DNA from: Pseudomonadota bacterium
GTDB lineage: Bacteria > Pseudomonadota > Gammaproteobacteria > Acidiferrobacterales > UBA6901
Direction of reading: 5' to 3'
Assembly: GCA_021778035.1 (NCBI GenBank)
Contig: JAJYCY010000014.1
Coordinates: 1-38,938 of the forward strand
Length of the DNA: 38,938 nt
Part shown: piece after piece, positions 1 to 38,938 of the stretch
Layout: every line of letters starts with the position of its first letter
How positions within the stretch are numbered: the first letter of the stretch is position 1
The notes under the pieces: model-generated
Told to the model about the DNA's origin: nothing
Database searches by the model: none
Seen by the model: the letters and a program-made list of their open reading frames with translations, nothing else
Program-made: the position numbers and the translations under genes

Positions 1-86
1 CGGCTTTGCAGCGGCAGGTAGTATCTCAATTTATTTTTCGGCCAATGGCGACCTCGATGCGCCGAACACCTCAAGGCAGATTACCC

Positions 87-644
87 ATGGCGCATGATGA
101 GCGCACCAAGATAATTCCCGGAAAAACGCCGGAATCGGCGGCCATGCTGGCAAATGTCAGACGAGCGATGGCCATCACCGCCAAGCTCAACCGTCTGACG
201 TTCAATGATGCGGACGCAGTCCGGGCCTTATTCAGCGAACTTATCGGCAAGAAGGTGGACGACAGCTTTTTGTTGTGTCCGCCCTTCTACACAACCGGCG
301 GAGCCGATATCAGCGTTGGGCGCAATGTTTTCATCAATCAGAACTGCACTTTTTATGATCTTGGCGGGCTCGACATCGCCGACGATGTCATGATCGGGCC
401 GAACGTGAGTATTATCACCTCCAGCCATCCCGTTGCGCCTGCTCAGCGGCGGGCCTTCGTCATCGCAAATCCCATAGTGATTGAGAGAAACGTCTGGATC
501 GCCGCTGGGGCAACGATCATCGGCGGCGTAACGGTCGGTGAAAACTCTGTTGTGGCGGCAGCTTCCGTAGTGACCAGGGACGTTGTCCCGAATACTCTTG
601 TCGGGGGAAACCCGGCGCGGGTCATTCGATCAATTGCTGACTGA
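87..644 (+). CDS. Sugar O-acetyltransferase, maltose/galactoside acetyltransferase family
   Basis: Cytoplasmic left-handed beta-helix enzyme that by family transfers acetyl from acetyl-CoA to a sugar hydroxyl. The 185-residue product has a short helical N-terminal Mac-type region (about 1-55) and then hexapeptide repeats, for example the stretch around VIERNVWIAAGATIIGG and VTVGENSVVAAASVV. The family catalytic histidine is seen in ITSSHPV, and the chain ends with the usual GGNPARVIR. The ATG at 87 gives the normal family length. In-frame upstream starts (TTG at 6, ATG at 45) would add a tail that looks non-native. The frame stays open to the left edge, so the true start is not fully proven. 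The acceptor sugar cannot be read from sequence. Confidence 0.88.
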   Translation: MAHDERTKIIPGKTPESAAMLANVRRAMAITAKLNRLTFNDADAVRALFSELIGKKVDDSFLLCPPFYTTGGADISVGRNVFINQNCTFYDLGGLDIADDVMIGPNVSIITSSHPVAPAQRRAFVIANPIVIERNVWIAAGATIIGGVTVGENSVVAAASVVTRDVVPNTLVGGNPARVIRSIAD

Positions 645-972
645 TGGAATGCCCGCGAACAGCAGAGGCCAGAAATTCAAATAGAGATGCTATCTAGCGA
701 CATCGCCCCCGGGCATTGCCTGATTTGCTTACAGTGACCTGGGTCAGTACCGACTCCGGTGTCGATTTGCCATATTGGGAAAAGGTCTTGGTGGTGGTTT
801 CGACCAAGCCGATTCCTTGTGCGTACCGTGTCGTCGCGATCGTCGTCATCGTCGGAAGTCCGGTCGTACATGCTACGGTGACGACGGAGCGCTTCAGCTT
901 GAACAGTTTCCGTGTGCCGAGAGCAGCTATCGTGCATGACGCGGAGCTCTTGAGCGGCGGTCCCGACGAGTA
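645..972. other. Gene-free spacer, 328 bp
   Basis: Between the acetyltransferase stop and the stop of the broken minus-strand gene. The open frames here start at TTG or overlap antisense, and their translations have no recognisable domain. I see no clear promoter, hairpin terminator or repeat. Confidence 0.5.
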
Positions 973-1352
973 TTAACCGGTAGTCGTCTGCGTCCAGTGC
1001 GATAAGCCCGGGGTGAGGGGCCCCTGCAGCAGAATCGTCGCGGTCTTGAAATCAGTTTCAGTGGGCAGGTTATCTCGCGTCAATATCGTGTATCGCGGGA
1101 AATGGCACTGGGCGCCCTTAGCCAGAATCCTGGTGGGTAACGGGAAGTGGGTTTCCATAAGCACGGCATTCTTTGCGTTGAGCCACAACCCTGCAGTCTT
1201 CCAGGTACCTCCGTCGGATGAGCGGTACACGTAGATCTCTCCGGGACGGGGCCCAGAAACACCCGGATTGGCGGCTCGGCAGACTGCGCAGGCGGGCTCA
1301 TTACCGCGAGCAAACACATGATGAGCAAGGGGAATCTCTTCGCAGGGATCAT
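973..1352 (-). pseudogene. Small exported protein split by a 1-nt frameshift
   Basis: From the ATG at 1352 the minus strand encodes a good Sec signal peptide: Lys/Arg start (MIPAKRF), a hydrophobic core (LLIMCLLAVM) and an AxA-type cleavage site (AQSA before EPP). About 35 codons in, the reading becomes proline/arginine-rich and unlike protein. The neighbouring frame, shifted by one base, carries a plausible body beginning PGEIYVYRSSDGGTW and running to the TAA at 973-975. Adding one base to the GGGCCCC run near 1250 would join the two into one 126-residue secreted protein. I see both halves; the frameshift is an inference and could be a sequencing error. No family is recognised. Confidence 0.45.
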
Positions 1353-1503
1353 GGGTCTGGCATCCGGAAACGCCTGATTTTTCCTGTCCTTAAAGACTCG
1401 TACACCCCCTGCGTCGCCGTTTTCGCTGTCATTTCCTGCGAAGATTCGGCAGGATGAAAAGCACGTCGCCCGCCGGGCACATGCCGAGAAAGGAGCATTT
1501 CCC

Positions 1504-1815
1504 GTGAAAAAAAGGATTATGCGCGTTACGCCATTCCAGGCCGCGAAAGTGACGGCCGTCATCCAGTTCCTGGTTTCATTGCCCTTTGTCGTGGTGCTGG
1601 GGGCCGCTTTCATGGCCGCGCATGCGCCGCATAGTTCAGGCGATGCCAGGCACGCCAGTGCCCCACTTCCGCACCTGCCAGTAATCGTCCTCGTGATAAT
1701 ACCCTTCGCCTATCTCATTGTGGGCTTTATCATTGGGGCGTTGGGCGCCTGGCTGTACAACATCACGGTGCGCTTTACGGGCGGTATCGAATACACCACC
1801 ACCGAGATTGAATAA
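1504..1815 (+). CDS. Small two-helix membrane protein
   Basis: A 103-residue protein with two predicted membrane helices, about 15-40 and 58-85, joined by a His/Ala/Pro-rich loop. The C-terminal stretch GALGAWLYNI followed by FTGGIEYTTTEIE resembles small conserved bacterial membrane proteins that end in a GGIE-type tail. It starts with GTG at 1504, preceded by a clear AAAGGAG ribosome-binding site at about 1489-1496. No enzymatic motif is visible and the function is unknown. It is transcribed away from the broken exported gene and has no operon partner. Confidence 0.72.
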   Translation: MKKRIMRVTPFQAAKVTAVIQFLVSLPFVVVLGAAFMAAHAPHSSGDARHASAPLPHLPVIVLVIIPFAYLIVGFIIGALGAWLYNITVRFTGGIEYTTTEIE

Positions 1816-2113
1816 TCCGAAAGCCCCGCGATGGTCCTTCGCGCACGCTGAGTTGCGCCGTAGTCCCGCGGGTTTCGGCTTTAGATCCCCACGGCCGCTT
1901 TCCTTGCCGGTTCGGACGCGAAACCGGACCGTCATCCGTTGCGCAGTTTGGTGCATTCGTGTCTCCCGAGAAAGACACGACACCGGCCGCGGCCTGCAAC
2001 ACAGCGAAGCTGTAGGCTAAAGACCGCCTGAGTCGATCATGGGTGGCCAGCCGGACACAATCACGCCGGTAGTGCCCCGGCAGCCGCCAGAGTTTTGCGT
2101 CCGACTTCGGCGC

Positions 2114-2368
2114 TCAGTTCAGGTTGCTGGACGAAAACAGGAGGACTTTCCCGCCGGCAAAGGTCACGCTGACGGAGCGTTTTCCGTCTTTCCAGGTGCA
2201 GTTGCGCAGACTCATCACATCATCGCATTTTGTCGGTGTTCCGATAAATCCCGTAACATCGTTATAGGACATGCCAACCGCAATCTTGCTGTAGTTTTGC
2301 ACTGTCAGTCTGCTGCAACCCGATACTGCCAGCAGCAGACACGCAAAAAGGATGGTTCTGACTTTCAT
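2114..2368 (-). CDS. Small lipoprotein, SmpA/OmlA-like fold suspected
   Basis: An 84-residue protein with a lipoprotein signal peptide: MKVRTILFACLLLAVSGC, where VSGC is the lipobox and Cys18 the likely lipidated residue. The mature part reads NYSKIAVGMSYNDVTGFIGTPTKC, a start like that of small SmpA/OmlA/DUF3862 lipoproteins (Y-x-K-I-x-x-GMs-y-x-x-V). A Trp-containing strand (NCTWKDGKRSVSVTFAGGKV) completes the small alpha-beta domain. The mature part also contains two cysteines. I chose the ATG at 2368, which has AGAGG upstream and puts the signal peptide at the N terminus; longer in-frame extensions would bury it. It probably sits in the inner or outer membrane facing the periplasm. Its role is unknown. 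Confidence 0.78.
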   Translation of the reverse strand: MKVRTILFACLLLAVSGCSRLTVQNYSKIAVGMSYNDVTGFIGTPTKCDDVMSLRNCTWKDGKRSVSVTFAGGKVLLFSSSNLN

Positions 2369-2612
2369 GAGGCCTCTGATTGGTAAAATAGCCAGCGGAA
2401 CTACGTTTATTCTAGCATTCAGGCACTGACGTACCGATAATTTTTCCTGCGATGGGACCTGTCGGGTGCGGTCAGTAATCTGCCAGCAACAGCCGGCCAT
2501 CGGGGTCCGGCCGGGCCGCCCTGGTCGCCTTTCGCCGTGTTGTTCGGGAAGGTGTGCCGCCCGCCCGTTGGCCGCTATCCCGCATGCCCCTGCCTGGCGG
2601 CACGCCTGGTGT

Positions 2613-4691
2613 TCAGGGTGGCTGTACTTCCAGCAACCAGTAGTCGGTCAGCATTTTGATTACCCCGCTCCGGGTAATCTGGTAGGCGTCGCTGTTCAGC
2701 TCCTGGCAGGCGAGTGAATGATTGTGCTGCACCATGGCATGGAGATGGCTGCCCTGAAGGTTTCTGGCCGCGATGAACTGGCTGACCAGACTGTTTGTGC
2801 CGGCGACCGCCTGCACCAGGTCTGGCCGGCCGGCAATGGCCATGAGCTGCAGATCCCAGAGCAGATAGCCGGACAGGGCGCCCAGTGCCGTTTTCGGGTT
2901 CTGGGAATCAACCGGGTGCGCATACCGGTTGTACCAATCAGGGAGTTCCGTCAGCGGCATCGGGCGCGCGATCCCATAACCCTGGCCGTAATCTGCCCCG
3001 AGAATTGCGGCTGCCTCAATCATTCCGTGATTCTCGAGCCCCTCGACGGTCACCGGAGTCTTGAAGGCGTGCGCCAGTCGGGTGAGGTAAAGGATGAATT
3101 CCAGCGCACGGTGCGGCTTGTGAAGAGCGCTGCGTACAAGGCCCTGGTCGATCTTTACCGCGTCGAACGCGTATTGATCCATCCGCAGCAGGGAGCTGTG
3201 CCCGGAACCGAGATCATCCTGGACGATCTGGATTCCGGCGTCGCGCAGCCTGCTCAGAAATGCCTGATCCCGGTCCGGGTCGGGCATGCGATCCTGGGTT
3301 TCCAGCATCTCGAGCTGCAGCCGGTCCGGGGAGATATCACCGCTGCCCAGGGCCTGAAATAGCGCCTGCTCGTAGCGTGGATCACCGATCCCCTCGGCCG
3401 GAAAATTAATGGCGATTCGGGCCTGCAGGCCGTGGCGCTCGAGCATCTGGTATCCGGAGCAGGCCTGTTCCAGGCCTTGCGCGAACAGCTCCAGCAATTC
3501 AGTCTCGCCCAGCGCCGGAAGAAAGCGTGCCGGGACAATAAGCGCTCCGGCAGAGTCCTGCAGGCGCGCAAGAGCCTCGACCTTGTCAAGCTGACCCGTC
3601 ACCAGATTGATTATGGGCTGATACAGCATGACCACGCGCCGCTGTTCGAGCAGCAGCCGGTAGTGATCCTGTTCCCGGAGCGGAATCACCGGAGCCTGGA
3701 CGCGGCGCTGGATGGCGTGACTCAGCACCTGTTTGACATGTTCCAGAAGATTGCGCATCCGGGCAGTCGAAAAGCAGCCCGGCCAGCTGCTGTAGAGACT
3801 AAGCAGCGCCATCGAGTGACCCGATGCGTCTACCAGCGGGACTGCGGCGCTGGAGCGAAAGCCGAGCGTGCGTCCCACGGCCTGCCAGGGAGCAGCATTG
3901 TCATCCAGTGACCATGCGTCGGATACCACGATCTCTCTGTTGCGCCAGGCCAGGCCGCCGGGACCCCGGCCAGATGCCTGGTCAGGATCAATGCTGATCC
4001 TGGGAATGGCCCCGTCTTCCATCGCCTTTCGGTAGCGTTCCGCTGCGCTTCCCCAGGAAGCCTCGATCTGCATCTCGTGATTGGCATCGACGCGGGCGAA
4101 AAACGCGCTTAAGTTGCCTTCCAGGCTGCCGAGCGCTGCCATCACGCCGCGCACAAGGTCTGGCAGATTGGCCGCCGTCATTGCATGCTGGTCGATCCGG
4201 TTCATGACCCCGGCCGCTTGCTCATCGATCCGGCGGTAGCATGCAACCTGCTCCCGCAGATCAAGAAGTATGCGGCGACCGACGATACCCTTGATCCGCT
4301 CACGTTCCTGGGGCGAAAAGCCGCATGGAGACAGCAGCTGGTGAATTTCCTGCTCATACAGATCGAACACCTCGATCAGCCACAGGATATCCACGCCGAC
4401 AAGTGCATGAATCTGGCCAACACGCCCGGCTTTTGTGGAGTGAGCGGATTCCGTCAGCTCTGGATCGAGCAGCAGAGTGAGATACTCGGCCTGACTGCGT
4501 CTGAGCTGTGAAAATTCCGCGTCGCTCAGGCGACGGAACACGGCGTCGACCTGTGGGGTTCTGGTCAGCGCTTCGTAGAAGTCCGCAGAGAATTTCTCTG
4601 CCAGCGCTGGAAGATACGGCTGGATGTGTCTGAGTGCCGATGATGCCTCGTCACCGTAGGCTTCAACGAACTCCGATCTGGGAAAAGCCAT
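2613..4691 (-). CDS. Globin-coupled sensor c-di-GMP phosphodiesterase (protoglobin-GAF-EAL)
   Basis: A 692-residue cytoplasmic protein. Residues 10-155 match the sensor-globin domain; His95 in VGQIHALVGVDILW is the expected proximal heme ligand, so it should bind heme and sense O2, NO or CO. Residues 175-330 look like a GAF domain. Residues 340-590 form an EAL phosphodiesterase domain with YQPI, EALAR (372-376), Asn429, the EMLET segment (461-465), QDDLGSG (Asp492/493), Lys513, Glu550 and QGYGIARP. The metal and catalytic positions are kept, so activity on c-di-GMP is likely. About 100 further residues, His- and Leu-rich, form a C-terminal domain I do not recognise. The ATG at 4691 is preceded by GGAGA at good spacing; an in-frame upstream start looks worse. 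Confidence 0.88.
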   Translation of the reverse strand: MAFPRSEFVEAYGDEASSALRHIQPYLPALAEKFSADFYEALTRTPQVDAVFRRLSDAEFSQLRRSQAEYLTLLLDPELTESAHSTKAGRVGQIHALVGVDILWLIEVFDLYEQEIHQLLSPCGFSPQERERIKGIVGRRILLDLREQVACYRRIDEQAAGVMNRIDQHAMTAANLPDLVRGVMAALGSLEGNLSAFFARVDANHEMQIEASWGSAAERYRKAMEDGAIPRISIDPDQASGRGPGGLAWRNREIVVSDAWSLDDNAAPWQAVGRTLGFRSSAAVPLVDASGHSMALLSLYSSWPGCFSTARMRNLLEHVKQVLSHAIQRRVQAPVIPLREQDHYRLLLEQRRVVMLYQPIINLVTGQLDKVEALARLQDSAGALIVPARFLPALGETELLELFAQGLEQACSGYQMLERHGLQARIAINFPAEGIGDPRYEQALFQALGSGDISPDRLQLEMLETQDRMPDPDRDQAFLSRLRDAGIQIVQDDLGSGHSSLLRMDQYAFDAVKIDQGLVRSALHKPHRALEFILYLTRLAHAFKTPVTVEGLENHGMIEAAAILGADYGQGYGIARPMPLTELPDWYNRYAHPVDSQNPKTALGALSGYLLWDLQLMAIAGRPDLVQAVAGTNSLVSQFIAARNLQGSHLHAMVQHNHSLACQELNSDAYQITRSGVIKMLTDYWLLEVQPP

Positions 4692-5552
4692 GCTGTCTCC
4701 GGCACTCCAGGTCTGGCATCGGCCGGCTGTCTTAGCCACCGGCCAATGGCGAAACCCGGATTCGTCCTTGTTGCGCGAAGGGAACCGGCCGGCACTTCGG
4801 CGCGGATGGGAAGCAGAGGTCTGTATCAGCCTATGCTTGCTGAAGCTGTCCTGTTCGCCGGTTGCTGCAGGTTCCTGAAGCCTTTCTTAAAGTCTAGCGC
4901 AGATTGCGGCCGCGTTCCCATTTTTAAGACTATGGAATTTGCGTATCTGACGTGTGGGTAGCCTCGATCTTTCCACCGCTGCCGCTGCCAGGCGCTCTGC
5001 ATGGGTAACGATGGGCACGGTACCCGCCGGCCAAACCGAAGCGAAACGCTTGCGACCCCGATCCCTTGCCGGGAGTGAAAAGGGCCCAAATTGAAAAACA
5101 CCTTGCTTCGGAATCAGTGACAGATTTGGGCCGGAATAGGCACTGCTGCTCAGGATGCCGGACTACCGCGAGCGCGAAGGCGGCACTCAGAGCTCCAGGA
5201 TCGCCAGATGCCCCGCCGGGGGGTGGTGGTGTTTCTGAACCCCCAGTGGCTGACATTACGACGCCAGCTGGGAATTGGGCCGCAAATTTCGTCACTTTAT
5301 CGACGTCCCGGTGGATCTTGCCCCGCGGCAATGATTCCGGGATTTCCGTGCCGCGACGTCTGTTCTGATGAGGTGAGGGTGGTTTTCCATTTACATAACA
5401 GTCAGATAGCAGATCCTGTCATGTCACCGGGAATTGCCAGTGAATAAGCCGCGGACGCTGATCATCGGTTTGGCGTTATGGCACGGATCTTGAACAAAAC
5501 TAGAGTGGTGAGGGCCGGGTTCCGGATCCGATAACAGAAAATTACCAAGTCG
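4692..5552. other. Long spacer between two divergent c-di-GMP phosphodiesterase genes
   Basis: An 861-bp stretch without a credible gene. The frames present (for example around 4930-5331 minus and 5066-5368 plus) have low-complexity, Pro/Gly/Ser-rich translations with no motif. It must carry the promoters of the minus-strand globin-EAL gene and, near 5490-5550, of the plus-strand HD-GYP gene. A possible -35-like TTGAAC occurs at about 5489, without a convincing partner -10. No repeat or attachment site is evident. Confidence 0.45.
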
Positions 5553-6656
5553 ATGCCACAGACCATCCTGCTTCTCGACGACGAACCGGATAACACCACC
5601 CTCATGGAGCAGACGCTCCATCGCAAGCTGGATGGTGTAGCCACAGTCAGCTTCAATTCCCCCCGGGCAGCCCTCTCGTGGTGCACGGACAATGAACCCG
5701 ATTTGTGTCTCATCGATTACCGCATGCCGGAAATGAGCGGCATAGAGTTCATGGTCCGAGCGCGCCAGAATCCGCGTTTCCAGGGCATCCCGATGGTAAT
5801 GATCACCGGCATGGATCCGGAAGATGTCCGGCCGGCGGCGCTGGTCAGCGGTGCCACCGAGTTCCTGAGCAAACCCATCAATCCCGCCGAGATGGCATCG
5901 CGCTGTCGCAATCTTCTGGTGCTGCGACAGAGCCTGAGGGAGCAGCGCGACCAGGTTCAGAGACTCGGCGGTGAGGTCAGCGAGGCGGTGCATGGAATCG
6001 CCTTGCGCGGCCAGGAGGTCATCATCAACCGCCTGGTGCGATTCAGCAGGGCGCGTGACGAGGAAACTGGGGGCCATATGCATCGTATGGCGTTTCTTTC
6101 CGAACTCATTGCCCGCGAAATCGGCGAAAACCGGGAATACTGCGACATGTTGCTGCTTGCCGCGCCCATGCACGACATCGGCAAGGTCGGAATACCTGAC
6201 CGGATTCTCCTGAAACCAGGGCGCCTGGATTCGGCGGATTGGGAAATCATGAAAACCCACACCACCATCGGCTACGACGTACTCAAGGAAAGTGATTCGT
6301 CGTTGTTGAATCTGGGTGCGGAAATTGCCCGTTCCCACCACGAGAAATTCAACGGGTTCGGTTATCCCCGGGGCCTGTCCGGGGAGTCAATCCCTCTTGC
6401 GGGGCGGATTGTTGCCGTCGCTGACGTGTTTGACGCGCTGGTCAACGAGCGTCCGTACAAGCAGGCATGGCAGCCCGGAGACGCGTTCGACTTCCTGCGG
6501 CGGGAGCGTGCCAAGCATTTCGATCCGCAATGTGTCGACGCGCTGCTGAAGCGTATTCCCGAGGTGATGGACATCGAACACGAATTCAGCGACGCGCGGA
6601 CTGGCAAGGTCGGCGTTGTGACACAGCTCTCGCGCCGAGGGGCATCGGGCGGCTGA
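5553..6656 (+). CDS. Response regulator with HD-GYP c-di-GMP phosphodiesterase output (RpfG type)
   Basis: A 367-residue cytoplasmic protein. Residues 1-125 are a receiver domain with Asp9/Asp10, phospho-acceptor Asp55 in LIDYRMPEMSG, Thr85 and Lys107 in SKPINP. Residues 150-345 are an HD-GYP domain with MHDIGK (His208/Asp209), HHEKFNGFGYP (262-272), the following RIVAVADVFDAL helix, and ERPYK. All signature residues are intact, so it should hydrolyse c-di-GMP under control of phosphorylation. No histidine kinase lies next to it, so the partner kinase is elsewhere. The ATG at 5553 has only a weak ribosome-binding site, but it places the receiver domain exactly at the N terminus. Confidence 0.92.
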   Translation: MPQTILLLDDEPDNTTLMEQTLHRKLDGVATVSFNSPRAALSWCTDNEPDLCLIDYRMPEMSGIEFMVRARQNPRFQGIPMVMITGMDPEDVRPAALVSGATEFLSKPINPAEMASRCRNLLVLRQSLREQRDQVQRLGGEVSEAVHGIALRGQEVIINRLVRFSRARDEETGGHMHRMAFLSELIAREIGENREYCDMLLLAAPMHDIGKVGIPDRILLKPGRLDSADWEIMKTHTTIGYDVLKESDSSLLNLGAEIARSHHEKFNGFGYPRGLSGESIPLAGRIVAVADVFDALVNERPYKQAWQPGDAFDFLRRERAKHFDPQCVDALLKRIPEVMDIEHEFSDARTGKVGVVTQLSRRGASGG

Positions 6657-6681
6657 TCGCGGAGCTGAAACGGATTCCCTT

Positions 6682-6699
6682 GCGGGCCGCCGCGCCCGC
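6682..6699. terminator. GC hairpin between convergent genes
   Basis: GCGGGC (6682-6687) and GCCCGC (6694-6699) form a 6-bp stem with a 6-nt loop, between the stop of the HD-GYP gene and the stop of the convergent ydcF-like gene. There is no T-tract, so it is only a possible bidirectional terminator. Confidence 0.25.
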
Positions 6700-6702
6700 C
6701 GC

Positions 6703-7503
6703 CTATCCCGGCAGCCCTGCCATGACCCCGGGGTTGTGAACCAGGCCGTACCACAGGAAGCCGAGGCGTTCCCGCATGGCGATGGCGCTCATCTCCATGC
6801 CCTTGGCTGACGGCAGGTAGCCGAGCAGTCCTGAATACTTTTTCCCCAGGGTGGCAAAGCCCGTCGGTGCCGGGGTCACCTTCATGCCGTTCATTTCGAA
6901 GGCCCAGACCGCCCGCTTCATGTGCCAGGCACTCGTTACCAGATAAATGTCGTTGATCTTGGCCGCCGCCAGCAGCTGGTGACTGTAGCGGGCATTCCCC
7001 CAGGTGGTCCGGGATTTGTCCTCGACCCACATGACCTTTGCCGAGAAATCCCGCTCGAGGCTTCTTTTCATCAGTACAGCTTCCGCAGCGGGCTCACCGA
7101 ACGGCGAACCCCCGCTCACCAGGATCGGCAGCCCGGTGCGCCGCTGCAGCCATGCGGCATAGCGCAGACGCACGAGATCAGTTGGTCCGACCGTGTCGCC
7201 GCCGTATTCCGGGGCATTCGCATAGCGGCCTGCGCCTAGCACAACGATGGCCCGTATGTCCTTGCCTGGCTTTTTGAGCCCGGGGCTGAGCGGCAGTGCG
7301 TAGGCATCCAGGCGGGCCAGAAGCATCTGCCCGGTCAGGGGCAGGGACAGCGCAATCAGTGCCGCGGTGGCGAGTCCGATTACCGCGGCGCCCAGCCAGG
7401 GTCTCTTGATATGCAGCAGCAGTCCGAGAATGATTGCCAGGATGATCCCGCCCGGAGGAATGATGAGCAGGGCGATCATCGAGGTCCAGACGCCACTGTT
7501 CAT
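6703..7503 (-). CDS. ElyC/SanA/YdcF family (DUF218) membrane protein
   Basis: A 266-residue protein with two N-terminal membrane helices (about 8-30 and 36-58), then a DUF218 domain. Family landmarks are [10 protein letters not shown], the SGG segment in [10 protein letters not shown], the [11 protein letters not shown] segment and [13 protein letters not shown]. coli relatives (ElyC, SanA) affect envelope integrity and lipid-linked peptidoglycan intermediates, and the domain faces the periplasm. Its ATG at 7503-7501 overlaps the lipA stop in ATGA, so it is translationally coupled as the last gene of the dat-ybeD-lipB-lipA run. A longer in-frame start would run far into lipA and is unlikely. 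The substrate is unknown. Confidence 0.85.
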
Positions 7504-8507
7504 GGCCGGCGTGCCTGCTGCTCGGCATGGTACGACGATCGCACGAGCGGACCACTGGCCACGTTGCGGAACCCCATTGTGGCGCCGATCTCGGCGAAAT
7601 GTCCGAACTCCTCGGGCGTGACGTAGCGCTGGACCGGAAGATGGTGATCGCGGCTTGGCTGCAGATACTGTCCGATGGTCAGCATCTCGCACCCATGGTT
7701 GCGGAGATCACGCATCGTTTCCTCGATTTCCTGGGTCGTCTCGCCGAGACCGACCATCAGTCCCGACTTGGTCGGAATTCCCGGGTGCCGTTCCCCGAAC
7801 CTGCGCAGCAGCTCGAGCGAATGGGCATAATCGGCGCCGGGGCGCGCAGCCCGGTAGAGGCGCGGCACCGTCTCGATGTTGTGGTTGAACACATCCGGTG
7901 GCGCGCGGTCCAGAATGTCGATCGCCCTGTCCATGCGTCCGCGAAAATCCGGAACCAGGATCTCGATGCCGATCCCGGGATTATGCGCGCGCAGTGCCTC
8001 GATGCAGTCGACGAAGTGTCCGGCCCCTCCGTCACGCAGATCATCACGGTCGACCGAGGTGACCACAACGAACCGCAGGCCCATCCGGGCCACCGTCGCT
8101 GCCAGGTTAAGGGGTTCCTGCGGATCAAGGGCCGCCGGCCGGCCGTGCGCGACGTTGCAGAACGGACAGCGGCGCGTACAGACATCTCCCATGATCATGA
8201 ATGTCGCTGTGCCATGGCCGAAGCATTCCCCGATGTTCGGACAGCTGGCCTCCTCGCACACCGTGTGCAATCCGTTGGCACGCAGAATCGATTTCAGCCG
8301 CGCAACGTGGGGTGTGCTTGGAGAACCCGCACGCAGCCAGCGTGGCTTGGGTAGAGGCCTGGCTGCAGGGACGATCTTTACGGGGATGCGGGCAGTCTTG
8401 GAAGCGCCTTTCAGCGGGTTCGGACCGGCTCCCGACCCTTCCGTCCTGCCGGTGTTCCGGTCGTCATGTTCCATCTGCGGGCTTCCGTGGCGCGGCGTCA
8501 GCTTCAA
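7500..8507 (-). CDS. lipA: Lipoyl synthase
   Basis: Radical-SAM enzyme that inserts two sulfur atoms into octanoyl groups carried on E2 or H-protein domains. Both Fe-S sites are visible: the auxiliary cluster cysteines C84, C89 and C95 in [12 protein letters not shown], and the radical-SAM CTRRCPFC (C110, C114, C117). The C-terminal RSSYHA serine that ligates the auxiliary cluster is also present. The 335-residue form starts at TTG 8507, which overlaps the lipB stop in TTGA and matches the 4-nt overlaps of its neighbours. The in-frame ATG at 8474, with GGAAG upstream, is a good alternative and would remove 11 residues from an already poorly conserved N terminus. Confidence 0.97.
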
Positions 8508-9178
8508 TTGTAACTCAGATTCCCCAGCAGTGCGTCAAGCAGTGCCGTTTCGACGGCCTGAAGGCTGTCGACGGGAACAAGGTCGGCAAGCTGGGTGACT
8601 TCGAGACCCGGGTAACCGCAGGGATCGATGTCGTTGAACGGGCGCAGATCCATGCTGACATTGAGCGCCAGGCCGTGGTAGCTGCAGCCGCGCCGGATGC
8701 GCAGGCCGAGCTGGGCGATCTTGCGGTTCCCGACGTAGACGCCCGGCGCACCAGTGTGGCGGCATCCGCCGATGCCGTATGCGTGGAGAAGATCAATAAC
8801 CGCCTGTTCAAGCCTGTGTACCAGTCCTTTGGGCCCCAGATTATGGCGCCGCAGATCCATCAGGACGTAGGCCACCAGCTGTCCGGGACCATGATAGGTG
8901 ATATCTCCGCCGCGGTCTGTCTGTACCAGTGTGATATCGCGACCGCCGGCAAAGGGGCGGTGTTTCGCGTTGAGCCCCATCGTATACACCGGCGGATGCT
9001 GGAGGAGCCAGATCTGGTCCGGATCACCGGGCATACGCGCCTCGGTAAAGGTGCGCATGGCGATCCAGGTCTCGTTGTAGTCCGCAATGCCGATCCGCCG
9101 GATCGTCGGCTGGATGATGCCGGATTCCGTATCACGGCTGTGGTCTGCGTCGCCGTGCATGATCGAATCCGTTTTCAC
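8504..9178 (-). CDS. lipB: Octanoyl-[acyl carrier protein]:protein octanoyltransferase
   Basis: Moves octanoate from acyl carrier protein to the lipoyl lysine of target proteins, the first step of lipoate assembly, in the cytoplasm. Seen motifs are [14 protein letters not shown] (89-102), KIAQLGLR with the active-site Lys153, and DPCGYPGL with catalytic Cys187. The 224-residue form starts at GTG 9178, overlapping the ybeD stop in GTGA. ATG 9160 is an alternative that removes six residues. LipA lies directly downstream. Together they can make lipoyl groups de novo; the GcvH-like carrier at 34664-35110 is a possible client in this window. Confidence 0.96.
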
Positions 9179-9483
9179 AGCGCCACCAGGACTTCATCGC
9201 AGGCGGACAGGTCACGGTAAATAGCATCGAGCTGTTCCTGGCTGTGCGCGGTAATGGTCACGGTCAGCGCGACATACTTGCGTCCGCGGCTTGGGCGTGT
9301 CCGGACCGCAATCAAATCCTCGGGTCTGGTGTGGCGCGAGATGATGCCCTGCACCAGCGCCTCGAACCTTATGTTTTGCCGGCCCATGGCCTTGATGTCG
9401 AAGCGGACAGGAAAGGTGATCGCGCCGGCCCGTGCCTGTCCTGCGCCGTTACCCTGCCCGTTGCCGCGGTCGGCAGACGTCAT
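9175..9483 (-). CDS. ybeD: YbeD/DUF493 family protein
   Basis: A 102-residue cytoplasmic protein with the DUF493 ferredoxin-like fold: TFPVRFDIKAMG at about 23-34, a central helix, then RKYVALTVTITAHSQEQLDAIYRDLSAC and the ending EVLVAL. The gene sits between dat and lipB, as in many gamma- and betaproteobacteria. Both ends are coupled: its ATG overlaps the dat stop (ATGA, 9480-9483) and its stop overlaps the lipB GTG (GTGA). The molecular role is unknown; a regulatory, ACT-like function has been suggested for the family from structure. The N-terminal 20 residues are Gly/Gln-rich and probably disordered. Confidence 0.92.
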   Translation of the reverse strand: MTSADRGNGQGNGAGQARAGAITFPVRFDIKAMGRQNIRFEALVQGIISRHTRPEDLIAVRTRPSRGRKYVALTVTITAHSQEQLDAIYRDLSACDEVLVAL

Positions 9484-10349
9484 TCGGCATGTCCCTTGCG
9501 CAGGGCATGTTTGTAGTCCTGGTAGAGTTCCAGCATCCGCTGCAGTGCCGGTCCCGGCCGGCCGCCACCGATATCACGGTCGTCGATGCGCACGATCGGA
9601 AGGATTTCCTTGGTAGAGCTCGTCATCCACACTTCATCGGCGGCAAACAGTTCGGAGCGCAGGATGTCGCGCTCCGAGCACGGAATGCCGTGGTCCCGCG
9701 CCAGCTCGATCACGAGATCACGCGTGATGCCCGGCAGGATGAACGGGCCTTTTGGCGGAGTGGCGAGGCTGCCACCGGATACGATGAAGATGTTGCTGGC
9801 AGCACCCTCCGTGATGCGGTCATCGCGGATCAGGATCGCCTCAGCGCAGCCGCTCTCGACTGCGGTCTGGCGCATCAGCACATTGGCAAGCAGGGCGATG
9901 GCCTTGATGTCGCAGCGCGTCCAGCGTATGTCCGCAACGGTGATCGCGTGCACGCCAGACCGGATCTGCTCGGGAGCCGGATAGGCAAGAGGCTGCGAAT
10001 AAGCGAAGACGGTGGGGGTCACTGCGGCCGGAAATGCATGGTCCCGGGGCGCGGCGCCGCGGGTAATTTCGAGATAGATGGACTGGTCGACAGCACCGTG
10101 TTCGGCAATCAGCTCCCGGAATATGTCGTGCCATTGTCCGGGGTTCAGCGGGTTCGGAATCCGGACCGACGCAAGGCTTGCATCCAGGCGCTGCAGATGG
10201 TGTGTCAGGCGGAACGGACGTCCGCCGTATACCGGGATGACTTCATAGACGCCATCGCCAAACACGAACCCGCGATCGAACACCGAAATCCGGGCAGATC
10301 CGGCGGGCAGATACTCGCCATTGAGGTAGACGCGTGCGGGGAGGGCCAT
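9480..10349 (-). CDS. dat: D-alanine/D-amino-acid aminotransferase, PLP fold type IV
   Basis: By family, a cytoplasmic PLP enzyme interconverting D-alanine and 2-oxo acids, which supplies or recycles D-amino acids for peptidoglycan. Seen features are the start VYLNGEYLPAGSARISVFDRGF, GDGVYEVIPVYGG, the PLP lysine in RCDIKAIALLANV, and EGAASNIFIV near the cofactor phosphate site. I chose the ATG at 10349, which begins just before the conserved VYLNGEY strand (289 residues). A TTG at 10373, with AGGACA upstream, would add eight residues. Branched-chain aminotransferase activity cannot be excluded by eye, but the position next to the cell-wall genes supports D-amino-acid use. dacA, often next to dat, is absent here. 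Confidence 0.88.
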   Translation of the reverse strand: MALPARVYLNGEYLPAGSARISVFDRGFVFGDGVYEVIPVYGGRPFRLTHHLQRLDASLASVRIPNPLNPGQWHDIFRELIAEHGAVDQSIYLEITRGAAPRDHAFPAAVTPTVFAYSQPLAYPAPEQIRSGVHAITVADIRWTRCDIKAIALLANVLMRQTAVESGCAEAILIRDDRITEGAASNIFIVSGGSLATPPKGPFILPGITRDLVIELARDHGIPCSERDILRSELFAADEVWMTSSTKEILPIVRIDDRDIGGGRPGPALQRMLELYQDYKHALRKGHAE

Positions 10350-10468
10350 GTTCAGTTCATCCAGGCTTGGCAATCATGTTCGGTGTCCTGCCGGTACCGG
10401 CGGCTGTATCGCATTATAACCCGCTGCCGGAATTGTGGCCGAAGCCAGGCCTGGCGCCGCCGGACGGA

Positions 10469-11365
10469 TTACTCCACTACGGCATATGCGCCATGGATGC
10501 CGTAGGCGGCCACGCGCTGCGCAAGCCTGTCGCAGTCCGCGATGGTTGGCAGCGGACCGATCCGGACCCGGAAGAGCGGCGTCGCCGTGGAGCGTGACGG
10601 TTGTATGCAGACATCCGGAAAATCGGCCCGTATCAGCTGCCGGCGCAGTGTCTGTGCGTGCTGCCGGTCAGCGAACGCGCCGACCTGCAGATATAGCCGC
10701 GGTGGGCTGGATACCGGCGGGGTACCGCGCGCCATGTCCGCACCTGCCCCGCCCCGGGCGACCTGCACGTCGGGCCGGCCGGGCGAGATTCCGTCCACTT
10801 CCACCAGCGCCGTTCCGGTCTGGAGCATGCCGAGTTTGGCTGCGGCGGCGTAGGACAGGTCAATCAGCCTGTTCTGCAGGAACGGACCCCGGTCATTGAT
10901 ACGCACGATGACCGATCGCCCGTTGGACAGGTCGGTTACGCGGGCGTAGCTCGGCAAGGGCAGTGTCCTGTGGGCCGCGGTCATTGCGTACATGTTGTAG
11001 CGCTCGCCATCGGCGGTGAATTTGCCGCCGAACTGCCGGCCGTACCAGGAAGCGATGCCGCGCGCGTGATAACCGGCCGCCTCCTTCAGCGGGTAGTACG
11101 TTCTGTGAAAGACCGTGTACGGCTGGTTGCCGATCGGACTGAGCGGTTCAGGCTGCGGAACCGCATTCGGGACGCTCATGACTTCGGCCAGCGGTCTGTG
11201 TCCGGGCCCGTCATTTTCGTAATAACCGCCCCGGCGCGGGACCGTGCTGCAGGCTGCCTCGAGCAGCAGCAGAATCAGGAGCGCAGGCCGTACCTGGAAT
11301 CGGGTAACCCTGCGTCCGCGTCTGTCAGGATCTGTCAGTGCCGGATGCGGGACAGGCAGGCGCAT
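10469..11365 (-). CDS. rlpA: Septal ring lytic transglycosylase RlpA, lipoprotein with SPOR domain
   Basis: A 298-residue outer-membrane lipoprotein that cleaves peptidoglycan glycan strands lacking stem peptides at the septum (family role). The N terminus has a signal peptide ending in LLLLEAAC, a lipobox-like site. Residues about 95-190 form the double-psi beta-barrel with [34 protein letters not shown] and RINDRGPF, including the catalytic-type acidic residues. A C-terminal SPOR domain (about 225-298) starts at [20 protein letters not shown] and binds denuded glycan. Its ATG (11365-11363) overlaps the rodA stop in TGATG, so translation is probably coupled. It directly precedes dat; no dacA or mltB lies between. 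Confidence 0.94.
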
Positions 11366-12447
11366 CAATCGGCGATGATCTTGCGGTGCGTATGGATGCT
11401 CATGAGCATCCCGAAAGCCGCCATCAGTGTCACGGTGGCGGTGCCGCCGTAGCTGATCAGGGGCAGGGGAACACCGACCACGGGCAGGATACCGCTCACC
11501 ATTCCGATGTTGACAAAAAAATACATGAAAAAGGTGAGCGCCAGGCCGCCGGCCAGCAGACGGGTGTAGGTGTCCTGTGCGTAGAACGCGATCAGCAGAC
11601 CTCGCCCCAGCACGAAGAGATACAGGCCTAATAGCATGAGGATCCCCAGAAATCCGAACTCCTCGGCGAATACCGCAAAAATGAAGTCAGTCGAGCTTTC
11701 CGGGAGGAAATTCAGGTGGGCCTGGCTGCTCTTGAGCCAGCCCTTGCCGAAAAAGCCGCCCGAACCGACCGCAATCATCGACTGGATCGTGTGATAACCG
11801 GCGCCGAGCGGATCGGAGCTGGGATCAAGCAGCGTGCGGATGCGCTGCTTCTGGTACTGATGCATGTGTGCCCAGAGAAGCGGAGTTGCCAGGCCAGCCA
11901 GCAGCAGGACCATAAGTATGGACCGCCAGCTCATGCCGGCCAGGAACAGGATCGTAAGCACGGAACCAAGGATGAGCGCGGCGGTCCCGAGGTCCGGCTG
12001 CTTGGCGATCAGCAGGATGGGTACGAGGGAAATCAGGCCGCCGAGGGCAACATACCGGGTGCGCGGCGGCAGCGAACCGCGGGCAAAGAACCACGCCAGC
12101 ATCATAGGCATGCCGAGCTTCATGATTTCGGCCGGCTGAAAGCGGAACAGACCGAAATTGAGCCAGCGCCGTGCCCCGAGCCTCACCGACCCGACGGCCA
12201 GTACGGCAACCAGCAGCATGAGTCCAAACGCGAAAATGTGGGGTGACCAGCGCCGCAGCGTCTCCGGACGGACCTGCGCGATGCTGACGAGCACCACAAA
12301 GCCGAGCATGAGCCGCACGACGTGGCGCACCATCAGCATGGAATTCTCGCCGCTGGCGCTGTAAAGCACGAACATGCCCACTACCGACAGCAGCAGAAGA
12401 GCCAGAAACAGGGGTCTGTCGAGATGCCAGCGCTGCCAGATGTTCAT
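11365..12447 (-). CDS. rodA: Peptidoglycan glycosyltransferase RodA (SEDS family)
   Basis: A 360-residue multi-pass inner-membrane protein that polymerises lipid II in the elongasome together with PBP2, encoded just upstream. About ten hydrophobic segments are seen. SEDS landmarks include the [18 protein letters not shown] segment, [11 protein letters not shown], the [12 protein letters not shown] segment and the C-terminal [13 protein letters not shown]. The family's catalytic-type Asp lies in KQPDLG. The ATG at 12447 sits 78 nt after the mrdA stop. The C terminus is short and basic (HTHRKIIAD). All expected features of RodA rather than FtsW are present, including the direct mrdA neighbour. 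Confidence 0.96.
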
Positions 12448-12525
12448 AGCCGGAAGATTAGAGCAGAAAAGCGGATGCGGAAAGCCCGGAATCCGTCACC
12501 GCTGCTCCGGCTGCCGGAAACGGCA

Positions 12526-14427
12526 TCAATGCGCATGCTGGACCGGTGCCCGCACGCTGGAGGCGGTCGACCCTGCAGGAGGCGGATTTTCCGGCAGCAG
12601 GTAGGCATCCATCACCTTCCGTGCCACCGGCCCTGCCACTTCGCCGCCAAAACCGCCATGTTCGACGATGACGGCGACTGCTATGCGCGGATCCGCAACC
12701 GGAGCAAATGCGATGAAAACCGCATTATCGCGCAGATCCCTCGCAATTTTCTTCACATTGTAGGCCATGTTCGAGGGCATGTCCTTGACCTGCGCAGTGC
12801 CGCTTTTGCCGGCAATCTTGTACGGCGCATGCAGGCCCATGAGATAACCGGTGCCCTTGGGGGAGCGCACCACATCCCTCATGTCTTGAACGATCGTCGC
12901 CAGGTCATTCTGGTTGTGAACTCCCACTGTGCGGCCGGGGGATGGCTTGAGATAGGTCATCACCCGGGTCGTCGGGTTCTCGATCGCGCGGACGACCTGC
13001 GGGTCAAAACCGACGCCGTGGTCGGCAAGCAAGGCGGTCGCATTGGCGAGCTCGAGCGGGGTGACCAGCATGGCTCCCTGGCCGACGCCCATGATGACCG
13101 TTTCCCCGGGATACCACGGCAGGCCATGTGCCGCTTTCCATGCGGGTGACGGCACGAGTCCGGAAATTTCTCCGGGGATGTCGATCCCGGTCTTCGCACC
13201 GAACCCGAATTTGTCGAGAATATCGTCGATGCGGCTGATCCCGAGGTGGACGGCGAGATTGTAGAAGTAAACGTCGCAGGACTCCATGATCGCGTGGCGC
13301 AGGTCAACCGTGCCGTGACCACCCTCACGCCAGCGCCAGCAGTGGAAAATATGCGAACTGCCTGGCAGGTGGTACCACCCGGGACAGAAATAGGTCTGGT
13401 CCGGATTCATCCCGTCCTCCAGCGCGCCCAGGGCCAGAAACGGTTTTATGGTCGAACCCGGCGCGTATCGTCCGTCGAGCGCGCGGTTCAGCAGCGGCCT
13501 GTCCGGGTTATCCATCAGCGCCCGGTAATTCTTGGTGCTGATGCCATCGACAAACTCGTTGGGGTTATAGGTCGGCGTGCTGACGAATGCCAGCACGCCC
13601 CCGTTCCGGGGGTCTATGGCAACCACGGTTCCGCGGTGGTTTCCGAGGGCTTGTTCGGCGGCGGCCTGGACGCGGGCGTCCAGGTTGAGATACAGATTGT
13701 CTCCTGCCACAGGCGGTATGCGGTCGAGCGTGCGGATTGCCCGGCCCTCGGCGTTGACCTCGACTTTCTTGATTCCACTGCGGCCCCGCAGCACGTCCTC
13801 GTAGCTTGCCTCGACGCCGAGCTTGCCGATGTACTCGATGCCCCGGTAATTGGCATCGTTGATCTCCTTGGTGTCGTTTTCACTGATTCTCCCGACATAT
13901 CCGAGCGCGGATACGGCAAGCCCGCCCTGAGGGTAGTAGCGCTCGAGACGGGCATGCAGCTCGGCTCCGGTAAGCCTGTAGCGCTGGACGGCAAACCGGT
14001 CTGCCTCCTCTTCCGTCAGGTTGTTGCGCAGGACCAGGCTGTCGAAATGCGGTTTCTCCCGCAGCTCCCGGTAGAAGTTCCTGAGATCCTGCCTGTTCAG
14101 CGTTACGATCTTGCCTAACTGGGAAAGCAGGACCTTCATGTTTTTTACCTGGTCCGGGACGATTTCCAGTGTGAGAACCGGGTAGTTTTCAGCCAGCACG
14201 ACCCCGTTGCGGTCGAAAATCAGCCCCCGGACCGGAGCAATCGGAACCGGGTTGATGCTGTTTTCGTTGGACAGCGTCATGTAATGGCGGTGATCGATGA
14301 TCTGCAGGTAGGCGAGCCGTACGACCAGCACCAGCACCAGCACGGCGATGACAGCGATCACGCCGGTCATGCGTGCGTTGACCAGGCGCGATTCGCGCAG
14401 GTAATCCTTGATCGGCGTGCCGGACAT
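12526..14427 (-). CDS. mrdA: Penicillin-binding protein 2 (elongasome transpeptidase)
   Basis: A 633-residue inner-membrane protein with one N-terminal helix (about 22-42), a pedestal domain (about 60-240) and a transpeptidase domain (about 260-600). Catalytic motifs are STIK (Ser325, Lys328), SCD (383-385) and KSGT (541-544). SxD instead of SxN is normal for PBP2. It cross-links side-wall peptidoglycan in the rod complex with RodA, MreC and MreD. The ATG at 14427 lies three bases after the mreD stop, so the genes are almost certainly co-translated. The last 30 residues are Pro/Ser/His-rich and not conserved. Confidence 0.96.
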   Translation of the reverse strand: MSGTPIKDYLRESRLVNARMTGVIAVIAVLVLVLVVRLAYLQIIDHRHYMTLSNENSINPVPIAPVRGLIFDRNGVVLAENYPVLTLEIVPDQVKNMKVLLSQLGKIVTLNRQDLRNFYRELREKPHFDSLVLRNNLTEEEADRFAVQRYRLTGAELHARLERYYPQGGLAVSALGYVGRISENDTKEINDANYRGIEYIGKLGVEASYEDVLRGRSGIKKVEVNAEGRAIRTLDRIPPVAGDNLYLNLDARVQAAAEQALGNHRGTVVAIDPRNGGVLAFVSTPTYNPNEFVDGISTKNYRALMDNPDRPLLNRALDGRYAPGSTIKPFLALGALEDGMNPDQTYFCPGWYHLPGSSHIFHCWRWREGGHGTVDLRHAIMESCDVYFYNLAVHLGISRIDDILDKFGFGAKTGIDIPGEISGLVPSPAWKAAHGLPWYPGETVIMGVGQGAMLVTPLELANATALLADHGVGFDPQVVRAIENPTTRVMTYLKPSPGRTVGVHNQNDLATIVQDMRDVVRSPKGTGYLMGLHAPYKIAGKSGTAQVKDMPSNMAYNVKKIARDLRDNAVFIAFAPVADPRIAVAVIVEHGGFGGEVAGPVARKVMDAYLLPENPPPAGSTASSVRAPVQHAH

Positions 14428-14430
14428 GAC

Positions 14431-14922
14431 TCAGCTTACGCGCGCGCGGCGCCGTATGTCCCTCAGGATGACGAACAGCCAGGGCCAGATCAGCATGCTC
14501 ACGATGCTCGACGTCCAGTATGACCACCGCACCGGGGTGTGCGTAACCAGGTCCCGGATCCAGAGCACGACCAGGTGGTTGATCGTCACCAGGACGAGCA
14601 CGGTGACCGCCTGCTGCCAGCGCGGAAACATGCGCATGCGCAGATGCAGCTTCAGTGTGAGAAACGCAATCAGCGTCTCGGCCAGCGCCTGCTGGCCGAG
14701 CAGCGATCCGTACAGGACGTCAAGGATCAGTCCGACCGTCCAGCCGACACCCACCCCGACGCGCTGCGGTGTGGCCATGCACCAGTAGATCAGGACCAGC
14801 GTGACCCAGTCAGGCCGAAACGGCTGGGCCCAGCCCGGTCCGGGCAGGATCGCAAGGATGAGTGCCACCACGAAGGTGGAGGCAATCACCAGGCGGCTGC
14901 GGTTGTCAGGGCCAAGACTCAT
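14431..14922 (-). CDS. mreD: Rod shape-determining protein MreD
   Basis: A 163-residue inner-membrane protein with five or six hydrophobic helices, starting around ASTFVVALILAILP. The WVTLVLIYWCMATPQRVGVGVGWTVGLILDVLYGSLLGQQAL region matches the conserved MreD core, with small residues and Gly/Asp in the helix pair. It joins the elongasome with MreC, PBP2 and RodA. It lies 66 nt after mreC and three bases before mrdA. The assignment rests on hydropathy, core motif and order mreB-mreC-mreD-mrdA. Confidence 0.93.
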   Translation of the reverse strand: MSLGPDNRSRLVIASTFVVALILAILPGPGWAQPFRPDWVTLVLIYWCMATPQRVGVGVGWTVGLILDVLYGSLLGQQALAETLIAFLTLKLHLRMRMFPRWQQAVTVLVLVTINHLVVLWIRDLVTHTPVRWSYWTSSIVSMLIWPWLFVILRDIRRRARVS

Positions 14923-14988
14923 ACGCAGGAGTCCGCTCCACGCAGCGGGCCGGTGCCACAGGTCCGGCCGGCGCGACGCCGGGGGTCT

Positions 14989-15963
14989 TCAGTGCCCATG
15001 GGTGCCAGCAGGCTGGTCCTTCGCACCACCAGGCGGCGGGAGCCGCGCGGCGCCAGCTCCTGTCGCGGATGGGCCTGGCGGCAACCCGGGTGTGCCGACT
15101 GCGGGTGGTTTCAGCTTTCCGGCAGCGAGCGAAGCGTGCGATGGCCAGATCAGCAGGACTTCCTTGTTGTATTCGAGGTGCGCTACCGGACGGGCATGGA
15201 TGCCCAGGAAAGGTTCATTCGGGTCATTGGTGATGTGTGTGACGCGCGCCACCGGGTAGCCGAACGGAAAGGTACCGCCGATGCCTGAGCTGACCAGGAG
15301 ATCGCCCACCCGGATGTCGGTCGGTGCCGTGAGATAGCGCACGGCAACGCGGTCTTCGTCACCGGTTCCAAACACAATGGTGCGCAGCCCGTTACGGGTG
15401 TCTTCGACTGGAATGGCGTGACCGGGATCAGTGATGAGCGTAACGCGGCTCTGTTCAAGGTCGACTTCAGTGACCTGTCCCATGATCCCGTGGTTGTCTA
15501 TGACAGGTTGCCCGTCATAGACTCCGTCGCGGCTGCCCTTGGCGATGACGATCTTGCGCGTGAACGGCTCCTCGCTCACCTGCAGGATCTTGGCTACGAC
15601 AGCCCGGTCCGCGACCAGCGCCGCGGAGCCAAGCAGTTTCCGCAAATGGGTGTTCTGGGCCCTGAGTGCATCAAACCGCTCGAGCTTTGCCTCGATCTTC
15701 ACTTGCCGCGCAGCAAGCCGGTCGTACTTCTTCTGCAGCGCCCGGTTCCCTCCGGCGAACTGGATGACCGATTCACCGATCCGTGCGGGAATGGTCGCCG
15801 CGACCTCAAGCGGATAAAACAGCAGGCTGAGTCCTGCGCGGATCCTGGCGAGGTGCTGGCCCCGATAATCGAGCACCATCAGGGCCAGAGCCAGCGCGGT
15901 AAAAATGACAAAGCGGGTCAGGACAGTAGGTGTGCGCAAGGACCAGCCGGTGGAACTCAGCAT
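14989..15963 (-). CDS. mreC: Rod shape-determining protein MreC
   Basis: A 324-residue bitopic membrane protein that links MreB to PBP2 in the periplasm. It has one N-terminal helix (about 14-32), a coiled-coil-like segment (about 70-110, NRALQKKYDRLAARQVKIEA) and a C-terminal beta-barrel domain with GSRDGVYDGQPVIDNHGIMG, LITDPGHAIPV and DLLVSSGIGGTFP. A Pro/Gly/Ala-rich tail of about 45 residues follows the domain and is probably disordered. The ATG at 15963 is 18 nt after mreB. Confidence 0.95.
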   Translation of the reverse strand: MLSSTGWSLRTPTVLTRFVIFTALALALMVLDYRGQHLARIRAGLSLLFYPLEVAATIPARIGESVIQFAGGNRALQKKYDRLAARQVKIEAKLERFDALRAQNTHLRKLLGSAALVADRAVVAKILQVSEEPFTRKIVIAKGSRDGVYDGQPVIDNHGIMGQVTEVDLEQSRVTLITDPGHAIPVEDTRNGLRTIVFGTGDEDRVAVRYLTAPTDIRVGDLLVSSGIGGTFPFGYPVARVTHITNDPNEPFLGIHARPVAHLEYNKEVLLIWPSHASLAAGKLKPPAVGTPGLPPGPSATGAGAARLPPPGGAKDQPAGTHGH

Positions 15964-15981
15964 CAGTACATCCAGGGTGAA

Positions 15982-17184
<1,203 letters not shown>

Positions 17185-17472
17185 ATGTCACTGAGCCGGA
17201 CGGATGTTGAACGCATTGCGCATCTTGCGCGCCTCGAAGTCGGCGAGCAAGAACTGGCTGCCTATGCCGAGACCCTTTCCCGGATACTCGGCCTGATCGA
17301 GCAGATGAACGCGGTCGACACCACCGGCGTGACTCCGATATCCCATCCGCTTGAGGCCGGACTGCGGCTGCGGGCGGATGAGGTGACCGAATCCGACCGG
17401 CGCCAGGACTTTCAGGCGATCGCTCCGTCTACGCAGGAGGGCCTGTATCTGGTGCCGAAGGTGATCGAATGA
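17185..17472 (+). CDS. gatC: Asp-tRNA(Asn)/Glu-tRNA(Gln) amidotransferase subunit C
   Basis: A 95-residue subunit that wraps around and stabilises GatA in the GatCAB amidotransferase. Seen features are [17 protein letters not shown] at the start, [19 protein letters not shown] in the middle, and the ending [23 protein letters not shown]. The ATG at 17185 has GGGGA upstream and matches family length; an earlier in-frame GTG would add 11 unlike residues. It is followed after 43 nt by gatA. Presence of gatCAB implies that Gln-tRNA and/or Asn-tRNA is made by the indirect route. Confidence 0.96.
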
Positions 17473-17515
17473 TCCGCAGTTCCTGTGTCGCCCGGTCCAG
17501 CCGCTGAATCCTGCC

Positions 17516-18973
17516 ATGTCCTTGTACCGAAGCACTCTTGCCGGACTTTACAAGTTACTGAAAAAGAAAGAAATTTCTTCTCAGGAGCTGACCCAGGTGT
17601 ATCTCGATCGTATCGAGGCACATTCCGACCTCAATGCGTTTGTGACCGTGGACCGCACACGTGCGCTTGCGCAGGCACAGGCGGCCGATGCGCGCCTGCA
17701 TGCCGGCACCGGCACGCCGCTGACCGGAATCCCGCTCGCCCAGAAGGATATTTTCTGTACCGAAGGCCTGTTGACGACCTGCGGATCGAGGATGCTCGCG
17801 AATTTCGTTGCTCCTTACGACGCGACGGTGATCAGCCGGTTCAACGACGCCGGCAGCGTGCTCCTCGGCAAGACAAATATGGACGAGTTTGCGATGGGGT
17901 CAAGCAACGAGACCTCCTTTTTCGGTCCGGTGCTCAATCCCTGGGACCGGCGCTGTGTGCCGGGGGGCAGTTCGGGTGGATCAGCCGCGGCGGTAGCCGC
18001 CTGTCTCGCTCCGGCAGCCACAGGCACCGATACCGGCGGGTCCATCCGCCAGCCAGCCGCGCTGAGCGGCATTACCGGCCTCAAGCCCAGTTACGGCCGG
18101 GTGTCGCGCTTCGGCATGATCGCGTTTGCATCGTCGCTCGACCAGGCTGGCCCCATGACCCGCAGCGCCGAGGATGCGGCACTGATGCTCAATGTCATGG
18201 CCGGATTCGACCCGCGCGATTCCACGTCGGTCGACCGGCCGGTTCCGGACTACACCCGCACGCTGGATGAGCCGCTGGCGGGCCTGCGCATCGGTCTGCC
18301 GCGCGAATACTTCGGTCACGGCCTCGCGGCCGAGGTCGGACGCGCGATCGAAGCGGCGCTGGAGCAATACCGCCGGCTGGGCGCGAAAACGGTGGATGTG
18401 AGCCTTCCCAACAGCGGTCTCGCGATCCCGTGCTACTACGTGCTCGCGCCAGCCGAGGCATCGAGTAACCTGGCGCGCTACGACGGGGTCCGCTATGGCT
18501 ATCGTGCCCCCGAATATGCGGATCTCTGGGAACTGTATTCAAAAACGCGGGCCCAGGGATTCGGTGCCGAGGTCAAGCGCCGCATCATGATCGGTACCTA
18601 TGCGCTGTCTGCCGGCTACTATGATGCGTACTACCTCAAGGCCCAGAAGCTGAGGCGGCTGATCAGCGCCGATTTTGCCAGCGCATTCGAGCACTGCGAT
18701 GTGATCATGGGTCCGACCTCACCGGGCACCGCCTTCGAATTCGGTTCCAGGAGCGGTGATCCCGTGGCGATGTACCTGAGCGACATTTATACGATTTCGG
18801 TAAACCTCGCGGGCCTTCCGGGCATGTCGGTTCCAGCCGGATTTGACAGCGGCAACCGGCCGATCGGGCTGCAGATCATTGGCCGGTATTTTGATGAAGC
18901 GAAGCTGCTGAATGTCGCACACAGGTTTCAGCAGGTAACGGACTGGCATCTTCGCGTGCCGGAGGGATTCTGA
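17516..18973 (+). CDS. gatA: Asp-tRNA(Asn)/Glu-tRNA(Gln) amidotransferase subunit A
   Basis: A 485-residue amidase that releases ammonia from glutamine for GatB. The Ser-cisSer-Lys triad is seen as Lys77 in IPLAQKDIF, Ser152 in [11 protein letters not shown] and Ser176 in [13 protein letters not shown], with the expected 24-residue spacing between the serines. [13 protein letters not shown] and the C-terminal [11 protein letters not shown] and [15 protein letters not shown] are conserved. The middle gene of gatC-gatA-gatB, with 43 nt to each neighbour. Confidence 0.98.
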
Positions 18974-19015
18974 GCCAGCGGTATCGCGGCTGGATCCAGA
19001 CAGAAAGGTCGGCGG

Positions 19016-20458
19016 ATGGAATGGGAAACGGTCATAGGGCTTGAAGTACATGCGCAGCTGCTCACGAAGAGCAAGCTGTTTTCGGGTTCGAGCACGCAGT
19101 TCGGGGCCCAGCCCAATACCCAGGCCTGCGCGGTCGACATCGCGCTGCCCGGAGTGCTTCCGGTGATGAACCTCGAGGCCGCACGCATGGCCGTGAAGTT
19201 CGGTCTGGCGGTCGGTGCGACCGTGAACCGTCGTTCGGTATTCGCGCGCAAGAACTATTTCTATCCGGATCTGCCAAAGGGATACCAGATCTCGCAGTAC
19301 GAGCTGCCGGTGGTGCAGCTCGGCCGGCTCATGATCGATGTCGACGGGATGAAGAAAGAAATCGGTATTACCCGTGCCCATCTCGAGGAGGACGCGGGCA
19401 AGTCGCTGCATGAAGCGTTTGAGGGCCTTACCGGCATCGACCTGAATCGTGCCGGCACGCCGCTTCTGGAGATCGTTTCCGAGCCTGACATGCGTTCAGC
19501 GAAGGAAGCGGTGACCTACCTCAAGAAGCTGCATGTGCTGGTACGCTATCTCGGGATCTGCGACGGCAATATGCAGGAAGGATCGTTCCGCTGCGATGCA
19601 AATGTTTCCGTGCGGCCGAAGGGGCAGCATGCCTTCGGTACACGTGCCGAGCTGAAGAACATCAATTCCTTCCGGTTCGTGGAAAAAGCAATTGACTACG
19701 AGGTTGCGCGGCAGGTAGAGCTGATCGAGAGCGGTGGCAAGGTGGTGCAGGAAACGCGGCTGTATGATTCACAGAGCAACGAGACGCGGTCTATGCGCAG
19801 CAAGGAAGAGGCGCATGACTACCGCTATTTCCCGGATCCCGACCTTCTCCCGCTGGAACTCGACGAGCAGTTCATCAAGGAAGCGGCGCTGGGCCTGCCG
19901 GAACTGCCAGACGCGAAGCGGGAGCGCTTTGTCCGGGAGTACGGTCTTAGCGCGTACGACGCCGAAGTGCTGACGGGGTCGCGGGAAATGGCGGATTATT
20001 ACGAGGCTGCTGCGGCCATGGTACCCGGGCAGGCGAAACTGGCGGCAAACTGGATCATCGGTGATCTGAGCGGATACCTCAACCGGGATAGCCTGGGGAT
20101 CGGTGATGCGCCGGTGACGTCGGCCATGCTGGCGGGACTGGTGTGCCGGATCGCGGACAGCACGATCTCCGGGAAGATTGCCAAGGATGTCTTCGATGCC
20201 ATGTGGAACGGCGAAGGCGATGCCGATGCTGTCATTGGAAAAAAGGGGCTCAGGCAGATCACCGACGAGTCCGCGATCGAGCGTATCATCGACGAGGTTA
20301 TGGCGCGCAATCCGAAACAACTCGAACAGTATCGCAGCGGTCAGGACAAGCTTTTCGGCTTCTTCGTAGGCCAGGTCATGAAGGCCACCCAGGGCAAGGC
20401 CAATCCAGCCCAGGTGAATGAATCTCTCAGAAAGAAACTCGGCGATAAACCGGCATAG
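19016..20458 (+). CDS. gatB: Asp-tRNA(Asn)/Glu-tRNA(Gln) amidotransferase subunit B
   Basis: A 480-residue kinase/transamidase that phosphorylates and amidates misacylated Glu-tRNA(Gln) or Asp-tRNA(Asn). The start is [13 protein letters not shown], followed by [31 protein letters not shown] and [14 protein letters not shown]. Then come [30 protein letters not shown] and [13 protein letters not shown]. The C-terminal YqeY-like domain ends [17 protein letters not shown]. All parts are standard. It is the last gene of gatCAB, and a glycosyltransferase gene follows after 51 nt. Confidence 0.98.
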
Positions 20459-20509
20459 CCGGCGGACCGGGACCACCACAAATCCAGCCACCCGCACGGG
20501 GAAATACCA

Positions 20510-22030
20510 GTGACCAGCGCAGCTAATGATCGCGTCGCATCCTACCGAAGGCTTTTCTACATAACCCTGTTCGTCACCCTGATCGTCAAGATCATTCTTG
20601 CGGCGACGGTCCCGATCACGGCGGACGAGGCCTATTTCATCGAGTGGGGACAGCACCTGAGCTATGGCTACTATGACCATCCGCCCCTGGTCGGCTGGAT
20701 ACTCTACGTACTCCTGAAGTTCGGGAACTCGACGCTGCTGATGCGTTCGCCGGCGGTGGTGATGTCGACCATTATCGGTGCGGGAATCTATCTCGTGCTC
20801 CGCGGATATGATGAGGCGCGTGCCTGTATGGTCGCCATCCTGTACATGATATCGCCGATTGCCATCCTCGGCGTGCTGATCACCACCGACGGTCCGCTGA
20901 TCATATTTTCGTTCCTGTCCTGCGCCCTGCTGTTCAGGGCACTCAAGGACAATTCGCTCAAATACTATTTCTGGGCGGGCGTCTGTCTCGGCCTGGCGTT
21001 CCTGTCGAAGTACTTCGCGGTGCTTCTGATAGGATCATATCTGGCCTTTTACTTCCTCTCTGATCGCAGCCGTGACAAGACCCGCGGGTTCGCGCTGCTC
21101 TTTCTGGCGTCGCTTCCGTTCGGCCTGGTCAATCTCGCCTGGAATTACAACCATTGCTGGGACAACATCCTGTTCAATCTCCTGACCCGCAATCACGGAA
21201 TGCAGCTTTCGTGGTACAAGTTCCTGATGTGGGTGGCGATCGTGGTCTATCTGGTCACGCCGCCGCTGATCTACTACGTCTTCAAGCACCGCCGGGAACT
21301 GGCGGGGCGGGCACGCGAGAGCGAACTCAAGATCTTCGTGTACTCGGCGGTAATACCGTTCGCCTTCTTCACCGTGCTTTCCACGTTCAAGGATATCGGG
21401 CTGCACTGGCCGCTTTCATTCTACGGTTTCGTGTTCATTGCCCTGGCGATCTACCTGACCGACCGGGAGATCGTGACAGCCACGAAATTCATGGCGTATT
21501 TCACCGCCGTGCATCTCGTGCTGGTGACCATAGGATTGGTCATGCCGCTCAAGGACTGGAAGTTCACCAAGCACTACGATTCCATCGTATTCACCGAACG
21601 GAACAATGTGCTCTGGAACGACATGAAACCGTATGCTGACCGGTACGTGTTTGCGACCGATCGCTATACAACCTCGTCGATTTTTTCGTACCTGCAGAGC
21701 CAGCACGTCATCGTGTTCGGTGGCGGCGACTATCATGGCCGGCAGGATGACATCCTGACCGATTTCCGCAAATACGCCGGCAAGAACATCCTGACGATGA
21801 CCAAAGACAAGCCGGACATCCAGGAGTTTTACGCTCCGTATTTCAAATCGGTCAAGACACAGAAGCTGATAGTCGAGGGCACGCCGTTCTACATGGTGTT
21901 CGGCCACGACTTCAACTACCAGGCCTACCGCGACAACGTGCTGAAACGGGTCATGGCGGCGTACTACCGGCTGCCGTCCTGGCTGCCACACGGACGCTGT
22001 TACATGTACGACCGCTACGGTCATCCCTGA
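20510..22030 (+). CDS. GT39/ArnT-like membrane glycosyltransferase
   Basis: A 506-residue multi-pass inner-membrane protein. The first periplasmic loop has ITADEAYFIEWGQHLSYGYY and DHPPLVGW, the DE and DHPP signatures of PMT_2/ArnT-type transferases that use polyprenyl-phosphate sugars. About ten hydrophobic helices follow, then a soluble C-terminal region (about 370-506). By family it moves a sugar from a lipid carrier to lipid A, a protein or another envelope acceptor; neither is readable here. It starts with GTG at 20510, with GGGGA upstream. It lies 51 nt after gatB with no terminator seen between, and is closed by a strong hairpin. Confidence 0.82.
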   Translation: MTSAANDRVASYRRLFYITLFVTLIVKIILAATVPITADEAYFIEWGQHLSYGYYDHPPLVGWILYVLLKFGNSTLLMRSPAVVMSTIIGAGIYLVLRGYDEARACMVAILYMISPIAILGVLITTDGPLIIFSFLSCALLFRALKDNSLKYYFWAGVCLGLAFLSKYFAVLLIGSYLAFYFLSDRSRDKTRGFALLFLASLPFGLVNLAWNYNHCWDNILFNLLTRNHGMQLSWYKFLMWVAIVVYLVTPPLIYYVFKHRRELAGRARESELKIFVYSAVIPFAFFTVLSTFKDIGLHWPLSFYGFVFIALAIYLTDREIVTATKFMAYFTAVHLVLVTIGLVMPLKDWKFTKHYDSIVFTERNNVLWNDMKPYADRYVFATDRYTTSSIFSYLQSQHVIVFGGGDYHGRQDDILTDFRKYAGKNILTMTKDKPDIQEFYAPYFKSVKTQKLIVEGTPFYMVFGHDFNYQAYRDNVLKRVMAAYYRLPSWLPHGRCYMYDRYGHP

Positions 22031-22045
22031 GCGGAAATCCAGATA

Positions 22046-22081
22046 AAGAATAGCCCCGCCAGGTCGGGGCTATTCTTCTTT
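22046..22081. terminator. Strong hairpin terminator, likely bidirectional
   Basis: A 13-bp perfect stem (AAGAATAGCCCCG at 22046-22058 and CGGGGCTATTCTT at 22065-22077) with a 6-nt loop, followed by a T/C-rich stretch. It ends the gatCAB-glycosyltransferase unit. It overlaps the stop and last codons of the convergent DUF59 gene, so it can serve both strands. Confidence 0.88.
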
Positions 22082-22330
22082 CATGCAGGCGCGTTCGACA
22101 TCCACCGTCGCGACTCCTTCTATCGCACCTACCGCTTCGCGGATGCTACGCACGATCTGTTCAGCATGGGGACAGTGGGGGGTGGTAAGCTGGATATCGA
22201 GGTGTACGTAGTCGCCTACTATGTCCACATCCTGGACAAATCCGAGTTCGACGATGTTGTGCCGCAGCTCCGGGTCGACCACTTTTCTCAGGGCTTGGTA
22301 GATCTGTTCTTCAGTTACGGATGCAGGCAT
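22070..22330 (-). CDS. DUF59/MIP18 family Fe-S cluster assembly factor (PaaD/SufT-like)
   Basis: An 86-residue cytoplasmic protein: a single DUF59 domain with VTEEQIYQALRKVVDPEL, IVELGFVQDVDI, HLDIQLTTPHCPHAEQIVRSI with the family cysteine (Cys53), and a C-terminal VATVDVE strand. Relatives (SufT, the PaaD N-domain, eukaryotic MIP18) help mature Fe-S proteins. The ATG at 22330 has a clear GGAGG upstream; a longer in-frame start would add about 97 unlike residues. It stands alone on the minus strand, convergent with the glycosyltransferase gene, sharing its terminator. Confidence 0.9.
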   Translation of the reverse strand: MPASVTEEQIYQALRKVVDPELRHNIVELGFVQDVDIVGDYVHLDIQLTTPHCPHAEQIVRSIREAVGAIEGVATVDVERACMKEE

Positions 22331-22556
22331 TGGCCGGTCCTCCAAGGGAGTGTCCCAGTCTAGCAGAATACCCGGGTGTGGCGTGCGCCGGTTGCGGGAA
22401 ACCGGGCGGAGCCGCTGATTCCCTGGCGGCTGGCCGGCCTCTGTTCCGGCGGTCATTGTGCCCCGGCGGGACTGCCGCGGACCCCGATGGCGGCAGCAGC
22501 CAGTCTTTGATGCCATACTTGCTAACATCCAGCTCAGTCGCCGCGGTGTGATATCG

Positions 22557-23798
22557 ATGGCACCAGTACAGGACGTAACTACGCGCGAATCCTCCGGCCG
22601 GCCGAGAATCGGGCTGATCATGTCCGGTGGTGGCGCACGTGCCGCCTACCAGGTCGGTGTACTCAAGGCGATTGCCGGAATGCTGCCACCCGGCACGCCG
22701 AACCCGTTTGCAATCCTGTGCGGCGCCTCGGCCGGGGCCATCAATTCGGCAGCGCTCGCGATCCATGCGGACAATTTCCAGCGGGCGGCACGGCGGCTGG
22801 AAAAGGTGTGGAGCAGTTTCCATGTGGACCAGGTGTTCCGTGCCGATGCGTCCGGACTGTTCGTGAACTGGGCGCGCTGGCTGATGGCACTGTTTCTGCT
22901 GGGCATGGGCCGAAGCAACCCGGCTGCACTGCTTGACCGTGCACCGCTGCGCCGCCTGTTACAGCGATACCTTCCCTGCGAGAGAATCCAGCAGTCGATC
23001 GATGCCGGCCATCTGCATGCGCTGTGCATTGCCGCGTCCGGCTATGGGTCCGGACAGTCAGTAAGCTTCTTTCAGTCCGCGTCGCCCCAGACGTCCTGGA
23101 AACGTGCGACGCGGGTCGGAGTTGCCGCAAACATCACGGTTGACCATCTGATGGCATCATCGGCAATCCCGTTCGTGTTCGAGGCGGTCAGGCTCCAGCG
23201 TGAATTCTTCGGCGATGGATCCATGCGGCAGATCGCCCCCATGAGCCCGGCGATACATCTGGGAGCAGACCGTATTCTCGTGATCGGCGTGCGTCCCGAA
23301 GGTGGCGCCCCGCCTTCGCGGCCGGCGCAGCCCGAGGAGTATCCGTCGCTGGCGCAGATCGGTGGCCATGTACTGACGAGCATATTTCTCGATGCACTGG
23401 AGGCGGACCTCGAGCGTTTGCGGCGGATCAACGAGACCCTCAGCATGATTCCGGCCGCGAGCGCAGGTCCGCACGACGGAAGTGCGCCCCTGCGTGCCAT
23501 CGGGTCGATGCTGATTTCTCCCAGCCGCGACCCCCGCGAGATTGCCGAGCGGCACAAGCACAATTTTCCCGGCCCCGTGAAATTCATGCTGCGCGGCCTC
23601 GGTGCGTTTGACCGTGGTGGCGGAGAGCTGATCAGCTATCTGCTGTTCGAGAAGCCCTACTGCCAGGAACTCATCGCCCTCGGTTATTCCGACACGCGCC
23701 GGCGGCAAGAGGAACTGTTTGCCTTTCTGGGCATGGATCCGGCGGCCAGCCGGATCAGCCAGCCGCCGCGACCCAGGGAGAATTCCGCGCGGCCATGA
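22557..23798 (+). CDS. Patatin-like phospholipase
   Basis: A 413-residue alpha/beta hydrolase. Residues 16-36 hold the oxyanion motif GGGARAAYQVGVL. The nucleophile elbow is GASAG (Ser58), and the partner aspartate lies in FFGDGSMRQIAP. The Ser-Asp dyad is intact, so lipid acyl hydrolase activity is likely. The C-terminal part (about 280-413) is longer than the minimal domain and reads like patatin proteins of gammaproteobacteria with a DUF3336-like tail, but I do not recognise a named domain. No signal peptide. I chose the ATG at 22557; a GTG at 22548 is possible, and neither has a strong ribosome-binding site. The next gene overlaps it in ATGA. Confidence 0.88.
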   Translation: MAPVQDVTTRESSGRPRIGLIMSGGGARAAYQVGVLKAIAGMLPPGTPNPFAILCGASAGAINSAALAIHADNFQRAARRLEKVWSSFHVDQVFRADASGLFVNWARWLMALFLLGMGRSNPAALLDRAPLRRLLQRYLPCERIQQSIDAGHLHALCIAASGYGSGQSVSFFQSASPQTSWKRATRVGVAANITVDHLMASSAIPFVFEAVRLQREFFGDGSMRQIAPMSPAIHLGADRILVIGVRPEGGAPPSRPAQPEEYPSLAQIGGHVLTSIFLDALEADLERLRRINETLSMIPAASAGPHDGSAPLRAIGSMLISPSRDPREIAERHKHNFPGPVKFMLRGLGAFDRGGGELISYLLFEKPYCQELIALGYSDTRRRQEELFAFLGMDPAASRISQPPRPRENSARP

Positions 23799-23998
23799 CC
23801 GCACGTGCCCTGATTATCCTGGGCATCGTCCTGCTGGCCGCCGGACTGGCGTGGCCCTGGCTCAGCCGCATCGGGTTCGGCCGCCTGCCTGGGGATATTG
23901 TCATCCGGCGCGGAAACTTCAGCCTCTATTTTCCCGTGACGACCTCCCTTATCGTCAGCGTGGTGCTCAGCATCCTGTGGTGGTTGTTCCGCAGATAG
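23795..23998 (+). CDS. DUF2905 family small membrane protein
   Basis: A 67-residue inner-membrane protein with two helices (about 4-24 and 47-64) separated by the conserved segment GRLPGDIVIRRGNFSLYFPV, the DUF2905 hallmark. Its ATG at 23795 overlaps the patatin stop (ATGA), implying coupled translation with the lipase. The function of the family is unknown. Confidence 0.9.
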   Translation: MTARALIILGIVLLAAGLAWPWLSRIGFGRLPGDIVIRRGNFSLYFPVTTSLIVSVVLSILWWLFRR

Positions 23999-24084
23999 GC
24001 TTTGTCCCAGCCGCCTTTGCTGTATTTCCGACCTGGAAGATAGGATTTTGGCGTGCGCGGCGCCCTTATGCGTCGGCATGCAGC

Positions 24085-24428
24085 TATGCTAGAATCCGCG
24101 GCCTGGCAGCGGGGCAGCGGTAGGTAGTACCACCGCGCGGTATGAACCGGGGGGCCGGGGACTGATGGACGACTGCGGGCGCGGACCTGTAGCTCATTGC
24201 GGTGCCGCAATCGCGGGTGTCTGCACCCGGTGATTGTGCCGCTGGCGGAACGGGCGGGTGACGCGGGTTGCGTTTGGTTTTGGTAAGGTGGCTTCTGTTC
24301 GCTTCAACATGTTGCAATTACCACGCTCCGAGTCTTTACCGTCGCCATGGAGCCCATCCGAGGGCGGGCCGCACAGCCATGTCCTGGCCTTCGTGCCGGA
24401 ATCAATCTGACCGAGGAGATTGACGCAC
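24085..24428 (+). promoter_or_regulatory. Probable promoter and structured leader before the CLC gene
   Basis: TATGCTAGAAT (24085-24095) looks like a sigma-70 -10 region; a weak TTATGC lies about 18 nt upstream of TAGAAT. The next 330 nt hold no credible gene but contain two adjacent small hairpins: ATTGCGG/CCGCAAT (24196-24211) and CGGGTG/CACCCG (24214-24229). GAGGAG at 24413-24418 is the ribosome-binding site. No known riboswitch, including the fluoride class, was recognised. Confidence 0.4.
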
Positions 24429-25889
24429 GTGTTAGAAGCAGTGCATAAACGCCTGGTGGCATTCTGGCAGAATCTGGATCCCATGGTGCCGATGGTCATG
24501 GTTGCGGCGCTGGTGGGCGTGATTGGATCGATCGCGGTCGAAGGTTTCCGCCAGGCGATGTACGCCATCATCCATCTGTACAGCACCCATGAGCATCTGG
24601 TGGCTGCGGCGACAGGGCTTCCGATCTGGCTGCGGGTGGTGATCCCTCTGGCATGTGCCACCGTCGGCGGTCTGATCATGTGGGGTGGCCACCGATGGAT
24701 CAAGCAGCCGCGGGGGCCGGAGTACATGGAAGCGGTGCGGGTAGGCGATGGAATCCTGCCGTTTGCACCGAACATCACGCGCACGCTTTCCTCGCTCTCC
24801 GGTGTCAGCGGTGGCATCACGATCGGACGCGAAGGAACGATGATCCAGTTTGCCGCGCTGGTTTCATCGATATTCGGCCGGCTTACCAGAACGGATGCGG
24901 AGCACCGGCGGCTGATCGTTGCGTGCGGCGCCGCGGCCGGTTTTGCCGGCGCCTACCATGCCCCCATCGCGGGGACGCTGTTTGTGTCGGAAATCATCCT
25001 CGGCGGGCTCGCGCTGCGGGAAATCACGGCGATTCTCGTTTCCGCCGTGATGGGCGAACTTACTACCCAGGCGCTTTTCGCCACGGGCCCCTTGTACCTG
25101 TCGCATACCATTCCGGTGGTCGGTTTTCCCGACCTTGTTGACGCCACGCTGCTCGGGCTGCTCTGTGGTCTCCTCGGGCCGGCATTCCTGTGGCTGCTGG
25201 ACAATGCGCGCCGGCGATACCAGGCAAAAGTCACGTTCGTGCCACTGCGTATGGGGCTGGCCGGGCTGGTCATCGGGCTGCTCTCGATACTGCGTCCCGA
25301 GGTCTGGGGCAATGGCTACAGCGTAGTGCAGTCATTCCTGGTGCATCACTGGGCGCTGACGACCGTTGCGGCGGTTTTCGTGCTGCGGCTGATCGCCGTG
25401 ACCTGTGCGAGCGCTGCCGGCATTCCCGGAGGCGTGCTTACGCCCACCCTGTCTCTGGGTGGAGCGCTCGGCCTGCTGGTCTACCATACCCTGCTTACGT
25501 CGGCCGCAACCCATTCCCAGGCGCTGTGGGTGCTGGTCGGGATGGGCAGTCTGCTGGCAGCAACCACCCATGCACCGGCGATGTCGGCAATCATGGTTTT
25601 CGAAACGACGCGCAACTACAACGTGGTGCTGGCGGCGATGCCGGCCTGCGTGCTGGCGTCGGTCACCGGCAGCCTGCTGCGCAGGCGCTCGGTTTACACC
25701 GAGGCGCTCGGAGTCGAGGAGGACCATTCGAAGCCCTCTCTTCTCGACGCCCTCACTGGCCGGCATCCCCGTGCCGGGGTCGTGAACGCGGCAGAAGTGG
25801 TTGCCGAAGCGGCTACCGTGCAGCCAGCCGGATCCCCCCCGGCGCACATGGAAGAAGTCACTTCGGATCTGCGCAAGAAGGGAGAGTAG
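24429..25889 (+). CDS. CLC family anion transporter/channel, ClcB-like
   Basis: A 486-residue multi-pass membrane protein. The gating motif GREGTMIQ keeps the external gating glutamate, and GGVLTP and the late VYTEAL tyrosine region are present. The first selectivity motif is RGPEYMEAV rather than GSGIP. The internal proton-glutamate position (E203 of E. coli ClcA) appears to be Ile in AGTLFVSEIILG. These features match the ClcB-type branch, whose transport mode is less clear than that of ClcA. GTG 24429 has GAGGAG ten bases upstream; the in-frame TTG at 24420 would abut the ribosome-binding site. No CBS domains; a short soluble tail ends the chain. Confidence 0.88.
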   Translation: MLEAVHKRLVAFWQNLDPMVPMVMVAALVGVIGSIAVEGFRQAMYAIIHLYSTHEHLVAAATGLPIWLRVVIPLACATVGGLIMWGGHRWIKQPRGPEYMEAVRVGDGILPFAPNITRTLSSLSGVSGGITIGREGTMIQFAALVSSIFGRLTRTDAEHRRLIVACGAAAGFAGAYHAPIAGTLFVSEIILGGLALREITAILVSAVMGELTTQALFATGPLYLSHTIPVVGFPDLVDATLLGLLCGLLGPAFLWLLDNARRRYQAKVTFVPLRMGLAGLVIGLLSILRPEVWGNGYSVVQSFLVHHWALTTVAAVFVLRLIAVTCASAAGIPGGVLTPTLSLGGALGLLVYHTLLTSAATHSQALWVLVGMGSLLAATTHAPAMSAIMVFETTRNYNVVLAAMPACVLASVTGSLLRRRSVYTEALGVEEDHSKPSLLDALTGRHPRAGVVNAAEVVAEAATVQPAGSPPAHMEEVTSDLRKKGE

Positions 25890-25893
25890 AAAC

Positions 25894-25920
25894 GCAGCCG
25901 CCCTGTGGGCGGCTGCTTCC
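25894..25920 (+). terminator. Hairpin terminator after the CLC gene
   Basis: A 10-bp perfect stem (GCAGCCGCCC at 25894-25903 and GGGCGGCTGC at 25907-25916) with a 3-nt loop, right after the stop and before the convergent ParA-type gene. Only a short TTCC follows, so the tail is weak. Confidence 0.7.
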
Positions 25921-25958
25921 GGCCGGCAGTCGTCTCCTCGCGCGGACAGTGCCGCTGC

Positions 25959-26654
25959 TCAGGACGGTTCTGTCTGGCTGCGTTTGCTTCTCAGCCACCG
26001 CAGCAGCGGGTCCCACTGGTCAAGATCCACCGCAACGGAAGCATGCCCCATCTCGAAGATCCCGATGCCGCGTTCGGCCGCTGAAACGTAGTTCTGGCTG
26101 TCACGCAGGCTAGTAAGAAACGGAAGGCCGAGCTGCCCGAGAAACTGTTCCAGGGTGTCGAAAGCGCGGGTATTTTCACGCACGCGGTTTGCCACTACCG
26201 CAATCTTGGGTGCAAGCGGCGACTGCGCGCTGCCGGCGATCATCTCTGCAATGAAATCGGTGGCTGCGCGCATGTCGATTGCCGACGGCAGCACGGGAAC
26301 GATGATGGATTGTGCCCGACCCAGCAGCGGCACGAGCCGGCGGTCGCGGATACCCGCCGGCACATCCATCACGACGGTGTCGACATCGCGCGGAATCCAG
26401 AGTCTGTCGCGCCATGCAGCCAGCCCGCGGATCGGGGTGTTCTCCTCGGGCCGGGCCGCCAGCCAGGCCAGACTCGAGCTCTGCGGATCAAAATCGGCCA
26501 GAACGACCGGCCGTTTGCGGGATGCATAGTAGCTGGCAAGATTGGTCGCCAGTGTGGTCTTGCCGCTTCCCCCTTTGCTGTTCATCACCATGATGGTGCG
26601 GGTGTTGCGGGTTAATGGCTTGTATTTGCCCGATATCAGGTCTATGAGATGCAT
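25959..26654 (-). CDS. Orphan ParA/MinD-type ATPase
   Basis: A 231-residue cytoplasmic P-loop ATPase of the deviant Walker A type: KGGSGKTT at 27-34 with the signature Lys at the first position, LADFDPQSSS as Walker A-prime and VVMDVPAG as Walker B. Such proteins position plasmids, chromosomes, carboxysomes or membrane complexes. No ParB, McdB, cellulose synthase or other usual partner gene is next to it. I chose the ATG at 26654, preceded by GAGGAAATCGGAG; an in-frame ATG ten codons upstream is possible. It is convergent with the CLC gene. The cargo is unknown. Confidence 0.87.
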   Translation of the reverse strand: MHLIDLISGKYKPLTRNTRTIMVMNSKGGSGKTTLATNLASYYASRKRPVVLADFDPQSSSLAWLAARPEENTPIRGLAAWRDRLWIPRDVDTVVMDVPAGIRDRRLVPLLGRAQSIIVPVLPSAIDMRAATDFIAEMIAGSAQSPLAPKIAVVANRVRENTRAFDTLEQFLGQLGLPFLTSLRDSQNYVSAAERGIGIFEMGHASVAVDLDQWDPLLRWLRSKRSQTEPS

Positions 26655-26684
26655 CTCCGATTTCCTCGGCAGAGTCACGCCCAT

Positions 26685-27072
26685 GCACGGGCTGGCTAAG
26701 TGTGTGCAGCCGCCGCCCTGACGTCAACCCGGCAGGCAGTGGCGCCGCAGTGGGACATGGCCCGTTCCGCCTGGTAGGGTACGTACAAGGGATGGCTGCC
26801 ACCTGACGGGTGTCCTGGAATGCACGTGGGCGAGGCGCAGAACCGGGACACACCGGACGGGACCGGCGTGATCGGTCCCCGTGGGGTGACGAATTCCGGC
26901 AGGGGGTTGCGGTCAGCGGCCGATACCCCGATGTCCGGAGAGATTTCCGCCTGACATAATTCTTTGATTTCCATGGATTTTTCTGGCGACCGCTGGCAAG
27001 ATCTGGCCGGGTATGAATTTGGCTCAGATTTTGCAATGATAATCATGAACTTAACGTTTTATCGCGATCCCT
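26685..27072. other. Spacer upstream of the DUF3391-HD-GYP gene
   Basis: A 388-bp gap between the divergent ParA-type and HD-GYP genes. Small frames inside have no recognisable content. The right end becomes AT-rich from about 26950 and holds the Fur-box-like site listed separately. No terminator or repeat was seen. Confidence 0.5.
27032..27050 (+). promoter_or_regulatory. Putative Fur box
   Basis: AATGATAATCAT at 27035-27046 matches the central 12 bases of the 19-bp Fur consensus GATAATGATAATCATTATC exactly; 14 of 19 positions match overall. It ends 22 bp before the ATG at 27073, where a repressor would block the promoter. This is a sequence match only. Confidence 0.6.
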
Positions 27073-28356
27073 ATGAAAAAGAAGATCAGCGTACACGATC
27101 TGGAGCTCGGGATGTTCGTTTCCGAACTCGACCGGCCATGGCTCGAAACGCCGTTCCTTTTTCAGGGATTCGAGATCCGCTCGCAAAATGAAATCACCGA
27201 ACTGAAACGTTACTGCCAGTCGGTTTATATCCTGATTGCCGATGAAAGGGCGGACCGGCGTGGCCTGGGTCCGGTTGTGGGTGTCCGCAAAACGGCGGAC
27301 ATCATGACATCCAGCGATCAGCAGAAGAGAATCGAATTCGAGCTGTACCGCCGGGTCGCGATACCGTCGGCCGCCGAATCCTGCTACCCGGACGTGACCA
27401 CCGTTGAGGAAGAGGTCCAGTCCATGCGGGCGGTGCACGAGGAGGCGCGGACACTTATCCGTGCCATCATGGACGACGTGCGCGTCGGGCGCACAATCCC
27501 GGTCCACGATGCTCGCAAAGTGGTCGCGCGGCTCGCCGCCAGCGTGATCCGCAATCCCGATGCTCTGGTCTGTTTCAGCCAGCTGCGCAGCAAGGACGAA
27601 TATACCGCGCTGCACAGCCTGCGTGTTGCGATCCTGGCGCTGGTTTTCGGCCGCCATCTCGGGCTCGATATCGATGCGCTCAATGTGCTTGGACTGGGCG
27701 CGCTGCTGCACGATATCGGAAAAATGAAGGTGCCGAACGATATCCTCAACAAGCCCGATCCGCTGACCCCGGAAGAATACCGGATCGTCCAGACGCACGT
27801 GCCGGTCGGAGTGGCGATACTGGAGCACACGGCCAACGTGCCGCAGGCAGCCATCGAGGTGGCACGCTGCCATCATGAACGCCATGACGGATCGGGGTAC
27901 GTCAGCGGCATGCGCAGCGACCAGATCGGGCTATTCGGCCAGATCGGCGCCATCGTGGATTATTATGATGCCATTACGAGTGACCGGGCCTATCACACCG
28001 GTCTTTCCGCGCACGTCGCGCTGCGGCAGATGTACACGGAGCGCGGCACTGTTTTTCATCCCGAACGCGTCGAGCAGTTCATCCAGTGCATGGGCATTTA
28101 CCCGATAGGCAGCATCGTGGAATTCAGCAGCGGCGAGGTGGGGGTGGTCGTTGCCATGAACCGCCAGCGGCGGCTCAAGCCGCGCGTGACCCTCGTCCTC
28201 AGGCCGAACGCAAAACCCTTTGAGGTTCCGCACACTGTGGATCTGATGGATCAGGCTGCCCGTAGCGATAACCCGCTTGAGATCGAACGGGTCGTCGAGC
28301 CGGGACTGTACGGCATCAGCGCCGTGGATTATCTGCCGGTGGCGGTGAACCACTAG
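27073..28356 (+). CDS. DUF3391 and HD-GYP domain phosphodiesterase
   Basis: A 427-residue cytoplasmic protein. Residues 1-130 match the DUF3391 domain found before HD-GYP (KKKISVHDLELGMFVSELDR, VYILIADER). The HD-GYP domain (about 165-345) has HDIGK (His213/Asp214), HHERHDGSGY (267-276) and IGAIVDYYDAITSDR. The third GYP residue is Val (GYV). Metal ligands are otherwise intact, so c-di-GMP hydrolysis is plausible. A C-terminal PilZ-like or beta-rich part (about 350-427) follows (YPIGSIVEFSSGEVGVVVAMN). The ATG at 27073 has no strong ribosome-binding site; a Fur-type box lies just upstream. Confidence 0.9.
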   Translation: MKKKISVHDLELGMFVSELDRPWLETPFLFQGFEIRSQNEITELKRYCQSVYILIADERADRRGLGPVVGVRKTADIMTSSDQQKRIEFELYRRVAIPSAAESCYPDVTTVEEEVQSMRAVHEEARTLIRAIMDDVRVGRTIPVHDARKVVARLAASVIRNPDALVCFSQLRSKDEYTALHSLRVAILALVFGRHLGLDIDALNVLGLGALLHDIGKMKVPNDILNKPDPLTPEEYRIVQTHVPVGVAILEHTANVPQAAIEVARCHHERHDGSGYVSGMRSDQIGLFGQIGAIVDYYDAITSDRAYHTGLSAHVALRQMYTERGTVFHPERVEQFIQCMGIYPIGSIVEFSSGEVGVVVAMNRQRRLKPRVTLVLRPNAKPFEVPHTVDLMDQAARSDNPLEIERVVEPGLYGISAVDYLPVAVNH

Positions 28357-28389
28357 CTGCGTTGCGCGGCAATCGCACCGCCGCCGCCG

Positions 28390-31300
28390 TCACGGTCCTG
28401 CGGGCGTCCGCCGGCTTAGCAGGTGGCCGAGCCACAGCCCGGTGAGATGTTCCTGCACGTGGTTCTGCGACAGGCGTTCATCCAGATTGTCCAGATCGAC
28501 GATGTCGAGCGGCTGGTCCTGCCAGGAACAGGCGAACACGGCTTTCGTGCGGCGTCCGGTATGCGGGTCGACCTGCCACTGCAGGCACTGCGAGCATACG
28601 CCCTTCAGCATGCACTGCATCGGTGTGCTGATGGACGCGGTGGTCTGCGGCTTCCTGACCAGAAATTCCGCCAGCTCGGCACTGCGTGCATCGCGCATCA
28701 GCCGTACGAAGCAGCTCGACCCGATGAGCCACAGCCGGTCGACATCTTCCAGTCTGACGGGGGGTCCGCCGCCGAGCTGCCCCGTGGCGTAGGCGACGAG
28801 TGCTGTCACCACATCGCCGCTTGCAACCCGGTCCTGCGGTCTGCAGGGTGCGGGGAGCATGCTGCCGTCTTCGATGACCCACAGAATGCTGTCTGCCGTG
28901 TCCTCAAGATCCTTCCTGCAGATGATGGCATCCACGGATGGAAACACGCCGGCGAAAAGGACCCGGTTACCGGCTTCCCGCAGCGCCGGTCCAGCTGAAC
29001 GCAGGTATGCGGCAGCCATTACGCCCCCTGCGATCATGACGGTTTCGCCGCCCGCGGGAATCGCGGCGCGCACGCCGGTCGGTCCCATCAGGGTTACCGG
29101 ATCACCGGGCTTCAGGGTCGCAATGAGATGCGAGCTTGCCCCTTGCTCGATAACGATAACCGAGACGAGCCCGTTTTCCCGGTCAACTTTCGAGCCGTAC
29201 AGCGCCAGCGCCTCCGATTGCAGGCGCGTGCCCTCGACGAGCGGGGCATGGGTCTCGAAGTTCTGCAGGCGGAAAAACTGTCCCGGGCGGAAACGCTTCG
29301 CCGCCATGGGTGCCCGCACGGTCAGTTCCACCACGGTGGCGCCGAGGCGCTCGACTTTCTCCACCCGGGCTGCCAGCAGATCCGAGATTTGGTCGCGGAA
29401 CCGCGCGTACTCGCTGCGGTCTCCGCGCTGGCCGGTACGCCCGCCCAGCGCGGCAAGGATGTGCGGATAAATGCGCTTGGCGGAGGCGACTGCCTTGACT
29501 ACGCTGCCATGAAATACCGGGTGGGTATCGCCGAGGAAACTGACCCGCCGGCCGTCCACGCCATAGGAGGTGAATGGACCAAAATCCCCGATCTTGCAGT
29601 GTTCCGCGACCGGCACCGCTTCCAGGCAGCCGCTGGCATCACGGAAGGTCTGGTAATGGCCATGTTCCTTGCTGAAATGGCCGCGATGTTCGAATTCATA
29701 GGCGACATTAGGCCGGGCACCCGTGGCCACGAGTATGGAGCGCGCGGGAACCCGGATTTCTTCCCCGGTATCCTCCCAGCTTCCGTCCGCGCCGCGCCGC
29801 AGCTGGCGGCACAGCAGCGTCTCGACCTGGCCGTGCCGGTCGGTAAGTGCCTCTCTCGGATCCAGTCCCTCGGCGTAATAGATCCCTTCTTCCAGCGCCT
29901 TGATGATCTCCTCGTGGTTGCGGGTATAGGCCGGGGATTCGTTCATTCCGCGGCGATAGGCGACGGTCACGCCGCCCCACGACCGCAGCAGCTTCTCGAA
30001 ATCGGGTTGCGTTCCGGCAGCAGCAGCACGACCGCGTTCTGACCGCACCAGCCGTCCGTGGGCAAGCAGCTCATCGAGGATCAGGCAGTCGCCGTCATCC
30101 AGTCCGACCCGCACCGCCTTGTCACCGAGACTGGTACAGAGCTGTTCATAGCGGAAGAGTGTCTTTTCGACCTGCGCGATGTAGTAGGCGCCAACCTCGG
30201 TCGCAGCATCAATTCCGGTGAGGCCTCCACCGATGATGACTGCCGGCAGCCGTACCTGCAGGTTGGCGAGGCTCTCGGCCTTGGCGGCTCCGGTAAGCTG
30301 CAGCGCCATCAGAAAGTCGTTTGCCTGTCGCATTCCCGGCGCCAGGCTTCCCGGGACAGGCAGCGCCTGCGGCAGACCAGCGCCGATAGCAACGGCGACA
30401 TGGTCGAATCCGAGATGCCACGCGTCTTCGACGGTGAGGGTTCCGCCGAAACGCACCCCTCCGAAAACCTGGAACCGCGGCCGGCGTGCGAGGCTCAGGT
30501 AGATGAGTCTGAGGAAGTTCTTGTCCCAGCGGTTCGTGATGCCGTATTCCGCGACGCCGCCGAATCCCGCCATCACGCGGGTGTCGAGTGGCTCTTCGAT
30601 CTGCACATAGTCGCGCACCGGTCTGCCGAGGAGCTCCTGCGGCAGAGGTTCGATCTTCAGTCCCTCGATGCCGACCACGGCGAATCCTTCCATAAGCAGG
30701 TGGTGGGCAAGGGTGAAACCCGCCGGCCCCATGCCGGCGATGAGTACTTTCAGGCCGTTGTACGGCTTTGGCAGCCATTGGCTGCGCCGCAGCGGATTCC
30801 AGCGAATGAGCAGATCATAGATTTCCACGCCCCAGGGCAGTCCGAGCACATCCGTGAGAATGCCGGTTTCCGTCTGCGGAATATTCACCGGATCCTGCTT
30901 CTGGTAGATGCACGCCTTCATGCAGTCGTTGCAGATGCGGTGACCCGTGGCCGCGCACATCGGATTGTCCGCCGTGATCATGGCAAGCGCGGCAATCCCG
31001 TGGCCGTCCCTTTTCATGACGTGCATCTCGGAAATCTTCTGGTCGAGCGGGCAGCCGGTGAGGGTTACGCCGAGGGGGTTCAGCTTCAGACCCTTGTCGG
31101 GCTCGCCTTTCTTCTCGGGGAACCCCTTGGAGCAGAAGTCGCCGTCGTGATCGTGGCAGTAGATGCAGTAATGGATCTCGTTCTGGACCTGGCGTGGTCC
31201 CATTCGCGTATCGGTCAGCCCGAAACCATCGCGCCGGCGACGACTGTCCTGCGGTCCTTCCAGCCGGCCGGCGGCGTCGCCGGCCACTGGAAACACCGGC

Positions 31301-31923
31301 ACCAGCCGGGCAGGATCCACCCCCTGCGGAAGCCGGAAACTCACCCACCCCTGAACCCGTGCGCGGCCCTCGGGCGACCGGATCGCCTGGATGCACCAGC
31401 GCGTGAGCATCTCGATCGCGTCCTGGTGCCCCGGTTCATCGCCGAGCAGCTGCTGCGCCCAGGTGGCGACCGCCAGCTCACGGTCGGGTCCGCCATGCCC
31501 CGCCTGGTGCAGTGCACGGTCGAGTGCAGCATCGAGTTCCGGAAATGATTCTATCTGCTCCTTGGCAAGGAGGCGGCGGCGGGCACGGCGCTGCACGAAG
31601 AGCTTCTTGAACGTGAACACCGGGCCGTGCGCAAGAGTGCCCAGACGCAGATGCTCCAGGGCCCTGCGGATGCCGAACAGGTCGGCAATGAATTCCTCGA
31701 GCACCGGTCCGGCGGCGAGCAGCAGCTCGCTCACCTTCAGTGCATCCAGCGCTGCGCCACCCCGGTAATCGAGCAGCTGTTCGTGACGTGAAGGATCGTG
31801 TTGCGCAAGGCGCTGCAGGAATTCCTGGTCGAGCCGCTCCAGGCCTTCCTGACGGAACAGATCATCGTAGGTCAGGCCTGGCAGGCCTGGTGTGAACTCG
31901 CTTACGCTGCTGGTGGTGGTCAT
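28390..31923 (-). CDS. Large Fe-S flavoprotein, NfnB-NfnA-like fusion
   Basis: A 1177-residue cytoplasmic protein. Residues 1-245 are helical and unrecognised. Residues 250-345 carry GltD/NfnB-type cysteines for two [4Fe-4S] clusters: C253, C256, C264, C291 (GCPLDQKISE), C323, C331, C334 and C338. Residues 390-860 form a GltD-like flavoprotein module with two dinucleotide-binding sites (AGMGPAG at 396-402 and IIGGGLTGIDAATE). Residues 870-1177 resemble PyrK/NfnA: a ferredoxin-reductase fold (FRPGQFFRL), a nucleotide-binding part and C-terminal [2Fe-2S]-type cysteines in MQCMLKGVCSQC plus VFAC. Two-chain NfnAB bifurcates electrons among NADH, NADPH and ferredoxin; whether this fusion does so is an inference. 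It follows a DUF2892 gene by 154 nt. Confidence 0.85.
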   Translation of the reverse strand: MTTTSSVSEFTPGLPGLTYDDLFRQEGLERLDQEFLQRLAQHDPSRHEQLLDYRGGAALDALKVSELLLAAGPVLEEFIADLFGIRRALEHLRLGTLAHGPVFTFKKLFVQRRARRRLLAKEQIESFPELDAALDRALHQAGHGGPDRELAVATWAQQLLGDEPGHQDAIEMLTRWCIQAIRSPEGRARVQGWVSFRLPQGVDPARLVPVFPVAGDAAGRLEGPQDSRRRRDGFGLTDTRMGPRQVQNEIHYCIYCHDHDGDFCSKGFPEKKGEPDKGLKLNPLGVTLTGCPLDQKISEMHVMKRDGHGIAALAMITADNPMCAATGHRICNDCMKACIYQKQDPVNIPQTETGILTDVLGLPWGVEIYDLLIRWNPLRRSQWLPKPYNGLKVLIAGMGPAGFTLAHHLLMEGFAVVGIEGLKIEPLPQELLGRPVRDYVQIEEPLDTRVMAGFGGVAEYGITNRWDKNFLRLIYLSLARRPRFQVFGGVRFGGTLTVEDAWHLGFDHVAVAIGAGLPQALPVPGSLAPGMRQANDFLMALQLTGAAKAESLANLQVRLPAVIIGGGLTGIDAATEVGAYYIAQVEKTLFRYEQLCTSLGDKAVRVGLDDGDCLILDELLAHGRLVRSERGRAAAAGTQPDFEKLLRSWGGVTVAYRRGMNESPAYTRNHEEIIKALEEGIYYAEGLDPREALTDRHGQVETLLCRQLRRGADGSWEDTGEEIRVPARSILVATGARPNVAYEFEHRGHFSKEHGHYQTFRDASGCLEAVPVAEHCKIGDFGPFTSYGVDGRRVSFLGDTHPVFHGSVVKAVASAKRIYPHILAALGGRTGQRGDRSEYARFRDQISDLLAARVEKVERLGATVVELTVRAPMAAKRFRPGQFFRLQNFETHAPLVEGTRLQSEALALYGSKVDRENGLVSVIVIEQGASSHLIATLKPGDPVTLMGPTGVRAAIPAGGETVMIAGGVMAAAYLRSAGPALREAGNRVLFAGVFPSVDAIICRKDLEDTADSILWVIEDGSMLPAPCRPQDRVASGDVVTALVAYATGQLGGGPPVRLEDVDRLWLIGSSCFVRLMRDARSAELAEFLVRKPQTTASISTPMQCMLKGVCSQCLQWQVDPHTGRRTKAVFACSWQDQPLDIVDLDNLDERLSQNHVQEHLTGLWLGHLLSRRTPAGP

Positions 31924-32077
31924 ACACTCACAAAAGAGCGGGGATATCGGACATCAGTCACTTACGGAGACGCCATTGTAGTGGCCCTCCGCCGGATTAC
32001 CTAGGGGCGGCCCCAACACAGGACAATCTTGACGGGCGGCGCGCGCCACCGGCCAGCAGCGCGCGCGGGGTTCCCGT

Positions 32078-32275
32078 TCAGTCCTTTTTGGTGGACGAAT
32101 TGATCCCGAAAAGCGAGTAGGCGGGGCACCAGCCCACGAAGGCCGTGAATATCGGCACGAGCCCGATCAGCCCCAGCCAGCGGATACTGCCTTTCAGCAC
32201 AAATACCAGGCTCAGCAGAGCCAGTCCGATGATCACGCGGACCACTTTGTCCATGCTGCCGACGTTCTGTTGCAT
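32078..32275 (-). CDS. DUF2892 family two-helix membrane protein (YgaP C-domain-like)
   Basis: A 65-residue inner-membrane protein. The start NVGSMDKVVRVIIGLALL and the end FTAFVGWCPAYSLFGI match DUF2892, the membrane part of the rhodanese YgaP, including the conserved Cys-Pro (GWCP). Two helices cover about 12-30 and 33-50. The ATG at 32275 has GAGGA upstream; longer in-frame starts lack support. It lies between moaC and the large flavoprotein on the same strand. The family is common beside sulfur and thiol genes; the role is unknown. Confidence 0.9.
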   Translation of the reverse strand: MQQNVGSMDKVVRVIIGLALLSLVFVLKGSIRWLGLIGLVPIFTAFVGWCPAYSLFGINSSTKKD

Positions 32276-32369
32276 GTTGGAATCCTCGGTCAACCGCCTG
32301 TCCGGATCTGCGCCGCCGCGATCTGCCGGCGGCACCCCCCTGCAAGCTACCACGAAACCATGACGGGAG

Positions 32370-32903
32370 TCAGGCGCGCGTCCAGTTTCCTGAACGCCCG
32401 CCGGATTTTGCGATCAGCATGATGTCCGTCATCACCATGGCGCGGTCCGCGGCCTTGCACATGTCGTAGAGTGTCAGCAGTGCCACCTGGACCGCGGTGA
32501 GCGCCTCCATCTCCACACCGGTCTGGCCGCGGGTACGTACGGTTGCGCGACAGTGGATCGCAGACGCAGCTTCGTCAGTGTCGAGCGCCACGTCGATCGC
32601 GGTGAGGACGATCGGGTGGCACAATGGCACCAGGTCGGACGTCTTTTTTGCCGCCATGATACCGGCGATGCGTGCCGCGGCCAGTACGTCACCCTTGCCG
32701 TGCCCGCCGGACAGGATCAGACGCAGGGTTGCGCGCTGCATGCGGATCGTGCCGGTCGCGACCGCCTCGCGGTCCGTGATCTTCTTGGCACCTACACCTA
32801 CCATGTGTGCCTCGCCGGCGGCGTTGATGTGCGTCAGCTTTTTCGCGCCGCGCGGTGCCGCCGCACGTCCAGACCCGGACAGGTTTCGGCGCCGGCTATT
32901 CAT
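32370..32903 (-). CDS. moaC: Cyclic pyranopterin monophosphate synthase MoaC
   Basis: Makes cyclic pyranopterin monophosphate in molybdenum cofactor synthesis, in the cytoplasm. The 177-residue product has [56 protein letters not shown], the [10 protein letters not shown] segment and [12 protein letters not shown], including the catalytic-type Lys and His residues. It carries a basic N-terminal extension of about 20 residues. Its ATG at 32903 overlaps the moaB end by eight bases, so it is translationally coupled to moaB. No moaA lies in the window. Confidence 0.96.
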
Positions 32904-33420
32904 GCCGGATGCGCGGCAGAAGCTCGACCAGGTTGCAGGGGCGGTGACGGCTGTCAAGCTGGCTGAGGATGATGCTGTCCATTCCGAGGCGACAGGCGCC
33001 GGTCGATCCGGGAAGCATGAAGATCACGGTGCCGTCGGCGATGCCGGCATCGGCCCGCGACTGGATCGTGGAGGTGCCGATTTCCTGGTAGGACAGCATC
33101 CGGAACAGCTCCCCGAACCCGGGAATGGGTTTGGTGATGAATGGCCGGACTGCCTCGGGCGTGATGTCGCGGCGGGTCATCCCGGTGCCTCCGGTGCAGA
33201 TGATCACGTCTATGTCCGGGTCATCGATCCAGCTGCGCAGCCGGGCACGCAGCTTCTCCATGTCCTCGCGCACCAGCGCGCGCTGTTTCACGTGATGCCC
33301 GGCGTCCTGCGCCCGCCCGGCGATGAGATCTCCGGATGTGTCGTTCTCCGGGGTGCGCGTGTCTGAAAGCGTCAGTACCGCGATATTGAGCGGGATGAAG
33401 GGTTTTTCTGGTTTGGTCAT
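32896..33420 (-). CDS. moaB: Molybdenum cofactor biosynthesis protein MoaB
   Basis: A 174-residue MoaB/Mog-fold protein acting on molybdopterin, by family in adenylylation. Seen motifs are [40 protein letters not shown] and [15 protein letters not shown], the last two shaping the pterin/ATP site. It starts 33 nt after the dnr stop and overlaps moaC, so dnr-moaB-moaC looks like one transcript. MoaB of this type can replace MogA; which role it has here is not readable. Confidence 0.94.
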
Positions 33421-33453
33421 GACTGATCCTCGGGCCGGCGGGTTTCGCGCGGG

Positions 33454-34158
33454 TCAGCTGCCATCGTCGGACGCAGGCAGGTAGGCCAGATTGCGCAGAC
33501 CGCGCAGGTCACGCAGCGCAACATGGTTTCCGTTCACCTCGATAAGTCCGAGGCGCTTCAGTTTGGCGAGAATGCGGGAGAAGGTCTCCGGCTGGATCGC
33601 CAGCTGTGATGCGATCACAGCCTTGGTGGTCGGCAGCTCCATTTCGGCGGTTCCGGACCGGTCCGCCGGCACGTGCTCGAGCAGGTACAGCGCCAGCCGG
33701 TAGGTCGCGTTCTGCAGCGTCAGGCCATCGATCTGGTTGACGAGCATATGCAGGCGGCGGCTCAGTGCTGCCAGCATGCCGAGACAGATTTCGGGCGATT
33801 CCGACAGGACCTTGAGAACATGCTTCTGGTCAAATGCAAAAAGCCTGCTCTCAGTCATGGCCTGCGCGCTGACCGGGTAGTGTCCCTGCGCGCCCATGAA
33901 CATTACCGCTTCGGCGAAGGTCTGTCCTGGTCCGATGATCTCGATGATCTTTTCCTGGCCCTCCGGTGATATCCGGTATAGTTTGATCTGTCCCGAGCGT
34001 ACGAGGAAAAAGCGGTCGGCCACCTGTCCGTGTGTGAACAGGGTATCGCCCGTGGCAAGCGTGGTCTCGTGCGCAGCGCCAGCGAGCACCGCCAGCTGCG
34101 AGTCATCTGCCTGGGAAAAAAGAGGTGCGCGGCGAAGTTCGGCCAGTTGTTTAACCAT
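33454..34158 (-). CDS. dnr: CRP/FNR family regulator, Dnr type
   Basis: A 234-residue transcription factor. Residues 1-130 form the cyclic-nucleotide-fold sensor (RSGQIKLYRISPEGQEKIIEII, GQTFAEAVMFMG), followed by a dimer helix. A helix-turn-helix domain (about 165-215) has the recognition segment QPETFSRIL, the E-x-x-S-R pattern that reads TTGA half sites. It lacks the N-terminal cysteine cluster of FNR, so it is not an O2-labile Fe-S regulator. Dnr-type proteins of denitrifiers bind heme and respond to NO; this is family knowledge, not seen. It is divergent from the lipoyl/thioredoxin membrane operon and shares one FNR-type box with it, and is followed by moaB and moaC. Confidence 0.87.
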   Translation of the reverse strand: MVKQLAELRRAPLFSQADDSQLAVLAGAAHETTLATGDTLFTHGQVADRFFLVRSGQIKLYRISPEGQEKIIEIIGPGQTFAEAVMFMGAQGHYPVSAQAMTESRLFAFDQKHVLKVLSESPEICLGMLAALSRRLHMLVNQIDGLTLQNATYRLALYLLEHVPADRSGTAEMELPTTKAVIASQLAIQPETFSRILAKLKRLGLIEVNGNHVALRDLRGLRNLAYLPASDDGS

Positions 34159-34197
34159 GTCTTGTGCTAGATTAAAATGATTCTGCTCGGTCCGGGG

Positions 34198-34211
34198 TTG
34201 ATCAAGGTCAA
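34198..34211. promoter_or_regulatory. FNR/Dnr-type box in a divergent promoter
   Basis: TTGATCAAGGTCAA matches TTGAT-N4-ATCAA at nine of ten defined bases. Rightward, a -10-like TATTCT lies at 34235-34240, placing the box near -42 of that promoter. Leftward, TTTAAT (reverse complement of 34171-34176) places it near -41 of the dnr promoter. Both fit class II activation, so one site could serve both directions. Confidence 0.75.
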
Positions 34212-34262
34212 GCGCGGGATCTTCCCGCCGGAGCTATTCTAAGCAAAAATCAGGGCGCTGGC

Positions 34263-34658
34263 ATGCACAAGCGGAACCGTCTTTTTGTCACGTTCAGTCT
34301 GGCCTATGCCCTGATCGGCGGTCTGGCCGGCATCATATGGCTTTATGATCCGGGACTGATACCCGGTGACGCCGTGCTTCTTCACGGGCATATCATGCTG
34401 CTCGGATTCATCGCCATGATGATCTATGGAGTCGGGCTGCATGTCCTGCCGCGGTTTTCCGGCAATCCGCTCTATTCGGAACGGCTGGCAAACTGGCAGT
34501 TGTATGTTTCCAACGCCGGGCTGTGGCTGATGTCGGCAGGGTGGCTTGCTGCCAGCAACCCGCTCGTGCTGCTCGGCGGCGTGGTGAGCTGGGCGGGTAT
34601 AGGCATGTTTGCGTTCAACATCATGCTGACTGTCAAAATCCACGGACCAGCCGGGTGA
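34263..34658 (+). CDS. Four-helix membrane protein with conserved histidines (heme-copper oxidase subunit I-like half module)
   Basis: A 131-residue inner-membrane protein with four helices (about 7-28, 38-62, 79-97 and 101-126). The second helix carries HGHIMLLGF (His41, His43) and GVGLHVLPRFSGNP (His60), a pattern resembling helix segments of CcoN/NorB and NnrS proteins (HG-h-GF ... Y-x-x-LPR). Heme or metal binding by these histidines is an inference. The second gene after it ends with a paralogous module with the same 17-residue spacing between His43 and His60. It is the first gene of the operon controlled by the FNR/Dnr-type box, and its stop overlaps a possible GTG start of the next gene. 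Confidence 0.78.
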   Translation: MHKRNRLFVTFSLAYALIGGLAGIIWLYDPGLIPGDAVLLHGHIMLLGFIAMMIYGVGLHVLPRFSGNPLYSERLANWQLYVSNAGLWLMSAGWLAASNPLVLLGGVVSWAGIGMFAFNIMLTVKIHGPAG

Positions 34659-34663
34659 CCGCC

Positions 34664-35110
34664 ATGTCCGAGTACCGTGGCTGCGAACTGCCGGAAGACC
34701 TGTACTATGACCTCGACTATGTATGGGCACGTCCAGACGCCGACGGCAGCTTCACGATTGGCATTACCGATGCCGCCCAGACCATGGCCGGAAGGGTGCA
34801 GTACATATTTTTCAAGAAGCTGGGAACGCACCGTGCCGGTGGCAAGCCGGTGGCGCGACTGGAGTCCGGCAAATGGGCCGGAGGCATACCGGCCCCGTTC
34901 GACGGTGAAATCCTGCGCATCAATGAACAGGTGGTGGCGAGACCCGGCCTGGTCAACGTGTCTCCCTACAGCGACGCGTGGCTCGTCATCATGCGTCCGG
35001 ACGATCCGGCCAGGGCCCTGGACCGTCTGCGCACCGGTGCAGCCGCGATCGAGGCGCTGCACAAATGGATAGACCGTTACGACGTCCAGTGCATGCGTTG
35101 CCAGGACTGA
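34664..35110 (+). CDS. GcvH-like lipoyl carrier protein with C-terminal CxxC
   Basis: A 148-residue cytoplasmic protein with the glycine-cleavage H-protein fold: YYDLDYVWARPDADGSFTIGITD, then LESGKWAGGIPAPFDGEI with lipoylation-site Lys70, then RPGLVNVSPYSDAWL. About 20 extra residues at the C terminus end in DVQCMRCQD, a CxxC (Cys143, Cys146) absent from ordinary GcvH. No gcvT or gcvP is near, so a role outside glycine cleavage is likely, as for the lipoate-binding proteins of the sHdr sulfur pathway. ATG 34664 is chosen; a GTG at 34655 would overlap the previous stop in GTGA. lipA and lipB in this window could supply the lipoyl group. Confidence 0.85.
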   Translation: MSEYRGCELPEDLYYDLDYVWARPDADGSFTIGITDAAQTMAGRVQYIFFKKLGTHRAGGKPVARLESGKWAGGIPAPFDGEILRINEQVVARPGLVNVSPYSDAWLVIMRPDDPARALDRLRTGAAAIEALHKWIDRYDVQCMRCQD

Positions 35111-35144
35111 CAGAGAGAGGACGGCGCATGACGGAGGAACGGGC

Positions 35145-35861
35145 TTGAAGGTCCAGCTGCTCGTGTCCGATTGGTGCGCCTCCTGTCATCAGGCGGAGAA
35201 GGTGTGGCGCGAGGTGTCGGAGGAGCGCGATTTTGATTTTGCGGTGGTGGACATGGGGCAGCCCGAGGGCAGGGAGCTGGTCAGCCGGTTGCGCCTCAAG
35301 ACCATTCCGGCGCTGGTCGTCGATGACCGGCTTGCGGCGATCGGCGTGCAGACCCGGCAGGAGGCGCTGTCCATCGTCGGCGCCGCGCCTGCGAAGCTGG
35401 CCGCGCCGACGCACCATGTGGGACTCAGCATGGGCACCACTGGCCGCGCGGCAGTACATTCCTCGCTGGTTTACCTATTTGTTGCCGGCGGGTTTCTCGC
35501 CGTGAAGGGATCCCTGTTTCTCGGCGGTTTTGCGCGTGTTGCGCCGCTGCATCTGTTCACCCTCGGGTTCATGACCTTCATGGTCTATGCCCTGGGCGAA
35601 CACATGCTCCCGCGATTCACCGGCAATCCTGTCCGCGGCGGTGTGTTCGCCTGGCTGCAGCTCGGATTGGCCCATGCCGGGCTGCTCATGCTGGTGTCGG
35701 GTTTTTTCTCGGGCTCGCGGTGGCTTGCGCTGGCGGGCGCCTGTCTTGCATGGCTGGCGTTTCTGATGTTCGCGCTGCGGATGTGGCCCGTGCTGTGGCC
35801 ACGGCAGGCGGGCGCCGCAGGCGCGGAACCGCCCACCGGTACTATCCGGGAAGGCGATTGA
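35145..35861 (+). CDS. Thioredoxin-fold domain fused to a four-helix membrane module
   Basis: A 238-residue protein. Residues 1-80 form a thioredoxin/glutaredoxin-like domain with LVSDWCASCHQAEKVW (Cys11, Cys14) and the cis-proline segment KTIPALVVDD. After a linker, four helices follow (about 105-128, 133-152, 168-188, 195-215). The second carries LHLFTLGFMTFMVYALGEHMLPRFTGNP with His136 and His153, matching the first gene of this operon. With no signal peptide, the thioredoxin part should face the cytoplasm, on the same side as the lipoyl carrier. The TTG start at 35145 is preceded by GGAGG at 7-nt spacing. A six-codon frame from ATG 35128 ends in TTGA over this start. Confidence 0.8.
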   Translation: MKVQLLVSDWCASCHQAEKVWREVSEERDFDFAVVDMGQPEGRELVSRLRLKTIPALVVDDRLAAIGVQTRQEALSIVGAAPAKLAAPTHHVGLSMGTTGRAAVHSSLVYLFVAGGFLAVKGSLFLGGFARVAPLHLFTLGFMTFMVYALGEHMLPRFTGNPVRGGVFAWLQLGLAHAGLLMLVSGFFSGSRWLALAGACLAWLAFLMFALRMWPVLWPRQAGAAGAEPPTGTIREGD

Positions 35862-35905
35862 CCCGGATGCGACCGCCCGCGTCCGGTACGGAAGGAGTCT
35901 GATGC

Positions 35906-37114
35906 ATGCTGTCCCTTGAAGAAGCGCGCGCCGCCATCCTCGAACGTCTTCGCCCCTGCAGCGGGATCGAGGAAGTGCCGCTGCGGCAGGCGCTCGGCCG
36001 GTTTGTCGCTGCAGAACTGAAGGCGCGGGTCGATAATCCTGCGTTCACCAATTCTGCCATGGACGGCTATGCGCTGGCCGCAGCCGATCTTGCAGACGGG
36101 CATTCCGTGCTGCCGCTGGAGGGTGAATCGCGCTGCGGCGATGCGCCTGGAGCGATGGCGCGGGGCACGACCATGAGGATCTTTACGGGTGCGCCCCTGC
36201 CAGAAGGTGCCGACACCGTGGTCATGCAGGAAGATGTGCGGGTCGAAGGCGGGCGGGTTGTGTTTCCGGCGGGTGTGCGTCAAGGACGGAATCTGCGCAG
36301 GCGTGCCGAGGACTTCCGTGTTGGTGACAGTCTGTGCGCGCGCGGCCGCCGGCTGGCCGTCTACGATCTGGCGCTGTTGTCATCGTCCGGGATTGACCGC
36401 ATCCCGGTCTATCGCCGGGCGCGGGCGCTGGTGGTGGCAACTGGCGATGAGCTGGTTGCGCCGGGGATGCCGCTCGGGCCCGGTCAGATCTACGAATCGA
36501 ACCGGCTTGCAACGCTCCTGCAGCTGGAGGCTCTCGGCGTCGAGGTGGTTGATGGCGGAACGGTGCGGGACGATGCGGCGGCGTTGCGCGCGCTGCTCGG
36601 AAACTGTACCGGATATGATTTTGTGATCACCAGCGGTGGCGCCTCGGTTGGTGACCATGACCTGGTGCGCCAGGTGTTTGCCGAGATCGGCGAAATCGAT
36701 CTGTGGAGAGTGCGCATCAAACCGGGCAAGCCGCTCGCGTTTGGCCGGCTGGGCGAACAGGGTCACTTCTTCGCACTGCCCGGGAATCCGGTGTCGAGCC
36801 TCGTCACGTTCAAGCTTTTTGTCGAGCCCGCGGTGCTCGCCTGGAATCACGCGCAGTCGGACAACCTTCCCGGTTTTGGCGCCGTGGCCGGCAATGATCT
36901 CAGACGGCAGCCGGGGCGTACCGAGTTCGTGCGTGCAAAGCTTCACATCGATGTCGCGGGACGGATCGTTGCGACCGCATTGCCAGGACAGGGTTCGCAC
37001 CAGATCGGGACGCTGCGCGATACCAACGGCCTGATCAGGCTTGCCGACGACAGCCCGGGCTTTGCGGCGGGCGACGCCGTAACCGTGATTCCGCTCAGTC
37101 TCGACCGGCTGTGA
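35906..37114 (+). CDS. moeA: Molybdopterin molybdenumtransferase MoeA
   Basis: A 402-residue cytoplasmic enzyme that inserts molybdate into adenylylated molybdopterin. Seen features are SLEEARAAIL, NPAFTNSAMDGYAL, RIFTGAPLPEGADTVVMQE, VVATGDELV, YESNRLATLLQLEALG, FVITSGGASVGDHDLV and ALPGNPVSSLVTFKLFVEPAVL. The C-terminal domain is complete (VTVIPLSLDRL). AAGGAG eight bases before the ATG at 35906 fixes the start. It lies 44 nt after the thioredoxin-membrane gene on the same strand, so it may share the FNR/Dnr-controlled transcript, tying cofactor supply to anaerobic respiration. Confidence 0.96.
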   Translation: MLSLEEARAAILERLRPCSGIEEVPLRQALGRFVAAELKARVDNPAFTNSAMDGYALAAADLADGHSVLPLEGESRCGDAPGAMARGTTMRIFTGAPLPEGADTVVMQEDVRVEGGRVVFPAGVRQGRNLRRRAEDFRVGDSLCARGRRLAVYDLALLSSSGIDRIPVYRRARALVVATGDELVAPGMPLGPGQIYESNRLATLLQLEALGVEVVDGGTVRDDAAALRALLGNCTGYDFVITSGGASVGDHDLVRQVFAEIGEIDLWRVRIKPGKPLAFGRLGEQGHFFALPGNPVSSLVTFKLFVEPAVLAWNHAQSDNLPGFGAVAGNDLRRQPGRTEFVRAKLHIDVAGRIVATALPGQGSHQIGTLRDTNGLIRLADDSPGFAAGDAVTVIPLSLDRL

Positions 37115-37121
37115 TGCCCGC

Positions 37122-37139
37122 CCCGCGCTTTTCCGCGGG
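37122..37139 (+). terminator. GC hairpin after moeA
   Basis: CCCGCG (37122-37127) and CGCGGG (37134-37139) form a 6-bp stem with a CTTTTC loop, just after the moeA stop. No T-tract follows, so it may only attenuate transcription. Confidence 0.35.
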
Positions 37140-37211
37140 CCTTGGATTTGCTGCGGACCGGCCCCATTTTCCATCCTGTACACGACAAAACGGATATATG
37201 GAGAACCTACC

Positions 37212-37604
37212 ATGTCCGCCCTGAGCCAGCGCCAAATCCAGGACTGCAGGAAGCAGCTGCAGGACCGCGAGACCGAACTGCACAAGACCATCCATGCAGC
37301 ACTGGTCAATGCCGACAACAAGACATACGCGGAAGTGGCGGGTCGGGTCCTGGATATCGGGGAGCAGTCCCTGGCCGATGTGCTGGCCGACTTTCATATC
37401 ATCGAGCTTGAGAAGGAAGTTGCCGAGCTCGCCGAGGTTGAGGCGGCGCTGGCGCGAATCCAGGCCGGAACCTATGGAGAATGCGTCGACTGCGGAGCCG
37501 ATATCGCGGCAGACCGCATGCACGTCCATCCGGCCGCCACGCGCTGTACGGGTTGCCAGACGCGCTACGAGCGCAGGGGCAAGGATATGAGCCCCAGTCT
37601 CTGA
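37212..37604 (+). CDS. TraR/DksA family zinc-finger protein
   Basis: A 130-residue cytoplasmic protein with a long N-terminal coiled-coil hairpin (about 3-90), then the zinc finger GTYGECVDCGADI and CTGCQTRYE (two CxxC pairs). DksA relatives bind the RNA polymerase secondary channel. Where DksA has the tip DPADRA, this protein has a DIGEQS-like turn, keeping one acidic-x-x-acidic pattern but with Glu and Ser substitutions. GGAGA upstream supports the ATG at 37212. It is separated from moeA by 97 nt including a hairpin. Confidence 0.87.
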   Translation: MSALSQRQIQDCRKQLQDRETELHKTIHAALVNADNKTYAEVAGRVLDIGEQSLADVLADFHIIELEKEVAELAEVEAALARIQAGTYGECVDCGADIAADRMHVHPAATRCTGCQTRYERRGKDMSPSL

Positions 37605-38040
37605 GGCGCCGGGCGGACCCTGCGCAATCCCCCGTCCGGTATCCCGATGAGTGAGGCGCGGTGGGTCCGGCAGCCGGTTGCCTGTCGTCGTCAGCATGTC
37701 CGACCGGTGCGGGCCCCGTTGACTACGCGAGTACCGCAGCCTTAGTCGGGCAATCCCGGCTCTGCCGGTTCCCGCAGTCGTTAATCCTCGTGAATCCTCC
37801 TGGCATCGCCGAACGGACACAGGCAACAGCCGCAGCAAAACTGCGGCCGCTTCGTGTCTCCGCTGCGGACGGCACCCGCGCGGGCCCCTGATGCCATGTG
37901 CCGAAGCGGCAAACAGCAGGCCTGCGGCATGATTCAGCCGCACTATTCCGGAAAATGGTTTCGCCAAACCGGCATCGCCGGTCTATGATCCCGGCACCGG
38001 CGGGTGTGCCGGTGTTAGATGACCCTGTGGGTGCGATGCC
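37605..38040. other. Spacer before rsmE with small hairpins
   Basis: A 436-bp stretch with no credible gene. Near its right end are two short perfect inverted repeats, ACCGGC/GCCGGT at 37968-37982 and CACCGGC/GCCGGTG at 37995-38014, about 30-70 bp before the rsmE start. They share the ACCGGC core. No -10/-35 pair stands out. Confidence 0.45.
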
Positions 38041-38772
38041 ATGTCTGTTCCCCGATTCTACTGTCCCCGGATTCCCGGTACTGGCATGACCGTGGAGCTC
38101 CCGCCCACGGCGGCTCACCACGCAATGCGCGTGCTGCGTCTGCGCATCGGTGACGGGATCGCAGTGTTTGGCGGCGATGGCGGCGAGTACCGGGCAGTGA
38201 TCTCGGTCATGTCCCATGACCATGTTTCCGCCGAAATACAGTCCTGCTCCGGTATCGATCGCGAGTCGCCGCTCGATATAACCCTGATCCAGGCGGTGTC
38301 GTCCGGAGATCGCATGGATCTGACGATCCGCATGGCTGTGGAGCTTGGGGCCGCGCGCATCGTGCCGGTGATCGGTGTCCGCAGCGTTGTGCACCTGGAG
38401 GGCGAGCGCGCCCGCAAACGCCAGCGGCACTGGGAAGAGGTGGTCATCGCGGCCTGCGAGCAATGCGGCCGGAACCGTCTGCCGGTGGTGGATCCTGTCG
38501 CGCCACTGGCAGACTGGTTGCGCGAATCTCCACGCGCTCCAGTACGATGGGTGCTCACGCCGGACGCCACCACCACGGCGCATGAACTTGCGCGTCCTGA
38601 TGGGGCCGTGCAGCTTCTGGTCGGACCGGAAGGGGGATTTACGGATGACGAACTGCGTGCTGCTGCGCGCGGCGGTTTCGAGGGAATCCGGTTCGGACCG
38701 AGAATAATGCGTACTGAGACGGCGGCCGCGGCCGCGCTGGCCGCCTTCGCCGCGCTGTGGGGAGATTTCTGA
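38041..38772 (+). CDS. rsmE: 16S rRNA (uracil-1498-N3)-methyltransferase RsmE
   Basis: A 243-residue SPOUT-class methyltransferase modifying U1498 of 16S rRNA. The PUA-like N-terminal domain contains HHAMRVLRLRIGD. The catalytic domain has the SGDRMDLTIRMAVELGAARIVPVI segment, EEVVIAACEQCGRNRLP, the knot motif LLVGPEGGFTDDEL and the SAM-binding ending FGPRIMRTETAAAAALA. The ATG at 38041 gives the usual start VPRFY. The gene is complete. Confidence 0.96.
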   Translation: MSVPRFYCPRIPGTGMTVELPPTAAHHAMRVLRLRIGDGIAVFGGDGGEYRAVISVMSHDHVSAEIQSCSGIDRESPLDITLIQAVSSGDRMDLTIRMAVELGAARIVPVIGVRSVVHLEGERARKRQRHWEEVVIAACEQCGRNRLPVVDPVAPLADWLRESPRAPVRWVLTPDATTTAHELARPDGAVQLLVGPEGGFTDDELRAAARGGFEGIRFGPRIMRTETAAAAALAAFAALWGDF

Positions 38773-38790
38773 TGCGCGACGCTCTGGATT

Positions 38791-38804
38791 TTGACACAGA
38801 TCAA
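38791..38804 (+). promoter_or_regulatory. FNR/Dnr-type box
   Basis: TTGACACAGATCAA matches TTGAT-N4-ATCAA at nine of ten defined bases. It lies 19 bp after the rsmE stop, in the upstream region of whatever gene begins beyond the window. Strand is nominal because the site is nearly palindromic. Confidence 0.65.
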
Positions 38805-38874
38805 ATCTGATACAGACCGCATTCAGGAGCGACTGGAGAGCGCCCCATCAACCATTCAAATACCGGTATTTATC

Positions 38875-38888
38875 TTGACGTGGGTCAA
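38875..38888 (+). promoter_or_regulatory. Second FNR/Dnr-type box
   Basis: TTGACGTGGGTCAA is a perfect inverted repeat of TTGAC around four bases and matches the FNR consensus at eight of ten positions. Its centre is 84 bp from the previous box, about eight helical turns. TTGAC/GTCAA variants are accepted by Dnr/Anr-type regulators. Its target gene lies to the right of the window. Confidence 0.65.
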
Positions 38889-38938
38889 AGCCGCCACAAA
38901 ATGCCAGGAGTATCGTGCCCCGCAAAATGGCTGCACGA

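Follow-up and report, generated by a model that had tools for sequence, protein, structure and literature searches.

A third clade of LbpA-type lipoate-binding proteins is encoded with a thioredoxin in a conserved cassette of sulfur-oxidizing bacteria

The window examined here, that is the whole 38,938-nucleotide stretch of gammaproteobacterial DNA that was analysed, contains three closely packed genes downstream of a single FNR/Dnr-type box, and raises the question of what a lipoyl carrier, a thioredoxin and two small membrane modules might do together. The features concerned are the following.

33454-34158, minus strand: CRP/FNR-family (Dnr-like) regulator, 234 aa (PF00027, 6e-21; PF13545, 1e-15)
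34198-34211: FNR/Dnr-type box TTGATCAAGGTCAA (TTGAT-N4-GTCAA), read from the sequence in the gap that separates gene A from the divergent Dnr gene
34263-34658, plus strand: gene A, 131-aa four-helix membrane protein (COX1, 3.7e-07, below cut-off; CcoN profile match; AF2 model)
34664-35110, plus strand: gene B, LbpA-type lipoate-binding protein, 148 aa (PF01597 GCV_H, 5.6e-30; invariant residues, tree and distribution)
35145-35861, plus strand: gene C, Thioredoxin_3 domain (C11xxC14) fused to a four-helix module (PF13192, 5.5e-08; NnrS, 1.9e-05, below cut-off; AF2 model)

Genes A, B and C, the last with a TTG start codon, lie on the plus strand between the Dnr-like regulator gene and moeA (35906). 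Their order is kept in 11 genomes of eight families within a class sample of 369 gammaproteobacterial genomes, so that the set is not a product of chance; the three genes are a conserved cassette of sulfur-oxidizing bacteria.

Gene B almost certainly represents a third LbpA clade, for which we use our own name LbpA3, and both this identity and the linkage of the gene to its neighbours are well supported. It was not until 2018 that a function was assigned to the lipoate-binding proteins of the sHdr pathway, in a study that left open why some organisms carry two of them (PMC6067878). Two strictly conserved cysteines, one near each end, mark LbpA and are absent from GcvH (Cao et al., 2018; PMC6067878); C7 and C143 of B are invariant in our alignment and match the corresponding cysteines of LbpA1 and LbpA2. 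Lys70 is likewise invariant and stands in the motif ESGKWAG (ESSKWAG in two sequences of family f127), ESGKW being common to LbpA1 and LbpA2, whereas GcvH reads ESVKA. What sets B apart from the two known proteins, with which it shares the GcvH-like lipoyl domain, the lysine motif, the terminal cysteines and the genomes in which it is found, is its separate clade, its location apart from the sHdr/lip cluster in the company of thioredoxin, hemerythrin and Dnr genes, and an extra cysteine, C146, which gives a C-terminal CxxC that reads C-x-R-C throughout the 33 B sequences compared. The initial annotation had described a GcvH-like lipoyl protein with Lys70 and a new C-terminal CxxC. The lysine and the CxxC were borne out and C7, which it had not mentioned, was found in addition; the GcvH identity has given way to membership of the sHdr-associated LbpA family, and of the cysteine pair only C146 is new, since C143 is the known C-terminal LbpA cysteine.

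The phylogeny points the same way. In a tree of 96 rows, for which the bootstrap had not fully settled and the program flagged long branches, B, LbpA1, LbpA2 and GcvH each formed one clade, with B sister to LbpA1 (99/96). B also scores below the equivalog cut-offs for gcvH (TIGR00527, 76.2 versus 115.85 bits; PRK01202, 103 versus 117), and the genome has a separate true GcvH on contig C34 as well as two further paralogs side by side on contig C71. The tree, the cut-offs and the LbpA cysteines together rule out a GcvH variant. A scan of a viral collection with B returned no relative, and a search of the open-access literature returned no third LbpA and no LbpA linked to hemerythrin, NnrS or NO genes.

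The two paralogs on C71 are LbpA1 and LbpA2, which are encoded in an sHdr cluster together with HdrB-like subunits, an iron-sulfur (HdrC-like) protein, DsrE, LipS1, LipS2 and an LplA/LplAB-type ligase. B itself is encoded on a different contig, C23, and so lies neither in nor beside that cluster, and in the loci examined no sHdr genes were found beside B; we have therefore filed it as an LbpA paralog and not as a known component of the sHdr cluster. Canonical lipA and lipB genes (7500-8507 and 8504-9178, both on the minus strand) are present on the same contig as the cassette, about 25 kb from it, so that, given the C71 cluster, both lipoate routes, LipA/LipB and LipS1/LipS2/LplA, are present in the genome.

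The distribution of B follows that of sHdr. B-type matches (E < 1e-68) were detected in 18 genomes of 12 families in the class sample, well apart from LbpA1 and LbpA2, which appear at 1e-43 to 1e-30. B was present in 16 of the 20 genomes with two LbpA proteins, in none of the 13 with one and in two of the 336 with none, that is in 16/20 genomes with the sHdr LbpA1/LbpA2 pair versus 2/349 others (Fisher p=2e-22). One of the two exceptions (G230) carries sHdrB1 and the other (G374) is 75% complete. Independence of B from sHdr was considered because three genomes (G002, G027 and G230) at first seemed to have no sHdr or LbpA1/LbpA2; G002 and G230 were then seen to have sHdrB1, which in G027 is cut by a contig edge, so that the apparent absences look like assembly gaps. 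A phylum sample of 398 genomes yielded one further B genome, G719, which is placed to phylum level only and has one LbpA2-like protein, and in which the core of B, hemerythrin and thioredoxin recurs.

That linkage with the surrounding genes should recur in other genomes was one of the points on which the initial annotation had allowed its reading to fail, and linkage was found. Within 4.5 kb of B, in a set of 35 loci in which one locus is entered twice (L040/L087) and several come from one genus, a thioredoxin gene was present at 33, a Dnr homolog at 24, A-like modules at 17 and hemerythrin proteins at the majority. No thioredoxin gene was found near B at L090 and L093, and in the window and in its genus B has no hemerythrin gene beside it. 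Pfam-confirmed neighbours of B comprise hemerythrin, DUF2249, bacterial globins, a split flavohemoglobin (a globin with a separate reductase) and DUF488; there are truncated globins as well. The thioredoxin domain of gene C scores 33.2 bits versus a cut-off of 24.8 bits for PF13192, has a thioredoxin fold (Z 11.5 over 80 residues, 1.9 Å) and invariant C11 and C14, confirming the CxxC thioredoxin domain joined to four membrane helices that had been described for this protein. In 11 class genomes this domain and the membrane module form one protein; other genomes, G719 among them, encode a soluble thioredoxin on its own. The conserved set as first proposed thus stands for its core, carrier plus thioredoxin, usually accompanied by hemerythrin and Dnr, but not for A, which is missing from seven of the 18 B genomes. 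Family f4 has a second LplA-type ligase, of a divergent clade distinct from the sHdr-cluster ligase; it is encoded divergently to dnr-lbpA3 (L048:5822-6874 and L054:5191-6213), which suggests that B is lipoylated. A dedicated adjacent ligase as a general feature was ruled out, being confined to that family.

Other genes near the cassette in the window may be recorded here. The regulator and cassette are flanked by moaC and moaB (32370-33420, minus strand) and moeA (35906-37114, plus strand), suggesting a molybdoenzyme under related control, and a YgaP-like transmembrane protein (PF11127) without a rhodanese domain is encoded at 32078-32353 (minus strand) in the dnr-moaBC neighbourhood. Further away (28390-31923, minus strand) is the gene for a 1177-aa flavoprotein with GltD-like and PyrK/ferredoxin-reductase-like parts. 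A homolog, 55% identical, adjoins B in G033 (L047:2785-6291), the protein otherwise not being a conserved neighbour; it is a possible reductase partner.

When and why such a cassette might be expressed is indicated by the box and by the company that the genes keep. The box TTGATCAAGGTCAA has one mismatch to TTGATNNNNATCAA and lies 51 nt before gene A; the divergent Dnr-like gene starts 39 nt from it on the other side. Of 34 distinct loci, 26 have a box with 0-2 mismatches, often of the form TTGAC-N4-GTCAA, at 61-107 nt ahead of the start of A or B. This constant position is a stronger argument than the shuffle values for single loci, which were modest (up to about 0.1), and it upholds the placing of the three genes under an FNR/Dnr box. 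We consider it highly likely that the cassette belongs to an NO/anoxia regulon. Regulation by Dnr-like proteins and FNR boxes also occurs in response to anoxia in which NO plays no part, and we infer the response to NO from the nature of the neighbours. The NO-handling context tentatively proposed earlier is supported. Consensus sequences for DNR and HcpR, of the shapes of the TTGAT and TTGAC boxes, are among the material given in PMC1274295; the DNR regulon of denitrifiers, to the extent of that account drawn on here, shares with the cassette a TTGAT-N4-ATCAA-type box and hemerythrin (dnrN-like), globin and NnrS-like neighbours, but includes neither a lipoyl carrier nor a dedicated thioredoxin. 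In the metagenome-assembled genome to which the window belongs (90% complete), the only full heme-copper oxidases were two that are aa3-type by neighbourhood, and the assembly contained no full-length NorB, so that an endogenous source of NO remains putative.

The membrane modules were in the main as first described. Gene A is modelled with four helices (AF2, pLDDT 84), and H41, H43 and H60, the first two forming an H-x-H motif, are invariant among 11 orthologs, in keeping with a His-bearing four-helix protein; the tail of C matches A (about 34% over 115 aa, E about 1e-13), which makes it the second copy that had been proposed, and its H136, H153 and H177 are invariant in the alignment. The positive residues of A are found at the N-terminus, in loop 2-3 and at the C-terminus, placing the termini in the cytoplasm and hence probably all thiols as well, in agreement with the side assigned to them at the outset. 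The A profile matches CcoN (E 1e-06), with H41 and H43 aligned to the HxH of the last repeat, and the A model superposes on helices IX-XII of oxidase subunit I (Z up to 13.7, 127 residues, 3.0 Å); helical bundles can, as the structure tool warns, reach such Z values by chance, and the fold assignment therefore rests on the profile and structure matches together. A and the C tail are accordingly described as single four-helix modules resembling helices IX-XII of heme-copper oxidase subunit I. A similarity of A to MAPEG-type proteins (LTC4 synthase, Z about 9.6) was judged to reflect a common four-helix arrangement, and the membrane part of C gave no informative structure match, the thioredoxin domain having filled the match lists. 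Unlike CcoN and oxidase subunit I, A has 131 aa, corresponds to one of three repeats and lacks the other heme and Cu ligands; with a COX1 score of 29.8 versus a cut-off of 34.8 bits and only the HxH of the last repeat, it does not qualify as an oxidase subunit I.

NnrS (PF05940) offers a second comparison, having four-helix, His-bearing repeats, an NO-regulon setting and a partial profile match to A and the C tail; these differ from it in scoring below the curated cut-off (15.6 bits for A and 24.6 for C versus 28) and in being single repeats on two proteins, one of them fused to thioredoxin. We hypothesize that the A and C modules may bind heme. A-type proteins (E < 1e-38) occur in 12 of the 369 class genomes, namely in 11 of the 18 with B versus one of the 351 others. 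As A is absent from seven B genomes, the heme or metal site held by the paired modules that the initial annotation had inferred cannot be an obligatory terminus; the bound cofactor and the NO or quinone chemistry of that reading remain putative. Related modules were also seen elsewhere: the twelfth genome, G186 (L140:605-2673), lacks LbpA3 but has an NO-type neighbourhood in which Dnr is accompanied by one hybrid A/C-like four-helix protein, hemerythrin and DUF2249, and at L141:1336-1872 the neighbours of a 178-aa CcoN-like four-helix protein, a free-standing single-repeat oxidase module, are a cytochrome c and a thioredoxin-like protein.

What stays constant is the pairing of a CxxC-bearing lipoyl carrier with a CxxC thioredoxin; the simplest step is therefore that the two exchange disulfides, and it is probable that B and C exchange thiols. 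Our current working hypothesis, which we advance tentatively and at a little short of an even chance, is that the cassette is an NO/anoxia-induced lipoyl-thioredoxin dithiol relay of sHdr sulfur oxidizers, membrane-tethered in some lineages. Dihydrolipoamide dehydrogenase, or electrons from sHdr, would reduce the lipoate on Lys70 of B; from the lipoyl group two electrons would move to C143/C146 and on to the thioredoxin domain of C. This domain would in turn keep protein thiols, including the cysteines and lipoyl groups of LbpA/sHdr, reduced and denitrosated while NO is present, and in the lineage of the window A and the C tail, as single-repeat oxidase/NnrS-like modules that probably bind heme or NO, would tether the relay to the membrane. 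The identity and phylogeny of B, its linkage, the box and the co-occurrence with sHdr come from the analysis itself, and the lipoylation, the electron direction, the target, the heme and the role of NO as signal are all inferred. A reductive, protective direction is somewhat more doubtful than the relay itself; the thioredoxin could equally oxidize B, and we prefer reduction by a small margin because the membrane module is dispensable, the thioredoxin mostly is not and the neighbours are detoxifying. A functional analogy is provided by the AhpC/AhpD/SucB/Lpd peroxide and peroxynitrite reductase, in which lipoyl-SucB/Lpd feeds the CxxC protein AhpD in defence against peroxynitrite (PMC6626918), a lipoyl carrier thus acting through a CxxC protein against reactive nitrogen species. 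There AhpD is thioredoxin-like only in function and the carrier is an E2 enzyme and not a dedicated LbpA; no AhpC gene was noticed in the neighbourhoods examined. Denitrosation by thioredoxin and lipoic acid is among the work cited in PMC9598160.

The association of B with sHdr genomes and its position as sister to LbpA1 would also suit a different function, which we regard as rather unlikely: under anoxia or denitrification B would replace LbpA1, take up the electrons of sHdr sulfane-sulfur oxidation and be re-oxidized through the thioredoxin and A/C into a quinone/heme chain instead of NAD+. The fusion of the thioredoxin to one oxidase-like module beside a second, the near restriction of A to B genomes (11/18 versus 1/351) and the co-regulation of sulfur and nitrate respiration in Hyphomicrobium (PMC12423496) agree with this, but the seven B genomes without A have a thioredoxin that is soluble or absent nearby, the quinone site and a complete set of heme ligands are putative, and in the loci examined nothing connects B directly with the sHdr cluster. 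The NnrS and COX1 similarities and the conserved histidines could instead mean that A and C form a split NnrS-like heme or metal protein binding or relocating NO or heme, with B and the thioredoxin only keeping metal ligands or thiols reduced; G186, which retains the hybrid module with dnr, hemerythrin and DUF2249 but not B, would fit, yet the seven B genomes without A and the scores below the curated cut-offs make this quite improbable. A lipoate-based membrane electron wire, running from sulfane-sulfur electrons through lipoyl-LbpA3, the CxxC and the membrane-tethered thioredoxin to heme in two single-repeat oxidase modules and there reducing NO or feeding the respiratory chain, seems to us slightly less probable still, and we know of no description of dihydrolipoyl groups being coupled to a membrane redox module of this kind. 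It is very unlikely that B carries persulfide (sulfane sulfur) on its C-terminal cysteines for release as sulfide by the thioredoxin under NO stress: the C-terminal LbpA cysteine has been likened to the sulfur-binding cysteine of SoxY (PMC6067878) and the DUF2249 neighbours weakly resemble TusA, but the CxxC pair with its CxxC partner favours disulfide exchange and no sulfurtransferase is conserved in the cassette. That B is an ordinary GcvH or a lipoate-assembly scaffold lying here by chance is hardly credible: the GCV_H domain and the conserved lysine speak for it, and a separate true GcvH, a place outside the GcvH clade, a score of 76 versus 116 bits at the gcvH cut-off and the LbpA cysteines speak against it.

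The presence of an LbpA3 away from the sHdr genes, with a thioredoxin and in an apparent NO/anoxia regulon, points to a link between sulfur oxidation and the handling of NO, and suggests how sulfur oxidizers may shield or reroute their dithiol chemistry under NO. It makes thioredoxin a candidate partner of sHdr-type lipoyl carriers outside the sHdr system itself, and it brings to light a free-standing single-repeat oxidase-like module that is worth testing for heme.
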